From Bacteroidota bacterium (GTDB lineage Bacteria; Bacteroidota; Bacteroidia; Chitinophagales; Chitinophagaceae): a DNA stretch of 64,000 nt. Below the pieces are notes generated by a model. It did no database searches. It saw only the letters and a list, made by a program, of their open reading frames with translations, and had not been told where the DNA came from. Shown one piece after another: positions 1 to 64,000 of this stretch (position 1 is the first letter of the stretch; each line of letters starts with the position of its first letter). The position numbers were made by a program, and so were the translations under genes. Location of the stretch: the NCBI GenBank assembly GCA_023422835.1, contig JAFAGI010000025.1, forward strand, positions 162,351 to 226,350, given 5' to 3'.

Positions 1-280
1 CGTTAAATTTATCTATGGCATAGCCCAGGAAATACCACGCTTCCGGGTTGCCTGGATTAGCAATGGCATACTTTTCCAGTGCAGCGCCCACATCCGTAAA
101 ATCAACCTCTTCCCGAGCATTGATTTTTCTGCGCATCTTTTCTTTAGCACGATCAAAGTCTCGGCGCGACTCTTCCTGCTGCGCAAAAGAGCCATTGACA
201 AAACAAGCCAGCAACAGCAGAACTGTTACTTTTTTTAAAAATGATGATATGAAATAGCCATAAGCAAAGTTGCATACCAA
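1..280 (-). CDS. Secreted TPR-type protein, N-terminal part (runs off left edge)
   Basis: Reading the minus strand gives an open frame with a classic signal peptide (SSFLKKVTVLLLLACF, then NGSFAQ as a likely cleavage region). A charged segment follows, then a TPR-like stretch (AIANPGNPEAWYFLGYAID) that reaches position 1. The protein is probably exported; nothing beyond TPR-type packing can be inferred. The start is uncertain: no ATG precedes the signal peptide in this frame. The only standard candidate is TTG at 278-280, which makes an overlong N-terminus. The best-looking signal peptide would begin at an ATA codon at 248-250. The gene starts inside a copy of the hairpin repeat described below, which here lies in the opposite orientation to the gene. 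Confidence 0.7.
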   Translation of the reverse strand, partial: MVCNFAYGYFISSFLKKVTVLLLLACFVNGSFAQQEESRRDFDRAKEKMRRKINAREEVDFTDVGAALEKYAIANPGNPEAWYFLGYAIDKFN

Positions 281-348
281 CCGTGAATGAGTAATGGCTA
301 TTCTATGTGGCCATAAAGAAAAAATAAAATAAATACACATGAAATGCC
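246..348 (+). repeat. Dispersed hairpin repeat, single copy plus extra arm
   Basis: Plus-strand copy of the repeat found in front of dnaN. The 5' arm (ATATGAAATAGCC, 248-260) pairs with GGCTATTCTATGTGG (296-310). The loop contains GCATACCAACCG as in the dnaN copy. An AT-rich spacer nearly identical to the dnaN copy follows, then a second 5' arm (CACATGAAATGCC, 336-348) that touches the 3' end of purD. The 5' arm holds ATG-AAA-TAG at 249-257. It lies between two minus-strand genes, so relative to them it is inverted compared with the dnaN and 21.3-kb copies. Confidence 0.75.
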
Positions 349-350
349 TG

Positions 351-1616
351 TTATTCAAATTCGTAACCAATGTCTTGCCTGTAATACATTCCTTCAAAAG
401 ATACCTGCTCCAGTATTTCTTTGGACTGCGCCACTGCTTGCTGTATAGAATTTCCGGAAGAGGTCACAGCCAGTACTCTGCCGCCATTGGTAACCACATG
501 ATCTCCTTCCACTCTTGTACCTGCATGAAAAATTATGCTTTCGCCGGTGTGTTGGGGTAGCCTGACGGTTTTGCCTTTCTCATAATCGCCGGGGTACCCT
601 CCGCTGACAGCTACTATGGTAGCGATTGCCCGCTTGTCAATACTTACATTACAGTCTTTCAGCGTTCCGTTGCCAACTGCCAGGAATAACTCCACTAGGT
701 CGTTTTTAAGACCAGGGAGCACTACTTCTGTTTCAGGATCGCCCATGCGGGCGTTGTATTCAATTACAAAAGGCTCGCCTTGTATATTGATCAGTCCAAA
801 GAAAATAAATCCTTTGTACACGATCTGCTCGCTGTAAAGCCCGTTGACCGTAGGCTTTATAATGCGCTCTTCTACCTTCTGCATAAACTCACCTTCTATA
901 AAAGGAACGGGCGTAACGCAACCCATGCCGCCGGTATTGAGGCCGGTGTCTCCTTCACCGATCCGTTTGTAATCTTTGGCGTGACCGATAATTTTATAGT
1001 CATTGCCGTCTGTAAGCACAAATACACTGACTTCGATACCATCCAGAAATTGCTCTATCACCACTTTGGCAGATGCATCTCCGAACTGCTTGTGAATGAT
1101 CATTCCCTCGAAAGCCTGCAAAGCCTGTTCATGTGTTGCAGCTATCACCACGCCTTTTCCAGCTGCCAACCCGTCGGCCTTTAGCACCACAGGTGGTGTT
1201 TGCTGCAAAATGTATTGCTTACCTTGTTCAAAACTTGCGGCGTCAAATTCTGCATAAGCCGCTGTAGGAATATTGTGTCTTTGCATGAACTTCTTGGAAA
1301 ATGATTTGCTGCCTTCCAGCTGTGCCCCTTCTTTAGAAGGCCCAATCACCAGGATGTTTTCATCCTCTTTAAAGAAATCATACACACCCTTTACCAGCGG
1401 ATCTTCCGGGCCCACTACAACCAGCTCAATGTTGTTTTCCTTGCAAAACTGCTGTTGTTTTTCAAAATCATTTACATCCATAGGCACATTCTCAGCTATG
1501 TGTGCTGTGCCTGCATTGCCGGGTGCAACAAACAATTTATCACAATAAGCGCTTTGCTTTATTTTCCATGCCAGTGCGTGTTCCCTGCCGCCGGAGCCTA
1601 AGATCAGAATATTCAT
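351..1616 (-). CDS. purD: Phosphoribosylamine-glycine ligase (GARS)
   Basis: Second step of de novo purine synthesis: ATP-dependent joining of glycine to phosphoribosylamine to give GAR, in the cytoplasm. The 421-residue length is normal for the monofunctional enzyme. The N-terminal nucleotide-binding-like motif GSGGREHALAWK is at residues 7-18. The ATP-grasp fold shows KADGLAAGKGVVIA (145-159), GLNTGGMG (225-232) and the metal/phosphate site NARMGDPETEV (288-298). The C-terminal domain has the usual GGYPGDYEKG and GGRVLAV motifs. It is monocistronic as far as visible; purC lies 48 kb away, so the purine genes are dispersed here. The ATG at 1614-1616 fits the family N-terminus exactly. Confidence 0.97.
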   Translation of the reverse strand: MNILILGSGGREHALAWKIKQSAYCDKLFVAPGNAGTAHIAENVPMDVNDFEKQQQFCKENNIELVVVGPEDPLVKGVYDFFKEDENILVIGPSKEGAQLEGSKSFSKKFMQRHNIPTAAYAEFDAASFEQGKQYILQQTPPVVLKADGLAAGKGVVIAATHEQALQAFEGMIIHKQFGDASAKVVIEQFLDGIEVSVFVLTDGNDYKIIGHAKDYKRIGEGDTGLNTGGMGCVTPVPFIEGEFMQKVEERIIKPTVNGLYSEQIVYKGFIFFGLINIQGEPFVIEYNARMGDPETEVVLPGLKNDLVELFLAVGNGTLKDCNVSIDKRAIATIVAVSGGYPGDYEKGKTVRLPQHTGESIIFHAGTRVEGDHVVTNGGRVLAVTSSGNSIQQAVAQSKEILEQVSFEGMYYRQDIGYEFE

Positions 1617-1760
1617 AATCAGATTGTATCATGCGAAATTAGCAATGTTTTGTTTTCTATACAATTTAATCATTTTGAGAATAAATAGAATTTTTTTAGA
1701 TAAAATATGTATTTTACCGGCTTATTGTATTTTTTATAAAATAATAACCTGACGACCTTT

Positions 1761-3527
1761 ATGCTACACCAAAGCAATGATCTTTTCAAGACCAAAGTGC
1801 TGGGACACCCTGCCGGATTATTTGTATTGTTTTTTACTGAAATGTGGGAGCGTTTTTCTTACTATGGTATGCGCGCGTTACTGATATTATTTTTTACTGC
1901 TTCCGTTCTGGGAGAGCATCCCGGATGGGGCTGGTCCAGAGGCAATGCATTGGCCTTGTTCGGTTCGTACACAGCGCTGGTGTACCTGTCTACCATGCTG
2001 GGAGGGTACGTAGCAGATAATAAGATCGGCTACCGCAAATCGGTTATTCTCGGCGCATTCCTGATGACGCTGGGACACGCTTCCATGGCCGTTGAAACCC
2101 CGTGGTCTATCTACACAGGGCTTACCTTACTGGTGTTCGGCACAGGTTTTTTTAAGCCTAATATGACCTCGATGATCGCGCTGATGTACAAAGACCACCC
2201 GGAAAAGAAAGACGGGGCCTACACCATATTTTATATGGGTGTAAACGCTGGCGCTTTTTTCGGCATACTGCTTTGTGGTTACTTGGGCGAAAAAGTCGGC
2301 TGGAGCCTGGGCTTCGGTCTTGCGGGTATATTTATGCTGTTTGGACTGTTGCAATTTTATTTTACACAAAATATATTTGGAAACATCGGTTTAAAACCCG
2401 GCAAAATAGAGAAGGGCGCAGATGATACTCAGGAAGCTGCCGAGCATGACCCCGATAAGCGCGTGCCGTTCCCTGGCTGGCAGCTGGCGATCATTGGCCT
2501 TTGTTGTGTTATCGGTTTGGTGTGGATCATCAACGATCCCGTATCAAAGATCTCTGATGGCAGGATAAACTTCCTGAGATTTAATATATTCGGGCTTGAC
2601 GGCGCAGACTTCACCATTCTCACCGGGCTTGCATTGTTCTTCTTTCTGCTCTTTTACAGGCTGGGCAAATACTCGTTTATAACAAGGCAGCGGTTGTATG
2701 CAGTCACCATTTTTGCAAGCTTTGTATTTGTGTTCTTCGCCATTTTTGAACAGGCGCCGGGCACGCTTACAATTTTTGCCAAAGACTATACCAACCGCGT
2801 GCTTGAAGGCAATGCAGGGCTTATTTTTAAAATAGTCAACTCGCTGATCGCGGTGGTGCCGCTGGGTATCATCACCTGGGTGCTGATGTTGCTGTTCAGG
2901 CAAACGTTTAAAAATTATGCGCTGGGCAATATTATACTCAGTTGTAGCTTTATCATTATCTGGGGTATTACGTTATGGATGGTAGTGCGTGAATTCAGCG
3001 TAGAAAAAACCGAGGTGCCTGCCTCGTGGTTCAGTATATTAAACTCCCTGTTCATCATTACCCTGGCGCCGTTATTTTCAAAAATATGGGAAAGCCGTTT
3101 CAACCCGCCGGCCAATGTGAAGTTTGGCGTTGGCCTTATTTTGTTAGGTGTGGGCATGGCTGCACTGGTAGTGGGGGCAAGGCATATCCCTGCGGGGGCC
3201 AATACGGCTGCCGTGAGCATGATCTGGCTGGTACTGGTGTACTTGTTTCATACCATGGCGGAATTGTGCATTTCTCCGGTGGGATTGTCGTATGTAAGCA
3301 AGCTTGTACCGGCAAGAATGATTGCGTTTATGTTCGGTGTGTGGTACCTCGCTGTAGCTATTGCCAATAAGGTTGCAGGCATACTGGGAGAAAACGCCGT
3401 AGAGATAGCTGCTAAAGACGGCATCAGTTATTTCTTCCTGATCATTACCGTGGCTGCTGTCATCATCGGTTTTATTGCCATTTCGCTGACACCGGTGATC
3501 AGAAAGCTGATGCATGGTATAAAATAA
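1761..3527 (+). CDS. POT/PTR2-family proton-coupled peptide transporter 1
   Basis: Inner-membrane major-facilitator protein importing di- and tripeptides with protons (family knowledge). The POT signature EMWERFSYYGMR (ExxER motif, needed for proton coupling) is near residues 27-38. The second PTR2 signature region (FYMGVNAGAF) is near residue 155, and AELCISPVGLSYVSKL lies near the C-terminus. Hydrophobic segments fit 12-14 membrane helices. At 588 residues it is the longest of three adjacent paralogues, mainly through a longer central loop with a charged segment (EKGADDTQEAAEHDPDKR). The next gene starts 86 bp downstream on the same strand. Substrate preference cannot be read from the sequence. 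Confidence 0.93.
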   Translation: MLHQSNDLFKTKVLGHPAGLFVLFFTEMWERFSYYGMRALLILFFTASVLGEHPGWGWSRGNALALFGSYTALVYLSTMLGGYVADNKIGYRKSVILGAFLMTLGHASMAVETPWSIYTGLTLLVFGTGFFKPNMTSMIALMYKDHPEKKDGAYTIFYMGVNAGAFFGILLCGYLGEKVGWSLGFGLAGIFMLFGLLQFYFTQNIFGNIGLKPGKIEKGADDTQEAAEHDPDKRVPFPGWQLAIIGLCCVIGLVWIINDPVSKISDGRINFLRFNIFGLDGADFTILTGLALFFFLLFYRLGKYSFITRQRLYAVTIFASFVFVFFAIFEQAPGTLTIFAKDYTNRVLEGNAGLIFKIVNSLIAVVPLGIITWVLMLLFRQTFKNYALGNIILSCSFIIIWGITLWMVVREFSVEKTEVPASWFSILNSLFIITLAPLFSKIWESRFNPPANVKFGVGLILLGVGMAALVVGARHIPAGANTAAVSMIWLVLVYLFHTMAELCISPVGLSYVSKLVPARMIAFMFGVWYLAVAIANKVAGILGENAVEIAAKDGISYFFLIITVAAVIIGFIAISLTPVIRKLMHGIK

Positions 3528-3613
3528 TTTTGAGAATGTATTAATTATTTTTAAGCATTTAATACTATCTTGCGAGATATTTTAAATTTTAACTGTTTTT
3601 AATATAAATATTT

Positions 3614-5026
3614 ATGACACAGGAATTGGAAGTAATGGATAATGTGGACGCAGAAGCAAAAACAAAGAAAGGTCATCCGAAAGGATTGTACCTTTTGTTT
3701 TTTACAGAAATGTGGGAAAGATTTTCTTACTATGGCATGCGCGGTATTTTGATGCTTTATCTTACCAAAACCTGGCTTGAAGGCGGCTTAAGTATTGACC
3801 CTCAGCACGCGAGTCTCATTTACGGCTTCTTTACCGGTTTTGTTTATTTTACACCCCTCATTGGCGGCTGGCTTGCAGATAAATACCTTGGCCAAAGAAA
3901 AGCAATATCCATTGGCGGTATCGTAATGATGCTTGGGCAGTTGGTGCTATTTGCTATCAACACCCATGCAGGGCTTTACTTCGGGCTTGTTCTGCTAATT
4001 ATAGGAAATGGCTTCTTTAAACCCAACATTTCTACCATGGTTGGCGGTCTGTATGCTGAAGGCGATAAAAGACGCGATTCTGCATTTTCTATATTCTATA
4101 TGGGCATTAACCTCGGAGCCTTCATGGCACCACTTATAATAGGCTATCTGACTGACGAACTTTTTTCTACCAGGAACGCAGGTGGAGAGATCATCAGCTA
4201 CGGGTACAGGTACGGGTTCCTCGCTTCTGCCATCGGCATGCTGCTTGGCCAGTTAATGTTCAATACCATGGCTAAGAAATATTTAGGTGAATTAGGCGTG
4301 AAACCGTTAGGCTCTAAGAAGAATCAGGCTGTAAACAATTTGGGCGAAAGTTTAACCCAGCCGCTGAATAAAGTAGAGAAAGACAGGATCGGTGTGATTT
4401 TCATTTTTTTCTTTTTTGCCATTTTCTTCTTTGCAGGATTTGAGCAGGCAGGCTCATCACTTACTTTGTATACAGATAAATTTATAGACAGAACGGTTTT
4501 TGGCGACTTCACAATACCTACCGCCTGGTTCCAGAGCGTGAATCCACTATTCATCGTGCTGCTGGCCCCTTTGTTTGCCATCCTGTGGCAAAGCGATCTT
4601 GGCGGGCGTTTATCAACCCCTATTAAAATGGGTTCAGGGATGATAATCCTGGGCATAGGCTTCTTCTTTATGCTCGGCGCTGTAGCCGAGAGAGGGGGAG
4701 ATATTGATGACCCTTCCATTAAAGCAAGTATCTGGTGGCTGGTGCTTACATATCTTACACATACCATAGGTGAGCTTTGTTTATCACCTGTAGGCCTTTC
4801 TGTAGTTACCAAATTATCCCCACCCAGACTCGCTTCTTTATTAATGGGCGTGTGGCTGCTATCATCGTTCTTTGCTAATATACTTGGCGGCTTTCTGGCT
4901 TCTTATGTAGAGGCATTGGGCGCAGGTAAAATATTCCTCTACATTTCTATTTTTGTGATCGTGTGTGGTGCGGCAATGATAGCGCTGAACAAAAAAATAG
5001 TTAATATGATGCACGGTGTGAAATAA
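3614..5026 (+). CDS. POT/PTR2-family proton-coupled peptide transporter 2
   Basis: Second of three tandem POT paralogues, 470 residues. It has the ExxER motif (EMWERFSYYGMRGI, about residues 33-46), the PTR2 segment FYMGINLGAF, and the late GELCLSPVGLSVVTKLSPPRLASL motif split over two helices. An N-terminal hydrophilic tail of about 20 residues (ELEVMDNVDAEAKTKKG) precedes helix 1. It is closer in sequence feel to transporter 3 than to transporter 1, including the shared KLSPPRL motif. A rho-independent terminator directly follows, so transporter 3 probably has its own transcript. Predicted to import small peptides; specificity unknown. Confidence 0.93.
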   Translation: MTQELEVMDNVDAEAKTKKGHPKGLYLLFFTEMWERFSYYGMRGILMLYLTKTWLEGGLSIDPQHASLIYGFFTGFVYFTPLIGGWLADKYLGQRKAISIGGIVMMLGQLVLFAINTHAGLYFGLVLLIIGNGFFKPNISTMVGGLYAEGDKRRDSAFSIFYMGINLGAFMAPLIIGYLTDELFSTRNAGGEIISYGYRYGFLASAIGMLLGQLMFNTMAKKYLGELGVKPLGSKKNQAVNNLGESLTQPLNKVEKDRIGVIFIFFFFAIFFFAGFEQAGSSLTLYTDKFIDRTVFGDFTIPTAWFQSVNPLFIVLLAPLFAILWQSDLGGRLSTPIKMGSGMIILGIGFFFMLGAVAERGGDIDDPSIKASIWWLVLTYLTHTIGELCLSPVGLSVVTKLSPPRLASLLMGVWLLSSFFANILGGFLASYVEALGAGKIFLYISIFVIVCGAAMIALNKKIVNMMHGVK

Positions 5027-5050
5027 TTGATTAATTTACTCTTGAATTTT

Positions 5051-5080
5051 AAACCTCCTTTATTTTAGGAGGTTTTTTAT
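5051..5080 (+). terminator. Intrinsic terminator after POT transporter 2
   Basis: AAACCTCC and GGAGGTTT form a perfect 8-bp stem around a 9-nt A/T loop and are followed directly by TTTTAT. It separates transporter 2 from transporter 3, whose ATG is only about 20 bp beyond. Confidence 0.8.
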
Positions 5081-5099
5081 TACCCAAAATAACAAAACC

Positions 5100-6680
5100 A
5101 TGCACAGAGAAACTCTGGAAGAAATTCAATCTTTTGAAGGGAAATATCCCAAACAACTTTGGCACCTGTTCTTTTCAGAAATGTGGGAGCGCTTTTGTTT
5201 TTACGGTATGCGCGGCATGCTCACCTTCTTTATGGTGCACGAACTTTTTATGAAAGAAGACCAGGCTAACCTGCAATACGGCGCTACGCAGGCTTTCGTG
5301 TACGCTTTTACTTTCATCGGCGGCCTGTTCGCGGATAAAATATTAGGCTTCCGCAAATCTCTTTTCTGGGGAGGCATACTAATGATAGCAGGCAGCCTGA
5401 TACTGGCAACCGACCCGCATAAATTTTTCTTTCTCGGCATCAGCGTTACGGTAATAGGCACCGGTTTCTTTAAGCCTAATATTTCTACTATGGTGGGTCA
5501 GTTGTACAAAGACGGCGATCCAAGAAGAGATGCCGGTTTCTCCCTTTTTTACACAGGCATTAACCTGGGCGCTTTGCTCGGCGGATACGTTTGTGTGGCA
5601 GTGGGAAAAGGCACATTGCTCGGAGGCGTAATCCCTGAAAATATCCGCTGGAATATAGCTTTTGGCTTTGCAGCAGTGGTGATGACCATCAGCCTGATCA
5701 CTTTTATATTTACTAAGAGGCATTTAGGCTCTATAGGCCTTGCTCCTGAAAGAAAGAAAAAAGTGGTTGATTATGGCGCTATTGGCAATAACCCTGAACA
5801 GGATCCAGTAGCCATTTCCCTTGAACCCGGAAGAAAGAAATTTAACGTGCCTGCCATGCTGGTATATGCAGGTTCCCTGCTGGCAATACCCGTTATTATG
5901 AAAATGGTAGCTACGCCGCAGTATACAGATTGGTTTATGTACATCATCGGACCGGCCACGCTGATCTTTCTTTTCTACGAAATGACCAAGTGTACCAAAC
6001 CTGAAATAAAAAGATTGTTTGCAGCGCTGATCTTCATAGCTTTTTCTATTGTCTTCTGGGCATTCTTCGAACAAAGCGGTGGATCCCTAAGCCTTTTTGC
6101 AGCCAACAATCTCGACGATAAGTTGCTGGGCTTTATCCCGCTGGACCCTAACGGCGTTAACAACTCTGCCAACGCTTTATTCGTAATTATTTTTGCGTGG
6201 ATGTTCGGGCTCGTCTGGCTCGCACTTGCCAAAAAGAGAAGAGAACCCAATACAGTGGTAAAGTTTGGCATGGGCTTCCTGTTCTTAGGGCTCTCTTTCC
6301 TGATGCTGTTCGGTACAAGGTTTTTCCAGGTATCGCCGGGCATTGCAGGGCTTGACATGTTTACACTTGCTTACCTGGTAATGACCTTCGGCGAGCTGTG
6401 CTTATCCCCTATTGGCTTGTCTACCATGACCAAACTTTCTCCCCCCAGACTGCAGGGCATGATGATGGGCATGTGGTTCCTGGCAAGCGCTTACGGGCAG
6501 TATGTTGCCGGGCTTTTAGGCGCAGGCATGGCAAAAGCCAATGAGAACGGCACGCTGTTAGAAAAGCTGATCGCTTATACAGAAGGCTACAAACAATTGG
6601 GCATTTATGCGATCATAGCCGGGGTGATACTGATAGCAATTTCACCATTGGTAAGAAAATTAATGCAGGGAGTGAGATAA
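5100..6680 (+). CDS. POT/PTR2-family proton-coupled peptide transporter 3
   Basis: Third tandem POT paralogue, 526 residues. The signature reads EMWERFCFYGMRGM: the ExxER residues are kept, but the usual YY is FY and a Cys is present. FYTGINLGALLGG and FGELCLSPIGLSTMTKLSPPRL match transporter 2. A positively charged loop (ERKKKVVDYGAIGNN) lies mid-protein. The inner-membrane peptide symporter role is known for the family. Three adjacent members with differing loops suggest diversified peptide range rather than simple dosage (inference). Confidence 0.93.
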   Translation: MHRETLEEIQSFEGKYPKQLWHLFFSEMWERFCFYGMRGMLTFFMVHELFMKEDQANLQYGATQAFVYAFTFIGGLFADKILGFRKSLFWGGILMIAGSLILATDPHKFFFLGISVTVIGTGFFKPNISTMVGQLYKDGDPRRDAGFSLFYTGINLGALLGGYVCVAVGKGTLLGGVIPENIRWNIAFGFAAVVMTISLITFIFTKRHLGSIGLAPERKKKVVDYGAIGNNPEQDPVAISLEPGRKKFNVPAMLVYAGSLLAIPVIMKMVATPQYTDWFMYIIGPATLIFLFYEMTKCTKPEIKRLFAALIFIAFSIVFWAFFEQSGGSLSLFAANNLDDKLLGFIPLDPNGVNNSANALFVIIFAWMFGLVWLALAKKRREPNTVVKFGMGFLFLGLSFLMLFGTRFFQVSPGIAGLDMFTLAYLVMTFGELCLSPIGLSTMTKLSPPRLQGMMMGMWFLASAYGQYVAGLLGAGMAKANENGTLLEKLIAYTEGYKQLGIYAIIAGVILIAISPLVRKLMQGVR

Positions 6681-7172
6681 GAAAACAAGCAGCATATAAA
6701 TATTCGTCCTTGGCAGCAAGACCAATAAGCCGCTTACATTAGTGCCGGTGGCGATATAATTGTTTATGAAGAAAAACCCTTTAACCCAATGACAAGTTCT
6801 ACCCTGATTGCACTATTTATGCCTCTACATACAGCAACAATAGTACATTGGTCTAAGAAGGGGAAATGATTATACTACAATGTGCCAAGCCGAGTACCAG
6901 CTGAGCATACGCATCGCAGTGGCGGAGTCTTTCAGATAGTAGCTGCATGCACGGAAATTGAGGCATCATACATATGACTGTCATATGCTATCTTTTTTTG
7001 ATTAACGCTATTTACCAAAACAGGGAAAGTATATAATGAATGGCACTTCCGGGAGTTATAAGAATGGGCACCCGCTTAATGCTTAAACAAAATTTAAATA
7101 AAAATCCAGAATCCTTTTAAACATGCAACTCAAGTTGCAATTTGAAATCGCAGTTACTTGTGAGCAGTTCAT
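6681..7172. other. Gene-free interval, no recognisable feature
   Basis: About 490 bp between the third transporter and the terminator of the SurA-like gene. Six-frame reading shows no convincing coding frame, RNA motif or repeat. It may be decayed DNA. Confidence 0.5.
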
Positions 7173-7200
7173 AAAAAAACCACCCTTGCAGAGTGGTTTT
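7173..7200 (-). terminator. Intrinsic terminator of the SurA-like gene
   Basis: On the minus strand AAAACCAC and GTGGTTTT form an 8-bp stem followed by further T residues, just after the stop codon of the gene ending at 7218. Confidence 0.8.
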
Positions 7201-7217
7201 AGAATAAAATAGAAATA

Positions 7218-8636
7218 TTATCTTGTAGAAAAATGATTCAGATTTTGTTCTGATAGCTTTGTCCACTCCAGCACGTTCGGGCAATCATTGTACTCCTCTG
7301 AAACTTTAATGTAATAGTTGCCTACATTTTTAGTTAACCAGTTGCCTAAAACATTCTGTTGTTTTATGCTCAAAGCACGGTGAGATATTTCATTGAAATC
7401 ATCTTTGAGATTTTCCCTGTGCGGCTCGGTTTTAGAACGCAGGTAGAGCAAGCGCACCTGCAATTTCCCGTTCATAGGATTTTGAAAGATCTGTGCTTCA
7501 GATATTTCACCTACTTTCATTTTTGCCACTGCATCTGCAATCTGTTTATCTGTAAACTGGTCTAAAGTAAGCACCGATTCATAACCACCATTCGGATTTT
7601 GGGAAATGACAGCGCCACCGGTATATTTTAAGTTTTCATCATCGCTGAAACGGTTTACCGCTGTATTAAAAGGAATGTTATTGTTGATAATAATTGTTCG
7701 CAGGCTATCTGCTCTTTCAATTGCCTCTCTCACCTCTGTATCTCCAAGCGGGGGAAGTTTGATGATGTGCCTCACTACTGCATCGCTACCAACCTTAGAC
7801 ACCATCTGTATGATGTGATAACCGAAAGCCGTTTTTACTACCGGCGATATTTGGCCCTCTTTCAATTTGAAAGCAGCCGTCATAAAAACAGGATCGAAAC
7901 CGCCTGCATCTTTATTCACACTCAACTGCCCTCCTGTTTGTTTTGCTGATGGCTCATCAGAATGTTGCCTGGCCAGGTCTGTAAAATTAGCCTTTCCGTT
8001 TTCAATATCGTTTTTCCATTTGGTCATTTGCTCAATCAGCGCGTCCTCGGCTGCCTTTGAAGGCTGCGGATCCATCACCAACTGGCTTACTTCGTACTGG
8101 CTTTCCTTGTAGCGCAGGCTGTCAACCGGGATGGAATTGTAATACGCTTCCACCTCTGTGGGCGTAATGCGTACATGTTTGATGATGTTTTGCTGCGCAG
8201 CCTGCGCAAGCGCCTGCTCTTTCACCTGTGCACGCAAATCTTCCTTATACTGGTAAAGCGGCTTGTTTACAATTTTTTCCACTTCCTCTCTGGAACCATA
8301 TTGCCTGATGAACATGTTTATCCTGCCATCCAGCTCCTGCTCTATCTGCTCATCGGTTACGGGCAAAGAATCTTTTTGTGCCTGTATAGCTAATACTTTG
8401 TTTTGTATAAATGAGGCCAGTATCAAACATTTTGTGTTAGGCGGCAAGAAGGTCTGCCCTGTTTCATACTTGTGCTGCTCCATATACATATCCACCTCGG
8501 ATTTCAGCACAATGCCATCGCCCACAATGGCAGCGATACCATCTATCAGCATCCGCGGCTGAGATTTGAGATTGTTTTGTGCATAGGAACAGAAATAAGC
8601 GCCCAGCAGTATTGAAAGCAATATACTTTTCTTCAT
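7218..8636 (-). CDS. SurA-like periplasmic peptidyl-prolyl isomerase/chaperone
   Basis: Signal peptide at residues 1-19 (KKSILLSILLGAYFCSYAQ), so periplasmic. Residues about 30-165 form the SurA N-terminal chaperone region (IAAIVGDGIVLKSEVD). Two parvulin/PpiC-type domains follow: about 170-280, with the typical ending FGYHIIQMVSKVG, and about 285-395, which looks degenerate. A C-terminal helix region closes the protein. SurA-type proteins escort beta-barrel outer-membrane proteins, and this genome has many such cargoes (SusC). The length of 472 is normal. It is downstream of infB on the same strand, but a start region 36 bp past the infB stop and its own terminator leave co-transcription open. 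Confidence 0.9.
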   Translation of the reverse strand: MKKSILLSILLGAYFCSYAQNNLKSQPRMLIDGIAAIVGDGIVLKSEVDMYMEQHKYETGQTFLPPNTKCLILASFIQNKVLAIQAQKDSLPVTDEQIEQELDGRINMFIRQYGSREEVEKIVNKPLYQYKEDLRAQVKEQALAQAAQQNIIKHVRITPTEVEAYYNSIPVDSLRYKESQYEVSQLVMDPQPSKAAEDALIEQMTKWKNDIENGKANFTDLARQHSDEPSAKQTGGQLSVNKDAGGFDPVFMTAAFKLKEGQISPVVKTAFGYHIIQMVSKVGSDAVVRHIIKLPPLGDTEVREAIERADSLRTIIINNNIPFNTAVNRFSDDENLKYTGGAVISQNPNGGYESVLTLDQFTDKQIADAVAKMKVGEISEAQIFQNPMNGKLQVRLLYLRSKTEPHRENLKDDFNEISHRALSIKQQNVLGNWLTKNVGNYYIKVSEEYNDCPNVLEWTKLSEQNLNHFSTR

Positions 8637-8672
8637 TCAAAAATATTAAACAGCTAAATTAGATATATTCCT

Positions 8673-11600
8673 TTATAAAGTTCTCTTAATTTCTTCTTCC
8701 TCGTATGCTACCACGTGATCTCCCACCTGTATGTCTGCATAGTTTTTCACGGTAAGGCCGCACTCGTAACCCTGTGCCACTTCTTTCACATCGTCTTTGA
8801 AGCGTTTCAGGCTGGCCAGTTCGCCAAAGCCGCCCTCCTGTCTGGGGAATACAAGAATACCATCTCTGAATACTTTAATCTTATGATCGCGCTTAACTTT
8901 ACCTTCCAGCACGTAACACCCGGCAACGGTAGCTTTATCGAATTTATATACTTCGCGTATTTCAACGGTAGCCACCTCTTTCTGCTCAACCTTAGGTTCA
9001 AGCATGCCTTCCATAGCGCTCTTCAGTTCGTTGATGGCATCGTAAATAATAGAGTAGGATTTTATCTGCACGCCTTCGCCTTCAGCCAGGCGGGCTGCCT
9101 GCAGCGACGGGCGCACGTTAAACCCAATAATGATGGCATCTGAAGCGGTCGCAAGCAATACATCACTTTCAGATATTTGTCCTACTGCTTTATGCACCAC
9201 GCTCACCATGATCTCTTCCGTGGAAAGTTTTTGCAGTGAGTCGCTCAGTGCTTCCACAGAACCATCCACATCACCCTTGATAATTACATTCAGCTCTTTA
9301 AAGTTGCCCAATGCAAGCCTGCGCCCGATCTCATCGAGCGTAATGTGCTTACGTGTGCGCAATCCCTGCTCGCGCAGGATCTGTGCACGCTTGTTGGCAA
9401 CATCTTTCGCTTCAGCTTCATCGGCATACACCTTGAAACGCTCTCCGGCCTGCGGAGCGCCGTTGAGGCCGAGAATCTGCACGGGGGTGGAAGGCCCGGC
9501 GGCATCTATGCGCTGGTTTCTTTCGTTGAACATGGCTTTTACGCGGCCAAAATACTGCCCTGACACAACCAAGTCGCCCTGGCGCAGCGTCCCATTCTGT
9601 ACCAGCAGCGTAGCCACGAAGCCGCGTCCTTTATCAAGAGAGGCTTCAATAATGGAGCCTGTGGCTTCCCTTTCCGGGTTGGCTTTCAGATCAAGCAGCT
9701 CTGCTTCGAGCAATATTTTTTCTTTCAGCAGGTCTACATTCAGGCCCTGCTTGGCAGATATTTCCTGGCTCTGGAACTTACCGCCCCATTCTTCTACCAG
9801 CAAATTCATCTGCGATAGCTGCTCATATATCTTTTGCGGGTTAGCGCCTTCTTTATCAATCTTATTGATGGCAAAAATAATCGGTACGCCTGCAGCTTGT
9901 GCGTGGCTGATAGCCTCTTTGGTCTGCGGCATCACGGCGTCATCTGCGGCAATGACAATAACGGTTACGTCGGTGATCTTGGCGCCTCTGGCACGCATGG
10001 CTGTAAAGGCTTCGTGGCCCGGTGTATCCAGGAAGGTGATCTTTTTTCCGCCCGGCACTTCTACCACGTAGGCACCAATGTGCTGGGTAATGCCTCCGGC
10101 TTCGCCTGCCACCACATTTGCACTGCGGATATGGTCAAGCAAGGAGGTTTTACCATGATCCACGTGTCCCATAATGGTAACGATGGGGTAACGGGGCTTC
10201 AACGCTTCAGGATCATCATCTTCTTCCTCGTATTCCTCTTCGTTCATATCATCGAGGCCTAAGAATTCTACTTCATAATCAAATTCACCGGCAACAAGTT
10301 CAATCACCTCTGCATCCAGGCGCTGGTTGATGGATACCATAATGCCCAGGCCCATACACTTGGCAATAACGTCTGTAAAGTTTACGTCCATGAGGTTTGC
10401 GAGTTCGCTTACGGTAATAAATTCCGTTACCTGCAGCTTATTGTCGGCATTTTCTTTTTCGCTCATGGCAGCATCGGCCATTTCCTGGCGTCTTTCTTTA
10501 CGGTATTGAGCTCTTGTTTTAGCCTTGCTGCCTGTACCTGCAAGCTTAGCCTGCGTTTCCCTGATCTTTTCCTGTATTCTTTTCTGGTCTATTTCTTTTT
10601 CTTCAGGAGTCTGTACTTTTCCTTTGCTTCCCGGGCGGTTGCGGTTAGCGCCGAACCTGTTATCTCTCTGACCATGTGGGGGCCTACCATGCTGTCCGCC
10701 CTGTCTGCCACCTTGTTGCTGGCCTGTTCTCTGGTCTTTGTTGAAACCCGGTTTATTTTCTGTTGGCGTAGTATCAGTACCTTTTGTATCCTGTCCTGCC
10801 TTATCAATCGGTATTCTCTTTCTCTTCCGTTTTTCGTTCCTGCCTGCTTTGGGGCGGGTATCATTGTCTACAGGTAATTGTATCTTGCCCAGTATTTTCG
10901 GGCCTTCCAGCTTATCTACTTTCAGGTGAATATGCTCTACAACATTTTCTTCTTTTTGTGCGGGCGGTGCTTCCTGTGGCGGAGCTGCAGCTTCCGGTGC
11001 AGGCTTTACTTCCGGCATTTCTACCTTGGGCGCTTCAGTGGCCAGCGGCTTATCCTTCTTAGGCTCTTTAGGCGCTTCAGTTTTTTTGGGAGCAGCTTTT
11101 TTAGGCCTGGTAGAAGAGTCAATTTCTGAAAGGTCAATTTTATTGATCACTTTAGGGGCTTCCAGTTCAGGCGCTTTCGGCTGGATCACTTCCGCCTCAT
11201 CGGGTATAGCTTCCTGTTTTTCTTCTACAGGGGCAGGCGCTTCCTGCTTTACCACAGGCGCTTCTTCCTGCTTTGCAACAGGCGGTATTTCAGCCTCAGC
11301 CGGCTCTGCGGGTGTTATCTCCACAGGTTCAGGCGCTGCAACTGGCTCCGGTTCCGGCTGTACCGGTTCTTGTTTCTTTTCTTCCAATAATGGCGCTACC
11401 TCAGGTTTTTCTTCTTCTTTTTCTTCTGCTTTTTCTTCCACTACCGGTTTGGGAGCAATCACATCTTTTTTCTTCCGCTCTTTATCTTTTTCTACAACGG
11501 CGCCTGCACTTTTAGGGATTTCTATCTGGTCGGCTTTGTTCTTAGCCAACTTATCGCTTTGAAACTCCGACTGCAACGCACGGTACATGTCTTCGGACAG

Positions 11601-11726
11601 TTTTGCCGAAGGCTTCAGTTCATCGCGGTTAAATCCTTTGCTGTCTAAAAAGTCTATCAGCGTTTCGGCACCGATATTGAACTCTTTAGCTGCAGCCAAC
11701 AATCTTGGTAATTTAATTTCTGACAT
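8673..11726 (-). CDS. infB: Translation initiation factor IF-2
   Basis: GTPase that places initiator tRNA on the 30S subunit and drives subunit joining. G1 motif GHVDHGKT starts at residue 520. G3 (DTPGHEAF) and G4 (NKID) follow in order, then domains II-IV ending in the C2 fMet-tRNA-binding domain. Residues about 65-420 are a long low-complexity region rich in Pro, Glu, Lys and Ala, then Arg/Gly/Gln. This is typical of Bacteroidota IF-2 and explains the 1017-residue size. Last gene of the rimP-nusA-infB order shared with many bacteria; it begins 57 bp after the nusA stop. Confidence 0.97.
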
Positions 11727-11783
11727 ATAATATTTTATCGTAAGTCTTTACCAATGACAAATCTAAAACAGATTTGCTAAAAC

Positions 11784-13031
11784 TTACTCTTTTTCAAATT
11801 CTTCTTTCAGGATGCGCACTACATCCGCAATGGTTTCTTTCTCCAGGTCTGTCCTTCTTTCCAGCTCATCCGAAGATAATTCCAATACGCTTTTTGCCGT
11901 ATCGCAACCAACTCTTTTCAATTCATCTATTACCCATTCATCAATCTCATCAGAGAATTCATACAGGTCTATATCGTAATCCTCTTCACCGCCTTCATTT
12001 TCCCTGAACACATCAATATCGTAGCCGGTAAGCTCGCAGGCAAGCTTAATGTTTACACCCCTGCGGCCGATGGCCAGCGATACCTGGTCTGCTTTCAAAT
12101 ACACTTCTGCATGCTTATTTTCCGTATCAATATCAAAGGATGATATTTTAGCAGGCGTAAGTGAACGCTGTATCAGCAATTGTATATTGTTGGTATAATT
12201 GATCACATCAATATTTTCATTTTTCAGCTCACGTACAATTCCGTGGATGCGGCTTCCCTTCATGCCCACGCAGGCGCCCACCGGGTCTATCCTGTCGTCG
12301 TAGCTTTCTACAGCCACCTTTGCCCTGTCGCCGGGCTCGCGTACAATTTTTTTAATGGTAATGAGGCCATCGAAAATTTCAGGCACTTCCAGTTCCAGCA
12401 ATTTAGCCAGAAATTCGGGAGCAGTGCGGCTGAGGATAATTACAGGATTGTTATTTTTTACATCTACCCTTCTGATGATGGCGCGGATGTTTTCTCCTTT
12501 TTTGAAATAATCCTGTGGTATCTGCTCAGACTTGGGCAGTATTAATTCATTTCCATCTTCATCAAGCAATAAAACTTCTTTATTCCACACCTGGTACACT
12601 TCGGCAGAGATCAGTTCGCCGATGCGGTCTTCGTATTTTTTCACCAGCGCGCTTTTCTTCAGATCACCTATGCGGCTTGCCAGGGTTTGCTTGGCAGCGA
12701 GTATGGCTCTTCTGCCGAAATCAATAAGGTCTACTTCCTGGTACAATTCTTCGCCCACTTCAAAGTCGGGCTCAATTTTAATGGCTTCACTATATTCTAC
12801 CTCCGTCAGCGGATCTTCAAGCTCACCGTCTTCCACAATCATCCTTCTGCGAAAAATTTCAAGGTCGCCTTTTTCGGCGTTTACAATCACATCAAAATTT
12901 TCATCGCTGCCGTATTTCTTTCTCAGGAGGGTTTTAAACACATCTTCTACCACTTTCATCATCGTAGGACGATCAATGTTTTCGGCATCTTTAAAGTCCT
13001 GAAAAGCCTCGATAAGGTTAATACTTGCCAT
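11784..13031 (-). CDS. nusA: Transcription termination/antitermination factor NusA
   Basis: Binds RNA polymerase and RNA, modulating pausing and termination. Order: NusA N-terminal domain (about 1-125), S1 domain (about 137-200, with LPKSEQIPQDYFKKGENIRA), and tandem KH domains (about 205-345, including CVGMKGSRIHGIVREL and the second-KH GxxG in AIGRRGVNIKLA). A short acidic/HhH-like end follows (DELERRTDLEKETIADVVRIL). At 415 residues it lacks the long acidic-repeat C-terminus of the E. coli protein, as is usual outside gammaproteobacteria. Lies 31 bp after rimP, same operon. Confidence 0.97.
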   Translation of the reverse strand: MASINLIEAFQDFKDAENIDRPTMMKVVEDVFKTLLRKKYGSDENFDVIVNAEKGDLEIFRRRMIVEDGELEDPLTEVEYSEAIKIEPDFEVGEELYQEVDLIDFGRRAILAAKQTLASRIGDLKKSALVKKYEDRIGELISAEVYQVWNKEVLLLDEDGNELILPKSEQIPQDYFKKGENIRAIIRRVDVKNNNPVIILSRTAPEFLAKLLELEVPEIFDGLITIKKIVREPGDRAKVAVESYDDRIDPVGACVGMKGSRIHGIVRELKNENIDVINYTNNIQLLIQRSLTPAKISSFDIDTENKHAEVYLKADQVSLAIGRRGVNIKLACELTGYDIDVFRENEGGEEDYDIDLYEFSDEIDEWVIDELKRVGCDTAKSVLELSSDELERRTDLEKETIADVVRILKEEFEKE

Positions 13032-13062
13032 ATCTTTATATTAAAATTGTATTTTAAAATAT

Positions 13063-13539
13063 TTAAAATTGTATCTGTACGATTGTTTTCTTTATCTGGT
13101 CGAAAGCAATGTCCACGTTATGCACTATTGCCTTCTTGCCTTTGCCTGTTGTTTCTTCAATGGTTATGCCGCTATCTTCAACAGCCACCAGCTTTCCAGT
13201 CCTTGGTTTTTCATCTTCATTTAAGAAAGTCACTTCCACCAGCCTTCCTATATTCTTCCTGTACTGGCGCACGCTTTTCAACGGTTCATCAATGCCCGGA
13301 GAAGATACTTCCAGCGAAAAATCTCCTTCCGGGAAAATGCCGGATTCATCAATCATTGAGCGCAGTGCACGGTTTATCTGAATACACTTGTCTATGTTGA
13401 TACCATTGTCTCCATCGAGGTAAAGCTTGATATTATTGGTGGGTTTTATTTTGGCGGAAACCAGAAAATATTCTGGTTCCGGACCGATGATTTCCTCTGT
13501 CCAGCCCTGAACTTTTTCCAATAGTATTTCTTTTTCCAT
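13063..13539 (-). CDS. rimP: Ribosome maturation factor RimP
   Basis: Helps assemble the 30S subunit. The start used is the ATG at 13537-13539, giving MEKEILLEKVQGWTEEI, a normal RimP N-terminus and about 158 residues. An upstream in-frame start at 13725 would add 62 residues of non-family sequence and would run through the promoter element and the leader hairpin, so it is rejected. Motifs: LYLDGDNGINIDKCIQINR (metal/RNA-binding face) and EVSSPGIDEPLKSVRQYRKNIGR, then the Sm-like C-terminal domain. First gene of the rimP-nusA-infB operon. Confidence 0.92.
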   Translation of the reverse strand: MEKEILLEKVQGWTEEIIGPEPEYFLVSAKIKPTNNIKLYLDGDNGINIDKCIQINRALRSMIDESGIFPEGDFSLEVSSPGIDEPLKSVRQYRKNIGRLVEVTFLNEDEKPRTGKLVAVEDSGITIEETTGKGKKAIVHNVDIAFDQIKKTIVQIQF

Positions 13540-13562
13540 CTCAGAAGGGTTTAGGTAAAAGA

Positions 13563-13587
13563 CAAGGGAACGGCACCCGTTCCCTTG
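13563..13587 (-). promoter_or_regulatory. Leader hairpin of the rimP-nusA-infB operon
   Basis: Perfect 11-bp inverted repeat (CAAGGGAACGG / CCGTTCCCTTG) with a 3-nt loop. On the minus strand it is followed by TCTTTTACC. It lies between the -7 element and the rimP ATG, so it is in the 5' leader and not at a gene end. Could act as an attenuator or as an RNA-stability element; dnaN ends about 160 bp upstream, so a dnaN terminator role is also possible for read-through. Confidence 0.6.
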
Positions 13588-13606
13588 CAGCATCTCTTTG
13601 ACTCTG

Positions 13607-13614
13607 CAAAGATA
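13607..13614 (-). promoter_or_regulatory. Bacteroidota-type -7 element for rimP
   Basis: TATCTTTG on the minus strand, matching TAnnTTTG, about 68 nt upstream of the rimP ATG. No clean TTG -33 box is visible at the usual spacing. Confidence 0.55.
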
Positions 13615-13747
13615 GTGTATTACGCGGAAATTAGAAAGAAAAAGTTGAAATTCAACCTTCTGGCCGGTTAAACCAAACAGACCTTCTGACTGTTGATCAG
13701 AGGGCCGTATTAAGATTATGAACACTACGGAATAGATTTATCCGTGC

Positions 13748-14869
13748 CTAATAATTATTATTGAGCATCAAAGGCATTATCAGCATCAGCAGGTCTTCGT
13801 TTTCGCCGTTTTCAGTGGGTTTCAGCAGGCCGGCCTTGGTTGGTGTAGATAGTTCCATTTTTATATCTTCAGTTTCAACCACGTTGAGCATATCTGCCAG
13901 GAACTTAGCGTTAAATGCTATCTGCAGGTTTTCGCCTGTGTATTGGCAGGCCATTCTTTCGTTTCCTTCAAAACTAAAATCAATGTCCTGCGCTGCAAGC
14001 TGCAGTTCATTGCCGCTGATGGTAAAAGCTACCTGGTTAGTGCTTTTGTTGGCAAACACATTTACGCGCCTCAAAGCATTCTGAAAATCCTGTTTATTTA
14101 CCGTAAGTATATATGGGTTATCTGCAGGTATCACCACCCTGTAATCCGGAAAACGCGCGTCTATGAGGCGGCAGGAAAGCTGCAGGTTCTTACTGGCTAC
14201 AAAAAAGTGCTTATCATTAAAGCTGGCCTGCAATTCCTCGTCATTGTCTGCCAATACATTTTTAAGGATGTTCAATGGCTTACGCGGCACGATAAAGCTG
14301 GCGTTCTCCTCTACTTTTACATCGCTTCTTTTGTACTTCACCAGGCGATGTGCATCGGTAGATACAAAGTGTGCGTACTCAGGTGTGAGCTCAATGAAAA
14401 CCCCTGTCATCGCCGGTCGCAGGTCGTCTGTGCTGGCGGCAAACAGTGTTTTATTAATACCTGTAAGCAGGGCATTGCCTGTGATGGAGAAGTGCGTGGC
14501 ATCTTCTTTAGAGGGCTCTTTGGGAAAATTGTCAGCATTTTCACCCATGATCTTAAACTTCCCTTTTTCACTGGTGATCTCAATGCTGTTGTGATCGTCT
14601 ACCATAAAAGCTATGGGCTGGTCAGGGAATGTTTTAAGCATGTCCAGTAATATCTTGGACGGTATGCACACCCTGCCGGTCTCTGAGCTTTCTATCTCCA
14701 CATTGATGCGCATTACAGTTTCCAGGTCTGTTGCTACCACACTAAGGTTTTTATTATTGATCTCGAAAAGAAAATCTTCCAAAATCGGCAATACGGTATT
14801 GGTGCTGATAACGCCGCTAATCTGCTGCAAATGCTTTAACAAAACAGAAGACGAAACAATAAATTTCAT
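13748..14869 (-). CDS. dnaN: DNA polymerase III beta subunit (sliding clamp)
   Basis: Ring-shaped processivity clamp of the replicative polymerase. The 373-residue protein has the three-domain beta fold. It starts MKFIVSSSVLLKHLQQISGVI and contains AATDDLRPAMTGVFIEL and STDAHRLVKYKR. The conserved C-terminal end LLMLIMPLMLNNNY fits the usual MPM/MRL ending. The start codon lies inside the terminal motif of the adjoining hairpin repeat array (ACACATGAAAT), which would form its leader. No dnaA is seen nearby, so this is not an obvious origin region. Confidence 0.96.
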   Translation of the reverse strand: MKFIVSSSVLLKHLQQISGVISTNTVLPILEDFLFEINNKNLSVVATDLETVMRINVEIESSETGRVCIPSKILLDMLKTFPDQPIAFMVDDHNSIEITSEKGKFKIMGENADNFPKEPSKEDATHFSITGNALLTGINKTLFAASTDDLRPAMTGVFIELTPEYAHFVSTDAHRLVKYKRSDVKVEENASFIVPRKPLNILKNVLADNDEELQASFNDKHFFVASKNLQLSCRLIDARFPDYRVVIPADNPYILTVNKQDFQNALRRVNVFANKSTNQVAFTISGNELQLAAQDIDFSFEGNERMACQYTGENLQIAFNAKFLADMLNVVETEDIKMELSTPTKAGLLKPTENGENEDLLMLIMPLMLNNNY

Positions 14870-15180
14870 GTGTGTATATTTAATTGTTTTTCAGTTGTCA
14901 CATGGAATAACTCTGGTTTTTAGATTCAATACTCATTCCCGGTTGGTATAAATACTTAATCTTTATGGTTATTTCATGTGTATTTATTTTATTTTTTCTT
15001 TATGGCCACATGGAAATAGCCTTTATTCATACCACGGTTGGTATGCAACTTTGGCTTATGACTATTTCATGTGTATATATTTAATTTTTCTGTTTGCCAC
15101 ACGGAATAACCATTTTTTAGATTCTATACTCATTCCCGGTTGGTATAAATACTTAATCTTTATGGTTATTTCATTGGTAT
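14870..15180 (-). repeat. Three tandem hairpin repeats with MK-stop minigenes upstream of dnaN
   Basis: Three imperfect inverted repeats separated by AT-rich spacers of about 25 bp: 14899-14980, 15007-15073 and 15098-15177. On the dnaN strand each starts with a 5' arm near CACATGAAATA and ends with a 3' arm near TATTCCATGTG. The inner arm bases change together: AAC/GTT in the first and third, TAG/CTA in the second. Each 5' arm contains ATG-AAA-stop, at 14969-14977 (TAA), 15062-15070 (TAG) and 15166-15174 (TAA). The first and third units are almost identical to each other. The next 5' arm in the series is the dnaN start codon itself. Confidence 0.85.
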
Positions 15181-15333
15181 CATTTTTATTTTAAATCCTA
15201 CCGGCCCTTTAATACGCATAAAAATACCTTTGGCCGTTAGTAGTGCAATTTTACAAATTTTAATTCATTTTAATAAATATGTTTTTCAAAATTCTAAAAT
15301 TTTACCGCTGAAAAATATTCGCCCGCACAATTA

Positions 15334-15371
15334 GGATAAATTTGTCCGATTTGTAATAAATACTATCTTTG
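15334..15371 (+). promoter_or_regulatory. Promoter and overlapping operator of the Rrf2 gene
   Basis: TTG at 15342-15344 and TATCTTTG at 15364-15371 are separated by 19 bp, the textbook Bacteroidota spacing. The -33 box lies inside an imperfect palindrome GGATAAATTTGTCC (15334-15347), which matches the perfect palindrome in front of scdA. The -7 element ends only 6 nt before the ATG at 15378, so the transcript may be leaderless. Confidence 0.75.
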
Positions 15372-15377
15372 CATACT

Positions 15378-15809
15378 ATGTTTTCAAAAGCCTGCGAATA
15401 TGCAATCAAGGCCGGGGTGTTCATTACCACGGAAACGCAGAAGGGCAACAGGTGCAGCCTTAAAACCATTGCAGCGGAAATTGATTCTCCTGAAGCTTTC
15501 ACGGCGAAAATCCTGCAGCAATTATCCAGGAACAACCTTATCGTTTCCACAATAGGCTCACATGGCGGTTTTGAAATGAATGCAAGAAGAGCAAAAGCCA
15601 ATAAGCTCAGCACGATTGTGGAATTGTTTGACGGCAACGGCATTTACAAAGGTTGTGGATTGGGTTTAAAACATTGCTCTGAAGTGAAACCCTGCCCTAT
15701 GCACGACCACTTTAAGAAAATAAGAGAAGAATTACGCGAAATGCTGGAAAACACTACAGTGTACGACCTAAGCAAGAAATTTGAAAATGGAAACGGATTT
15801 TTAAAATGA
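15378..15809 (+). CDS. Rrf2-family transcriptional regulator (probable Fe-S, NO/redox-sensing)
   Basis: Winged-helix DNA-binding regulator of the Rrf2 family (IscR/NsrR/RsrR relatives). The N-terminal helix-turn-helix covers about residues 1-65 (ACEYAIKAGVFI, ILQQLSRNNLIVSTIGSHGGF). Three Cys near residues 90-105 (KGCGLGLKHCSEVKPCPMHD) are placed like the cluster ligands of NsrR/IscR. The start was set at the ATG at 15378 because a TTG three codons earlier lies inside the -7 element. It is next to the Fe-S repair gene scdA and shares an operator-like palindrome with it, so a role as NO- or cluster-responsive repressor of scdA is likely (inference). Confidence 0.88.
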   Translation: MFSKACEYAIKAGVFITTETQKGNRCSLKTIAAEIDSPEAFTAKILQQLSRNNLIVSTIGSHGGFEMNARRAKANKLSTIVELFDGNGIYKGCGLGLKHCSEVKPCPMHDHFKKIREELREMLENTTVYDLSKKFENGNGFLK

Positions 15810-15828
15810 TAATTTTTTATATAAAACA

Positions 15829-15844
15829 CGGACAAAGTTGTCCG
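15829..15844 (+). promoter_or_regulatory. Perfect palindrome upstream of scdA, candidate Rrf2 operator
   Basis: CGGACAAAGTTGTCCG is a 7+2+7 perfect inverted repeat, 17 bp before the scdA ATG. The half-site TTGTCC recurs in the palindrome overlapping the Rrf2 promoter at 15334-15347. Confidence 0.7.
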
Positions 15845-15860
15845 AATTAAAACAATAGAT

Positions 15861-16592
15861 ATGGAAAACATACTGGAACAAAATATCGGCCAGCTTGTGG
15901 CAAAAGACTACCGCGCTGCTGCCGTATTCAAGAAAAACAAAATAGATTTCTGCTGCAACGGCAACAGGACCATCAACGAGGCTGCTGATGCTAAAAAATT
16001 AGATAAGCAAAAGCTGGCACACGAGCTACAGGAAGTTTTATCTGCCAATACATCTGCAGAAGTAGATGTCAACGGGTGGCCGCTGGATCTGCTGGCAGAC
16101 TATGTAACCAAGAAACACCACCGGTATATCCGCGAGAAAGTACCCGTTTTACTGCAATTTTTAGATAAGCTTTGCCGTGTACACGGAGAAAGGCATCCTG
16201 AGCTGTTTGAAATCAACAATCTTTTCAGAGCGTCTGCTGAAGACCTGGAAATGCACCTGCAAAAAGAAGAGCATGTATTGTTTCCTTTCATTGAAGAAAT
16301 GGTGGCTGCCAGATCGCAGAACCATAGTGTAAACATACCTTTTGGCACAGTAGAAAATCCTGTAAGCATGATGATGGATGAACACAATGTAGAAGGCGAA
16401 CGTTTCAGGAAGATTGCAGAGCTTACAAATGAGTTCAACCCGCCTGCAGATGCATGCAACACTTACCGTGTAGCATTTGCCATGCTGAAAGAGTTTGAGG
16501 GGGACCTGCACAGGCATATACATCTTGAAAACAATATTTTATTTCCAAAAGCAATAGCTTTAGAAAAAATAATAAACCATGCCGCCAATTAA
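15861..16592 (+). CDS. scdA: Iron-sulfur cluster repair di-iron protein (ScdA/YtfE/RIC family)
   Basis: Cytoplasmic di-iron protein that restores Fe-S clusters after nitric oxide or oxidative damage. The N-terminal ScdA domain (about 1-65) contains the hallmark IDFCCNGNRT. The hemerythrin-like domain (about 85-235) shows the spaced His/Glu set (KKHHRYIRE, HLQKEEHVLFPFIEEM, MMDEHNVEGERF, LHRHIHLENNILFPKA). The length of 243 is standard. It follows the Rrf2 gene by 51 bp and overlaps the next hemerythrin gene by 14 bp. The palindrome just upstream suggests NO-linked regulation. Confidence 0.94.
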   Translation: MENILEQNIGQLVAKDYRAAAVFKKNKIDFCCNGNRTINEAADAKKLDKQKLAHELQEVLSANTSAEVDVNGWPLDLLADYVTKKHHRYIREKVPVLLQFLDKLCRVHGERHPELFEINNLFRASAEDLEMHLQKEEHVLFPFIEEMVAARSQNHSVNIPFGTVENPVSMMMDEHNVEGERFRKIAELTNEFNPPADACNTYRVAFAMLKEFEGDLHRHIHLENNILFPKAIALEKIINHAAN

Positions 16593-17031
16593 AAGACATC
16601 CTGCATTGCAGTCTTTAAGCCGCGAACATCACCATACTCTTTTGCTGAGCTGGAAAATAAAAACCGGCCTGGCAAAAGGTGTGGATGTAAACCGCATAAA
16701 AAAATATTGTGACTGGTACTACGAAGACTACCTGCGGCCACATTTTAATGTAGAGGAAAAGGAACTGGAAAAGATTGTAGACAACACTCTCCCGCTGATG
16801 CAACAGATGAAGCAGGAGCACCAAAGGATCATTACGCTTTTTGAACATCCTGCGGATAAAAGCACTTTTGCAGAGATTGTGGAGGTACTGCACAACCATA
16901 TACGTTTTGAAGAACGTGTGCTGTTTAATGAAATTCAAAACATAGCCACAGAGCAGCAGTTGCAGGCATTTGCAGATGCGCACCAGGATGAACGGTTTGT
17001 AGAAAATATGGAGGATGAATTCTGGAAATAG
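16579..17031 (+). CDS. Stand-alone hemerythrin-domain protein
   Basis: A 150-residue four-helix hemerythrin-like protein. It has the iron-ligand pattern SREHHHTLLLSW near residues 11-22, HFNVEEKELEKI near 55, MKQEHQRIITLFEH near 76, and HNHIRFEERVLFNEIQ near 101. Such proteins bind O2, NO or iron. Its start overlaps the end of scdA by 14 bp, so the two are translationally coupled and probably act together in nitrosative or oxidative stress. The exact ligand is not predictable. Confidence 0.88.
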   Translation: MPPIKRHPALQSLSREHHHTLLLSWKIKTGLAKGVDVNRIKKYCDWYYEDYLRPHFNVEEKELEKIVDNTLPLMQQMKQEHQRIITLFEHPADKSTFAEIVEVLHNHIRFEERVLFNEIQNIATEQQLQAFADAHQDERFVENMEDEFWK

Positions 17032-17191
17032 CGCCTCACCCCTGCCCTCTCCTCAAGAGAGGAGTAAAAGCAACTGTGCCAAACCTGTATTACTCCGAAC
17101 CCTGTCTTTGCACGAGGTATGAACGAAGCAATCTCAACGTGATTTATCGCAGGAACAACGCAGCAAATTAACAATTTAAAGAGACCTTCCG
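17032..17191. repeat. Eroded intergenic repeat sequences
   Basis: Contains CCTGCCCTCTCCTCAAGAGAGGAG (split here as a hairpin CCTCTC/GAGAGG around 17046-17064), a type of intergenic repeat I recognise from Bacteroidota. A segment reading GCACGAGGTATGAACGAAGC (17111-17130) resembles the widespread GCGAGG...GAACGAAGCAATC element. No gene seen. Confidence 0.4.
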
Positions 17192-17863
17192 CTACCGGCC
17201 TTGGCTCAAATAAAACTCTGCTATAGCCATATCTACCGGCCTGGTAATCTTAATGTTGGCATAGTCGCCTTCAATTAAATGCACCTGCTGCCCGGAATGC
17301 TCCACCACATTGGCTTCATCGGTAAAGAATGCGCTGTAAGGCTGGGCAAATGCGGGCAGCAAAATTTCTGAACGGAACGTTTGCGGCGTCTGTACAATAC
17401 GGACGCTTTCCCTGTCTACCAGCTTATTTTCAGCTCCTTCCTCCACACGTATGCTGTCGGTAGAAACCACAGCCGGCACGGCGCTGCCTTTTTCAACCGC
17501 TTGCTCAAAACAACTGCGGATAAGCTTTTGCGAAACCAGGCATCTTACTGCATCATGCACAAAAACAACGGCCTGTGCGTGTATTTGTTCGAGACCGTTT
17601 TTCACGGATGCAAAGCGTGTATCGCCTCCTGTAACCAATAATATTTTATTTCTTTCCTCGAAAAGATCTATGATCTGCTGTGTTCTTTCGAGGTGGTCTC
17701 GATGGGCAACCACAATAATTTCCATATCCTCAAACGCATGCAGGAATGCCTGGATGCTGTACCAAAGTATTGGTTTTTGATTCAGCAATAGAAATTGCTT
17801 GGGAATATCTTTACCCATCCGGCTGCCTGTGCCACCTGCAACGATCACCGCTATTTTCTTCAA
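17192..17863 (-). CDS. ispD: 2-C-methyl-D-erythritol 4-phosphate cytidylyltransferase
   Basis: Third step of the MEP isoprenoid pathway: CTP + MEP gives CDP-ME. Nucleotidyltransferase motif IAVIVAGGTGSRMGKDIPKQ at the N-terminus, VVFVHDAVRCLVS mid-protein, and the C-terminal signature (DEANVVEHSGQQVHLIEGDYANIKITRPVD). The start chosen is TTG at 17861-17863, giving MKKIAVIVAGG as in the family. A TTG at 17890 lies inside a TATTTTTG -7 element (17888-17895) and would add nine residues. Monocistronic. Confidence 0.92.
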   Translation of the reverse strand: MKKIAVIVAGGTGSRMGKDIPKQFLLLNQKPILWYSIQAFLHAFEDMEIIVVAHRDHLERTQQIIDLFEERNKILLVTGGDTRFASVKNGLEQIHAQAVVFVHDAVRCLVSQKLIRSCFEQAVEKGSAVPAVVSTDSIRVEEGAENKLVDRESVRIVQTPQTFRSEILLPAFAQPYSAFFTDEANVVEHSGQQVHLIEGDYANIKITRPVDMAIAEFYLSQGR

Positions 17864-18015
17864 GATTCTGATTTTTTTATCTGCCAACAAAAATATAAAA
17901 TGTTTATTACTTCAGCAGATGTATAAACTTATGCACAATATCCCGTTGGTAGTAGCTTTATAATTAATTTAGCCACCATCCGAAAAATTTATTCAACTAA
18001 AGTACAACAATACGC

Positions 18016-18702
18016 ATGGGAATCTTATTACAGGCAGCAGATACTGCAACGCAATTAGCAGCTACGGCAGCGCCTGCCATTGAAAAAATATCTTTGTGGG
18101 AGTTGCTGGCCAAAGGCGGCTGGCTCATGTACCCACTTTACCTGTTGCTGATCGTAGCTTTATTTATTTTCTTTGAAAGATTAATAGCCATACGCAAAGC
18201 ATCTAAAATAGATTCCTCGTTCATGCCCATTATCAGGGATAATATTCTTTCAGGCAATATCAAAGGCGCAGAAACACTGGCGCGCAACACCAACAATCCT
18301 GTTTCGAGAATGATCTCTAAAGGATTGAAAAGAATAGGCAAGCCCATTGATGTAATTGAAAAGAGCATGGAAAGCGTGGGCAGGCAGGAGATGTACAACA
18401 TGGAGCGCAACCTGAACATTCTTTCACTGATAGCAGGCATAGCGCCGATGTTTGGATTCCTCGGAACGATTATTGGCATGGTGCAGCTGTTCTACGAGAT
18501 CAACAGTACCGGCAACTTTGAGCTAAGCACCATTGCAGGAGGTATTTATGTGAAAATGATCACTTCGGCAACGGGCCTTATCATTGGGCTGATAGCGTTT
18601 ATATTCCATAACTATTTATCTACACAGGTAGATAAAACAGCTAATAAAATGGAGATTGCCGCCACGGAGTTTATTGATATTTTACAGGAACCCACTAAAT
18701 AA
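18016..18702 (+). CDS. exbB: ExbB/TolQ/MotA-family proton channel subunit
   Basis: Inner-membrane stator that uses the proton gradient to energise outer-membrane transport through TonB. The 228-residue protein has a first membrane helix at about 37-57 and two more in the C-terminal half (APMFGFLGTIIGMVQLFYEI and MITSATGLIIGLIAFIFH). These contain the conserved TG and pore residues. An exbD gene follows 27 bp later. SusC-type TonB-dependent transporters elsewhere in the window are natural clients (inference). Confidence 0.9.
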   Translation: MGILLQAADTATQLAATAAPAIEKISLWELLAKGGWLMYPLYLLLIVALFIFFERLIAIRKASKIDSSFMPIIRDNILSGNIKGAETLARNTNNPVSRMISKGLKRIGKPIDVIEKSMESVGRQEMYNMERNLNILSLIAGIAPMFGFLGTIIGMVQLFYEINSTGNFELSTIAGGIYVKMITSATGLIIGLIAFIFHNYLSTQVDKTANKMEIAATEFIDILQEPTK

Positions 18703-18729
18703 TTTTTCTTCTAAAAAGAAAAGCAGAAA

Positions 18730-19131
18730 ATGGATATAAGAAGAAAATTAAAATCGAAGCCCGAAGTACAGACAGGTGCGTTGAACGACATCCTGTTTAT
18801 ACTGCTGTTGTTTTTCCTGATCGTGTCTACACTGGCAAACCCGAATGTGATCAAGGTAAATAACCCGCGCGGAGAAAATGATACCAAAGTAAAACAAAAC
18901 GTGGTAGTGTCTATAGATAAAGACCAGAAGATATACTTGGGTCAAATGCCTGTAAATGACCTGGCTCAGCTGGATACTTTACTGGGTATAGAAATACAGA
19001 AGATGCGTACCTTGGTAGACACGCCTTCTGTGGTGATCAATGCAGATACAGTATCGCATTACGGGGAGGTATTCAGAGTAATGCAGTCTGCCAAGAGATC
19101 AGGCGCCAGGGTTGTGGCTAATGTGCAGTAA
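18730..19131 (+). CDS. exbD: ExbD/TolR-family biopolymer transport protein
   Basis: Partner of ExbB. Single membrane helix at residues about 20-37 with the conserved proton-carrying Asp (LNDILFILLLFFLIVSTL), then a periplasmic domain ending SGARVVANVQ. The 133-residue length is typical. In many Bacteroidota a second exbD and a tonB gene follow; here the next gene is convergent, so those parts are absent at this locus. Confidence 0.9.
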   Translation: MDIRRKLKSKPEVQTGALNDILFILLLFFLIVSTLANPNVIKVNNPRGENDTKVKQNVVVSIDKDQKIYLGQMPVNDLAQLDTLLGIEIQKMRTLVDTPSVVINADTVSHYGEVFRVMQSAKRSGARVVANVQ

Positions 19132-19136
19132 CGCGC

Positions 19137-19613
19137 TTAAAGCTTGATAAGTTTACACAATTTTTCCAGGAATAATTGATCGGTTTCATTGAAATGAGCA
19201 AGGTGTTCGCTGTCTGCATCCAGCACGGCAGCTACTTTTCCTTCCCGATCAAATACCGGCACTACTATCTCTGACGTTGATGCACTGCTGCAGGCTATAT
19301 GTCCCGGGAACTGTTCTACATCCTCTACAATGAGTGTTGTTTTTTGTTGCCATGCAGCGCCACATACGCCTCTGCCTTTTGCAATCCTCGTGCACGCTAC
19401 AGGCCCCTGGAACGGGCCGAGCACAAGCTCATTATGCCTTACAACATAAAAACCTATCCACCACCAGTCGAACTGCTGTTTCAGCGCTGCGGCTATGTTG
19501 GCCAAGTTTGCAATCAAGTCTTCTTCACCGGAGATCAAAGCTTCTATTTGCGCCAGGATTGACTGGTACTGTTTCTCCTTAGAGTCTTGTATAATTTTTA
19601 ATTCTTCTGTCAT
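19137..19613 (-). CDS. msrC: Free methionine-(R)-sulfoxide reductase (GAF domain)
   Basis: Reduces free L-methionine-R-sulfoxide. The 158-residue single GAF domain has the family-specific redox Cys set in QGPVACTRIAKGRGVCGAAW and FPGHIACSSASTSEIVVPV, plus the AVLDADSEH motif. Cytoplasmic antioxidant role. It converges on exbD with only 5 bp between the stop codons. Confidence 0.92.
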   Translation of the reverse strand: MTEELKIIQDSKEKQYQSILAQIEALISGEEDLIANLANIAAALKQQFDWWWIGFYVVRHNELVLGPFQGPVACTRIAKGRGVCGAAWQQKTTLIVEDVEQFPGHIACSSASTSEIVVPVFDREGKVAAVLDADSEHLAHFNETDQLFLEKLCKLIKL

Positions 19614-19615
19614 AC

Positions 19616-19648
19616 TATAAAAAAATGCCCCGTATAGAACGAGGCATT
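19616..19648 (-). terminator. Intrinsic terminator of the TPR gene
   Basis: On the minus strand AATGCCTCG pairs with CGGGGCATT (one G-U pair) around a 7-nt loop, followed by a T run. It lies about 20 bp after the stop of the TPR gene. Confidence 0.8.
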
Positions 19649-19667
19649 AAAGATAAAAACTTAAATA

Positions 19668-21326
19668 CTATTTTTTGCCTTTAAGCATGTTATTTAACTG
19701 CTCCACAGCCTGCTTGGCGCCTGCATTTTCAGGATCCAAAGCTACGATCTTTGCAAAGTAATCTCTTGCGTTTGCATAGTCTTTTTTCGTATTAGCATAG
19801 TAATCTCCTAACAGGTAGTATTCGTAGATCAGCGTCTGCTTGTTGGATGCTTCATTAATCCTGGGCTCAAGATAAGCAATGAAGTTTTTAATATGCGGCA
19901 ACGCTAATTCTTTGGTAGAATCCTGTGCCAGTGCGCTTTGCTGAAGATAGTAATAAGCGAACATATCTTCGGGATATTTGCTTTTCAGTATAGTGTATAA
20001 GCTGTCTGAAAGCTTGTACTGCCCTGCTTTGAAAGCTGCATCTGCGTAAGATACCATGCCTTTATCAGAGATTTTCTTACCTGCATAGATTCCCTTTAAC
20101 CATTGGAATTTTTCAGCAGGCTTGTTCGCTTTATCATAAGCTACAGAGATAGAGTCAATATATCTTTCCCTGAGATAAACTGCCGTGTCCATCTCATAAG
20201 CTTTTTTCAGGTATTCAACAGCACGCATCGCTTTGGTAGAATCTTCCTTTAAAATATACCCGGCGCTTGCATAATCCTGTCCGTGGATGCTTGATGCAGG
20301 AGCTACTTTAAAGTATGCGTCTACAGCGGCAGCAGCTTTATCGCTTTGTCCCAGCCTGTGGTAGCTCTTAGCCAGCAACATATTTACGTCGGGGTATGAG
20401 CGGCACTCAGAGTTTAGCATTTGCTGCGCCTGGTTAATTGCTTCCTGGTATTTACCGGATACGTAAGAAAAATCTGCCTGGAAATATTTGGTATCACAGC
20501 TTTGTTCAGCCACTCTAACAAACTGATCCAAAAACTCTTTCGCTTTGTTTACATCATTTTCCCTGAAATATTCAAAGTAGGTGAGGTAAGGTGCAGCGAA
20601 GTTAGGATCTGCGGAAATAGCTTTTTGGTACCACTCATTCATGGCCTGGTAGTTAGCCTGGCTCTGGTACATTACACCGATCCTGTAGGGGGCCAATGCG
20701 AAGCCAGGATTTCTTGTAAATGCTGTATTGTAAGCCTGGTAAGCCTTACCGCCGTTTTCACCACCTTGTTTCAGGTAGTTCATACCGAGATAGATACCGG
20801 GGTAGGGGTTGCTGTCATCCAATTGCATTGCCTGCTCCAGCAAAGGAATTACATATGCAGGATCACCCTGGTCGCCATCACCGTGAGAGCTTGCGCGGCC
20901 TATGGCTGTATATATTTCTGCCAGGTTTTTGCCTTTGTCTCTTTTCTTAGACTTGTCACTTATAATTTTGATAGCCTGCTCAAATCTTTGTTTGGCAGCA
21001 TTCTTATCTTTTGTTACTAAATAGTCTGTATTACCCATACCTACCAGCAACCAAGGATCGCTTGGATTTGCTGCCAATGCTTTCTCATACAAGGCTCTTG
21101 CCTGTTGAGGCCCGTCGGGCATTGCCAGGTTCTGGATCATTGTCTGGCCTAACCAGTAGATTGCCTGGGTGTTTCCCGGTTCTTTATTTGCAATCTGTTG
21201 AAAAATATTTTTAGCTGTATTGAATTTAGAATAATATACAGCCTGGATACCTTCATCGATTGATTGGGCAACTGCTATAGAAAAGCTCATAGCCAATGCC
21301 AAGAAACTAAAAAGGATTTTTTTCAT
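19668..21326 (-). CDS. Secreted TPR-repeat protein
   Basis: Signal peptide at 1-20 (KKILFSFLALAMSFSIAVAQ), then tandem tetratricopeptide-like helices through most of 552 residues (for example AIYWLGQTMIQNL, WLLVGMGNTDYLV, GIYLGMNYLKQG, YYLLGDYYANTKKDYANAR). Periplasmic scaffold, partner unknown. A small membrane protein and a PstS-like lipoprotein lie upstream on the same strand. In Bacteroidota such TPR and PstS-like genes often sit with ExbB/ExbD genes, which here are 0.5 kb away on the other strand. Its ATG is embedded in the 5'-arm motif of the hairpin repeat (ACACATGAAA), as for dnaN. Confidence 0.85.
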   Translation of the reverse strand: MKKILFSFLALAMSFSIAVAQSIDEGIQAVYYSKFNTAKNIFQQIANKEPGNTQAIYWLGQTMIQNLAMPDGPQQARALYEKALAANPSDPWLLVGMGNTDYLVTKDKNAAKQRFEQAIKIISDKSKKRDKGKNLAEIYTAIGRASSHGDGDQGDPAYVIPLLEQAMQLDDSNPYPGIYLGMNYLKQGGENGGKAYQAYNTAFTRNPGFALAPYRIGVMYQSQANYQAMNEWYQKAISADPNFAAPYLTYFEYFRENDVNKAKEFLDQFVRVAEQSCDTKYFQADFSYVSGKYQEAINQAQQMLNSECRSYPDVNMLLAKSYHRLGQSDKAAAAVDAYFKVAPASSIHGQDYASAGYILKEDSTKAMRAVEYLKKAYEMDTAVYLRERYIDSISVAYDKANKPAEKFQWLKGIYAGKKISDKGMVSYADAAFKAGQYKLSDSLYTILKSKYPEDMFAYYYLQQSALAQDSTKELALPHIKNFIAYLEPRINEASNKQTLIYEYYLLGDYYANTKKDYANARDYFAKIVALDPENAGAKQAVEQLNNMLKGKK

Positions 21327-21390
21327 GTGTATTCTTTTTTTTAATTGTTTCTGTTTGCCACATGGAATACGCTTATGGTTATTTCATGTG
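21327..21390 (-). repeat. Hairpin repeat with MK-stop minigene upstream of the TPR gene
   Basis: Short-loop version of the dnaN-upstream repeat. On the gene strand CACATGAAATAAC (21378-21390) pairs with GTATTCCATGTG (21359-21370) around a 7-nt loop. The minigene ATG-AAA-TAA is at 21379-21387. A 32-bp AT-rich spacer then leads to the gene's own start, again preceded by ATACAC. Confidence 0.8.
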
Positions 21391-21508
21391 TATTCTTTTT
21401 TAAATTGTTTTCTTACCTATCTAAATACCTGACAACTTTGCTATTCAAACTGCTGTCATATGGTTTTATTTGATGTTTTTTCTTTTTTTATGTTTAATGT
21501 TCTATCAC

Positions 21509-22480
21509 TTATTTTACTTTGGAGGAATCCTCCCGCTCGCCCACAATTACATGCCTTAGGCCGAAATACATTTCAGCAGGCACCAGGTTAGCCCTTCTGA
21601 AAATCAACTGCCCACGCTCGCCGCGCATAAAACCCATAAAGCCCATACCCAGCTGTGTAGTATTGGTATGTTCTTTCACAATACCCCAGATAGGCCTTAC
21701 AAAAGCATACTGGTCATTTGAAATGGTGGCTTGTGAAGGTTTCGCATAGCGTTGCAGTGAATCATTTTTTACTTCTATCATCGCAGCTTTTACTTTACCA
21801 AAATAAGCTACCTGTTCCGGATCATATTCGTTGCCTACCCAGCTTGAACCTACAAAGCCAATTGCGTTAATATTGTTAGCCACATACTCTATCACAGCCT
21901 TGCTTCCCTGCACTCCTTTTACATTCGGCCCGAGCGGCCTGCCCATTGCAATAGAATCCTGTAAATAAAGAACTGTACTCGTTGCGTTCAAACCGTCTAC
22001 AACAAGTGTTTTACCGGTGGTTGATTGAGCAGTCACCAACTCACTTAATCTTTTTAAGGAAAATACCGTATCGGAAGAAGCGGCATTTACGATCACACTG
22101 ATAGCATCCCACGCAAGCCTAAAATTTTTGGGATAAAAATCCAGGTTATGTTTAAAAATTTCAAACTCTTCCTTCTTCAACTTCCTTGCTACAATGATCA
22201 TCCTGGTACTATCGTTCTGAAGGTCTCTGAAACAGTCAGCTTCAGACTTGTATGATGCTATAATATTTGCCTCAGGAAAATCAGCCCTGTACACTTTTAT
22301 CTGCTCATCAATCACGGGTTTAAAAGATTCGTCCACACTTATGTAAATTGTGCCCTTTTTAGGTGAATCATATATATCTTCTCCTCCGCGATCATCATTT
22401 CCATTGTTGCAACCCGACAAAACAAAGAACAAGGTGATAAAATTAAGTATTAATATGTTTGTCAACGATTTCTTAGACAC
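21509..22480 (-). CDS. PstS-like substrate-binding lipoprotein
   Basis: Lipobox FVLSGC at residues about 19-24 marks a lipoprotein. The remaining 300 residues have the PstS/PBP-like two-lobed pattern (GTIYISVDESFKPVIDEQIKVYRADFPEANI; AWDAISVIVNAASSD; NAIGFVGSSWVGNEYDPEQVAYFGKV). Phosphate transporter permease and ATPase genes are absent, so a true Pst role is unlikely. In Bacteroidota, proteins of this type accompany ExbBD/TonB and TPR genes, suggesting an envelope role. The ligand is unknown. Confidence 0.8.
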   Translation of the reverse strand: MSKKSLTNILILNFITLFFVLSGCNNGNDDRGGEDIYDSPKKGTIYISVDESFKPVIDEQIKVYRADFPEANIIASYKSEADCFRDLQNDSTRMIIVARKLKKEEFEIFKHNLDFYPKNFRLAWDAISVIVNAASSDTVFSLKRLSELVTAQSTTGKTLVVDGLNATSTVLYLQDSIAMGRPLGPNVKGVQGSKAVIEYVANNINAIGFVGSSWVGNEYDPEQVAYFGKVKAAMIEVKNDSLQRYAKPSQATISNDQYAFVRPIWGIVKEHTNTTQLGMGFMGFMRGERGQLIFRRANLVPAEMYFGLRHVIVGEREDSSKVK

Positions 22481-22531
22481 TTTTTCAATAATTTGACTAC
22501 TAATTAAATTTTATTTAACAATGGATAATTC

Positions 22532-22777
22532 TTAATAATCTTTTTGAGTAATGGTGCGGTACAGCCTAAAACCGCCGTACAATAAGCACAATCCGCCGAA
22601 TATATTAAGTAGCAATGGGTCTTTATTCTCCATAATAGGTTTCAATGCATTGATCTTGTTACCAAAAAACATCAGCAAGCCTATCAGCAAAATAATGACA
22701 GACATGGTAAAATCCTTTACCTGCCGCATTTTTATATAACTCTTCCTATTTCTTTCCCTTAGATCACGATTGTCCAT
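22532..22777 (-). CDS. Small membrane protein, two helices
   Basis: An 81-residue protein with a charged N-terminus (NRDLRERNRKSYIKMRQVKD) and two hydrophobic helices (about 27-47 and 57-73). The family is not named here. It lies 51 bp upstream of the PstS-like gene on the same strand and is probably in that operon. Confidence 0.7.
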   Translation of the reverse strand: MDNRDLRERNRKSYIKMRQVKDFTMSVIILLIGLLMFFGNKINALKPIMENKDPLLLNIFGGLCLLYGGFRLYRTITQKDY

Positions 22778-22878
22778 CCTAAAAAATTAAAGAGGTGTAA
22801 GATAAATAAAAATTCAATATTTCAGTATTAAGATTAAAAAACTTATTGTTTTCCACATCAATTCTTCTTATTTAATCG

Positions 22879-24174
22879 TTAATTTAAGATTTCCCTGCAG
22901 GTTTCCGCAGCAGCGTTTATTGTAAAATCCAGGTCATCGTAGGTGAGCGCATTGTTCAGGAACCAGCTTTCAAATGCCGATGGGGGCAGGTACACACCCC
23001 GCTTCAACAAGCCGTGGAAAAACTTCTTAAAGGTTTCCCCGCAGGCTGCGGCGGCAGAAGCAAAGTCAGTTACAGGCGCTTTTGAGAAAAACACCGTGAT
23101 CATACTCCCTAAATGGTTAATCTTATAGTCAATGCCCATTCCGGCCAAAACTTTTTCCAGGCCGGTACGCAAATAGGTTGTTTTTGCCTCCAGTTCTGAG
23201 TAATGTTCCGGATGCGCATTGAGTTCTTTCAGCAAGGCCATGCCTGCGCTCATGGCGAGCGGGTTGCCGCTCAATGTACCTGCCTGGTATACATTGCCCA
23301 CAGGAGAAATATGCTGCATGATCTCATGCCTGCCGGCAAATGCGCCAACGGGCAAGCCTGCGCCGATAACCTTTCCGTAGGTCACCAGGTCGGCATCAAT
23401 TTTCAGTTTTTCCTGTGCTCCGCCTTTTGCGAGCCGGAAGCCCGTCATTACTTCATCCAGTATCAGTACCATATTTTCCTGCGTACAAATTTTACGCAAA
23501 CCTTCCAGGAAACCTTTTTCAGGCAATACACAGCCCATGTTTCCTGCAACAGGCTCTATGATGATGGCAGCAATTTCATTCTTGTGGTCTGCTACCAGCT
23601 GCTTCACCGCTTCCAGGTCATTGTAGGGCGCTACCAACGTATCTTGGGATGCGCCTTTGGTTACGCCCGGCACTTCCTGAATGCCAAAGGTTGCCACGCC
23701 GCTGCCTGCCTTTACCAGGAACATATCTGCATGGCCGTGGTAGCACCCTTCAAACTTGATGAATTTATTTTTGCCGGTATAGCCTCTGGCCAGACGGATA
23801 GCAGACATACAGGCCTCCGTGCCGCTGTTTACCATCCTCACCTGGTCTACATTCGGCGTCATGGACCTGATGAGCTCTGCCATTTCTACTTCCAGAGCTG
23901 TTGGCGCACCAAAAGAGGTAGACTTTTCTGCCTGTTTTTTGATTGCCTCAATTAACGGCCTGTAAGCATGGCCGAGTATCATAGGCCCCCAGGAAGCTAT
24001 GTAATCTACATACCGGTTGCCGTCTGCATCGTAAAGGTATGCACCCTCAGCTTTTTCAATAAATAAAGGCGTGCCGCCTACACTTTTAAAGGCGCGGACC
24101 GGCGAATTTACACCACCGGGAATGCTCTGTTGCGCTCTTTCAAATAATGATTTGCTTGAAGTATACTCGTACAT
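22879..24174 (-). CDS. hemL: Glutamate-1-semialdehyde 2,1-aminomutase
   Basis: PLP enzyme forming 5-aminolevulinate for heme and other tetrapyrroles via the C5 pathway. 431 residues; PLP lysine K268 in [19 protein letters not shown]. Other motifs are [11 protein letters not shown] (20-30), [15 protein letters not shown] (116-130) and [11 protein letters not shown] (238-248). Monocistronic. A TACATTTG -7 element lies at 24200-24207, 26 bp before the ATG. Confidence 0.97.
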
Positions 24175-24199
24175 GAATCGCAGATATTTTTTATGTATG

Positions 24200-24207
24200 C
24201 AAATGTA
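24200..24207 (-). promoter_or_regulatory. -7 element for hemL
   Basis: TACATTTG on the minus strand, with CTG 19 bp upstream (one mismatch to the TTG -33 box). Confidence 0.5.
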
Positions 24208-24259
24208 AGCATTCCGGGGCTTTTGACAGCCTTACCAGCAACAACCCTTTATGGTTAGT

Positions 24260-25486
24260 TTATGCGTTGCAGCGTTCAGCGATATTTCTTGCTGCAATGA
24301 TCCCGCTTGCCCAGGCATGCTGAAAATTAAAGCCACCGGTAATGCCGTCCACGTCCATGATCTCTCCTGCCAAGAATAAATGATTATGCAGCCTGCTTTC
24401 CATGGTTTTCGGACTGATCTCCTGCAAAGCAATGCCGCCGCAGGTTACAAACTCTTCTTTAAAAGTAGTTTTTCCTTTTATAGCATACGTATCGCTGGTG
24501 AGCATTTGTATCAGCTTGTTTTGTTGAGTAGAAGAGTGTGCATTCCACACTGTAGCCGGATTGATGGCAGCTCTTTGCAATAAATAGTGCCACAGGCGCT
24601 GCGGCAGTTCAAACGGATTTTTGTTGCCTGTCTTTTGTACAGCATATCTGTTCCTGAAATCATTCCATTCTTCCCGCAATGTATTTTCATTGTATTTGCC
24701 GCTCCAGTTGATTTGTATGGAAAAAGCATATGCTTTTTCAGCGAGCGCCCTGGCGCCCCAGGCAGACAACCTTAAGACAGCCGGGCCGCTGAAGCCCCAG
24801 TGTGTGATCAGCACCGGGCCTTTTTCTTTTAACTTTGTCCCGGCAATTTTTACTTCCACATTTGTGGCGCTTACGCCCATTAACTTTTTTATTTCATTGT
24901 CAACAGCATTGAATGTAAATAAACTTGGCACCGGCGGTTCAATGGTATGCTGCAGGTTCCTGATCCACTCAAACTGTTCGGCTTTGGGAAAACCGCCACA
25001 GGCAATTACTACATAATCTGCCTTTAACACACCAGCATGGGTATGCAACAGGAACCGCCCACTTTCTTTTTCAATGGCCGAAACCGCTGTATTCATGCGT
25101 ATTTCCACTTGATGCTTATTGGCTTCGGCTAGAAGACAATCAATGATTGTCTGCGATGAATTGCTTGCAGGAAACATCCTGCCATCTGCTTCAGCGTGTA
25201 TGTTTACGCCACGGCTTTCAAACCATTCAACAGTATCTTTGGGTGTGAATTGAAACAATTCTTTTTTGAGGAAATTTTTACCGCGCGGATATTTTTTAAT
25301 CAGTTCATTCACGTCAAACTCATTGTGGGTAACGTTGCAGCGTCCGCCACCACTCACTTTTACCTTAGCCAACAGCTTTGAGCTTTTCTCTAATACAACC
25401 ACTTTCAAATGCGGCGCAAGGCGTGCTGCATTTGCCGCGCAAAAAATGCCCGCTGCCCCTCCGCCGATGATAACAAGCTGCTGCAT
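24260..25486 (-). CDS. NAD(P)/FAD-dependent oxidoreductase (HI0933/BaiN family)
   Basis: A 408-residue flavoprotein. N-terminal FAD dinucleotide motif VIIGGGAAGIFCAANAARL (5-23), then VSGGGRCNVTHNEFD, which is characteristic of the HI0933-like family. The C-terminal FAD segment is AGEIMDVDGITGGFNFQHAWASG. Cytoplasmic; the physiological substrate of most members is not established. Related proteins have been linked to bile-acid or aminoacetone chemistry, which cannot be transferred here. Confidence 0.9.
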   Translation of the reverse strand: MQQLVIIGGGAAGIFCAANAARLAPHLKVVVLEKSSKLLAKVKVSGGGRCNVTHNEFDVNELIKKYPRGKNFLKKELFQFTPKDTVEWFESRGVNIHAEADGRMFPASNSSQTIIDCLLAEANKHQVEIRMNTAVSAIEKESGRFLLHTHAGVLKADYVVIACGGFPKAEQFEWIRNLQHTIEPPVPSLFTFNAVDNEIKKLMGVSATNVEVKIAGTKLKEKGPVLITHWGFSGPAVLRLSAWGARALAEKAYAFSIQINWSGKYNENTLREEWNDFRNRYAVQKTGNKNPFELPQRLWHYLLQRAAINPATVWNAHSSTQQNKLIQMLTSDTYAIKGKTTFKEEFVTCGGIALQEISPKTMESRLHNHLFLAGEIMDVDGITGGFNFQHAWASGIIAARNIAERCNA

Positions 25487-25489
25487 AGA

Positions 25490-25696
25490 TTATTTTTTAA
25501 ATAGAGCGATGTAATCCTGGTACATATACATTTTATTCTTTTTCGTGCCTGTGACTTCATTAATGATGTCTAACATTTGCAACTCTCCAATAGCCGGTAA
25601 GATGTATTTTGCGATACACCTGTTATTTCCATCGCTTTTGCTGCGGAGATTAATGGGTTTGATATTTAGATCTTTTTTGAGTTTGCAACAATTCAA
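25490..25696 (-). pseudogene. Remnant resembling the C-terminus of a Fic-family protein
   Basis: A 68-codon frame with no signs of a complete domain. Its tail (LDIINEVTGTKKNKMYMYQDYIALFKK) resembles the winged-helix end of Fic/DOC AMP-transferase proteins, where a phrase like TGxKKNRxYxYxxYL is common. The Fic catalytic motif HPFxxGNGR is absent from the neighbourhood. It abuts the stop of the BaiN-like gene and starts inside the TTGAGTTT array. Likely a decayed fragment; similarity judged by eye only. Confidence 0.4.
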
Positions 25697-25806
25697 AACT
25701 CAAGTTTTGTGTATTTTTTGAGTTTTGTCAGCATAAAAACTCAAATTTTACATGATTTTTGAGTTTAAGGATATTTATAGCCAACAATTAGGTGTTTTAT
25801 GAGTTA
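25677..25806. repeat. 41-bp-period array of alternating TTGAGTTT sites
   Basis: Exact TTGAGTTT on the plus strand at 25677, 25718 and 25759, and its complement AAACTCAA at 25696 and 25737. Start-to-start steps are 19, 22, 19 and 22 bp. A degenerate ATGAGTTA at 25799 continues the period. Sequence between sites is not conserved, so only the 8-mer and its phasing are kept. This looks like a multi-site operator for a dimeric DNA-binding protein; the regulator is unknown. Confidence 0.75.
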
Positions 25807-25831
25807 ATAACAAACCCGAAAATCAACATAA

Positions 25832-26635
25832 TTAAAAATAGTTTGTGTTCAGGTTGAGGTTCTTCTTTTCCTGTTCTTCAATGATGGAAAAATCTGAAAG
25901 TATCAGTGCTTTCCCCTTTTTTACACAAACATTGTGTTCGAAGTGAGCTGACGGTAACCCGTCTTTGGTTTTTACAGTCCAGCCGTCCTTATCGGTAAAA
26001 ACGTCTTTTTTCCCAAGGTTAATCATTGGCTCTATAGCAATGGTAAGATTTTCTTTTAGTTTTTTACCGCTGCCACGTTTACCGTAATTGGGCACATGCG
26101 GATCTTCATGCATATTTTTACCAAGGCCGTGGCCTACCAACTCACGCACTACGCCGTAACCATGGCTGCGCTCGGTATGCTCCTGTATAGCAAAAGCAAT
26201 ATCGCCCACGTAGTTGCCTACAATGGCTTTTTCTATGCCTTTATAGAGGCTTTCTTTGGTAACTTTTACCAGTTGTAAAACTTCGGGCGACACTTCGCCA
26301 ATGATAAATGTGTAGGCATGCTCGCCTACATAATTGTTCCTGGTAATGCCCAGGTCCAGCGAAAGTATATCGCCGTCTTTTAACGCTGTATTGTTTGGGA
26401 AGCCGTGCACAACTACATCGTTTACGGAGGCGCATACATTGTACGGATACCCGTTGTACTTATAAAAAGTAGGAGTACCGCCTTCATCTAAAATCATTTT
26501 TTTGCACAGCTCATCTATTTGCAGGGTGGTCATGCCGGGCTTTAGTACAGAAGCTACATGTGCAAGTATCCTGCTGATGGCGGTAGCATTCTGCTGCATG
26601 ATGGCAACCTGTTCATTAGTCTTATAATGGATCAT
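25832..26635 (-). CDS. map: Methionine aminopeptidase, type I
   Basis: Removes initiator Met from new proteins. 267 residues. Metal-site residues by spacing from the E. coli enzyme: D94 (SLDLG), position 105, H169 (GHGLG), E202 (AIEPM) and E233 (HFEHNV). Position 105 is Glu (YVGEHAYTF) where the family normally has Asp. A C-terminal tail of about 25 residues is rich in Glu, Lys and Asn. The ATG is only 4 nt from a TATCTTTG -7 element, suggesting a leaderless transcript. Confidence 0.94.
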   Translation of the reverse strand: MIHYKTNEQVAIMQQNATAISRILAHVASVLKPGMTTLQIDELCKKMILDEGGTPTFYKYNGYPYNVCASVNDVVVHGFPNNTALKDGDILSLDLGITRNNYVGEHAYTFIIGEVSPEVLQLVKVTKESLYKGIEKAIVGNYVGDIAFAIQEHTERSHGYGVVRELVGHGLGKNMHEDPHVPNYGKRGSGKKLKENLTIAIEPMINLGKKDVFTDKDGWTVKTKDGLPSAHFEHNVCVKKGKALILSDFSIIEEQEKKNLNLNTNYF

Positions 26636-26639
26636 TCTG

Positions 26640-26647
26640 CAAAGATA
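26640..26647 (-). promoter_or_regulatory. -7 element for map, directly at the start codon
   Basis: TATCTTTG on the minus strand, ending 4 nt before the map ATG. A TTG lies 22 bp further upstream. Confidence 0.6.
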
Positions 26648-27258
26648 ATTTATTAAAGTCTTTTTGCGTCAAACGCCTCACGCTGCTCTCTTCTTGAGGA
26701 GCGGGAGTAGTTGTAAGTTCCTCAAAGTCGTAACGCAAAGAATAGAACATTGTCAGGTGAAACACCGGACAGGGCGCCAACCTTGTAAGAAAAACCTACA
26801 CGGGAAAAAAGCAACAGAAAACATACATCATAAACACCATTCACAAAATCCAAAATTAAAAGACCGCTTTTACTTCGCTGCGCTGCGTATCGCAGCGACG
26901 GTATCAGTACTCACCCTTGGCGCAAGCGTCCGCTTGTGCTAAAGCTGCCTTGTGTGCATTGTTGTCAATCTTATCACAAGGTGCCTGGCAAAGCCGCAAA
27001 TAAACAAAAAGGAATTTTGTAGTTCTTAATGAAAGCAACCTGCACTTTCAACTTTTGCGCCCGAGCTCTGTGTATTCTTTGGGTGAAGTACCCAAAATAT
27101 TTAGCTCACCGGAAATCATCTCCACTATAAATTTTTAGAAACGGAGATAAAACTGCAGATATTCTTGCCCCCCAGCTAACCACCCCGCTATGTTCCGGCT
27201 ATCGCAAGGACGATACTTCCTTACATGATAAAAACATAGCATCACACCATACCCACCC
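26648..27258. other. Hairpin-rich gene-free interval
   Basis: About 610 bp without a credible gene. It holds several inverted repeats: CTCTTCTTGAGGAG (26690-26703), CGCTGCG-TAT-CGCAGCG (26881-26897, perfect 7-bp stem), GCGCAAGCG-TC-CGCTTGTGC (26920-26939, one G-U pair) and TTTGGGT-GAAGT-ACCCAAA (about 27078-27096). The GCAAGCG hairpin and the TTCTTGAGGAG type are intergenic repeats I associate with Bacteroidota. The 92-codon plus-strand frame at 26664-26942 crosses these hairpins and is not a gene. Confidence 0.5.
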
Positions 27259-28068
27259 TTAGCTACGCATCAGTGCGCGCATTTCATCGTGATAGCTGCG
27301 AGCAGCTTTAGCTGCGGCTTGCGAGAAATCTTCGGCCTGAGAAGCGTAAATCACAGCACGGCTGGCATTTACCAATAAACCAATATCTTTATTGCTGCCA
27401 TAGGCAGCCACTTCCTGCAAACTTCCGCCCTGCGCGCCAATGCCAGGTACCAGCAAGAAATGATCAGGAACTATACGCCGGATATTTGCCAGTTCTTTAG
27501 CCTGTGTAGCGCCGACCACAAACATCAGGTTTTGGGGCGTACCCCAGCCGGAGACAGTTTTTAAAACCCGCTCATAAACAAACTCTCCCGACTGCAACCT
27601 TTGCAGCTCAAAATCTTCTGCTCCTTTATTTGAAGTCAGCCCTAGAACAATGGTCACTTTATCTGTATACTCTAAAAATGGGCGTATGCTGTCTTCTCCC
27701 ATGTAAGGCGCCACGGTTACAGCATCAAAGCCGTAAGCTTCAAAGAAAGTTTTGGCATATTGTGCCGAAGTGTTTCCTATATCACCACGCTTGGCATCTG
27801 CAATCACAAAATGTGTGTCCGGAATGTGCTCTAAAGTTTCCTGCATGATCTCCCAGCCCCTGATCCCCATAGACTCATAAAAAGCTGTGTTGATCTTGTA
27901 GCTTACGCAATGATCCAAGGTAGCGTCTATAACAGCTTTATTGAATGCGAGTACCGCGTCTTTTTGAGAACGCAGATGCAATGGTATTTTCTGATCATCA
28001 GTATCCAGGCCTACACAGAGATAAGATTGTTTTTGTTTGATATGATCAATAAGGGATTTAATACTCAT
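27259..28068 (-). CDS. pyrF: Orotidine 5'-phosphate decarboxylase (type 2)
   Basis: Last step of UMP synthesis. 269 residues, the longer type-2 form. Catalytic DxKxxD is seen as D91, K93 and D96 in VIADAKRGDIGNTS. N-terminal VGLDTDDQKIPL and late VPGIGAQGG are as in the family. Monocistronic. Confidence 0.96.
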   Translation of the reverse strand: MSIKSLIDHIKQKQSYLCVGLDTDDQKIPLHLRSQKDAVLAFNKAVIDATLDHCVSYKINTAFYESMGIRGWEIMQETLEHIPDTHFVIADAKRGDIGNTSAQYAKTFFEAYGFDAVTVAPYMGEDSIRPFLEYTDKVTIVLGLTSNKGAEDFELQRLQSGEFVYERVLKTVSGWGTPQNLMFVVGATQAKELANIRRIVPDHFLLVPGIGAQGGSLQEVAAYGSNKDIGLLVNASRAVIYASQAEDFSQAAAKAARSYHDEMRALMRS

Positions 28069-28400
28069 AGTTAGATTATATATTTAGTAACTCCCGGGCA
28101 ATCATCAGATTTATCAGTCTGAATTTTCCAAAGGCGGGATGTTTGGCAGATTGCACAAAAATAAAACTAATAGCCCATACTTTTTGCAGGATTTATTTGA
28201 TTTTAGCACTAAAAATATACGTGCAAGTTTCGTTTATGCTTATCTTTGACTGAAAGCGTTTTATGGGATGTTCTTGTAAATTTACCCGCAATTTCATATC
28301 CGGCCAACGAACCGGAATGTTTGTATTTGCAAGAAAAACTATGGATATTGCGCATAAAAATTTACATGGAAATAAATGTTGTAAATAAAAATAGTAACCG
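28069..28400 (+). promoter_or_regulatory. Gene-free interval with a possible promoter
   Basis: TATCTTTG at 28241-28248 matches the -7 consensus, but no TTG stands 19-21 bp upstream. If used it would give the lipoprotein gene a leader of about 150 nt. No other feature recognised. Confidence 0.35.
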
Positions 28401-29171
28401 ATGAAATACGGAATTGTGATGATAGTGCTGTTTGGTATTGCTCTGGCTAATACCGGCTGCCTTGTATCGGAAGACAATTCCATACCAGCGCCGGCCAGAT
28501 TACGATTGATAAATACTGTACCTGAGCAGACATATTCGCTGTTGGGAAATGATGAAGCACTGGCTGCAAATATTCCTTTCGATAGTGTAACGCCTTATGG
28601 ATACGCTTTCCCCGGTTTTTATAATATGTCGCTAGTGGATACAAAAAGCAATAAATCTATTCTTGCAAAACAGCTTATCCAGAGCGATCTCAGGTATTCT
28701 TTTTACGTCATACCGGACAGTGCAAGCACAGCCGGGAACATTAAAGGATTTAAACTTTCTTTGGTCAACGACACCAAACGTCAGCAAATAAAAGATACAT
28801 TCTATATACGCTTCCTGCATTTTTCTCCCAAGCAAAGCAGCGATGCCACCACACCAACTCAACTGTTTCTAAAAACATACAGGGAGCGCGGCACAAGCAA
28901 TTTATTTGACAGCACCATACAGAACAACTTTACCCGCAGGTCTTTCAACGACATCAGTGTACGTACACAATACGCAAGCTTTGAGAAGCTGGAAGAAGGT
29001 AATTATAAATTCGGATTTTTTGATGGCAACGACTCCAGCCGCCAGTATGAAACAACTAAAAAATACTTCAGCGCCAACAAGTATTACACTTTATACCTGG
29101 TAGGCTTTAAAAACGGCACCGGCATCTATGCCTGGAAGGTGAATATAGACAGCGTGAACAATACATTCTAA
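28401..29171 (+). CDS. DUF4397-like lipoprotein
   Basis: Signal peptide with lipobox ANTGC at residues 16-20. The 256-residue protein has a beta-rich body. Phrases such as ARLRLINTVPE (about 32-42), YNMSLVDTKSNKSILAKQ and FYIRFLHFSPK recall DUF4397 domains, which usually come in pairs. Function unknown; cell-surface or periplasmic. It lies 35 bp upstream of the aminotransferase gene on the same strand, and may be co-transcribed with it. Confidence 0.7.
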   Translation: MKYGIVMIVLFGIALANTGCLVSEDNSIPAPARLRLINTVPEQTYSLLGNDEALAANIPFDSVTPYGYAFPGFYNMSLVDTKSNKSILAKQLIQSDLRYSFYVIPDSASTAGNIKGFKLSLVNDTKRQQIKDTFYIRFLHFSPKQSSDATTPTQLFLKTYRERGTSNLFDSTIQNNFTRRSFNDISVRTQYASFEKLEEGNYKFGFFDGNDSSRQYETTKKYFSANKYYTLYLVGFKNGTGIYAWKVNIDSVNNTF

Positions 29172-29206
29172 ACCATTTATCCATATCAACAAAAACAACA
29201 AAAAAA

Positions 29207-30400
29207 ATGAAACTATCGTCCATACTCGACAGGTTCGCTGAACCTGAAACGCTAAAGATGGCAAAATTAGGACGCGAGCTACGCACGCAGGGCCACGATG
29301 TAATTGACCTGAGCCTGGGAGAACCAGACTTTGACACTCCTGAGCATATAAAGTCTGCCGCCAAAAAAGCAATTGACGACAACTGGAGCCATTATACTCC
29401 CGTGCCCGGCTTTTTAGACCTGCGCGAAGCGGTCTGCAACAAACTGAAGCGCGACAATCAACTGGATTATAAACCGGAAAACATAGTAGTTTCTACGGGC
29501 GCCAAACAAAGCCTGGCCAACGTGATCCTGGCATTGGTAGATGATGACGAAGAAGTAATTATTCCCACACCGTATTGGGTTACCTATTCTGAACTGGTAA
29601 AGATAGCGCGCGGGAAAGTAGTAGAAATAAGAACTACGCCCGAAGCTAAATTTAAAATCACACCAGAGCAACTCGAAGCCGCCATTACTCCCAGAACAAA
29701 AGCATTTTTGTTTTCTTCTCCCTGCAACCCTTCAGGGTCTGTATACAGCAAAGAAGAACTTGCGGGCCTGGCCGAAGTTTTTAAAAGACATCCACAGATA
29801 GCTATTATTTCAGATGAAATATATGAATACATCAATTATGTAGGCAGGCACGAAAGCATTGCGCAGTTTAGCGAAATAAAAGATCAGGTGATTATTGTAA
29901 ACGGCATGAGTAAAGGCTTTGCCATGACCGGCTGGCGTATTGGCTACACTGCCTCTGTACCTGAAATAGCCAAAGCTATGGAAAAACTTCAGGGCCAGTT
30001 TACCAGCGGCACCTGCTCTATTGCTCAAAAAGCATCTGTTGCCGGACTTACAGAAGACTTAGCGCCTACCATGGAAATGAGCAAACAATTTACAGAAAGA
30101 AAGAAAAGGACGCTTGAACTGGTGAGTGATATCCCCGGCCTGAAATGTGCTGAGCCTGATGGCGCCTTTTACATCTTCCCCGACCTGAGTGCTTACTACG
30201 GCAAAAAAGATCCTGATGGCAATGAGATAAAGGACTCTGCCGACCTGTGCATGTATATTCTAAACACGGCGCACGTATCCTCGGTGATGGGGGCAGCATT
30301 CGGCGAGCCCAACTGCGTACGCTTCTCTTTTGCCAACAGCATTGAAAACATTGAAAGAGCGTGGGCCAGAGTAAAAGAAGCATTGGCTAAGCTGAGTTAA
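29207..30400 (+). CDS. PLP-dependent aspartate-type aminotransferase
   Basis: Class I aminotransferase of the AspB/AspC group, 397 residues. PLP lysine K236 in NGMSKGFAMTGWRIGY. SLGEPDFDTPEHI (36-48), SPCNPSG (171-177) and SDEIYEY (202-208) are family motifs. Probably transfers amino groups between aspartate and 2-oxoglutarate; related members accept other substrates. The last 34 bp of near-terminal coding sequence (30354-30387) recur exactly at 36593-36626, behind the first SusC/SusD region. Confidence 0.93.
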   Translation: MKLSSILDRFAEPETLKMAKLGRELRTQGHDVIDLSLGEPDFDTPEHIKSAAKKAIDDNWSHYTPVPGFLDLREAVCNKLKRDNQLDYKPENIVVSTGAKQSLANVILALVDDDEEVIIPTPYWVTYSELVKIARGKVVEIRTTPEAKFKITPEQLEAAITPRTKAFLFSSPCNPSGSVYSKEELAGLAEVFKRHPQIAIISDEIYEYINYVGRHESIAQFSEIKDQVIIVNGMSKGFAMTGWRIGYTASVPEIAKAMEKLQGQFTSGTCSIAQKASVAGLTEDLAPTMEMSKQFTERKKRTLELVSDIPGLKCAEPDGAFYIFPDLSAYYGKKDPDGNEIKDSADLCMYILNTAHVSSVMGAAFGEPNCVRFSFANSIENIERAWARVKEALAKLS

Positions 30401-30420
30401 TCGGAGGCTTGGGCAATAAT

Positions 30421-30460
30421 AAAAATACCTAACAGGTTTGATGCTGTTAGGTATTTTTTA
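30421..30460 (+). terminator. Intrinsic terminator of the aminotransferase gene
   Basis: AATACCTAACAG and CTGTTAGGTATT form a 12-bp stem with an 8-nt loop, followed by TTTTTATTT. A related CCTAACAG hairpin follows the displaced 3' end at 36.7 kb. Confidence 0.85.
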
Positions 30461-30635
30461 TTTGAAGAGGTCAAAAAGATATTATGCCTGACATTCACTT
30501 TTGCCAGGCATAATATATTAATTAAGGATTCTGATCAGTCTGTTCATTCAAAGATTTATTCTCTTCAAATTCACTCTTAGGTATTTTTAAGGTTATTTTA
30601 CCAATAAGCCTGTGTTATAAAACTGCAGCAGTGAT

Positions 30636-32192
30636 TTATCTGCTTCCTCCTGCCCACCAAACGTTTTCAGTGTAAACATAACTTCCATTTCCGTAAGCTT
30701 CTTTAATATTTAAGTTTGCTGAAACATCATCGTTTCCGTAAGGAAATCTCAAAGGGAATTTATTTTGTTTATTCAAAGGATTTGCTAATTCCACAAAGTT
30801 TTCAGACAAAGCCATCCCTCTGCGAATATCATTAAAAGCTTCCGTTGATTCCCCTGACGCGCCATAAAAAGCAAGATATTTTTGCAACATAACTTCTTTC
30901 AATGGGTTTGCATCAAACCTAGCTAAGACACTATTGTCAAAATATTCGTTAGCGACCTCGCTGGATAGATCTGTATCAGCAGATAATTGAAAATAATCCT
31001 TTGTAGAATTCAATGATCTTTGCAAATTGGCAAATGCTGCAACAATGGCCTTCTGTAATGATTCCCTTGCACCATCTTTATTATTTAATCTTGCTTGCGC
31101 TTCTGCTTTTAGAAACATTACTTCGTGGTAACTTAGCAACAAAGTAGGCGCAGTCGCCGCGTATTCAGCCATAGAAATTGGATAAACATATTGCTGTTGA
31201 ATTGGCGTTCCATTAGGAGCGGCTTCGTCAAGTGCATCTTCTAATGAAAGTTGCTCAAAATCATAATCCATGAAAGCCTTTTCTCCTCTTGGATCATTTA
31301 AGGATTTAAACTTTTCGAGCAAACTTTTGCTAGCCCCTAAAGCATCCCTGCTGTTTGAAAAGGCATATAAAGGATTTTGATTGGCTGTTCCATCATATAT
31401 TTTAAAACTTAACTCTTCTGTTGGACTTTTAAAAGATTTATCTGCATAGGAAATTATTTTTGCAAGATCCCCGTTTTTATCAGTAGATTTTGCAAGGGTA
31501 TGCATTAAGTATCTGGCTTTTAAACCGTTCGCAGCCTTTAACCAAAGCGTTTTGTTACCATTATAAATTAAATCATTAGTCCCTACTGGTCCCGAAGCAG
31601 CTTTGTCTGAACCTGCCAATAATGTAATGGCTTCGTCTAATATTTTTTGTAATTGCGTATACAACTCCGATTGTTTATCAATTTTAGGCTGCATAAACTT
31701 CGGAGTTCCATTTTCATTAAATACTCCGCTTTCGGAAAAAGGTACATCACCAAAAAAATCTGTCAGTACACCTAAATTATAGGCCAGTAAAACATTCGCT
31801 ATGCCATGAGTTACATCATTTCCTTCTTCAGATCCACCTTGGGAAGTCTTTTCTATAATTGTTTTTAACTTTCGGATGTTGGCATATATACCTCCCCAAA
31901 CGTTATTATAAGTAGTTGATTGGGTAGGTTCGCCACTTCGGATTTCCGCGTTATATAATTGATTGTGAACACCTGTTTCATGCTCAACATACACGGACGA
32001 ATAAAATGCAATATCTCCACCGGTTACCGTAAAAGCAGAAGCTGTTATTGCGTCTGTAAGTATATATTTAGCTAATACTTCATGCGGATGGTTTTTATCA
32101 AAATTTACTCTATCTAATTCCTTTTCTGAACAGCTGCTCATAACAGCTGTTGTAAAAAGAATAAAGAGTACAATAAGCTTTTTAGTTTTCAT
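30636..32192 (-). CDS. SusD/RagB-like outer-membrane lipoprotein 1
   Basis: Signal peptide with lipobox MSSC at residues 17-20. The 518-residue all-helical body follows the SusD-like pattern, closest to the SusD-like 2 group: LLAYNLGVLTDFFGDVPFSE, ARYLMHTLAKSTD, HEVMFLKAEAQARLNN, and a C-terminal WWAGGSR end. Acts as the lid and ligand-capture subunit over the SusC barrel. Downstream of its SusC partner (45 bp gap). The ligand is not predictable; no glycoside hydrolase or protease is in the cluster. Confidence 0.93.
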   Translation of the reverse strand: MKTKKLIVLFILFTTAVMSSCSEKELDRVNFDKNHPHEVLAKYILTDAITASAFTVTGGDIAFYSSVYVEHETGVHNQLYNAEIRSGEPTQSTTYNNVWGGIYANIRKLKTIIEKTSQGGSEEGNDVTHGIANVLLAYNLGVLTDFFGDVPFSESGVFNENGTPKFMQPKIDKQSELYTQLQKILDEAITLLAGSDKAASGPVGTNDLIYNGNKTLWLKAANGLKARYLMHTLAKSTDKNGDLAKIISYADKSFKSPTEELSFKIYDGTANQNPLYAFSNSRDALGASKSLLEKFKSLNDPRGEKAFMDYDFEQLSLEDALDEAAPNGTPIQQQYVYPISMAEYAATAPTLLLSYHEVMFLKAEAQARLNNKDGARESLQKAIVAAFANLQRSLNSTKDYFQLSADTDLSSEVANEYFDNSVLARFDANPLKEVMLQKYLAFYGASGESTEAFNDIRRGMALSENFVELANPLNKQNKFPLRFPYGNDDVSANLNIKEAYGNGSYVYTENVWWAGGSR

Positions 32193-32236
32193 ATATTTTA
32201 TTTTTTCAATATTGATGTAGATGTTTTAGTATATGG

Positions 32237-35200
32237 TTAAAACTGAAGATTTAATCCAAATCCATAACTTGAAGTTTGAGGAAGAGTAAATCTTTCAAAA
32301 GCGCCCCCCATATTCGTATTTCCTTGGCTTGATTCCGGATCAAGATAAGGTGAATTTGTCCACAACAAAATATTTCTGGCAAATAAATTCAATCCTAAAT
32401 TGAAGTTTTTCTTTTGCAAAAGATCCAATCTTAAAGCGATTTCTCTCATTTTTAGAAATGAGCTATTCACTATACTGCTTTCATCAATATTATTAATTGT
32501 TTGGAAATAATTCTGAATATTTTTGTAGCCAGTTATAGGTTGTGTATTAGGAGTACCATCCTCTTTTACAGAATTAGGGAATATAACTGAGTTTTTATCT
32601 CTGGCCTCTGCAGTTTCTCTACTAACACCATAGAGGTTGAAAAGCCCTGTACTTCCGCTATACATTTGCCCCCCGTTCTTCCAATCAAAAACAGCAGACA
32701 AGGTGGCTATTTTGTATCTAAAGCTGGTATTAAACCCTAATATAAAATCTGGAGAAACACGGCCTATTACTGCAGGCTCTCCTGGAATAGGAATACCATC
32801 GCTGTCTACAATTACCTGCCCATTATCATTTCTCATAAAAGAATTACCATATATTACAGGAAATTTATCTCCAATGCCCGCTCTTACCTGAGGTGTTACA
32901 AAGCCACCCAGAAAGATGTTTTCCACGCCAGGAGCTAACTTGTCTACATAATTGTCAATCTTATAAAAGTTCACGCCAACATTCCAGCTAATATTCTTTT
33001 CACGTATTGGGAATACATTTAAGGTTGCTTCATGAGCATTGGTGTGGATCGCTCCTCCATTTGTTCTTAAGGCCGAAGCTCCGGTAGAGGTAGCCAATGG
33101 AACATCAAATATCTGATCTTTTACATTTTGTCTCGAAAATGTATACGTAAACTGAATTAAATCATTTAAAAAATTTAGATCTAAACCTGCTTCATAAGAA
33201 ATTGTATTCTGCGGCTTAAGATTTGGATCATAAATAAGGTCATAAGGTACAAATGCTTTAAGACCATTGATGGGATACAGGATAGGTGTGCCTCCATAAA
33301 ATCCTCCTCCATATGCCGGTATATCATAATAATTATTTAGATATCTGCCAGCTTGGCCCACCTGCGCATATGATACGCGCAATTTACCAAAATTTAAAAC
33401 AGAATTATTTTTCAGTGAGCTTAATTCACTAAAAACAAAAGCTAATGATGCAGACGGATAAAAGAATGTTCTATTACCATTAGGCATTTCAGAAACTCTG
33501 TCAACCCTTCCGGTAAGATTTAGGTAAAGCATTCTCTGATAATCGAATGAAAGGTTTGCAAAGTTCCCAAAACCCCTGTATCTATTTGAAGTTTCACTGG
33601 CATCTTTTGTTCCTGTATTATTCATATGATTAAAACCGGCAAATGCAAAATCAGAACCGTATGCATACACATATTTTGTTTCTGTGTTTGAAATTTCATT
33701 TCCATAAAGGGCAGAAAAATTAAGATCCTGATTAATTTTCCACCTTAAGTTAGCTGTTAGCAATGAATTTAATGCTGTGTTAGTAAAAGAATATTCTTCT
33801 ATAGTTCCATTATCTTTTGATCCCTTGCTCGGCATACCATAAGACCAAATATCCTGATAATTGGTCGTATATGCATCTGCTCCGATCTGATATTTTACAT
33901 CTAAGCTTATATTATCATCCAATACAGTTGAATAAGTTACATTGCTATTACCAAAAAAACGGTTCGTTTTTTCATTGAAAGAATTATGTTTTGTGCCCCA
34001 ATAAGGATTAACAAAAGCACCACCTCTATATCCGTTTGGCTTATATTCATTATTTAAATAATGGTCTGGAATTCCTTTCAAATCGTAGCTTGGAGGCGCC
34101 GGGAAAATAGTAGCCATGATCCCATCATTAGCAGATGGCATTTTATCTATATTAGAATTGATAAAATTGCCACTAAAAGAGGTTTTCCATTTTGATGAAA
34201 GCCTTGCTTCTGCTGTTAACTTTGCATTGAAACGATTCAAGCCCGTATTGGGAACAATTCCGGTCTGGTTCGTATTGCCAAGTGAAAAAGAATAATTCAT
34301 ATCATCCTTCGCCTGCGCTACCCCAATGGTATTAGAGAATGTTTTACCAGTAAGAAAGAAATCTTTTATATTGTTATAAACATGGGGCGTTACCCAAGGA
34401 TTTAGGCCTGCGTTCAATCGTTGCGGTACAAAATACATACCATTCTTTAAACCAGCCGTATCTGTGTATTTATTTTTTACATTTCCTCCATAAGCTGGGT
34501 CATTTGGCAAATCTGTAATTTTTGGCCCCCAAGATGAAGAATTTGATGGAGAATAAGCCCCGTTAGTTCCCTGGGCATAAGTAGTTTGAAGATCGGGATA
34601 ACGAGATATACGATCAAAACTGGTATTGGAATTAAATGTAATTTGAGCCTTCCCCTTTGCTATTCCTTTACCGCTTTTTGTAGTTATTACCACTACTCCA
34701 TTGGAAGCTTTGATTCCATATAACGCAGAGGCGGCTTGCCCTTTTAAAATTTCTATACTGGCAATATCATTAGGATCTAAATCAATTGCTCTATTAGCAT
34801 AATCCGTTCCCGTTACACTATTTCCTGTACTTAAATCAGAAGCAGAAGAGATGGGCATGCCGTCCACCACATATAAAGGGCTATTGTCCCCTGTAAAAGA
34901 CCGTGCTCCCCTTATTGTAATGAGGGAAGAAGCTCCCGGCATTCCACTCGAAGGTTTAATTTCTACGCCGGCTGTTTTCCCTTGTAAAGCTCCTGCAACA
35001 CTCGTATTAGCCGCCTGGTTAAGTTCTTCGCTACTGATAGTTTGAGTTGCATAACCAAGCGATTTCTTTTCTCTTGAAACACCTAAAGCGGTAACAACTA
35101 CCTCACTTCCGGCTTCTGAAGTCGCTTCTCCTCTCTCCAGATTAATATCCAGAAAGCCGCCTGTTAATGAAACAGTCTTCTCCTGGTAACCTAAAGCGCT

Positions 35201-35422
35201 AACGGTTACAGCCTGTATCTGATTTAATACATTAAATTTAAATTCCCCGTTGGCATCGGTAGCAGTGCCTGCCCTGCCGCCAACAACTCTTACAGTAGCT
35301 CCGGCAACAGGAGCGCCGTCAACATCTGCAACCCTCCCGGAGACTTCCTTCGTCTGCGCCATAGAGGCGCTTACCGTAAAAACAAGAAGGAAGACAATCA
35401 ACCCCTTAAAAATTTTACTCAT
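32237..35422 (-). CDS. SusC/RagA-family TonB-dependent outer-membrane transporter 1
   Basis: Start set at ATG 35420-35422 (MSKIFKGLIVFLLVFTVSAS, a signal peptide). An upstream ATG pair at 35473 adds 17 hydrophilic residues before it. Order: signal peptide, carboxypeptidase-D-like domain (about 25-105, GATVRVVGGRAGTATDANGE), TonB box/plug domain (about 115-260, with the SusC signature VDGMPI and IEILKGQAASALYG), and a long beta-barrel ending GFGLNLQF. No STN domain precedes the plug, so FecR/sigma-type signalling is not expected. The signal peptide and CPD domain closely match those of the second SusC. Confidence 0.94.
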   Translation of the reverse strand: MSKIFKGLIVFLLVFTVSASMAQTKEVSGRVADVDGAPVAGATVRVVGGRAGTATDANGEFKFNVLNQIQAVTVSALGYQEKTVSLTGGFLDINLERGEATSEAGSEVVVTALGVSREKKSLGYATQTISSEELNQAANTSVAGALQGKTAGVEIKPSSGMPGASSLITIRGARSFTGDNSPLYVVDGMPISSASDLSTGNSVTGTDYANRAIDLDPNDIASIEILKGQAASALYGIKASNGVVVITTKSGKGIAKGKAQITFNSNTSFDRISRYPDLQTTYAQGTNGAYSPSNSSSWGPKITDLPNDPAYGGNVKNKYTDTAGLKNGMYFVPQRLNAGLNPWVTPHVYNNIKDFFLTGKTFSNTIGVAQAKDDMNYSFSLGNTNQTGIVPNTGLNRFNAKLTAEARLSSKWKTSFSGNFINSNIDKMPSANDGIMATIFPAPPSYDLKGIPDHYLNNEYKPNGYRGGAFVNPYWGTKHNSFNEKTNRFFGNSNVTYSTVLDDNISLDVKYQIGADAYTTNYQDIWSYGMPSKGSKDNGTIEEYSFTNTALNSLLTANLRWKINQDLNFSALYGNEISNTETKYVYAYGSDFAFAGFNHMNNTGTKDASETSNRYRGFGNFANLSFDYQRMLYLNLTGRVDRVSEMPNGNRTFFYPSASLAFVFSELSSLKNNSVLNFGKLRVSYAQVGQAGRYLNNYYDIPAYGGGFYGGTPILYPINGLKAFVPYDLIYDPNLKPQNTISYEAGLDLNFLNDLIQFTYTFSRQNVKDQIFDVPLATSTGASALRTNGGAIHTNAHEATLNVFPIREKNISWNVGVNFYKIDNYVDKLAPGVENIFLGGFVTPQVRAGIGDKFPVIYGNSFMRNDNGQVIVDSDGIPIPGEPAVIGRVSPDFILGFNTSFRYKIATLSAVFDWKNGGQMYSGSTGLFNLYGVSRETAEARDKNSVIFPNSVKEDGTPNTQPITGYKNIQNYFQTINNIDESSIVNSSFLKMREIALRLDLLQKKNFNLGLNLFARNILLWTNSPYLDPESSQGNTNMGGAFERFTLPQTSSYGFGLNLQF

Positions 35423-35519
35423 AAATCTAAAATTGTTTGTGAATGAATAATATTCATTTAAAAAAACCATCAATTTGTATGTAATATCTAATTAAACAGC
35501 TTTTTCTTATTTAAGAGTG

Positions 35520-35527
35520 CAAATATA
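35520..35527 (-). promoter_or_regulatory. -7 element for SusC 1
   Basis: TATATTTG on the minus strand, about 98 bp upstream of the chosen ATG. TTG occurs 23 bp upstream, longer than the usual 19-21. Confidence 0.45.
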
Positions 35528-35960
35528 GCAGATAATTAACAATTAATGTTCAAACTTTTTAGATATTTTTTTCAAGGTAAGTTAACAAACGCTTATTGAG
35601 CCATTAATAATTGTAAGATAAGGTAATACGAATTCTAAGTTTAGATAATTTATTAAAATAAATATATTAAAACGAATGCGCATTTTTAATAAAAATATAT
35701 AAAATGGCAGTTTATCTAAAAAAATTTAGATAATTCTCAAAATAACTGCTTGGGATTTTAATTTAATTCTATCTTTTTTTGTGTTTAACAATTAGACTGA
35801 ATTCATGTACTATGTTTAGCTATAATGCTAAAACAGGCCCATACCCGCTTACTATCGTAAGCTATGGATTAAATTCCTTTTTCCTGCATTGATAGTGAAA
35901 TTCAGGAGATGGATCCTGGTATTATACTTTTGTAAAAACATCGTCTATATGCCTATTAGC
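35528..35960. other. AT-rich gene-free interval
   Basis: Between SusC 1 and the terminator of the truncated lipoprotein gene. Strongly AT-rich with no coding frame. Presumably holds the SusC 1 upstream control region; nothing else recognised. Confidence 0.4.
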
Positions 35961-35961
35961 A

Positions 35962-35996
35962 TAAAAAAATGCCTGACAATAGTAATTGTCAGGCAT
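35962..35996 (-). terminator. Intrinsic terminator of the truncated lipoprotein gene
   Basis: On the minus strand AATGCCTGACAAT pairs with ATTGTCAGGCATT around a short loop, then a run of seven T. Confidence 0.85.
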
Positions 35997-36016
35997 TCAG
36001 TTTTATGTAATTAAGA

Positions 36017-36592
36017 TTATCTGGCCCCTAAATAAATAAATGTTTCTTCAAAAGTTCTTCCTCCATTTCCTTGCTTCCAGAAGACTTTTAAGGTTTTGGT
36101 TGCAGGATCATATTTACTTCTTAGATCTTGTGGTGTTTGTACTCCTAAAGAAGGACATTCAACCGTTATTTGATTTGTAGCCGGATCAATGTTGTAATAA
36201 ACCTCGTTACTATACGTTCCTAATAAACCAGGAATAAGTTTTAATCTATTTGGCCCTGCTGTATGCAGTTCTACTGTTTTATTAGCATTAGGCACAAGCG
36301 AGGTATTTGCCGAAGTTCTATACGTATAACGACCGTCATATTTATTTTTAGGCCCAACATTGATAACCATATTGCTAAAATTCTTACTAATAATTTCACC
36401 TGACGCATCAGTTATTTTTAAGCCAATAGCATAGTCGTGATTAAAATCAATCTGATCTATCTTAACGGGAATTTGTAAATAACCAGTTTGTTCTCCGGAC
36501 TTGATCGTAACAGTTTCAGACATTTGATATACTGCAGGGTTCAATGGATAAAAATCATAATGTTCTGCTACATTAAATGAATCAATCACATT
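36017..36592 (-). pseudogene. 5'-truncated DUF1735-type surface lipoprotein
   Basis: The frame (SFNVAEHYDFYPLNPAVYQM ... FEETFIYLGAR) matches the body and C-terminal end of DUF1735-containing (BT_3987-like) lipoproteins that accompany SusC/SusD. The signal peptide, lipobox and first part are missing. At its 5' end the open frame runs directly into an antisense fragment of the aminotransferase gene at 36593-36639, which supplies an accidental ATG (MPMLLLLWPTLF at 36628). So the gene was cut by the rearrangement that left that fragment. It kept its terminator and an intact frame, so the event is recent or the remnant is still expressed. Confidence 0.75.
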
Positions 36593-36639
36593 AAAGAGCG
36601 TGGGCCAGAGTAAAAGAAGCATTGGCAAAATTGCAATAA
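36593..36639 (+). pseudogene. Displaced 3' end of an aminotransferase gene
   Basis: Encodes RAWARVKEALAKLQ then TAA, matching the end of the aminotransferase at 30400 (RAWARVKEALAKLS). 34 bp are identical (36593-36626 against 30354-30387), and the last four codons differ at several positions. The stop and a CCTAACAG hairpin downstream are kept. It is a direct repeat flanking the 30.4-36.6 kb segment. Confidence 0.85.
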
Positions 36640-36680
36640 ACCATCACCCGCTTTCTTAAGAGAAGGGGACTAAAAGGAAA

Positions 36681-36712
36681 GACCTAACAGGTTTTTTGAA
36701 ACCTGTTAGGTC
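36681..36712 (+). terminator. CCTAACAGG hairpin after the aminotransferase fragment
   Basis: GACCTAACAGGTTT and AAACCTGTTAGGTC form a perfect 14-bp stem with loop TTTG. There is no strong T run beyond. Similar stem to the terminator at 30421-30460, so it is probably the original terminator of the duplicated end. Just upstream (36652-36666) is an eroded CCCGCTTTCTTAAGAGAAGGGG hairpin. Confidence 0.55.
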
Positions 36713-36740
36713 TGATTTCCTAAGGACGCCTCCCACAGCT

Positions 36741-36770
36741 GTAGGGACGCGCCACGTGGCGCGTCCCTAC
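36741..36770. repeat. Perfect 30-bp GC-rich palindrome
   Basis: GTAGGGACGCGCCAC and its exact complement GTGGCGCGTCCCTAC, no spacer. Far more GC-rich than its surroundings. It resembles the GTAGGGRCGCG-type palindromic elements found in intergenic DNA of many bacteria. Confidence 0.8.
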
Positions 36771-36797
36771 ATTTTTCTCAACTTTGACACTACAGCT

Positions 36798-36830
36798 ATG
36801 CGGGGCCTTTTCGCCCCGCATTTTTATTTT
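36798..36830 (+). terminator. Intrinsic terminator, plus orientation
   Basis: ATGCGGGGC and GCCCCGCAT (9-bp perfect stem, 6-nt loop) followed by TTTTATTTT. No plus-strand gene is now in front of it except the aminotransferase fragment. Confidence 0.7.
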
Positions 36831-36872
36831 ACCGTTTTTGCCGGGATTTGTTGATTGATTGCCTGAGGCGAT

Positions 36873-36908
36873 AAAAAAACTGCACGAGGGCGAAGACGCC
36901 TCGTGCAG
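36873..36908 (-). terminator. Intrinsic terminator of the SusC/SusD-2 operon
   Basis: On the minus strand CTGCACGAGG and CCTCGTGCAG form a 10-bp stem with a 9-nt loop and are followed by TTTTTTTAT. It ends the lipoprotein gene whose stop is at 36995. Confidence 0.85.
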
Positions 36909-36994
36909 CAGGATAGCGATAAGCCAGCCTCAAGTAAATATAGTGAACTAATTTAAATTGTCTTAAATGTCCAGAGATATCTTCCACAGAGTCT

Positions 36995-37795
36995 CTATGG
37001 TAAATCAATAATTTCAGTTCCTCCTCCAAAAGACCCTGCAGAAACGGTGTAGCCACCAACCTTTAAAGTGACTTTACCATTCGCAACACTACCTGTAACA
37101 TTTGACATGGAGACTGGCCCATAAGATGGATGATTGTATATGACTTGGTTAGGAAATAAAACAGTTTTGCCATCGGACTTAATCATAAAAGCAATATTAT
37201 TTGCTCCAAAAGGCGAAATTAACTTGTAAACGTTAGCTCCCTTTGCTTTTTGAATCTGAACATCTAATATAGCTCCTTCCCAACCGTCAACAGAGTTTAA
37301 CTTTGTCATAGTAGGCGGATCAAATGTTAATTCGCTTGTTGCAAGCACATCAATTTTTTTCTTTTTTGATGGAGAAAGATAATCATCAGCGATGTTTAAT
37401 GAAATAGGAAATGCAAGCCCGACATTAACATCCAGTCCATTAGCTGTTACTGACAATGCGCTTGGATCAATCTTAGAGAAGTCTCCATATTTTACCTTTG
37501 CGTAAGATTTAGCTTGTCCATCAGCAAAAACAACCGGGCCATCCATAGTGAAAACATTCGTATATCCGGCGCCAGTGGCGGTTATTGTAACCGGTACAGA
37601 TAATTCTCCAGTTGAAGAAGTTCTTCCGACTGGGATGTTCAAAGTACCGCTCTCCATATTCAAAGCGGTTTGTGGACTAAAAAAACTAATTTTATTTGCT
37701 TCTCCGCCGTAAAGTGCACCCTCTGTTTTTTCGCAAGAAGAAAAAAGCGCCGAAAAAACAAGCACACCAAGCAATGTATTATAAAATTTTTTCAT
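36995..37795 (-). CDS. Surface lipoprotein of the second SusC/SusD operon
   Basis: Start set at ATG 37793-37795 (MKKFYNTLLGVLVFSALFSSC: signal peptide and lipobox). An in-frame start 13 codons upstream would overlap the SusD stop and bury the signal. About 266 residues, beta-rich, with a Calx-beta/DUF1735-like first half (MESGTLNIPVGRTSSTGELS, FADGQAKSYAKVKY) and a C-terminal beta domain ending GGGTEIIDLP. Likely a surface ligand-binding lipoprotein working with the adjacent SusC/SusD. It begins 10 bp after the SusD stop. Confidence 0.8.
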   Translation of the reverse strand: MKKFYNTLLGVLVFSALFSSCEKTEGALYGGEANKISFFSPQTALNMESGTLNIPVGRTSSTGELSVPVTITATGAGYTNVFTMDGPVVFADGQAKSYAKVKYGDFSKIDPSALSVTANGLDVNVGLAFPISLNIADDYLSPSKKKKIDVLATSELTFDPPTMTKLNSVDGWEGAILDVQIQKAKGANVYKLISPFGANNIAFMIKSDGKTVLFPNQVIYNHPSYGPVSMSNVTGSVANGKVTLKVGGYTVSAGSFGGGTEIIDLP

Positions 37796-37805
37796 GATTG
37801 ATTTT

Positions 37806-39344
37806 TTAGAGTGGGTTTTGATCTTTGGTTGCATCTAAATTCTTGTTTCCGTCAAATTCCTTTTGAGGAATAGTTAAAATAAACTCCTTGCTATCTGGCT
37901 GCAAAGTATTCCAAGTTGGCCTTGATGTATGATTTGTACCCGGGGCATTTCTGTTGAAGCCTGTCTTCAAACGCAAAATATCAAAGATACGCTCAGCCTC
38001 ACCCCAAAGTTCTATACGACGCTGTAGAATAATATGATCCATCAAGGTAGTGGGGGTGCCAACAGAGCCCATCGTAAGATTTTTAGACATAGTGGCATTG
38101 TTTAAAGTTGTTTCATAACCTGTTGGATTTCTAAGTTTCATCAAAGCTTCTAAAGCTGATTTAGCTTCAGAATATTTATCTTCTTGGCATAAAGCCTCTG
38201 CTTTTACCAATTGCATTTCCTCTGCACGCAGGAAAATATAATCTCCTAAATCTGCTGCATAATCTGAATATCTGAACTTCACCTGATTGTATGGCTTTGT
38301 ATCATTCGTTCCACCATCCGTAGGTCCGTTCCACCATCTTTTACGAGCATCGGTGCTTGGTATAATGTTATACAACCAGCTATAAATACATTTGCGAGAT
38401 GATCTTGCGTAACGATCTGCCTTGGCATCCATATGAGAAAAGAAAGAAGCATATATTGAAGATTGATCTGCAATAACTTCAGCACCCCACATAACATTCT
38501 TTAATTTAATGCTATTGAAACCTGAGTACAAATCATCGCCGCTAATCATTGCTAAAGAAGGCTTGGACAAGGCTTCTGTAGCTGCTGCAGAAGCGGCACT
38601 CCATTTATTTTGCACAAGTGCAACGTTGGCTTTGAATGCATTAGCAATATAATAATCTATGTGTGATTTGTGTGCCTGGCTGTTCTTGTTTTTTGAAAAT
38701 AAAGATATTGCTTTGTCGAGATCAGCGTTGATTTGTGTGTACACTTCTTCAACAGTGCCTCTTCCTTTACCTTCAGTTTCAGAAGTAGTTGGCTCTGTAT
38801 AAAGAGGTACTCCCGGAGCGGACTGGTGTCCCACATACGTTTGTTGAAAAGATTGTATTAATTGAAAATATGCATAAGCCCGCATTGCGTATGCTTGTGC
38901 CATTATATTATCAATCACAGGTTGGTCTCCTTTTAGTGTAGTTTCTTCTGCAAGAATGTAATTGGCATTGCTGATTAACGTATAGTAAAAATTCCATGTA
39001 GCATACGATCTCCAAGTTGTGAGAGTGTATCTGCTTCGAACATCGTAACGATAATCAAAATAAAACCAACCATTTCCTTGAGCATCTTGTAGCAAATCTT
39101 CTCCCATAAGAGAGGTATATAATTTAGTTGACATGATGCCAAAATTCTGGGCAGTATTTCCGGTTGACCATCCTGATGTATATAACATTCTGTAAATGCC
39201 ATCCATTGCCACCTGGGCTCCGTCGGTGGTTTCGAATAGTGTTGGCGCGGCAACCCTATCTGTGGGTGCCGTTTCTAGAAACTCTTTTTTACATGAAAAA
39301 AGGGTTAGTGTTAATAAAGCCGATAAGTATATAATTTTTTTCAT
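37806..39344 (-). CDS. SusD/RagB-like outer-membrane lipoprotein 2
   Basis: Lipobox LTLFSC at residues 12-17 (CKKEFLETAPTDRVAAPTLF is the typical mature start). The 512-residue protein has classic RagB/SusD TPR-type segments (NNIMAQAYAMRAYAYFQLIQ, LRAEEMQLVKAEALCQ) and a C-terminal half with RRIELWGEAERIFDILRL and FILTIPQKEFDGN. It follows SusC 2 by 11 bp. Captures the ligand for that transporter; substrate unknown. Confidence 0.94.
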   Translation of the reverse strand: MKKIIYLSALLTLTLFSCKKEFLETAPTDRVAAPTLFETTDGAQVAMDGIYRMLYTSGWSTGNTAQNFGIMSTKLYTSLMGEDLLQDAQGNGWFYFDYRYDVRSRYTLTTWRSYATWNFYYTLISNANYILAEETTLKGDQPVIDNIMAQAYAMRAYAYFQLIQSFQQTYVGHQSAPGVPLYTEPTTSETEGKGRGTVEEVYTQINADLDKAISLFSKNKNSQAHKSHIDYYIANAFKANVALVQNKWSAASAAATEALSKPSLAMISGDDLYSGFNSIKLKNVMWGAEVIADQSSIYASFFSHMDAKADRYARSSRKCIYSWLYNIIPSTDARKRWWNGPTDGGTNDTKPYNQVKFRYSDYAADLGDYIFLRAEEMQLVKAEALCQEDKYSEAKSALEALMKLRNPTGYETTLNNATMSKNLTMGSVGTPTTLMDHIILQRRIELWGEAERIFDILRLKTGFNRNAPGTNHTSRPTWNTLQPDSKEFILTIPQKEFDGNKNLDATKDQNPL

Positions 39345-39355
39345 GATCTCAGTTA

Positions 39356-42300
39356 TTAAAAGTTAAGGTTTATTCCCATAGATACTATTCTATTTGGTGT
39401 ATAAGCATAATCAGTTGTTCCTGTAAAGTTAAACTGAGGGTTCAAACCCTGCCGGGCACTGAATATGGCTAAATTCTCTCCTTGTATAAAATACCGCAGA
39501 GAGCTTAGTCCTGCACGTTTTAAATCAAATGTATAACCGATGGACGCATTTTTGATAGCAAAGTAAGAAGCATCTACCAAAGCACGATCATTGATTGTGT
39601 GTGTGAGTTCTTTTTGTAATCTCGGAATATCTGTAATATCACCTGGTTGTTTCCATGCTCTCAATACTTCACGGGATAGATTATTTCCAATATACAGAGG
39701 ATTTAAGTAGTTATAACCAATCACATCATATATTTTTCCTCCTATAGAATAAGTTGTTAACAAAGAGAAATCGAACTTTCTGTAATTTACAGATGTTGAA
39801 AGTGATCCTAAAAACTTAGGTATGCGGTTACCAACTATTACCCGGCTGGCTGCTGCCTTTGATTTATCATTTGAAACATAATGTTTACTTACATCGAACT
39901 CATCTTCCTTTTTATCAAACACCCAATATAGTTGATCTCCATTACTCGGATCAACACCTGCACTTCTTGCCATAAAGAAAGAGTTTACAGGTTCTCCCAC
40001 ACGAATAATAGTTGTTCCGCTTATTATTTCGTTTTGTTCATCTGTGAGCTTAAGTACTTTGTTCTTTACTTTAGAGCCCATTGCGGTAATATTCCAAGTA
40101 AGGTTTGCATTTCTAATGACATCATATCCAACACTAAATTCAATACCAGAATTTTTCATATCGCCAACATTATCATTGAACCCATCAAATCCGGTTGACA
40201 GTGCTAAAGGCCTGTTTAACAACATATCTGTTGTTTTGCGGGTATACCATTCAAATTCTAATGTCAGCCTGTTATCAAGGAAGCGGCCGTCCATACCAAC
40301 ATTGAGGTTTTGGCTCTTCTCCCAGCTTACTTTTTTATTTTCTACAGATGTTACTGTACCTCCATTATTGTTAGCATTATTCCAGGTTAAATCATAAAAT
40401 GCTTGCCATGCATAGAATGTTCCTAAAGAGTTATTTCCTTGTTCGCCATAACTAGATCTTAAAGTTAAACTGTTGATCCATTCCTGATCCTTAAGAAAGT
40501 TTTCTTCAGAAATTTTCCATGCACCTCCCATAGACCAAAAGTTGCCCCATCTGTTATCTACGAAAAATCTGGATGATCCGTCAGTACGAAAACTTGCAGT
40601 AAAATAATATTTATTTGAGAAGTTGTATTGCAATCTTGAAAAATAAGATTCCATTGCATCGTTGTTTTCATAAGAGGTTGCATCAGCAATTGAAGAACCC
40701 GGTGCTAACTCATAAATACCGCCAAAGGGAAATCCAGTTTTCTGGGCGCTTAGTAAGTTAAACTTATAGCTATAGTTTTCATGCCCCAATAGTACGTCAA
40801 AAGAATGCTGCCCAAACAACCTATTCCATGTTAGTAACTGGTTAAATGTATAAGAGAATGATTTAGTCCATTCTTTATTCAAACGGCCTGAACCGGCTGC
40901 ATTACCAAAATAGGGATTATAATAATAAGTATATGCATTATCTAAATAATCAGATCCCAAATTGAACGCTAAAGAAAAGCCCTGAAAAGCGCCATATTTT
41001 ACATCATCGGTATTGAATTCTATTGAAGCTCTCGTTCCAACATTGTTTCTGTAGTCAAAGTATTTATCATCATATAGAACAGCAATGGAGTTGAAATTCT
41101 GCTGTGCCCCTGCGCCTCTGTTTCTTCCGTAGTCAAATAATCTGTTACCACTAGCATCTAACACATAATCTCCATTGGCATCCCTTTCATAAATAGGATA
41201 AATAGGTGCCATTTGCTCTGCAGAATACCAAACATTTGAAGTTGCAGTAGGAGTTGAGGTATTCAAGAAATTAGATTCTCCTTTTGAGAAGTTCGCAGAT
41301 AATGACGCTTTAAACCAGTCTTTTGGTGTAAACTCTGTACTCACACGGCCTGTAAACCTTTCGAAAGAAGTAGTCTTCAACAACCCGTTTTCTTTTAAGG
41401 CATTAATTGAGGCAAACGCCTTTAATTTCTCTCCTCCGCCGGAAAGATCTAACTGATATTCCTGGCGAACAGGGTTTTTTGCTATAACTTCATCTAACCA
41501 ATTATCGTTCCATTTCAATTGCGCATTAGGGTTAAGTATTCCCGTAACTGGATCAATCAATTGATTCACCGGAACATTATAAGGATTATATTGTTCATTA
41601 ACTCCAAAAATAGGATCTACGGTACCTTTCATTCTATTTAAAGCATTGATGCCTGCCTGTAACTCCGGTATACCTTTTTCAAAAATCTCCTGATTTTTAT
41701 ATGATTGAAATACAGTCTCAAGGTATTCCTTGGTATTCATAACATCATATCTTTTAACAGCAGGAGAAGATATTCCCAAACTTGCCTTAAAGTTTACATT
41801 AATCCTGCCAGCAGTGTTTCTACCTGATTTTGTTGTAATCATAACAACGCCGTTAGCTGCTCTTGAACCATACAGCGTAGAAGCGGCAGCATCTTTAAGT
41901 ACAGTTATATTCTCTACATCATTAGGATTGATAGAGTTTAGGTCTCCTGTAAAAGGAACCCCGTCAACTACATAAAGAGGAGCGGAAGAAGCATTAATTG
42001 AACCAAACCCCCTAATTCTAATTCCAGCATCAGACCCCGGCTGCCCGGATCCTAACGTAGAAATTACACCTGGAGTCACGCCGTCTAATGCTTTTGTAAT
42101 ACTTGCTATAGGTCTTTTTTCAATAGCATCAGCACTTATAGCAGTTGCCGCACCTGTAAAAGTAGATCTGGTTGATCTTCCGTAAGCCGTTATAATCACC
42201 TCATCACCTGCTTCTACAAGTCCTTCGCTGCGCGATAAAACAACATTCACATGTCCGCCGGTTAATTCCACTGTTTGCGCTTCAAAGCCTAAAGCGCTCA

Positions 42301-42520
42301 CCATGAGTGCCCGAATATTGTTGAGAACCGTGAATTTAAAATTTCCATTGGCATCCGTAGCCGTTCCTGCTCTTCCGCCAACTACTCTAATTGTTGCCCC
42401 GGCTATGGGCGCGCCCGTAGAATCAGAGACTGTTCCACTTACTTCTTTTGTCTGTGCCATTGCTGCTCCCGTGATCATCACGAATAGGAATAGAAACAGA
42501 CCCTTATAAATTTTACTCAT
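39356..42520 (-). CDS. SusC/RagA-family TonB-dependent outer-membrane transporter 2
   Basis: 1054 residues. Signal peptide MSKIYKGLFLFLFVMITGAA, CPD-like domain (GATIRVVGGRAGTATDANGN), plug with VDGVPFTGDLNSI and ITVLKDAAASTLYGSRAANG (the SusC signature), and a barrel ending RIVSMGINLNF. No STN domain. First gene of a SusC-SusD-lipoprotein operon. Signal peptide and CPD domain are nearly the same as in SusC 1, while plug and barrel differ clearly, so the pair are paralogues with different cargo (inference). Confidence 0.95.
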   Translation of the reverse strand: MSKIYKGLFLFLFVMITGAAMAQTKEVSGTVSDSTGAPIAGATIRVVGGRAGTATDANGNFKFTVLNNIRALMVSALGFEAQTVELTGGHVNVVLSRSEGLVEAGDEVIITAYGRSTRSTFTGAATAISADAIEKRPIASITKALDGVTPGVISTLGSGQPGSDAGIRIRGFGSINASSAPLYVVDGVPFTGDLNSINPNDVENITVLKDAAASTLYGSRAANGVVMITTKSGRNTAGRINVNFKASLGISSPAVKRYDVMNTKEYLETVFQSYKNQEIFEKGIPELQAGINALNRMKGTVDPIFGVNEQYNPYNVPVNQLIDPVTGILNPNAQLKWNDNWLDEVIAKNPVRQEYQLDLSGGGEKLKAFASINALKENGLLKTTSFERFTGRVSTEFTPKDWFKASLSANFSKGESNFLNTSTPTATSNVWYSAEQMAPIYPIYERDANGDYVLDASGNRLFDYGRNRGAGAQQNFNSIAVLYDDKYFDYRNNVGTRASIEFNTDDVKYGAFQGFSLAFNLGSDYLDNAYTYYYNPYFGNAAGSGRLNKEWTKSFSYTFNQLLTWNRLFGQHSFDVLLGHENYSYKFNLLSAQKTGFPFGGIYELAPGSSIADATSYENNDAMESYFSRLQYNFSNKYYFTASFRTDGSSRFFVDNRWGNFWSMGGAWKISEENFLKDQEWINSLTLRSSYGEQGNNSLGTFYAWQAFYDLTWNNANNNGGTVTSVENKKVSWEKSQNLNVGMDGRFLDNRLTLEFEWYTRKTTDMLLNRPLALSTGFDGFNDNVGDMKNSGIEFSVGYDVIRNANLTWNITAMGSKVKNKVLKLTDEQNEIISGTTIIRVGEPVNSFFMARSAGVDPSNGDQLYWVFDKKEDEFDVSKHYVSNDKSKAAASRVIVGNRIPKFLGSLSTSVNYRKFDFSLLTTYSIGGKIYDVIGYNYLNPLYIGNNLSREVLRAWKQPGDITDIPRLQKELTHTINDRALVDASYFAIKNASIGYTFDLKRAGLSSLRYFIQGENLAIFSARQGLNPQFNFTGTTDYAYTPNRIVSMGINLNF

Positions 42521-42932
42521 TTTCTAATTGTTTGTGAATAAGATTAATAATTTAACAGTGAAGACCACAATTTTTTAATTTTGTGCTACTGCTTGCCGCA
42601 AAAGTATATATTTAATTTACTTTTAAGTAATAAAATCAAAAATATTTTATAAAAGTACCCGCCGAAACATTGCATGCAGACTAGGTATTAACTTAAAGCA
42701 TTTACTAACAATTCAAAGAATATTAATTTACGATAATGTATAAAAGATAAAAATGTGCACCAAATCGAAGAAAACGGATTGAGAATTAAAAAATGTAAAA
42801 AATAATTGCCAAAATTTTAGAAAAAAAAAGAAAAAAGAACAACTGTTTGCTGTTTTTCATGACAGAAAAGTCTTTCTACCCGCATATTTCCGGATGATGT
42901 TAATTAAAAAGAAATTGATACTGTTAAAGCCA
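42521..42932. other. AT-rich control region upstream of SusC 2
   Basis: No coding frame. An inverted repeat TTACTT-TT-AAGTAA lies at 42618-42631. About 10 bp from it, on the minus strand, is TACTTTTTG (42599-42607), one base longer than the -7 consensus. These may form the SusC 2 promoter and operator. Confidence 0.4.
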
Positions 42933-45026
42933 TCAACTTACCTGGCTGCCGGCGGCTACCGCCTCGTCGGGATTTACAAAAACCAGCTTGCCGTTTTTAT
43001 CTTCAGCCATCAGTATCATACCATTGCTTTCAATGCCGCGCATTTTCCTCGGGGCTAAATTTGCTACTACCACAACCTGTTTATTCAGAATGGATTCGGG
43101 TTGAAAGTGTTGCGCAATGCCGGAAACAATGGTTCTTTTCTCAAAACCCAGATCTATCTCTAATTTCAGCAATTTATCTGCCTTAGCCACTTTTTCAGCA
43201 GAGACAATTGTACCTATGCGCATATCAAGCTTTGCAAAATCATCATAAACAATTTCAGGCTTTAGCGGTAGTACCGTTTTTTCAGTCTCCTCAATAAACC
43301 CTGCCTGCTGTTTTACCTGTTCTTGTCCGCCGGCATGTAATTTTTCAATCTGTGCTGCTATTTCGGCATCTTCTATTTTCCTGAATAGTAATTCCGGTGC
43401 GCGCAAAGAGTAGCCTACTTTCAGCAGGTCTGTTGTTCCTGCATTTTCCCAATCGAGCATCCTTTCTACCACCTTCATCATATGCAGCATTTTTCGGGAA
43501 GTATTCGGCAGTACAGGATTGATGAGTATAGATAAGTTAGCTGTTAACTGTAAACACAAGTGCAGGCAATTGTCTATCAGCTTTTGATTGTCCCGGTTTG
43601 CGGTAAGGCTTTTAGCCACAATCCATGGTTCTTTTTCCTGCATATATTTATTGCCCTTGCGTGCCAGGTCAATCACTTCAAAAACGGCATCGCGGAAGTG
43701 GTAGGTTTCCAGCGCCTGCTCTGTTTTTTCTTTTGCAGCATGAATTTCTGCTATCAGCATTTTATCTGCCTCATCTATAATGTCGTTATGAAAGGGAGGT
43801 ACTTTGCCGTTGCACAGTTTATGCATCAGCACAAAAGTCCTGTTTACAAAGTTGCCGAATATGGCTACCAGCTCACTGTTGTTCCGGTCCTGGAAATCTT
43901 TCCAAGTAAAGTCATTATCCTTTGCTTCCGGCGCATTGGCGCAAAGTACGTAGCGCATCACATCTTCACATCCGGGAAAATCCTGTATGTACTCATGCAC
44001 CCATACCGCCCAGTTGCGGCTGGTGGAAACTTTGTCTCCTTCAATATTCAGAAACTCATTGGCAGGCACATTATCCGGCAATACAAATCCACCATGCGCT
44101 TTAAGCATGGCTGGGAAAATAATGCAGTGAAATACAATATTGTCTTTGCCAATGAAATGCACCAGCTTGGTATCTTCACTGCACCAGTAGTCTGCCCAAT
44201 GCTCTGTAAGTTCTTTGGTAGCGGAAATATAACCAATAGGTGCATCGAACCATACGTACAGTACTTTTCCTTCGGCATCCGGCAGCGGTACCCGGATGCC
44301 CCAGTTGCTGTCGCGCGTCATAGCGCGGGGGTGCAGGCCATTATCCAGCCAGCTTTTGCATTGGCCGTAAACATTATTTTTCCATTCTTTATGGCCTTCT
44401 AAAATCCACTGTTTCAGCCAGGCTTCATAATTCTGCAAAGGAAAATACCAGTGTTTTGTTGTCTTTTTCTCAGGTATAGCATTGCTGAGCGTGCTCCGGG
44501 GATCAATAAGCTGCTCCGGGGAAAGGCTGCTGCCGCATTTCTCGCACTGGTCGCCGTAAGCACCCGGATTGCCGCAAACAGGGCAAGTGCCGGTAATGTA
44601 GCGGTCGGCCAGGAACATGTTGGCTTCAGCATCGTAATATTGTTCTGATTCCCTCTCTTCAAAAAGTCCTTTATCATACAATACTTTAAAAAAAGCTGCT
44701 GCTGTCTGGTGATGTGTAGCATTTGATGTTCTTGAATAAATATCAAAAGAAATACCCATCTTTTCAAAGCTATCTTTTATCTGCGCGTGGTACTTATCTA
44801 CAATATCCTGCGGCGTTACGCCTTCCTTCATAGCACGAATGGTAATAGGTACGCCATGCTCATCGCTTCCGCCGATAAATTTAACATCTCTCTTCTGAGC
44901 ACGCTGGTAGCGTACGTAGATATCTGCCGGGATATAGCAGCCGGCAAGATGGCCTATATGTATAGGGCCGTTTGCGTAGGGTAAAGCAGCAGTAACCAGA
45001 ATTCTTTTGTAGTTCTCCATCATCAA
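42933..45026 (-). CDS. metG: Methionyl-tRNA synthetase
   Basis: Charges tRNA-Met. 697 residues: HIGH-type motif [11 protein letters not shown] (16-26), zinc Cys at 148, 151, 161 and 164 ([18 protein letters not shown]), KMSKS-type loop KVSTS (332-336), anticodon-binding helices, and a C-terminal OB-fold tRNA-binding domain from about 585 ([18 protein letters not shown]). Three consecutive Met codons start the frame, so the true start may be one or two codons later. Monocistronic. Confidence 0.97.
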
Positions 45027-45323
45027 ATATTATTTTGCAAAAATACTTTAATTAGCGCAAAGTAAAGTAGCAAAACGCTTTGTGGTTTATAACCATATTT
45101 GGGAATTCTATAAAATAATAATTTACCTTTGGGCTGTAGTGAATAAAATTGGAAAGGAATTTGTATATTTTAGTTCATAGATAAATGCTTTAATGTTTTC
45201 AATGGCCGGATATATGGAATTACTGACAGTGAACTTCGTATCGCCAAATAATCATCACGTTTGTGAGAAGGCATTTTTAAATGGCTCATTCAAGCATCAC
45301 CCAGTTTTAAAGTTAAATAAATA

Positions 45324-46460
45324 ATGCAGGACATTTTTAATTCAGACTCCAGGATCATATTGATATATATTGCAGTGTTTATTACAGCGCTCATTATTGT
45401 GTGGCAATCTATTCCCAGCGTTATTTATGTGGCAAAAAGAAAAAGACTGCTTGATAAGCCTACAGGACGAAAGAAGCATGCCAACGTAACGCCCAATCTT
45501 GCAGGCATCGCTATTTTTGCTGCCATGGCTTTTGTGTGTGCGCTGTTTCAGGTAGGCAGGTTTTTACCGGAATGGAACTATATTTTTGCCGGCGCTTTTT
45601 TGTTGTTTGTCACAGGCCTTAAGGACGACCTGGTACCCATGAGCGCGTATAAAAAATTTATGGCCCAGTTTGGAGCTGCCTTTATCATTGTAGTGCTTGC
45701 TGATTTAAGGATAAAAAACCTGCATGGATTTTTGGGCATCTATCACATTCCATATATTGTAAGCGCTGTAATTACTTTTTTGATAATAACCTTTGTAACC
45801 AATGCCTACAACCTTATAGACGGTGTTGACGGGCTGGCCGGCACGCAAGGCTTAATAGGCTTCTTATTCCTGGGCATATTTTTCACTACGCTTGGCGGCA
45901 ACTACGGCCTTTCTATGGTATGCTTTTGTATGGTGGGCGCGCTGATTGGTTTTTTAAGATACAACCTTATTTCTCCGGCCAGGATTTTTATGGGTGATAC
46001 CGGTTCGTTGCAAATTGGCTATCTGCTGTCCATCACAAGCGTTGCTATTATTGATAAATATGAATATGATCCTGTTTTGGCAGGCAGCGGAGGGATTGGC
46101 CTGGCTGTTGCATTACTTTTTATCCCGGCCTTTGATACTTTACGGGTATTCATCACAAGAATCCTTAAAGGCAATTCTCCTTTTGCTGCAGACAGGACAC
46201 ACATTCACCACATTCTTTTAGATACCGGTTTTAAATCTAAACAGATCGTAATCACGCTGGCCATGGTAAAAATATTGTTTATAAGTGTGGCGTTTATTCT
46301 GAAAGATTATAACCCTACGTACACCATATCGCTTTTGTTGTTGATAGCCCTTGTGCTGATGACGATTGCCATGAATGCCAGGAACAAGCATCTTGGACAG
46401 AAGGCGCCGCTGATACCCGTCAATGAAAGGCTCATGAAAAAACTTGACCGGAGATCTTAA
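45324..46460 (+). CDS. WecA/TagO-like glycosyl-1-phosphate transferase (MraY family)
   Basis: Inner-membrane enzyme that loads a sugar-1-phosphate, typically GlcNAc-1-P, onto undecaprenyl phosphate to start polysaccharide synthesis. 378 residues with about 10 membrane helices. Active-site motifs: LKDDLVPMSAYKKF, NAYNLIDGVDGLAG, FMGDTGSLQIGY and the WecA-type RTHIHHILLDTGF. No other polysaccharide genes are adjacent. Sugar specificity is inferred from family only. Confidence 0.92.
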   Translation: MQDIFNSDSRIILIYIAVFITALIIVWQSIPSVIYVAKRKRLLDKPTGRKKHANVTPNLAGIAIFAAMAFVCALFQVGRFLPEWNYIFAGAFLLFVTGLKDDLVPMSAYKKFMAQFGAAFIIVVLADLRIKNLHGFLGIYHIPYIVSAVITFLIITFVTNAYNLIDGVDGLAGTQGLIGFLFLGIFFTTLGGNYGLSMVCFCMVGALIGFLRYNLISPARIFMGDTGSLQIGYLLSITSVAIIDKYEYDPVLAGSGGIGLAVALLFIPAFDTLRVFITRILKGNSPFAADRTHIHHILLDTGFKSKQIVITLAMVKILFISVAFILKDYNPTYTISLLLLIALVLMTIAMNARNKHLGQKAPLIPVNERLMKKLDRRS

Positions 46461-46585
46461 GAAAGGGCCGCGCTCAAAGAGAAGAATGTAAAGCCTAAAT
46501 TTAATACGGCAACTGCAGAACATGCCATGACCGCGACCGAAAAGAAGCCGGAATAAATAAATTTTCCTTAAACTAAATGGTTCTT

Positions 46586-46593
46586 TACTTTTG
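46586..46593 (+). promoter_or_regulatory. -7 element for glyS, 5 nt before the start codon
   Basis: TACTTTTG matching TAnnTTTG. Its closeness to the ATG at 46599 suggests a leaderless or nearly leaderless transcript. Confidence 0.5.
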
Positions 46594-46598
46594 CTGTT

Positions 46599-48041
46599 AT
46601 GAACAAGCAGCAAGAGAATAATTTTCAGGCGATCATTTCTCACGCCAAAGAGTACGGGTTTGTTTTTCCCAGCAGTGAAATTTACGACGGATTAAGCGCA
46701 GTATATGATTACGGCCCTTATGGTTCCGAATTGAAAAAGAACATACGTGATTATTGGTGGAAATCAATGACGCAGTTACAGGACAATATCGTGGGTATCG
46801 ACGCCGCAATTTTTATGCATCCCACCACCTGGAAAGCAAGCGGCCACGTTGATAGCTTCAGCGATCCTTTAATAGACAATAAAGACAGTAAAAAACGCTA
46901 CCGAGTAGATCACCTTATTGAGCAACATGCCGATAAGCTGGAAGCAGCAGGTAAAAAAGAAGAAGCAGGTAAACTGCTGGCAGATATGGATGCGCTGCTC
47001 GCCGAAGAAAACTTCACAGGCCTCAAAGAACTGATAGATACAAATAAAATAAGCTGCACAGTGAGCAATACCTGCAACTGGTCAGACATCCGCCAGTTCA
47101 ACCTGATGTTTGATACACAGCTGGGTGCAGTTTCAGACGAATCCAGCACCATCTATCTCCGCCCGGAAACCGCACAGGGAATTTTTGTAAACTTCCTGAA
47201 CGTACAGAAGACTGCCAGGATGAAGATCCCATTCGGCATAGCTCAGACAGGAAAGGCTTTCAGGAATGAGATCGTAGCAAGGCAGTTCATCTTCCGCATG
47301 CGTGAGTTTGAGCAAATGGAAATGCAGTTCTTCTGCAGGCCCGGCACAGAGCTGGATTGGTATGAACAATGGAAACAGAAACGCCTGGAGTGGCATCAAA
47401 GCCTGGGTATTGCACCGGAAAAATTCCGCTACCACGATCACGTGAAACTGGCGCACTACGCCAATGCTGCCGTGGATATTGAGTATGAGTTCCCGATAGG
47501 ATTTAAAGAAGTGGAAGGGATACATTCCCGTACAGACTACGACCTGAGCCGCCACCAGGAATTTAGCGGAAAGAAGCAAACTTATTTCGACCCGGAAATC
47601 AACAAACACTACATACCGTATGTAGTGGAAACTTCCATAGGCCTGGATCGTGCTTTCCTGATGGTGCTTTCTAACGCGTATACAGAAGAAAAGCTGCAAA
47701 AAGAAGACGGCACTGAAGACAGCCGCGTGGTCTTAAAATTTGCACCCAAAATTGCCCCGGTAAAGCTGGCTATACTTCCTTTGACCAAAAAAGACGGGCT
47801 GCCTGAAATAGCCAAAGATATTCTGGATGAATGCCGCGGGTCTTTTAAATGTTTTTACGAAGAAAAAGATGCAATCGGAAAACGCTACCGTCGCCAGGAT
47901 GCAATAGGCACACCGTTTTGCGTAACGATTGACCATCAGACAAAAGAAGATAATACCGTTACTTTAAGGTATCGAGATTCTATGCAGCAGGAAAGGATAT
48001 TAATCAATGAGCTGAAAGATAGAATATTAAATGAGTTATAA
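46599..48041 (+). CDS. glyS: Glycyl-tRNA synthetase (single-chain dimeric type)
   Basis: Class II synthetase of the alpha2 type, 480 residues. Motif 1/2/3 regions visible: YDYGPYGSELKKNIRDYW, RPETAQGIFVNFLNV with IPFGIAQTGKAFRNEI, and VVETSIGLDRAFLMVL. C-terminal anticodon-binding domain from about 370 (APKIAPVKLAILPL, GKRYRRQDAIGTPFCVTID). Monocistronic; a terminator-like hairpin follows. Confidence 0.97.
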   Translation: MNKQQENNFQAIISHAKEYGFVFPSSEIYDGLSAVYDYGPYGSELKKNIRDYWWKSMTQLQDNIVGIDAAIFMHPTTWKASGHVDSFSDPLIDNKDSKKRYRVDHLIEQHADKLEAAGKKEEAGKLLADMDALLAEENFTGLKELIDTNKISCTVSNTCNWSDIRQFNLMFDTQLGAVSDESSTIYLRPETAQGIFVNFLNVQKTARMKIPFGIAQTGKAFRNEIVARQFIFRMREFEQMEMQFFCRPGTELDWYEQWKQKRLEWHQSLGIAPEKFRYHDHVKLAHYANAAVDIEYEFPIGFKEVEGIHSRTDYDLSRHQEFSGKKQTYFDPEINKHYIPYVVETSIGLDRAFLMVLSNAYTEEKLQKEDGTEDSRVVLKFAPKIAPVKLAILPLTKKDGLPEIAKDILDECRGSFKCFYEEKDAIGKRYRRQDAIGTPFCVTIDHQTKEDNTVTLRYRDSMQQERILINELKDRILNEL

Positions 48042-48054
48042 TTTACGATAAATT

Positions 48055-48618
48055 TCAAACGGCGTTCTCGGAAAAAGAGGACGTCGTTTTTTTATGCGCG
48101 CTCAATAAATACATGCCTCCGAACAACAGTGCAGAGAAAAATAAAGTAGAAGCTAACTGCCACGGAAAATAGAAAGGCAGGCCGTCTACGTAAGTCTGCA
48201 TTAAGCCGGCAAAATTCTTCGGCCTCGCAAGCCCGCCTCCGCTGAGCCACACCGAAAAATTGGATAAAAGAAAAAAGGCAGTTGGCGCTGCGAGCGAAGC
48301 CAGACCTATGTTTACGACATTATTTTTGTCAATGATAAAGCCGATGCAGGTGATCATTACAAACAATATGTAATTTACAAGCTGCCCGGGATAAAATCCG
48401 CTGCCGTCAATTAATTGCCATAAAACATCTGAAAAGAATAATGCCAGCAGGGGAAGAAGGAATGCCAAGCCTTTATTGTTTTTGAATATGCTGCCTGAAA
48501 AAAGCGCAATGGAGAAAATAGGTGTAATACCCCAAACGCCTTCCCACCTGGGCATGATACGAAACAATGCAACGGCTAAGGCAGTTAAAGCTATGGTTAA
48601 AATAATTTTCCTGTTCAT
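48055..48618 (-). CDS. DUF6580-like integral membrane protein
   Basis: 187 residues with five or six membrane helices. Start MNRKIILTIALTALAVALFRIMP, then GVWGITPIFSIALFSGSIF and LPLLALFFSDVLWQLI, as in the DUF6580 family. Function unproven. Size and helix number resemble ECF-transporter substrate-binding subunits. The next gene on the same strand is a cobalamin adenosyltransferase, so a corrinoid or vitamin link is possible (inference). About 420 bp of repeat-like DNA separates them. Confidence 0.75.
   Translation of the reverse strand: MNRKIILTIALTALAVALFRIMPRWEGVWGITPIFSIALFSGSIFKNNKGLAFLLPLLALFFSDVLWQLIDGSGFYPGQLVNYILFVMITCIGFIIDKNNVVNIGLASLAAPTAFFLLSNFSVWLSGGGLARPKNFAGLMQTYVDGLPFYFPWQLASTLFFSALLFGGMYLLSAHKKTTSSFSENAV
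48058..48093 (+). terminator. Intrinsic terminator of glyS
   Basis: AACGGCGTTCTC pairs with GAGGACGTCGTT (two G-U pairs) and is followed by a T run. It overlaps the last codons of the convergent DUF6580-like gene. Confidence 0.7.
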
Positions 48619-49037
48619 AAGGCAAATTTATAATTTTTTGCTTTACCGCTCAATAATTAAAACGGAGATTGCAAATGCAGCGCAACCTAAGGCCTCTGGC
48701 GCACATTGTGTAAACCTTGTGTGCCTTGCGGTTTAGGTTATTTTTATTTAACCACTATGTACAAGTACCGCTCAAAATTCCAAACGTAAAACCTCAACAA
48801 GCAGGGTAGTATAATTTCTTTGCGGCTTAGTGAATAACATCTGCGTTGTTTGCGTGAAACATCGGGATTGCTTTGCTCCGTCTGAAGGACTCCGGAACCG
48901 CAGGAGTTACTTGCTCGCAAAACAAATAAATATCAAACAGCGCATCCAGAGAAAGCCTTCCTGCCTTCGCGCCTTGGTGGGATTTGTGTTTTAGATTTTC
49001 TCACCACAATTTTCTGCAAACGCATGACGCGGATTAC
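48619..49037. repeat. Eroded AACCACAAAGG-type intergenic repeats
   Basis: Read on the minus strand, pieces such as AACCGCAAGGCACACAAGG (near 48718-48737) and CACCAAGGCGCGAAGGCAGG (near 48960-48980) match the ACACAAAGG/CACCAAGG intergenic sequences common in Bacteroidota. A plus-strand piece at about 48818-48866 (TTTGCGGCTTAGTGAA, TGCGTTGTTTGCGTGAAAC) belongs to the same style. No gene or riboswitch core recognised. Confidence 0.45.
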
Positions 49038-49574
49038 CTATCTCGTTTTCCAAACTACTTCTTCCACATGTTGCATTTTGGCTACGAACCTTGCCAACAC
49101 AAATAAATAATCCGATAAGCGATTAATATATTGCAATAAAACAGGCGGCAGCTTCTGTAGCTCATCACATGCCACTATAGCCCGCTCGGCACGCCGGCAG
49201 ACAGCTCTTGCCACATGAATGCTGCAAACCGCCTCACTTCCTCCCGGTAAAATAAAATTTCTTAAAGGCGTTAATTGAGCTTCCATAGCATCAATAGATT
49301 TTTCCAGTTCCTCCACATGTTGTACCGTTATGTGCAGGCTATCGTTATTCTTTGCACCTGCAATAATAGCACCCATCACAAAAACCGTTGACTGCACCTG
49401 TTGCAATTTTTCAACGATCTGCTGATCGCCCAGCCTGCTGCAAGCCGCACCGATAAAAGCATTCAGCTCATCCAGTTCACCGCATGCATGGATTGGAAGT
49501 GCAGATTTTGAAATGCCTGAACCTCCGTATAAGCTGGTCTGTCCCGCATCGCCTTTTTTAGTGTAAATTTGCAT
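49038..49574 (-). CDS. Cob(I)alamin adenosyltransferase, PduO type
   Basis: Attaches the adenosyl group of ATP to cob(I)alamin, making coenzyme B12. The start is set at ATG 49572-49574 (MQIYTKKGDAGQTSLYGGSG: the ATP-binding N-terminus). A start eight codons upstream would overlap a TATGTTTG -7 element (49596-49603). Conserved GELDELNAFIG, LPGGSEAVCSIHVARAVCRRAER and NRLSDYLFVLAR are all present. 178 residues. Confidence 0.93.
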   Translation of the reverse strand: MQIYTKKGDAGQTSLYGGSGISKSALPIHACGELDELNAFIGAACSRLGDQQIVEKLQQVQSTVFVMGAIIAGAKNNDSLHITVQHVEELEKSIDAMEAQLTPLRNFILPGGSEAVCSIHVARAVCRRAERAIVACDELQKLPPVLLQYINRLSDYLFVLARFVAKMQHVEEVVWKTR

Positions 49575-49595
49575 GGCTGAATATTTTAACTGGTG

Positions 49596-49603
49596 CAAAC
49601 ATA
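49596..49603 (-). promoter_or_regulatory. -7 element for the cobalamin adenosyltransferase gene
   Basis: TATGTTTG on the minus strand, 21 bp before the chosen ATG; it decides against the longer frame. Confidence 0.5.
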
Positions 49604-49636
49604 GCTATAATCAACTATCTATCCCGCTTAATTAAT

Positions 49637-49948
49637 ATGGAACGCATAGAAAAATTAAAATCTTTTTTGCAGGAAAGCCCCGGCGACAGCTTCCTGAAAC
49701 ACGCACTGGCACTGGAATACATTAAGGCAGGCAATGATGAAGAAGCACAACAATTACTGGAAAGCTTATTGCACAACAACCCGGCGTATGTAGGATCTTA
49801 TTATCACCTGGGACAATTGCTGGAACGTAAAAAAATGGATCAGCAAGCGCTGCAATGCTACAAAACAGGTATGGAACAAGCTAAAAAAGCAGGCGAACAA
49901 CGTAATTACAACGAGCTCAAAAGCGCCTGTGAAGAACTTGAAATGTAG
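49637..49948 (+). CDS. Small TPR-repeat protein
   Basis: 103 residues made of about two and a half TPR units (SFLKHALALEYIKAGNDEEA, VGSYYHLGQLLERKKMDQQA). Cytoplasmic; no signal peptide. Partner unknown. It is followed by purC after 56 bp. Confidence 0.8.
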   Translation: MERIEKLKSFLQESPGDSFLKHALALEYIKAGNDEEAQQLLESLLHNNPAYVGSYYHLGQLLERKKMDQQALQCYKTGMEQAKKAGEQRNYNELKSACEELEM

Positions 49949-50004
49949 CAAAGCGCTGTAATATTTTCGCAGGGTGTTTTTTTGAAATTGTTTAACTTCG
50001 CCGC

Positions 50005-50931
50005 ATGCAACAATTTCATTTCTCAGACCAGACAGCATTCTACAGAGGCAAGGTCCGCGATGTATACTCCATTGGCCAAGACAAGCTTGTAATGATTGCC
50101 AGCAACCGCATTTCGGCTTTTGACGTGATATTGCCTAAGCCCATCCCCTACAAAGGACAGGTGCTGAATCAAATTGCGGCTTACATGCTGAAAGCTACAG
50201 AGGATGTGTGCCCCAACTGGCTTATTGCAACGCCTGCGCCCAATGCAGCTTTCGGCAGAAGATGTGAGGCTTTTAGGATAGAAATGGTTGTGCGCGGCAA
50301 CCTCACCGGCCATGCATGGCGCACCTACAGCAGCGGTAAACGCGAACTTTGCGGCGTACCAATGCCCGAAGGCATGAAAGAGAATGATTATTTCCCACAA
50401 CCCATCATCACGCCCAGCACAAAAGCAGCCGAAGGGCATGATGAAGATATTTCTGAGCAGGAGATCATATCCAGCGGGCTGGCTACTGCAGCAGAGTGGG
50501 ATACGCTGAAAAAATATACCCTGGCTCTTTTCGAAAGAGGCAAAGAAATTGCTGTAAAGCAGGGGTTGATACTGGTAGATACAAAATATGAATTTGGCAA
50601 GATCGGCGATGAAATTGTGCTGATGGATGAGATACACACGCCCGATAGCTCAAGGTATTTTTATGCAGATGGCTTCGAAGAAAGGCAGCAAAAAGGCGAA
50701 AGGCAGAAACAGCTTTCCAAAGAGTTTGTGCGGGAATGGCTTATAGAAAATAATTTTATGGGTAAGGAAGGACAGGCCGTGCCGGAAATGTCTGAAGACT
50801 GGATAAACACAATATCACAGCGGTATATTGAGTTGTACGAAAAAGTGATCGGTAAAAAATTTATACCCGAGAACTGGAGTGAGGAAGCTACCCATATAGC
50901 CATTGAAAAAGCCATTGAATCTCACCGATAA
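50005..50931 (+). CDS. purC: Phosphoribosylaminoimidazole-succinocarboxamide synthase
   Basis: SAICAR synthetase of purine synthesis. 308 residues, the longer eukaryote-like form. Motifs: [29 protein letters not shown] at the N-terminus (first segment YRGKVRDVY), [37 protein letters not shown] and [21 protein letters not shown] element (one mismatch to TAnnTTTG) ends 4 nt before the ATG. Confidence 0.96.
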
Positions 50932-50958
50932 ATAAATTCACTACCCGGAGATATATTT

Positions 50959-51603
50959 ATGGATACGCTTTTCCCTTCTTTCGGCTACCTTGTCTGGATC
51001 GTCATCTGCTCCATCATATTACTGGTAATTGCAGCAGCAGTATTACTGCTGATCAGGAAGCTCTTCTTCCCTTCAAAGGGTGCCAAAACAGCCCTGATCC
51101 TGCCCGTACAAGGCAAAACGCCCCGCTTTGGCAATAACTGTTTCTTTGCTCCAAACGCAACAATAGCAGGCGACGTGGTAACCGGCAACGAATGTACATT
51201 CTGGTTCAACAGTGTGGTACGCGGCGATGTTAATTTTATTAAACTTGGCAACAGGGTAAATGTGCAGGACGGTGCCATTATTCATTGCACTTACCAGAAA
51301 AGCCCTACAGTTATTGGCAGCAATGTTTCCATTGGCCACAATGCTATTGTGCATGGCTGCACAGTGCACGACAATGTGCTGATTGGCATGGGCGCCATCG
51401 TGATGGACAGGTGTATCATTCACTCAAACACCATCATTGCAGCGGGTGCAGTTGTTACCGAAGATACGGTAGTAGAAGCAGGCGCTATTTATGCCGGCAT
51501 TCCCGCCAGAAAGGTAAAAGAGCTGGGCGATTCTTACATGAAAGATTCCATACTGCGTATTGCTGATAATTACGTACAGTATGCAAGCTGGTTTCAGCAG
51601 TAG
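50959..51603 (+). CDS. Gamma-carbonic-anhydrase-like hexapeptide protein with membrane anchor
   Basis: Left-handed beta-helix protein. The domain from about residue 48 carries all three metal His of the gamma-CA family (AIIHCTY, IGHNAIVHGC) plus FWFNSVVRGD and IYAGIPARKVKEL. Unusually, residues about 8-38 form a strong hydrophobic helix (LVWIVICSIILLVIAAAVLLLI), so it may be membrane-anchored. Activity as carbonic anhydrase is not assured for this broad family. It follows purC by 27 bp. Confidence 0.85.
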   Translation: MDTLFPSFGYLVWIVICSIILLVIAAAVLLLIRKLFFPSKGAKTALILPVQGKTPRFGNNCFFAPNATIAGDVVTGNECTFWFNSVVRGDVNFIKLGNRVNVQDGAIIHCTYQKSPTVIGSNVSIGHNAIVHGCTVHDNVLIGMGAIVMDRCIIHSNTIIAAGAVVTEDTVVEAGAIYAGIPARKVKELGDSYMKDSILRIADNYVQYASWFQQ

Positions 51604-51609
51604 CAGCAA

Positions 51610-52080
51610 CTATTTCCCGCGCAGATTTTTTAATACATTTTTGACCTGGTCTGCTGCAAAACCCTTCTGCATCATATACCTTATGGTTTTTGTTTCGCGG
51701 ATAATGTACTGTTCGTTTTTTAGCGCATTCCACTTCTCGTATGCGAGTTTTTCCTGGCACCTGGCGTATTCATCTTCATCAATTTCGCGCATGGCCACTT
51801 TAATGTTGTAAGGGCTTACAGACCTTGCTTTCAACTCATGAAGAATTTTATTTTTTCCCCATTTTTTCTGGCGAAATTTACTGCCGGCAAAGATCCTGGC
51901 AAATCGTTCTTCGTTAAGGTAGTCTTCACTGATCAGTTCAGATAAAATCTCTTCCACATCCTCTTTACGCAACCCGAATTCATATAATTTATTTTTAACT
52001 TCCTGGTGGCTTCTTTCCTGGTAAGCGCAATAATATTTTATTTTTTGGCGTGCCTGTAGTGGTGTCAAGCGCTGCTGCAT
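51610..52080 (-). CDS. recX: Regulatory protein RecX
   Basis: Inhibits RecA filaments. 156 residues with three-helix repeats: ARQKIKYYCAYQERSHQEVK, LISEDYLNEERFARIFAGSKFRQKKWG, and IRETKTIRYMMQKGFAADQVK. Converges on the gamma-CA gene with 6 bp between stop codons. No recA adjacent. Confidence 0.92.
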   Translation of the reverse strand: MQQRLTPLQARQKIKYYCAYQERSHQEVKNKLYEFGLRKEDVEEILSELISEDYLNEERFARIFAGSKFRQKKWGKNKILHELKARSVSPYNIKVAMREIDEDEYARCQEKLAYEKWNALKNEQYIIRETKTIRYMMQKGFAADQVKNVLKNLRGK

Positions 52081-52136
52081 AGAATTAACGTTGATTCTGA
52101 AAACAATTGTCTGTATACATTTTAAGCATTAATGCG

Positions 52137-52144
52137 TAAATTTG
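52137..52144 (+). promoter_or_regulatory. -7 element for the GH20 gene
   Basis: TAAATTTG matching TAnnTTTG, 26 bp before the ATG at 52171. It overlaps the upstream in-frame start at 52132, which is therefore unlikely. Confidence 0.5.
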
Positions 52145-52170
52145 ATGCTTATCAATCAACACATACCGTC

Positions 52171-54471
52171 ATGCATAAAACCCTTTTCAAAGTTGCAACT
52201 TTTTTAATTATTTTTTCCACATTTATTGTTAGTCATGTATCTGCACAATCTCCGGCGGCCCGCTATCCTCTCATCCCTTATCCGCAGGAGTTAAAGGCAA
52301 GAGAAGGGAGTTTTATAATCAACCATCAAACCGGCATCATAGCCGATGCCGCTGTTTTAGAAAATGAAATAACACAACTGAAAGAGCTCTTTCCGGCTAT
52401 GTCTTTACCGGGTAATAAAGCAAAAGCAGGAAACAGCATTCATCTGCAGTTAGATGCAGCGTTTGAGTATGATGAAGGCTATACATTAGATATTACCGCA
52501 AAAAAAATTATACTCAAAGCAAAAACGCAAACAGGAATTTTCAGAGGCATAGAAACACTCAGGCAGCTTGCTCCTTCAGGCATTGAAAGCAATAAAAACC
52601 TTAGAACTGTGGCTATACCTGCTGTTTATATAAAAGACTTCCCTGTGTACCATTACCGCGGCATGCACCTGGATGTGTCCAGGCATTTCTTTACACTGGA
52701 TTACTTAAAAAAGTTTATCGACAGGCTGGCATTGTATAAATTCAACAAATTTCATTTGCACCTGACTGACGACCAGGGCTGGAGAATTGAAATAAAAAAG
52801 TACCCGTTGCTCACTGAAAAAGGCGCCTGGCGCAAACTCAACAGCCAGGACCGCGATTGCATACAACGCGCTAAGGAAACCGGCAATCAGGATATGGAAC
52901 TTGATCCGCGATTGCTAAAAGTGGTAAACGGCGATACTATCTATGGCGGCTTCTACACACAGCAGCAAATGAAAAGCATTGTACAATATGCAAAGGAGCG
53001 GCACATTGATATTATTCCCGAAATAGATATGCCCGGCCATATGAATATTGCGGTACAGCTTTACCCGCACCTGGCATGTGGTGATACTGAATGGAAGCCG
53101 GGTGGGTTTTCTGTGCCTCTTTGCCCCTGCAACGAGCAGACATTTGAATTCGCTGAGAATGTGTACAAAGAAATTTTCGAAATATTCCCATATGAATTTG
53201 TGCATTTAGGCGCCGATGAAGTGAATAAAGACAGCTGGAAAAAAGCTGCAGCCTGCCGGGTGCTGATGGACAAAGAAATCCTGAAAGACGTGGATGAATT
53301 GCAGAGCTATTTTGTGCACAGGATGGAGAAATTTTTCAATGCAAACGGCAGGAAGCTTATCGGCTGGGATGAGATACTGGAAGGCGGTGTAAACCCTACA
53401 GCATATGTTATGTACTGGCGGTCGTGGGTGCCGAAAGCGCCTGTGGAAGCTGCGAAAAATGGCAACCGCGTGATTATGACCCCGGGAAACCCGCTTTACT
53501 TTGATGCTATTCCAGATAAAAATTCATTGTACAATGTATATCATTTCAACCCTGTACCTAAGGGGCTGACTGAACAGGAAGCCACAAATATCATAGGTGT
53601 GCAGGCCAATATCTGGACAGAATGGATACCATCGGAAGCGCGCCTGGAATATATGTCTTTACCGCGCCAGCTCGCACTTTCAGAAGTGGTATGGACGCAT
53701 AGGCAAAACTGGAAAGACTTTCGCAACAGGCTGGCGCACCAGCAAAAAAGACTGGAAACGATGGGCACAAAATACCGCCTGCCTGATATTGAAGGCCTGC
53801 TGGAAGACAATGTTTTTACAAAATCAACCGTGCTGAATATAAAACCACCGGCAGCTGACCTTACCCTGCGCTATACAATTGATGGTAGCCTTCCACACAA
53901 TAAATCTGCGGTGCTTAACAAGCCTGTTGTTATTACAAAGCCTGTTACCTACACCATTGCTGCGTTTACAAAGGATGGACTGAGAGGCGATATTTATAAA
54001 GCTGCTTATCGCCAGCAGGATCCCATAGCTTCACTAACCGAAAGGGCAGGCAAAGGCATTGCTGTAAAAATGTATAAATCGGTATTGAAGAAAGTGGCAG
54101 AAATGGATGCGAAAGAGCCCGATGCCGCCTGGATGCAGGATGATATATCCGTGATAGCATCTAAAGTAAAAGGTACAGATGTATTCGGTCTGCAATTTAA
54201 CGGCTACATCCACGTACCTGCTGACGGCATTTATTCTTTCTTCCTGACTTCAGATGACGGCTCTGTTTTAAAAATTGCTGACCAGGTAGTGGTTGATAAC
54301 GATGGATTACACTCGCCTATTGAAAAAAGCGGGCAAATTGTTTTGAAAAAAGGTTACCATAAATTTGAACTCAGGTTTATTGAAGGAGGGGGCGGCTATA
54401 CGCTTGACCTGCAGATGAAAGCTCCGGGCGATAAAGAAAGACGGCCGGTGCCGGTTGCCTGGCTCAAATAA
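52171..54471 (+). CDS. Beta-N-acetylhexosaminidase, GH20, with PA14-like C-terminus
   Basis: Exported hydrolase releasing terminal GlcNAc/GalNAc from glycans, chitin fragments or glycoproteins. The start at 52171 gives a signal peptide (HKTLFKVATFLIIFSTF ... VSAQ). Order: GH20b-type N-domain (about 25-155), GH20 TIM barrel (about 160-500) with catalytic Asp-Glu D349-E350 in HLGADEVNKDSW and the substrate motif RGMHLDVSRHFF, then a chitobiase-type C-terminal domain (about 545-620, LRYTIDGSLPHNKSA). Last is a PA14-like carbohydrate-binding domain (about 665-765, GIYSFFLTSDDGSVLKI). About 766 residues. The only clear glycosidase in the window and not in a SusC/SusD operon. Confidence 0.94.
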   Translation: MHKTLFKVATFLIIFSTFIVSHVSAQSPAARYPLIPYPQELKAREGSFIINHQTGIIADAAVLENEITQLKELFPAMSLPGNKAKAGNSIHLQLDAAFEYDEGYTLDITAKKIILKAKTQTGIFRGIETLRQLAPSGIESNKNLRTVAIPAVYIKDFPVYHYRGMHLDVSRHFFTLDYLKKFIDRLALYKFNKFHLHLTDDQGWRIEIKKYPLLTEKGAWRKLNSQDRDCIQRAKETGNQDMELDPRLLKVVNGDTIYGGFYTQQQMKSIVQYAKERHIDIIPEIDMPGHMNIAVQLYPHLACGDTEWKPGGFSVPLCPCNEQTFEFAENVYKEIFEIFPYEFVHLGADEVNKDSWKKAAACRVLMDKEILKDVDELQSYFVHRMEKFFNANGRKLIGWDEILEGGVNPTAYVMYWRSWVPKAPVEAAKNGNRVIMTPGNPLYFDAIPDKNSLYNVYHFNPVPKGLTEQEATNIIGVQANIWTEWIPSEARLEYMSLPRQLALSEVVWTHRQNWKDFRNRLAHQQKRLETMGTKYRLPDIEGLLEDNVFTKSTVLNIKPPAADLTLRYTIDGSLPHNKSAVLNKPVVITKPVTYTIAAFTKDGLRGDIYKAAYRQQDPIASLTERAGKGIAVKMYKSVLKKVAEMDAKEPDAAWMQDDISVIASKVKGTDVFGLQFNGYIHVPADGIYSFFLTSDDGSVLKIADQVVVDNDGLHSPIEKSGQIVLKKGYHKFELRFIEGGGGYTLDLQMKAPGDKERRPVPVAWLK

Positions 54472-54489
54472 GTTTTTAAAATATTGAAT

Positions 54490-54521
54490 AATGCGTGGCA
54501 CGGCAGTCACGCATTTTTTTT
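54490..54521 (+). terminator. Intrinsic terminator of the GH20 gene
   Basis: AATGCGTG and CACGCATT pair around a 10-nt loop, followed by eight T. Confidence 0.85.
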
Positions 54522-54585
54522 GCTATAAATATTCATCCTGATTTAGCCCTTTGTCCAATCTTCAATTTGTCTAAAAGAATATTTT

Positions 54586-54825
54586 TCACAAATTCCCGTC
54601 ATCCTTCAACTCTTTAAAGAATTCATCCGCCGACTGATCAGTCATGAAAGCTCCAAATAAAGCCTTCCAGGAATTGTCCTTTGTTTGTTGGCGGATTTTC
54701 ATTGAATAAGACAGCCGGGCTATTAGTTCTAATTTATTATCAGAGCTTAAACTATCACCTTTCACCACTTTATCATTACATACAAAACGGAAGGCCGCTA
54801 ACCGGCAGCCTTCGTTATTATCCAT
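54586..54825 (-). CDS. Hypothetical small protein
   Basis: 79 codons. The second half looks like real protein (LIARLSYSMKIRQQ ... DQSADEFFKELKDDGNL, amphipathic and charged). The first half contains two Cys. No domain recognised. It lies 20 bp downstream of the L,D-transpeptidase-like gene on the same strand, so it could be the second gene of that operon. Confidence 0.45.
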   Translation of the reverse strand: MDNNEGCRLAAFRFVCNDKVVKGDSLSSDNKLELIARLSYSMKIRQQTKDNSWKALFGAFMTDQSADEFFKELKDDGNL

Positions 54826-54845
54826 CTTAAAAACAACAATTGTCT

Positions 54846-55700
54846 CTATAGTAGGCCTGATAGTTTGCTAAGCTCTACATTTGTAGTTTTCATTGGCTTA
54901 GTAGCCAGTTTAGTATTTTCTTTTTCAACCATATCTTTCAGCTCAGGCCATGAAATGGTTGCGTTGATGAGTTTTGAGGTACGGTTATAATTATTATCAG
55001 GTGCCCATACAAAAAAGCAGGAGCCTCCTTTTAAAGTATTGATTATTTCCCTTGACAACGATTCGGGCACTGCCGGGCAACCCCAGCTTCTGCCTACAGT
55101 TTCGTTGTCTGCGCGGTTCTGATTTACATAATCGCTGCCATGCATTACCACGCCCCTGTCGTATGCATTTGTGTTGAAGCCGTCTTCTTTGCCATGCAGG
55201 CGCATGCTAAAGCCCGCTCTTCCTACATAAGAATCGCCGGTGACCATAAAGCCCAAAGAGCTTTTGTTGGAGTTATGTGCATTGGAAAAGCTGGTAGCGT
55301 AGTCCTTCCCCGAATTTTTGCCGTGCGATACAAAGGTGTTGTAGATCAACCGGCCTGTTTGCAGATTAATGACATACAACCTTCGGTTCTGGCTGGGCTG
55401 GCTGTAATCTACAATAGTGAGAAGGTTACTCTTGTTGAGCATACCGTTGTTCAGCAAAAACTGGTAACCTTTGTAAGCTTTGTAAAATACTTCTTTTTTC
55501 AGGCCTGTACTTGCCAGGTTTATTCTGCCGTATACAGAATCCATATATCTTACTGCTACATTAGCGCTTGTAGTTTTTTCGGGAAGAAGTGAAGGGAATT
55601 TTTTTTCATCCGGCATATTTTCATGTTTGTTTACTGCCGGGGCTGCAAAAGATGAAAGAAATAAGCCTAATCCTAAAAATACAATTAATCTTTTTTTCAT
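54846..55700 (-). CDS. Murein L,D-transpeptidase catalytic-domain protein
   Basis: Secreted (signal peptide KKRLIVFLGLGLFLSSFAAPA). 284 residues of the YkuD-related L,D-transpeptidase-3 type, with VVMHGSDYVNQNRADNETVG and the catalytic Cys in GRSWGCPAVPESLSREI. Acts on peptidoglycan cross-links or lipoprotein attachment (family knowledge). Monocistronic or with the small downstream gene. Confidence 0.88.
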   Translation of the reverse strand: MKKRLIVFLGLGLFLSSFAAPAVNKHENMPDEKKFPSLLPEKTTSANVAVRYMDSVYGRINLASTGLKKEVFYKAYKGYQFLLNNGMLNKSNLLTIVDYSQPSQNRRLYVINLQTGRLIYNTFVSHGKNSGKDYATSFSNAHNSNKSSLGFMVTGDSYVGRAGFSMRLHGKEDGFNTNAYDRGVVMHGSDYVNQNRADNETVGRSWGCPAVPESLSREIINTLKGGSCFFVWAPDNNYNRTSKLINATISWPELKDMVEKENTKLATKPMKTTNVELSKLSGLL

Positions 55701-55976
55701 TTACTAATCTGGTTTGTATCAACTGTATCCGATTTGAGCGCTTTGGCACAGATTTTGTTTTATTTCTAATCAGTTGATTTATGAATCAATAAATATATTT
55801 TTACTTGAAAAAATCTACGGTTTTAGTCTCACATTAGAACTGTAGATTTTGTGTGTTCCATTATAGTAAGATTGCAAATTTGCGAAAAAGTTTCCTATTA
55901 TCTGCTGTTTTAACACAACAAAAGGCCGAAAGTTAATGGTTTTCCGTTCAGTTTGTTAATAAATGGGGCTTTAAAG

Positions 55977-56948
55977 CTATAAAGAATACCTCTTCTTCAA
56001 CTCGCCTGCAATACGGTTTATGGTATCGTCAAACGGTGTAAAACTAAAGCCGGGGAGCGCCTTCAATATTTTTTCATTGTTGTAATAAACCGATTCCTGG
56101 GCAGAACGCGCAGTCTCTTTGGTGAGCAATGGTTTTTTGCCGGAAAACTTTGCCGAGAGATAAGATAAACGCCACACGAGCTCCGCCATAAACCTGTTAA
56201 CCTTTTTATGCGGCGGCTTTTTGCCCATAGCCAAGGCTATTTTGGTAAAAAGTTCTTTAAAAGAAATATTTACGGCATTTAAAATAAATCGCTGGTTGGA
56301 AATGCCTGATTCCATTAGCCTGATCATGGCTTCTGCCACATCATTAACATCCACAAAGCCGTGTATTCCTTCGGTATAGTAGGGAAACTCCTCGTAGGCA
56401 GATTTAAACAGCTGCGTAGAGCCGCTGTTCCAGTCGCCCGCACCAAGTATAATGGATGGGTTTACAATAGCTATATTCAGTCCTTCGCAGCCGGCACGCC
56501 ACACTTCCATTTCCGCAAAATGCTTGGTTTTGCCGTAGACAGAGCCTTGGCCCGTAAATTCATTTTCCTCCGTGAGCGGCTTCTGCCCCGGCTGATGCCC
56601 CAATGCCGCTACAGAACTCACATACACCAGCTTCTTTACACCGGCATCGATACATTCATTCACCACATTGGCCGTACCCTGTATATTGGTGTTGAACAGC
56701 TCCTGCTTTTCTTCTCCGTCAAAAGATACCACGGCCGCACAGTGATAGACCTTATCAACGCCCTTCATGGCATTTTCGAGTTCCACTACATCCAATATAT
56801 CGCAGGAAAAACCTTCTGCGCCTGCAATACTTTTGCCGCTCCTGCTCAATGCAATAATTCTATTGCCTTGGGATGCAAGCTTTTGTATAAGATGAGAACC
56901 CACAAGCCCGGTTGCGCCAGTAACTAATATCGTTTCTTTGGTATGTAT
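55977..56948 (-). CDS. NAD-dependent epimerase/dehydratase-like protein (extended SDR), start unclear
   Basis: Rossmann protein of about 310-320 residues: glycine motif TGATGLVGSHLIQKL at the N-terminus, YHCAAVVSFDGEE, SSVAALGHQPGQKPLTEE, and active-site YGKTKHFAE. Likely acts on a nucleotide sugar, dihydroflavonol-like or 3-beta-hydroxysteroid-like substrate; unspecified. The first standard start (GTG at 56901-56903) cuts through the glycine motif and cannot be right. Upstream to the stop at 56961-56963 there is no ATG, GTG or TTG. The codon ATA at 56946-56948 is the most plausible initiation site, giving HTKETILVTGATG. Confidence 0.82.
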   Translation of the reverse strand: MHTKETILVTGATGLVGSHLIQKLASQGNRIIALSRSGKSIAGAEGFSCDILDVVELENAMKGVDKVYHCAAVVSFDGEEKQELFNTNIQGTANVVNECIDAGVKKLVYVSSVAALGHQPGQKPLTEENEFTGQGSVYGKTKHFAEMEVWRAGCEGLNIAIVNPSIILGAGDWNSGSTQLFKSAYEEFPYYTEGIHGFVDVNDVAEAMIRLMESGISNQRFILNAVNISFKELFTKIALAMGKKPPHKKVNRFMAELVWRLSYLSAKFSGKKPLLTKETARSAQESVYYNNEKILKALPGFSFTPFDDTINRIAGELKKRYSL

Positions 56949-57047
56949 TGCTAACTGTTTTTAATTCAGTTGCAAAAATACGGAGTTTGCATCATCTAAA
57001 TTACTTACTAATTTTATCGCCATTGATAATTTTATTAATTTTACGAT

Positions 57048-57851
57048 ATGACACAACAGCTTTCTCTTTTTGATTTTGGCGAAACGCAGCCCGCCGGGAA
57101 TGAAGATGCCATAATAACACCGGGAATGCCGCTGACAGAAACGCTTGCAGGCGAAGTTGTATCTCGGGAAGATAAAGAGCTGCAGGAAGCAGATAAGCCG
57201 GCAGCATTAAACTTTACATTTACCTTGTTTGTGGCAGAGCCTATCGCAACACCTATAGAAAACTTACCACAACAAGAAGGTGCAGTTGTTGAAGAAGATG
57301 CAAATATGATTTCTTTTGAAGAAGAAGAAATAGCCGGCATGTATTTTCCACCCGAAAAAGTTGGTGCAACAGATGTAGTGGAAGATGTTTTTGAAGAAGA
57401 AGCTGCCATGGAAACAACTTCTTTTAAGCCTGGCGAAAAAATCACTACTGTAAGAAAACGCGGCAGGAAATCTTTCAAAGAGATAGACACCGAAGCAGAC
57501 CTGATAAGCGTTCCGGACGATGAGGACCTTTTTAAAAAACAATATTACTCCATTACCGAAGTAGCCAGATGGTTCCGGGTAAATAATTCTTTGCTACGCT
57601 TCTGGGAGAATGAATTCCCGGTTTTAAAACCGCGCAAGAACCGCAAAGGCGACAGGCTTTTCCGCCCGGAAGATATAAAAAACCTGCAGGTGATTTACTA
57701 CCTGCTGCGCCAGAGAAAATTTACCATTGATGGCGCAAGAAAATACCTGAAAACCAACAAGGAAAATGTAGAGGCCACCTTAAAGATCATCCAGTCGCTG
57801 AATAAATTTAAAGGCTTCCTGCTGGAAATAAAAGCCAACCTGGACCACTAA
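57048..57851 (+). CDS. MerR-type regulator with long acidic N-terminus
   Basis: 267 residues. The MerR winged-helix domain sits at the C-terminal half (about 165-235): YYSITEVARWFRVNNSLLRF, then WENEFPVLKPRKNRKGDRLF and RPEDIKNLQVIYYLLRQRKF. Residues 1-150 are acidic and low in structure, with a basic patch (TVRKRGRKSFKEID) near 135. MerR proteins normally begin with the HTH. No effector domain follows, only about 30 residues. Divergent from the epimerase-like gene. Confidence 0.85.
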   Translation: MTQQLSLFDFGETQPAGNEDAIITPGMPLTETLAGEVVSREDKELQEADKPAALNFTFTLFVAEPIATPIENLPQQEGAVVEEDANMISFEEEEIAGMYFPPEKVGATDVVEDVFEEEAAMETTSFKPGEKITTVRKRGRKSFKEIDTEADLISVPDDEDLFKKQYYSITEVARWFRVNNSLLRFWENEFPVLKPRKNRKGDRLFRPEDIKNLQVIYYLLRQRKFTIDGARKYLKTNKENVEATLKIIQSLNKFKGFLLEIKANLDH

Positions 57852-57876
57852 ACCCGCCTCTACACATTATTATTGC

Positions 57877-59478
57877 CTATGGATGCATTTGCCTGGCCAG
57901 CATCACAGCTTTGTATGCATTTACAATGCCACCTGTCGTGCTAAGCTCTGATAAGGAAGCGGGTTGCTTTGTGGCAGGATTGGTAACATCAAAATCAATT
58001 TTTACAGCAGACTGCTCAATAATATGCTTTAATTGCACTGCCGTTAATTTCGGAAAATAAGCTTTCAGCAAACCGGCAATACCTGCTACTACAGGCGAAG
58101 CCATGCTGGTGCCGCTCAAAGGGCCATAACTATCTGCCCCCGGAAGAGTAGCATAAATACCTACACCCGGAGCAAATACATCTACACTTTTCTTACCGAA
58201 ATTGCTGAACCTGGCTACCAGCGTGGATTTGGTGGCCCCGCTTGCGCCTACGGTGATTATATTTTTAAAAGTTTTACGGTCATTCCTGCCATAATATTGT
58301 GTGGGATAATTGGGATCGTAATCAATCAGCCTGCTGTCATTGCCCGCAGCATGTACTATCAGCACATTTTTTCTTTCGGCATAGCGCAGAGCCTTCTCTA
58401 CCCAGTGTCTTTCGGGAGAAACCCTTTTACCAAAACTCATGTTGATAATTTTTGCGCCGTTGTCCACTGCGTAGCGGATGGCGAGCGCAATATCTTTATC
58501 GTGCTCATCGCCGTCAGGCACAGCACGGATCTGCATAAGCTTCACATGATCAGCTACGCCGTTCATGCCTGTATTTTTATCTCTCTGTGCACCAATGATG
58601 CCGGATACATGCGTACCATGCCTGACGTCAGGGGCTGCAATGTTGTAGTTGCCATAATATTTATCACGGATGCTGGCGTAATTATCTCCAACCACTTGGC
58701 CGCGGAAATCCTGCGGTGGCGTAACCGGCAATGCAAGCTTGCTCCTTTTTTCTTCCAGCACTTTCTTTATTTCAGCATCTAAATTGGCTGAAGTGACACT
58801 TTTGGACACCCGGGTAAAAAGCGAAAGATAGATCTGCTTGAGCGCTCTTTGTTTATCGTCTGCAGGCTCAAACTTTATCACGTCTTCCCGTGTAAAATTT
58901 TCGCCTATCACTTTTGACGGCTCCTGCAATTCAGGCAACATGGCAGCAACTCTTTCTATAGCGCTGATCTCTGATGAAGACCTTTCAATGATCAGTTCTT
59001 TGGATTTCACCCAATCGGCATATGCTTTACGGTACCTTCTTTTTATTTTACCGGCAGGCTTATTTTCAAACAGCGGTTTGTATTTAAAATAAACGCGTTC
59101 TGCTTCGTAAGAATCCTTATTTACATTTTTTCGTGCATCATTCTTAGCGCCCAGGAAATTCCAGCCGTGCACATCGTCTACATAACCGTTGCGGTCATCA
59201 TCAATGCCGTTGTGCGGAATTTCTTTTTGATTTACCCACAATACATTTTTCAGGTCGTTTTGCAAAGTATCGGCGCCGGAGTCAATCACAGCAACAACTA
59301 CAGACTGAGGCGTTCTGTCCTGTAATGCATCATAAGCTTTCTGCAGGCTGATGCCGTAAATACTGTCGGTATCGAAATCAAGGACATGCCAATCGCGCGG
59401 TACAGCTTTCTGTGCGGTTACTGCCTGTAAGAAAAAAATTGTAAAAGAAAAAGTGATTAAAATAAACTTCCTGGTCAT
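57877..59478 (-). CDS. S8 family (subtilisin-like) serine peptidase
   Basis: Exported protease: signal peptide KFILITFSFTIFFLQAVTAQ. Catalytic triad D66 (VVAVIDSGAD), H287 (HGTHVSGIIG) and S458 (SGTSMASPVVAG), with oxyanion N380. 533 residues. The Asp and His are separated by about 220 residues, about five times the distance in subtilisin. The inserted part (about 115-260) is charged and helical. No C-terminal sorting domain is present. Substrate unknown. Confidence 0.93.
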   Translation of the reverse strand: MTRKFILITFSFTIFFLQAVTAQKAVPRDWHVLDFDTDSIYGISLQKAYDALQDRTPQSVVVAVIDSGADTLQNDLKNVLWVNQKEIPHNGIDDDRNGYVDDVHGWNFLGAKNDARKNVNKDSYEAERVYFKYKPLFENKPAGKIKRRYRKAYADWVKSKELIIERSSSEISAIERVAAMLPELQEPSKVIGENFTREDVIKFEPADDKQRALKQIYLSLFTRVSKSVTSANLDAEIKKVLEEKRSKLALPVTPPQDFRGQVVGDNYASIRDKYYGNYNIAAPDVRHGTHVSGIIGAQRDKNTGMNGVADHVKLMQIRAVPDGDEHDKDIALAIRYAVDNGAKIINMSFGKRVSPERHWVEKALRYAERKNVLIVHAAGNDSRLIDYDPNYPTQYYGRNDRKTFKNIITVGASGATKSTLVARFSNFGKKSVDVFAPGVGIYATLPGADSYGPLSGTSMASPVVAGIAGLLKAYFPKLTAVQLKHIIEQSAVKIDFDVTNPATKQPASLSELSTTGGIVNAYKAVMLARQMHP

Positions 59479-59602
59479 GTGTGTATCATTAGTTTACTGA
59501 GGCTGCAATTTACAATTTTATTTGGCGAGGGCTGCACAACCGCTAAATATGCTGCTAATTCATTAACTAAATAATTTAATTTACTTTTGAAAAAACGAAC
59601 GG

Positions 59603-60982
59603 ATGCAGGATATTTTTTCACAACGAAACGATTCAATCGTAGCCATAGCAACACCGCCGGGAATGGGCGCCATAGCTGTTTTACGCGTCAGCGGGCAAAA
59701 AAGCTTTGAGATAGTCAACCGGCTTTTTAAACATAAAGACCTGTCTGCTCAAGCCTCACACACCATTCACTATGGCACATTGAAGGACGGCGCTGAAACA
59801 CTGGATGAAGTGGTGCTATCGCTATACAAAGGCCCCCACTCCTATACGGGTGAAGATGTCATTGAAATATCTTGCCACGGATCTGTATTCATACAAAAAC
59901 AAATTTTGCATGCGCTCATCAGGCAAGGTGCGCGGCCGGCCATGCCTGGTGAGTTTACGCAGCGCGCATTTTTAAATGGCAAGCTTGACCTTACCCAGGC
60001 GGAAGCTGTCGGCGACCTGATAGCTTCACAGTCAAAGGCTGCGCAACAAACTGCCCTGAACCAGTTGCGCGGCGGCTTTAAAAATGACCTGGCCAGGCTG
60101 CGCGAGGAACTGATTAATTTTGCAGCGCTGATAGAACTGGAACTTGATTTCTCTGACGAAGATGTGGAGTTTGCAGACAGGGCCCAGTTCAGGAAACTGA
60201 TTGCAATACTCAGCTCGCAGATCTCGAAACTGATTGAATCCTTCAGGCTGGGCAATGTTATCAAGAACGGCGTAAGTGTGGCCATCATCGGTAAGCCGAA
60301 TGCCGGGAAATCCACGCTGCTGAATGCTTTGCTCAATGAAGAACGTGCCATCGTCTCTGAAATTGCCGGCACCACACGCGACACGATTGAGGAAACCATG
60401 AACATCAACGGGGTGCTTTTCAGGCTCATAGATACGGCAGGTATACGCGAACATTCCACAGATACTATTGAAAACCTTGGTATTGAAAGGAGCAAACAAA
60501 ACGCTGCCAAAGCAGACATTATCCTGCACCTCAAAGATATGACAGACACTGAAGAAGACGATTTCCCGTGGCTGGAGGATTATTCCCAAAAAACCATTGA
60601 TGTACACACCAAGTTTGATAAATGGCAACAACAGCCAGGAGCCAGCCATTTACCGGATGCACATCTTTCGCAAAACATCACCGCTGCCAAAACAGGCTTC
60701 GGCATGGACGCATTAAAGGAACTGCTGTATGAAAAGGCTGTAGGCGGAGATATCAATACAGAAAACACCATCGTGACCAACGAGCGGCACCATGCTGCCC
60801 TGCTGAAAATAGCCCAAAGCTTATCAGACATCAGCGACGGCATGGATAACGGGCTTACCGGCGACCTCCTGGCGCTTGACATCCGCCGCGCACTGCATTA
60901 CCTCGGCGAGATCACCGGTCAGGTAGAAGTAGACAGGGACATCCTGGGGACTATTTTCGGGAAATTTTGTATCGGAAAGTAA
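59603..60982 (+). CDS. mnmE: tRNA modification GTPase MnmE
   Basis: With MnmG makes 5-carboxymethylaminomethyl-type changes at wobble U34. 459 residues: N-terminal folate-binding domain (1-120), helical domain, inserted G domain with GKPNAGKS (230-237), TTRDT and DTAGIRE, and the C-terminal catalytic CxGK (FCIGK) as the last residues. A TACTTTTG -7 element is at 59582-59589. The intact 3' end is directly followed by integrase-type DNA, so the gene end probably serves as attachment site of an island. Confidence 0.96.
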   Translation: MQDIFSQRNDSIVAIATPPGMGAIAVLRVSGQKSFEIVNRLFKHKDLSAQASHTIHYGTLKDGAETLDEVVLSLYKGPHSYTGEDVIEISCHGSVFIQKQILHALIRQGARPAMPGEFTQRAFLNGKLDLTQAEAVGDLIASQSKAAQQTALNQLRGGFKNDLARLREELINFAALIELELDFSDEDVEFADRAQFRKLIAILSSQISKLIESFRLGNVIKNGVSVAIIGKPNAGKSTLLNALLNEERAIVSEIAGTTRDTIEETMNINGVLFRLIDTAGIREHSTDTIENLGIERSKQNAAKADIILHLKDMTDTEEDDFPWLEDYSQKTIDVHTKFDKWQQQPGASHLPDAHLSQNITAAKTGFGMDALKELLYEKAVGGDINTENTIVTNERHHAALLKIAQSLSDISDGMDNGLTGDLLALDIRRALHYLGEITGQVEVDRDILGTIFGKFCIGK

Positions 60983-61047
60983 ATACCTTTCTTTTGTTTG
61001 CTAAGTGATTGTTTTTCAATGCTTATACTTCTTTTTTATTTCCTTTT

Positions 61048-61140
61048 TTTGTTGCCCGATTGCCCTTTTTTACTTATTTTTGTTGCCTATTTGTTGCCCA
61101 AGTAGAATATTTGTTGCCCGACATTTTTTTTGTTGCCCGA
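61048..61140 (+). repeat. Five direct TTTGTTGCC repeats between mnmE and the integrase
   Basis: TTTGTTGCCCGA at 61048, 61110 and 61129, TTTGTTGCCCA at 61090, and TTTGTTGCCT at 61079, all in plus orientation in T-rich DNA. Position between the presumed att site and an integrase gene fits arm-type recombinase or accessory-factor sites. Confidence 0.7.
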
Positions 61141-61182
61141 TATTCTGTTAGGGATTTTTAGGAACTTTTTTAACTGAAAGAA

Positions 61183-62289
61183 ATGAAAGTAACATTGCGC
61201 CAACGCCAGAAGGGTGAGAAAATTAGTCTGTACTTAGAATATTACAGCAATGGTAAAAGACAGTATGAATACCTAAATCTTTACCTAACACCCGTCCCAG
61301 AGAAGGGAACACTTACAAAATTCCAAAAGGATGAAAACAAAAAAATCCTTGCTTTAGCTGAAACTATACGCAGCAAAAGGCATTTGGAATTTGAATCCAA
61401 CACATACGACCTACACGATAAAGAGAAGTTGAAAAGCTACTTCATTTCTTATATGGAAATGCTTGCCGAAAAGCGTAAGGATAGTATGGGTAACTATGGA
61501 AATTGGGATAGTACAATCAAACACCTTAAAAAGTATTGCCCACGGGATATTCAGTTCAACCAAATAAACAAGCAATTTGTAGAAGGCTTCAAAGAATACT
61601 TGGTGAAGAAGGCAGCAACTAAGACAGGAGCAAAGCTTTCCACGAATACGAAGAACAGTTATTTCAATAAATTCAAGGCAGCACTAAAGCAAGCAGTAAA
61701 GGACGGTATCATAAACCGCAATCCTGCTGAAACGGTTGAAGGTTTGCCACAAGGAGAGCCAGTGCGTGAGTTCCTTACATTGGATGAAGTAAAAGCATTG
61801 GCGAAAACAGAATGTGGTAATGACTTAATGAAAAGAGCTTTCCTATTCAGTTGCCTTACAGGGCTTCGTTTCAGCGATATTCAAAAATTGAAGTGGAGCG
61901 AAATGCAGCAGTCCGCCGAGCTTGGGCATTATATCCGCTTCATTCAGAAGAAAACAAAAGGGTCAGAAACCTTACCTATTTCCGATGAAGCTTTCAGCCT
62001 TACAGGTGAGCGAGGAGAGCCAGGCGACAATGTATTCCCTGATATGATTTATTCGGACAGTCGCAATCATACCCTTTACCGTTGGTTCATTAAAGCAGGA
62101 ATTGACAAGCACATAACTTTCCATTGTGGAAGGCACACATACGCCACTTTACAACTTACATTAGGTACTGATATTTTTACAGTCAGCAAATTGCTTGGGC
62201 ATAGACACTTAAAGACTACTCAGATTTACGCCAATGTTATTGATGAAAAGAAAACAGTTGCAGCAAACAAAATTAAGATAGGAATTTAA
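61183..62289 (+). CDS. Tyrosine recombinase/integrase
   Basis: 368 residues. N-terminal arm-binding-type domain (about 1-75), SAM-like core-binding domain (about 85-185), and catalytic domain (about 195-360) with R229 (TGLRFSD), a Lys in KKTKGSE (256-259), H314 and R317 (HCGRHT), H340 (LGHRHL) and the nucleophile Y349 (QIYANV). All catalytic residues are present, so it is likely active. It lies 200 bp after mnmE in the same direction and is followed by an unknown gene after 10 bp. Confidence 0.94.
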   Translation: MKVTLRQRQKGEKISLYLEYYSNGKRQYEYLNLYLTPVPEKGTLTKFQKDENKKILALAETIRSKRHLEFESNTYDLHDKEKLKSYFISYMEMLAEKRKDSMGNYGNWDSTIKHLKKYCPRDIQFNQINKQFVEGFKEYLVKKAATKTGAKLSTNTKNSYFNKFKAALKQAVKDGIINRNPAETVEGLPQGEPVREFLTLDEVKALAKTECGNDLMKRAFLFSCLTGLRFSDIQKLKWSEMQQSAELGHYIRFIQKKTKGSETLPISDEAFSLTGERGEPGDNVFPDMIYSDSRNHTLYRWFIKAGIDKHITFHCGRHTYATLQLTLGTDIFTVSKLLGHRHLKTTQIYANVIDEKKTVAANKIKIGI

Positions 62290-62299
62290 AAATACACCT

Positions 62300-63337
62300 A
62301 TGCCAAATAACCCACTTTCAGTTTTTCACGAAATATTATTCTTAGGGCTTCGCCCTTGGAACAATAGGTCATTGCCGGAGGCAAAGTTCAAAGAGTTGGT
62401 AAGAGAAGTAAACAACGAAGTTTACAATCACCAACCGAAATACAAGGTTGCTTTCAGCAACCCTTTAAACGCAAAGCGCAAATACTACAGCTTGATAATT
62501 GCCAATGGCGCTATCCATTTTCTCAACCATATTAAGAAGGAAATGGACGCAGCATTGAACGACAAAGAGCGGATATATTTAGTAATGCACCAATCTTTAA
62601 AGCCATTAGCCCAGAAGCTAAAAGAAGCCAATAATATTATTGAAGAAAGGCAGCTGCATTGGAGCGAGATTAAAGGGACAGCTCATTTATCAAGCAGCGA
62701 TGCAGCCCAAGCTGATGAAGCCTACATTATCCAATTAGTGAAGTACAATTTATTGTTTATATATTTGGAAATTCAGAACAGCTTCCCGCAGTTCCTGAAT
62801 GATGATGCACTTAGCGCAGATGAACTGCACCAAAAGTTTTTTACAGAGCAAGAATTGCAGTCCTACATAATCACTAATGCCGACCAAATCAACTTGCCTA
62901 CACCTGCTTCGCAGGTTAAGGCAGACCCCCACGCAATAACTTTTGAGAGGAAAGCTTTTGATTTTAACGACCCCCCTAAAGGCGTACTGCCTTATACAAA
63001 AGTTGTTAGAAATGAACAACGCTTTGCAGCGTTTGAAGAAGAACTTTTCTTACACAACCTGATTGATAAAGATTACAATTTTATTGACGACCACGGCAAC
63101 AAACAACTATTGGCAGCAGCAATCCAAGCGATAATTGCAAAGAACTATTTTTTAGAAAGAAATTTTGTGAAGCTAAGAGCAATGCAGCCGGTTGATATAA
63201 GAAAGTTTATCGACCATAGATATACCACTTCAATTGATAAGCAATTCCGAAATTGGAGCAATGATACCAATGCCTTAGCCCAATTCTTAGATAATCACTT
63301 TTGGATTACCAATTTACCTGCGGATAAATTGCGGTAA
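62300..63337 (+). CDS. Unrecognised island protein
   Basis: 345 residues, no signal peptide or membrane helix. Mostly helical, with polar linkers. Recognisable phrases are LGLRPWNNRSLPEAKFKELV near the start, a central hydrophobic helix (YNLLFIYLEIQNSF), and FIDHRYTTSIDKQFRNWSND near the end. I do not recognise the family. Its position 10 bp after the integrase suggests a co-transcribed role in the element, such as control of excision or a cargo function. Confidence 0.75.
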   Translation: MPNNPLSVFHEILFLGLRPWNNRSLPEAKFKELVREVNNEVYNHQPKYKVAFSNPLNAKRKYYSLIIANGAIHFLNHIKKEMDAALNDKERIYLVMHQSLKPLAQKLKEANNIIEERQLHWSEIKGTAHLSSSDAAQADEAYIIQLVKYNLLFIYLEIQNSFPQFLNDDALSADELHQKFFTEQELQSYIITNADQINLPTPASQVKADPHAITFERKAFDFNDPPKGVLPYTKVVRNEQRFAAFEEELFLHNLIDKDYNFIDDHGNKQLLAAAIQAIIAKNYFLERNFVKLRAMQPVDIRKFIDHRYTTSIDKQFRNWSNDTNALAQFLDNHFWITNLPADKLR

Positions 63338-63524
63338 TTTTCTGTCATTTTACCAATCCAAATTACCACTTTTTTTTAGAACCCTTGCCCAGCAAGGGTT
63401 TTGCCATTTCCAAATTACCACTTTCTGCATTACCAGCCCCTTCTTACCAAGTTTGCAGTATCGTTGAGAAAACAACGATGACTTTGCGCAAAGTCCTTTT
63501 AATAACTTTTTAATTAATATTAAA
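63338..63524. promoter_or_regulatory. Repeat-rich intergenic region of the island
   Basis: CCAAATTACCACTTT occurs twice (about 63357-63371 and 63410-63424), with further TTACCA words at about 63348, 63430 and 63444. AACCCTTGC-CCA-GCAAGGGTT is a perfect 9-bp hairpin (63380-63400). ATCGTTG-AGAAAA-CAACGAT (63460-63479) runs directly into the perfect palindrome GACTTTGCGCAAAGTC (63480-63495), then CTTTT. Possible terminator of the previous gene plus protein-binding sites. Confidence 0.5.
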
Positions 63525-63824
63525 ATGGACAAAGTCTTATTGCAGCTTGAAAAAATTACGAAGCTGCTTGAAGCTCAGAACTTGGTTCGCAAGGAAGTTT
63601 TAAACTTCGGCGAAGCCTGCGATTATTTGGAACTATCGCATTCACACCTGTACAAATTAACTAGTACAGGAAGCGTTCCACATTACAAGCCCAACGGCAA
63701 AAAAATCTACTTCAAGCGGAGTGAGTTGGATGATTGGTTGCTACGCAACCGCAACACCACTTCGGAGGAAATAGACAAAATGGCGAGCGACTACATTCTT
63801 CACAATCAAAAACCAAGATTATGA
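63525..63824 (+). CDS. Small HTH protein, excisionase-like
   Basis: 99 residues. N-terminal coiled-coil-like helix (LLQLEKITKLLEAQN), then a MerR-like/HTH_17 domain at about 25-75: LNFGEACDYLELSHSHLYKL and KKIYFKRSELDDWLLRN. Such proteins serve as excisionases (directionality factors) or regulators in Bacteroidota mobile elements. Its stop overlaps the start of the next gene (ATGA). Confidence 0.85.
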   Translation: MDKVLLQLEKITKLLEAQNLVRKEVLNFGEACDYLELSHSHLYKLTSTGSVPHYKPNGKKIYFKRSELDDWLLRNRNTTSEEIDKMASDYILHNQKPRL

Positions 63825-64000
63825 ATGAAGTAATGATGCTGCTCAGACAGCTTGAAGAAAACTTTGAAATAAAAAGGGCTTACATTCTTTCAATCAAGAA
63901 ATCCAAGTTGGACAACTTGAAAGAATCTTGGGTTGACGGCAACGAAGTTGCAAATGCACTCAATGTAAGCAACCGAACCTTACAAACTTTCAGAGATAAC
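63821..64000 (+). CDS. Second small HTH protein, cut by right edge
   Basis: Start ATG overlaps the previous stop by 4 bp, so translation is coupled. 60 codons are visible (LLRQLEENFEIKRAYILS ... WVDGNEVANALNVSNRTLQT, then FRDN), with an N-terminal helix and the start of another MerR-like helix-turn-helix. Together with the previous gene it forms the tandem HTH pair common in integrative elements of Bacteroidota. Confidence 0.8.
   Translation, partial: MNEVMMLLRQLEENFEIKRAYILSIKKSKLDNLKESWVDGNEVANALNVSNRTLQTFRDN

Follow-up and report, generated by a model that had tools for sequence, protein, structure and literature searches.

A stretch of 64,000 nucleotides of Bacteroidota DNA (hereafter the window) holds short hairpin units, each with what appears to be a two-codon ATG-AAA-stop minigene, and we asked what these units are and whether the minigene is their working part. 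A preliminary description, made from the letters alone, had placed five units at three loci, and all five were found there. Three of them form an array on the minus strand in front of dnaN, which encodes the sliding clamp (13748..14869, minus strand) and bounds the array downstream with its start codon. The outermost insert U1 (15071..15174; 104 bp) has the 5′ edge ATGAAATAA and CAC as its last three bases, the middle insert U2 (14978..15070; 93 bp) has the 5′ edge ATGAAATAG, and the CAC end of the dnaN-adjacent insert U3 (14870..14977; 108 bp) abuts the dnaN start ATGAAA at 14869. U4 (21327..21387, minus strand) is a shortened insert of 61 bp with the loop mostly missing, and its downstream edge is the start codon ATGAAA of a gene for a TPR-repeat protein (19668..21326, minus strand). 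The 0.3-kb unit U5 (249..338, plus strand; 90 bp) is flanked by the 3′ end of purD and the 5′ part of its neighbour; both genes are on the other strand, so that U5 is not at a gene start. It is the only unit of the window without an obvious gene behind it.

The units follow a common layout, consisting of CACATGAAATA.. (or a close variant), a hairpin, ..TATTCCATGTGGC, an A-rich stretch and then CACATGAAA again, where the closing CACATGAAA of each A-rich spacer is at the same time the beginning of the next unit, the dnaN start (14869) or the start of the TPR gene (21326). The sequence ATG-AAA-TAA or ATG-AAA-TAG was read in all five units, as had been described, and the changes between AAC/GTT and TAG/CTA in the inner arms were confirmed to keep the pairing. 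The resemblance noted earlier between U5 and U2 amounted to 95% identity over 93 aligned bases, and a 45-base stretch of the two is 98% complementary in opposite orientation. This supported the initial view that the hairpins form a family, that their pairs covary and that units have moved from one locus to another. Beside U5 we also observed a gene for a secreted protein (window 1–243, minus strand; ..KKVTVLLLLACFVNGSFAQQEE..) that has no in-frame Met codon upstream of its signal peptide, even when the frame is followed far into U5. An in-frame TTG lies inside U5, and the gene may have lost its start or may use a non-ATG start.

The search of relatives with a covariance model that had been suggested for these units yielded further copies in many Bacteroidota genomes. 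Three models were used, namely R1, built from the five window units, R2, built from 28 copies including three of the window, and R3, a model of the right end containing none of the five. Within the window R1 gave E-values of 7e-19 for the middle dnaN unit, 2.6e-18 for the 0.3-kb unit and 2.1e-10 for the 21.3-kb unit and did not list the outermost and dnaN-adjacent units, while R3 listed all five at E 5e-10 to 6.7e-8, with the next match at E 0.7 and hence no sixth unit; the middle dnaN unit, missing from one match listing, is present in that of R3. By its dnaN, which is 53–70% identical to that of 26 genomes mostly labelled Chitinophagaceae, the window comes from a Chitinophagaceae-like bacterium. 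Among these 26 genomes, R1 at E ≤1 found related copies in 15, and 28 of the 35 copies read at that stage (five from the window and 30 from relatives) had the start of a frame of 60 or more codons at their end. With R2 at E ≤0.1, copies were found in 41 of 147 sampled genomes belonging to the family of one relative (G026), deep scans of seven genomes giving 49, 28, 19, 16, 13, 13 and 9 copies. R3 at E ≤1e-4 found the element in 25 of 395 genomes sampled across the phylum. All per-genome counts are lower bounds from a limited number of scored candidates, and the two wide scans, of 147 and 395 genomes, were run with stricter filters.

In eleven tested genomes of the 25 found by R3, G026 apart, dnaN was only 33–47% identical to that of the window, and most of the 28 copies from the phylum scan (one of them, L326, read at a wrong offset) had the same layout, 24 being followed by a frame of 50 or more codons; the family is therefore either old or widely transferred and spans distant Bacteroidota. 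In total, 190 model matches were reduced to 178 distinct copies and to 177 after setting aside L176, which has no aligned start. Their length was 56–126 bp with a median of 97, including an A-rich stretch of usually 22–26 bases. A corrected end-pattern scanner recovered 99 of these 177 known copies and was not used further. Since R2 and R3 include the start codon and the pairing described below, and some alignments of copies lean the same way, both models favour copies with these features, so the argument is carried by shuffles within genomes on held-out copies and, above all, by empty sites.

Mapping of the copies relative to start codons, likewise suggested at the outset, showed that in 156 of the 177 distinct copies the end of the element coincides with the start of an open frame of 50 or more codons, counting frames that run off the end of the fetched stretch as found, and that 173 of the 177 have ATG at the edge. 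For comparison, a crude gene call over 427,518 bases of the relatives and the window placed 541 ATGAAA sites within genes, 91 in intergenic DNA and 44 at starts. Of the 177 copies, 149 were followed by a frame of at least 100 codons, as against 44 start-like sites among the 135 ATGAAA sites outside genes, in what is a crude comparison. Copies at starts thus exceed the supply of non-genic ATGAAA, and the context of the target or the retention of copies should matter as well. Ten genes behind Lacibacter copies, when looked up, belonged to ten different families (acyltransferase, aminotransferase, glycoside hydrolase, GldB, PorP/SprF, TPR protein, 23S rRNA intervening-sequence protein, glutamine amidotransferase, RmlD-like reductase and OmpH), the copy that precedes the gene for a 23S rRNA intervening-sequence-type protein being L158 of Lacibacter cauensis. 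At the dnaN start of the 26 relatives no element was found, two of them (L010 and L019) holding only about 100 bases upstream, and dnaN begins with ATGAA in all 26.

The nature of the copies became evident from two related genomes, L. cauensis (G013) and L. luteus (G015), whose sequences around dnaN share about 84% identity. The sequence at one start codon is GCAAAAAAGT-ATGAAAGCAACTCC in L. luteus and GCAAAAAAGT-ATGCAATGGCC ... hairpin ... CAC-ATGAAAGCAACTCC in L. cauensis, in front of a gene that we take to encode a glycine cleavage T protein. Altogether seven empty sites were found in L. luteus for inserts of L. cauensis, five of them exact to the base at the left edge, and the insert lies between the old upstream sequence and ATGAA(A). 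Of the 19 L. cauensis copies in the set, three (L152, L154 and L157) had already been compared and L051 was left out; a joint search with the other 15 placed ten sites in L. luteus, of which six were empty (L153, L163, L103, L161, L159 and L156, the L159 pair judged without the start of its alignment), two held remnants (L089 and L165) and two were uninformative (L160 and L164). The empty site L161/L248 is not at a gene, and at L156/L245 the flank has diverged. Inserts at orthologous Lacibacter sites measured 99–121 bp. Two copies are common to both species (L152/L176 and L154/L090), the former visibly decayed in L. luteus.

In six of the seven cases the empty site has a different triplet before the downstream ATG, so in these six the triplet came with the insert; in the seventh the two triplets are equal. 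The triplet before the upstream ATGAAA, on the other hand, was that of the empty site in five of seven cases, with a diverged flank in the other two. The empty sites hence identify the ATGAAA of the apparent minigene and the ATGAAA of the gene as the two edges of one insertion; an empty site could also reflect precise excision. We consider it highly probable that the units represent a non-autonomous mobile element of about 100 bases, which inserts precisely at ATGAA(A), usually at the start of a gene, and occurs throughout the Bacteroidota. As for its mobility at start codons as such, we hold this with high confidence.

Two other explanations bear directly on these sites. If the copies were start regions that are AT-rich by chance or by shared ancestry, with no element involved, they would draw on A-rich regions and ATGAAA that are common at Bacteroidota starts, but E-values of R2 reached down to 1.5e-9 per genome, and the differences of 99–121 bp in presence or absence at orthologous sites refute this reading, which we regard as practically excluded. 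The second is a miniature inverted-repeat element (MITE) moved by a DDE transposase, with ATGAAA as target-site duplication. MITEs, for example Correia and ERIC, are small non-coding mobile repeats near genes, and the present element is like them in this respect; the ATGAAA at both edges and the scar-free empty sites would agree with such an origin. However, codon 2 of the gene is not AAA in 15 of 169 tabulated copies (beginning with AA in 167 of the 169), and the upstream edge still reads AAA in all 15. The 5′ edge is therefore borne by the element, and target-site duplication was rejected on these grounds; the requirement for the target is about ATGAA. Beyond the single hairpin there are, unlike in MITEs, no terminal inverted repeats to be seen, and the inserted triplet and its pairing partner covary, which a DDE element would not need, making this explanation quite improbable.

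For the mobile element, insertion has the following consequences. The old upstream region comes to abut ATGAAA and the hairpin (helix P1), followed by a hexamer CATnnn, the A-rich stretch, three bases nnn complementary to the hexamer and then the gene's own ATGAAA. The gene retains its start codon and would gain the A-rich stretch of the element as its translation start region, while the displaced start region now points at ATGAAA and usually at a stop within five codons, thereby giving rise to the appearance of a minigene. Tandem arrays, in which neighbouring units have one ATGAAA in common, would be the result of reinsertion.

The minigene, earlier taken to be the defining feature of the units, did not hold in that role, since its ATGAAA is the insertion target and far edge of the element and its stop is missing in many copies. 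The frame of the upstream ATG, read in 171 copies, met a stop after one codon in one copy, after two in 93 and after four in 34, thus ending within five codons in 128 of 171, with the stop at codon 3 or 5 in 127. By genome, the stop was kept in 37 of 43 copies in G026, 17 of 19 in G013, 13 of 14 in G015, 5 of 22 in G033 and 6 of 12 in G139. The usual stop TGA (62 copies read ATGAAATGA) coincides with a GA motif of the stem, and copies in which C precedes this motif have lost the codon-3 stop but not the element. The minigene was rejected as a selected feature, since its stop differs between subfamilies and its ATGAAA is accounted for by the insertion site. The bar minigenes of phage lambda consist of ATG, one or two codons and a stop, and the units resemble them in having ATG, a short frame and a stop, but their stop is not conserved and their ATGAAA is an insertion target. 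A drop-off minigene of the lambda bar type was accordingly rejected, given that a conserved short frame with a stop was not found (G033 keeping it in only 5 of 22 copies). The two-codon minigene is probably a remnant at the far end of the element and not a working part, and it may have a side effect on translation.

We found the hexamer at the 3′ side of the hairpin to be a partner of the gene's start. In U3 the hexamer CATGTG (14899..14904, minus strand) is complementary to CACATG (14867–14872) at the dnaN start, forming helix P2, for which the support is covariation in the family. In the alignment of 28 copies, the hexamer paired with the nnnATG of the gene in 166 of 168 cells (158.2 when shuffled; none of 20,000 shuffles as high) and with the nnnATG of the apparent minigene in 148 of 168 (146.5 when shuffled; p 0.23). 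Helix P2 ended sharply, the next pair on one side being possible in 1 of 28 copies and that on the other side in 4 of 28. In 67 copies, 94.8% of its cells were paired, with 37 two-sided changes compared with 11.7 in shuffled data, and G-U pairs at the G of the start codon occurred in 18 of the 67. Shuffling within genomes, with 160 copies usable on both sides, gave 447 of 480 paired cells for the gene-side triplet as against 404.2 expected (none of 5000 shuffles as high) and 272 of 480 as against 261.6 for the triplet on the flank side, i.e. before the ATG of the minigene (107 of 5000 as high). Tandem arrays may account for this small flank-side excess, since the flank of a copy is there formed by the end of another. 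In the 135 copies held out of the training of R2, the gene-side triplet was paired in 374 of 405 cells as against 336.2, again with none of 5000 shuffles as high. For the hairpin itself, P1, 82% of the cells were paired and three of its six pairs had two-sided changes. By eye, many copies of G033 had CATGAG opposite CGAATG, which would make two adjacent G.A pairs, and a similar GA motif, TGAGCC with GGCGAA, was seen in the hairpin stem of several subfamilies.

A helix over a start codon naturally suggests a cis-acting RNA device, in which the hexamer would either pair with the 5′ arm or sequester the real start, with translation of the minigene deciding, and which would have spread as a regulatory module. 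In favour of this, the start codon lies within helix P2, which covaries with the bases around it, either pairing precludes the other, the upstream frame is as short in most copies as noted above, and G-U pairs are frequent at the G of the start codon. The pairing stops exactly at the ATG, however, and P2 was fully paired in 13 of 18 copies lacking a frame of at least 50 codons, about as often as in the 148 copies having one (116), so it is independent of a gene. The loss of the minigene stop in many copies of some subfamilies, the unrelated nature of the ten downstream genes looked up, and the decay without compensation in one genome of a copy shared by the two Lacibacter species also speak against this explanation. 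The near-equal pairing in copies lacking a gene weakens a start-codon-sequestering regulator as the primary function, and we consider the RNA device unlikely.

Returning to the mobile element, we also read its layout on the antisense strand. There the order is the target TTTCAT, three bases, a T-rich linker, a guide, the hairpin and again TTTCAT, with the guide at the 5′ foot of the hairpin being the complement of the three bases and then ATG. Such a layout could serve a single-strand transposition like that of IS200/IS605 or REP elements, with the enzyme supplied in trans. When the antisense strand was folded as single-stranded DNA, the young copy L153 formed both hairpins (-15.9 kcal/mol, z -5.65) and the main hairpin appeared in U2 (z -3.74) and U5 (z -2.12), with U1 (z -0.35) and U3 (z -0.51) folding no better than shuffles. 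Those parts of PMC6006769 that deal with IS200/IS605 elements describe the cut as placed by a guide just 5′ of the hairpin foot together with the target flanking the left end, some of the interactions being non-canonical. As in the ends of such elements (IS608 and ISDra2) and their non-autonomous derivatives, a guide 5′ of the hairpin foot here pairs with a target beside the left end, a fixed short target is kept and not duplicated, as seen from the empty sites at ATGAA(A), and some copies apparently have non-Watson–Crick (G.A) pairs. Unlike them, the element has one hairpin instead of two and has yielded no transposase at the loci examined, three bases of its six-base guide pair inside the element and only three in the target, and the target is the antisense of a start codon. 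We hold the single-strand route with moderate confidence, and for a mover of the Y1/HUH type the chances seem to us slightly below even.

We looked for such an enzyme, finding no transposase gene inside or between the element ends at the loci examined. R2 run over 30 Y1 loci gave nothing significant (best E 0.24), and by eye the flanks of 20 of these loci and the stretch around L234 had other palindromes in most cases, the inspected loci being a part of the Y1 genes in these genomes. Y1_Tnp was present in 29 of 41 genomes with the element and in 68 of 106 without it (Fisher p 0.56), giving no overall co-occurrence with PF01797; a post-hoc cut-off at 8 or more copies gave 9 of 9 against 88 of 138 (p 0.028). 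The inspected Y1/RAYT genes were thus rejected as the source, given the blank search, the other palindromes and the lack of overall co-occurrence. The genome G139, a single contig of 4.1 Mb, holds eleven copies, with near-equal scores, of an IS200-type Y1 gene with a frame of 145 amino acids. Three fetched copies share a common right end unlike that of the studied element, and this repeated gene was also rejected as source on the basis of that end, the only one fixed by the comparison. At L219 (G020), positions ~1162–1301, a Y1 gene adjoins a tandem array of ~45-base units of the type TTCGTAGAATAATTTCATCCCGATGGGAT, which is a different REP-like family. In a search for autonomous copies, at least 26 right ends were seen by eye, among the matches listed, to have no full-length R2 match. 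Twenty regions covering 22 of those right ends were fetched, and a left edge ATGAAA was seen by eye within 130 bases in 11 of them and ATGAAG in a twelfth; in the other eight no upstream open reading frame looked transposase-like as judged by its first residues.

These results also bear on whether the units are simply an ordinary, uncatalogued REP family that belongs to a Bacteroidota RAYT (TnpA_REP) and has an unusual foot, which would be a sub-case of the mobile element and overlaps with it. Like REP sequences, the units are short dispersed hairpins with tens of copies per genome, found as singletons and tandem groups, and they have subfamilies with compensating stem changes and, when read on the antisense strand, guide-like bases at the 5′ foot. 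According to the available portion of PMC6006769, RAYT subclass 2.6 occurs mainly in Bacteroidetes and its repeats are atypical, which would suit this explanation. However, the element has no GTAG or CGTC tag, reading CATnnn and ATGAAA at the foot in the alignments, is about 100 bases long instead of 20–65 with its A-rich spacer, inserts exactly at ATGAA(A) starts and has no RAYT gene between the ends found so far, besides the other palindromes next to most inspected RAYT genes and the absence of overall co-occurrence. The exact start-codon target does not appear in that same portion of PMC6006769. Known REP repeats are of the GTAG and CGTC types, families without such tags probably occur and CGTC repeats seem to have no dedicated transposase, as far as the partial text of PMC3733652 goes; in the last respect the element, so far without a dedicated transposase, is like the CGTC repeats. 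On balance, we find an ordinary REP family a rather doubtful possibility.

Comparison with Rfam gave no matches in the window and, over the array, four matches at E 2–4.8, far below gathering scores, and titles and abstracts of open-licence papers yielded no description of such a start-codon-targeting element. We place the element among the dispersed hairpin mobile elements, as a new variant.

The composition of the insert is also of interest with regard to the genes it precedes. Its spacer was 64% A, compared with 40% A in the host flank before insertion. Translation in Bacteroidota is generally taken to start at A-rich regions without Shine–Dalgarno pairing, so the insert might well replace the start region that it displaces. 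Going further, we tentatively envisage a phylum-wide class of mobile DNA specialised on start codons, which would read antisense TTTCAT by means of a six-base internal guide, spare the gene, be moved in trans by a new or heavily modified enzyme and tune genes by its leader hairpin. Being handed a complete A-rich start region before its retained ATG, the gene would remain functional, and the element could for that reason accumulate even before essential genes such as dnaN. Most mobile elements damage their landing site, which this one apparently avoids by landing at a start codon and bringing a new start region. Host promoters upstream would then transcribe a leader with a hairpin masking the start codon, through which the element could tune genes, and many Bacteroidota genes would gain such leaders, a matter of consequence for annotation, for gene expression and for the way 5′ regions evolve. 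Which enzyme reads ATGAAA is a question made directly testable by the empty sites and the covarying guide.

Two further repeats were observed in the window. A 37-base direct repeat with 97% identity occurs at 30354–30390 and 36593–36629, located in the 3′ part of a plus-strand open reading frame and the 5′ part of one listed on the minus strand. Finally, three consecutive open reading frames at 1761–6680 have a common stretch near their 5′ ends (83 bases, 64–76% identity to the first) and look like a tandemly amplified gene.
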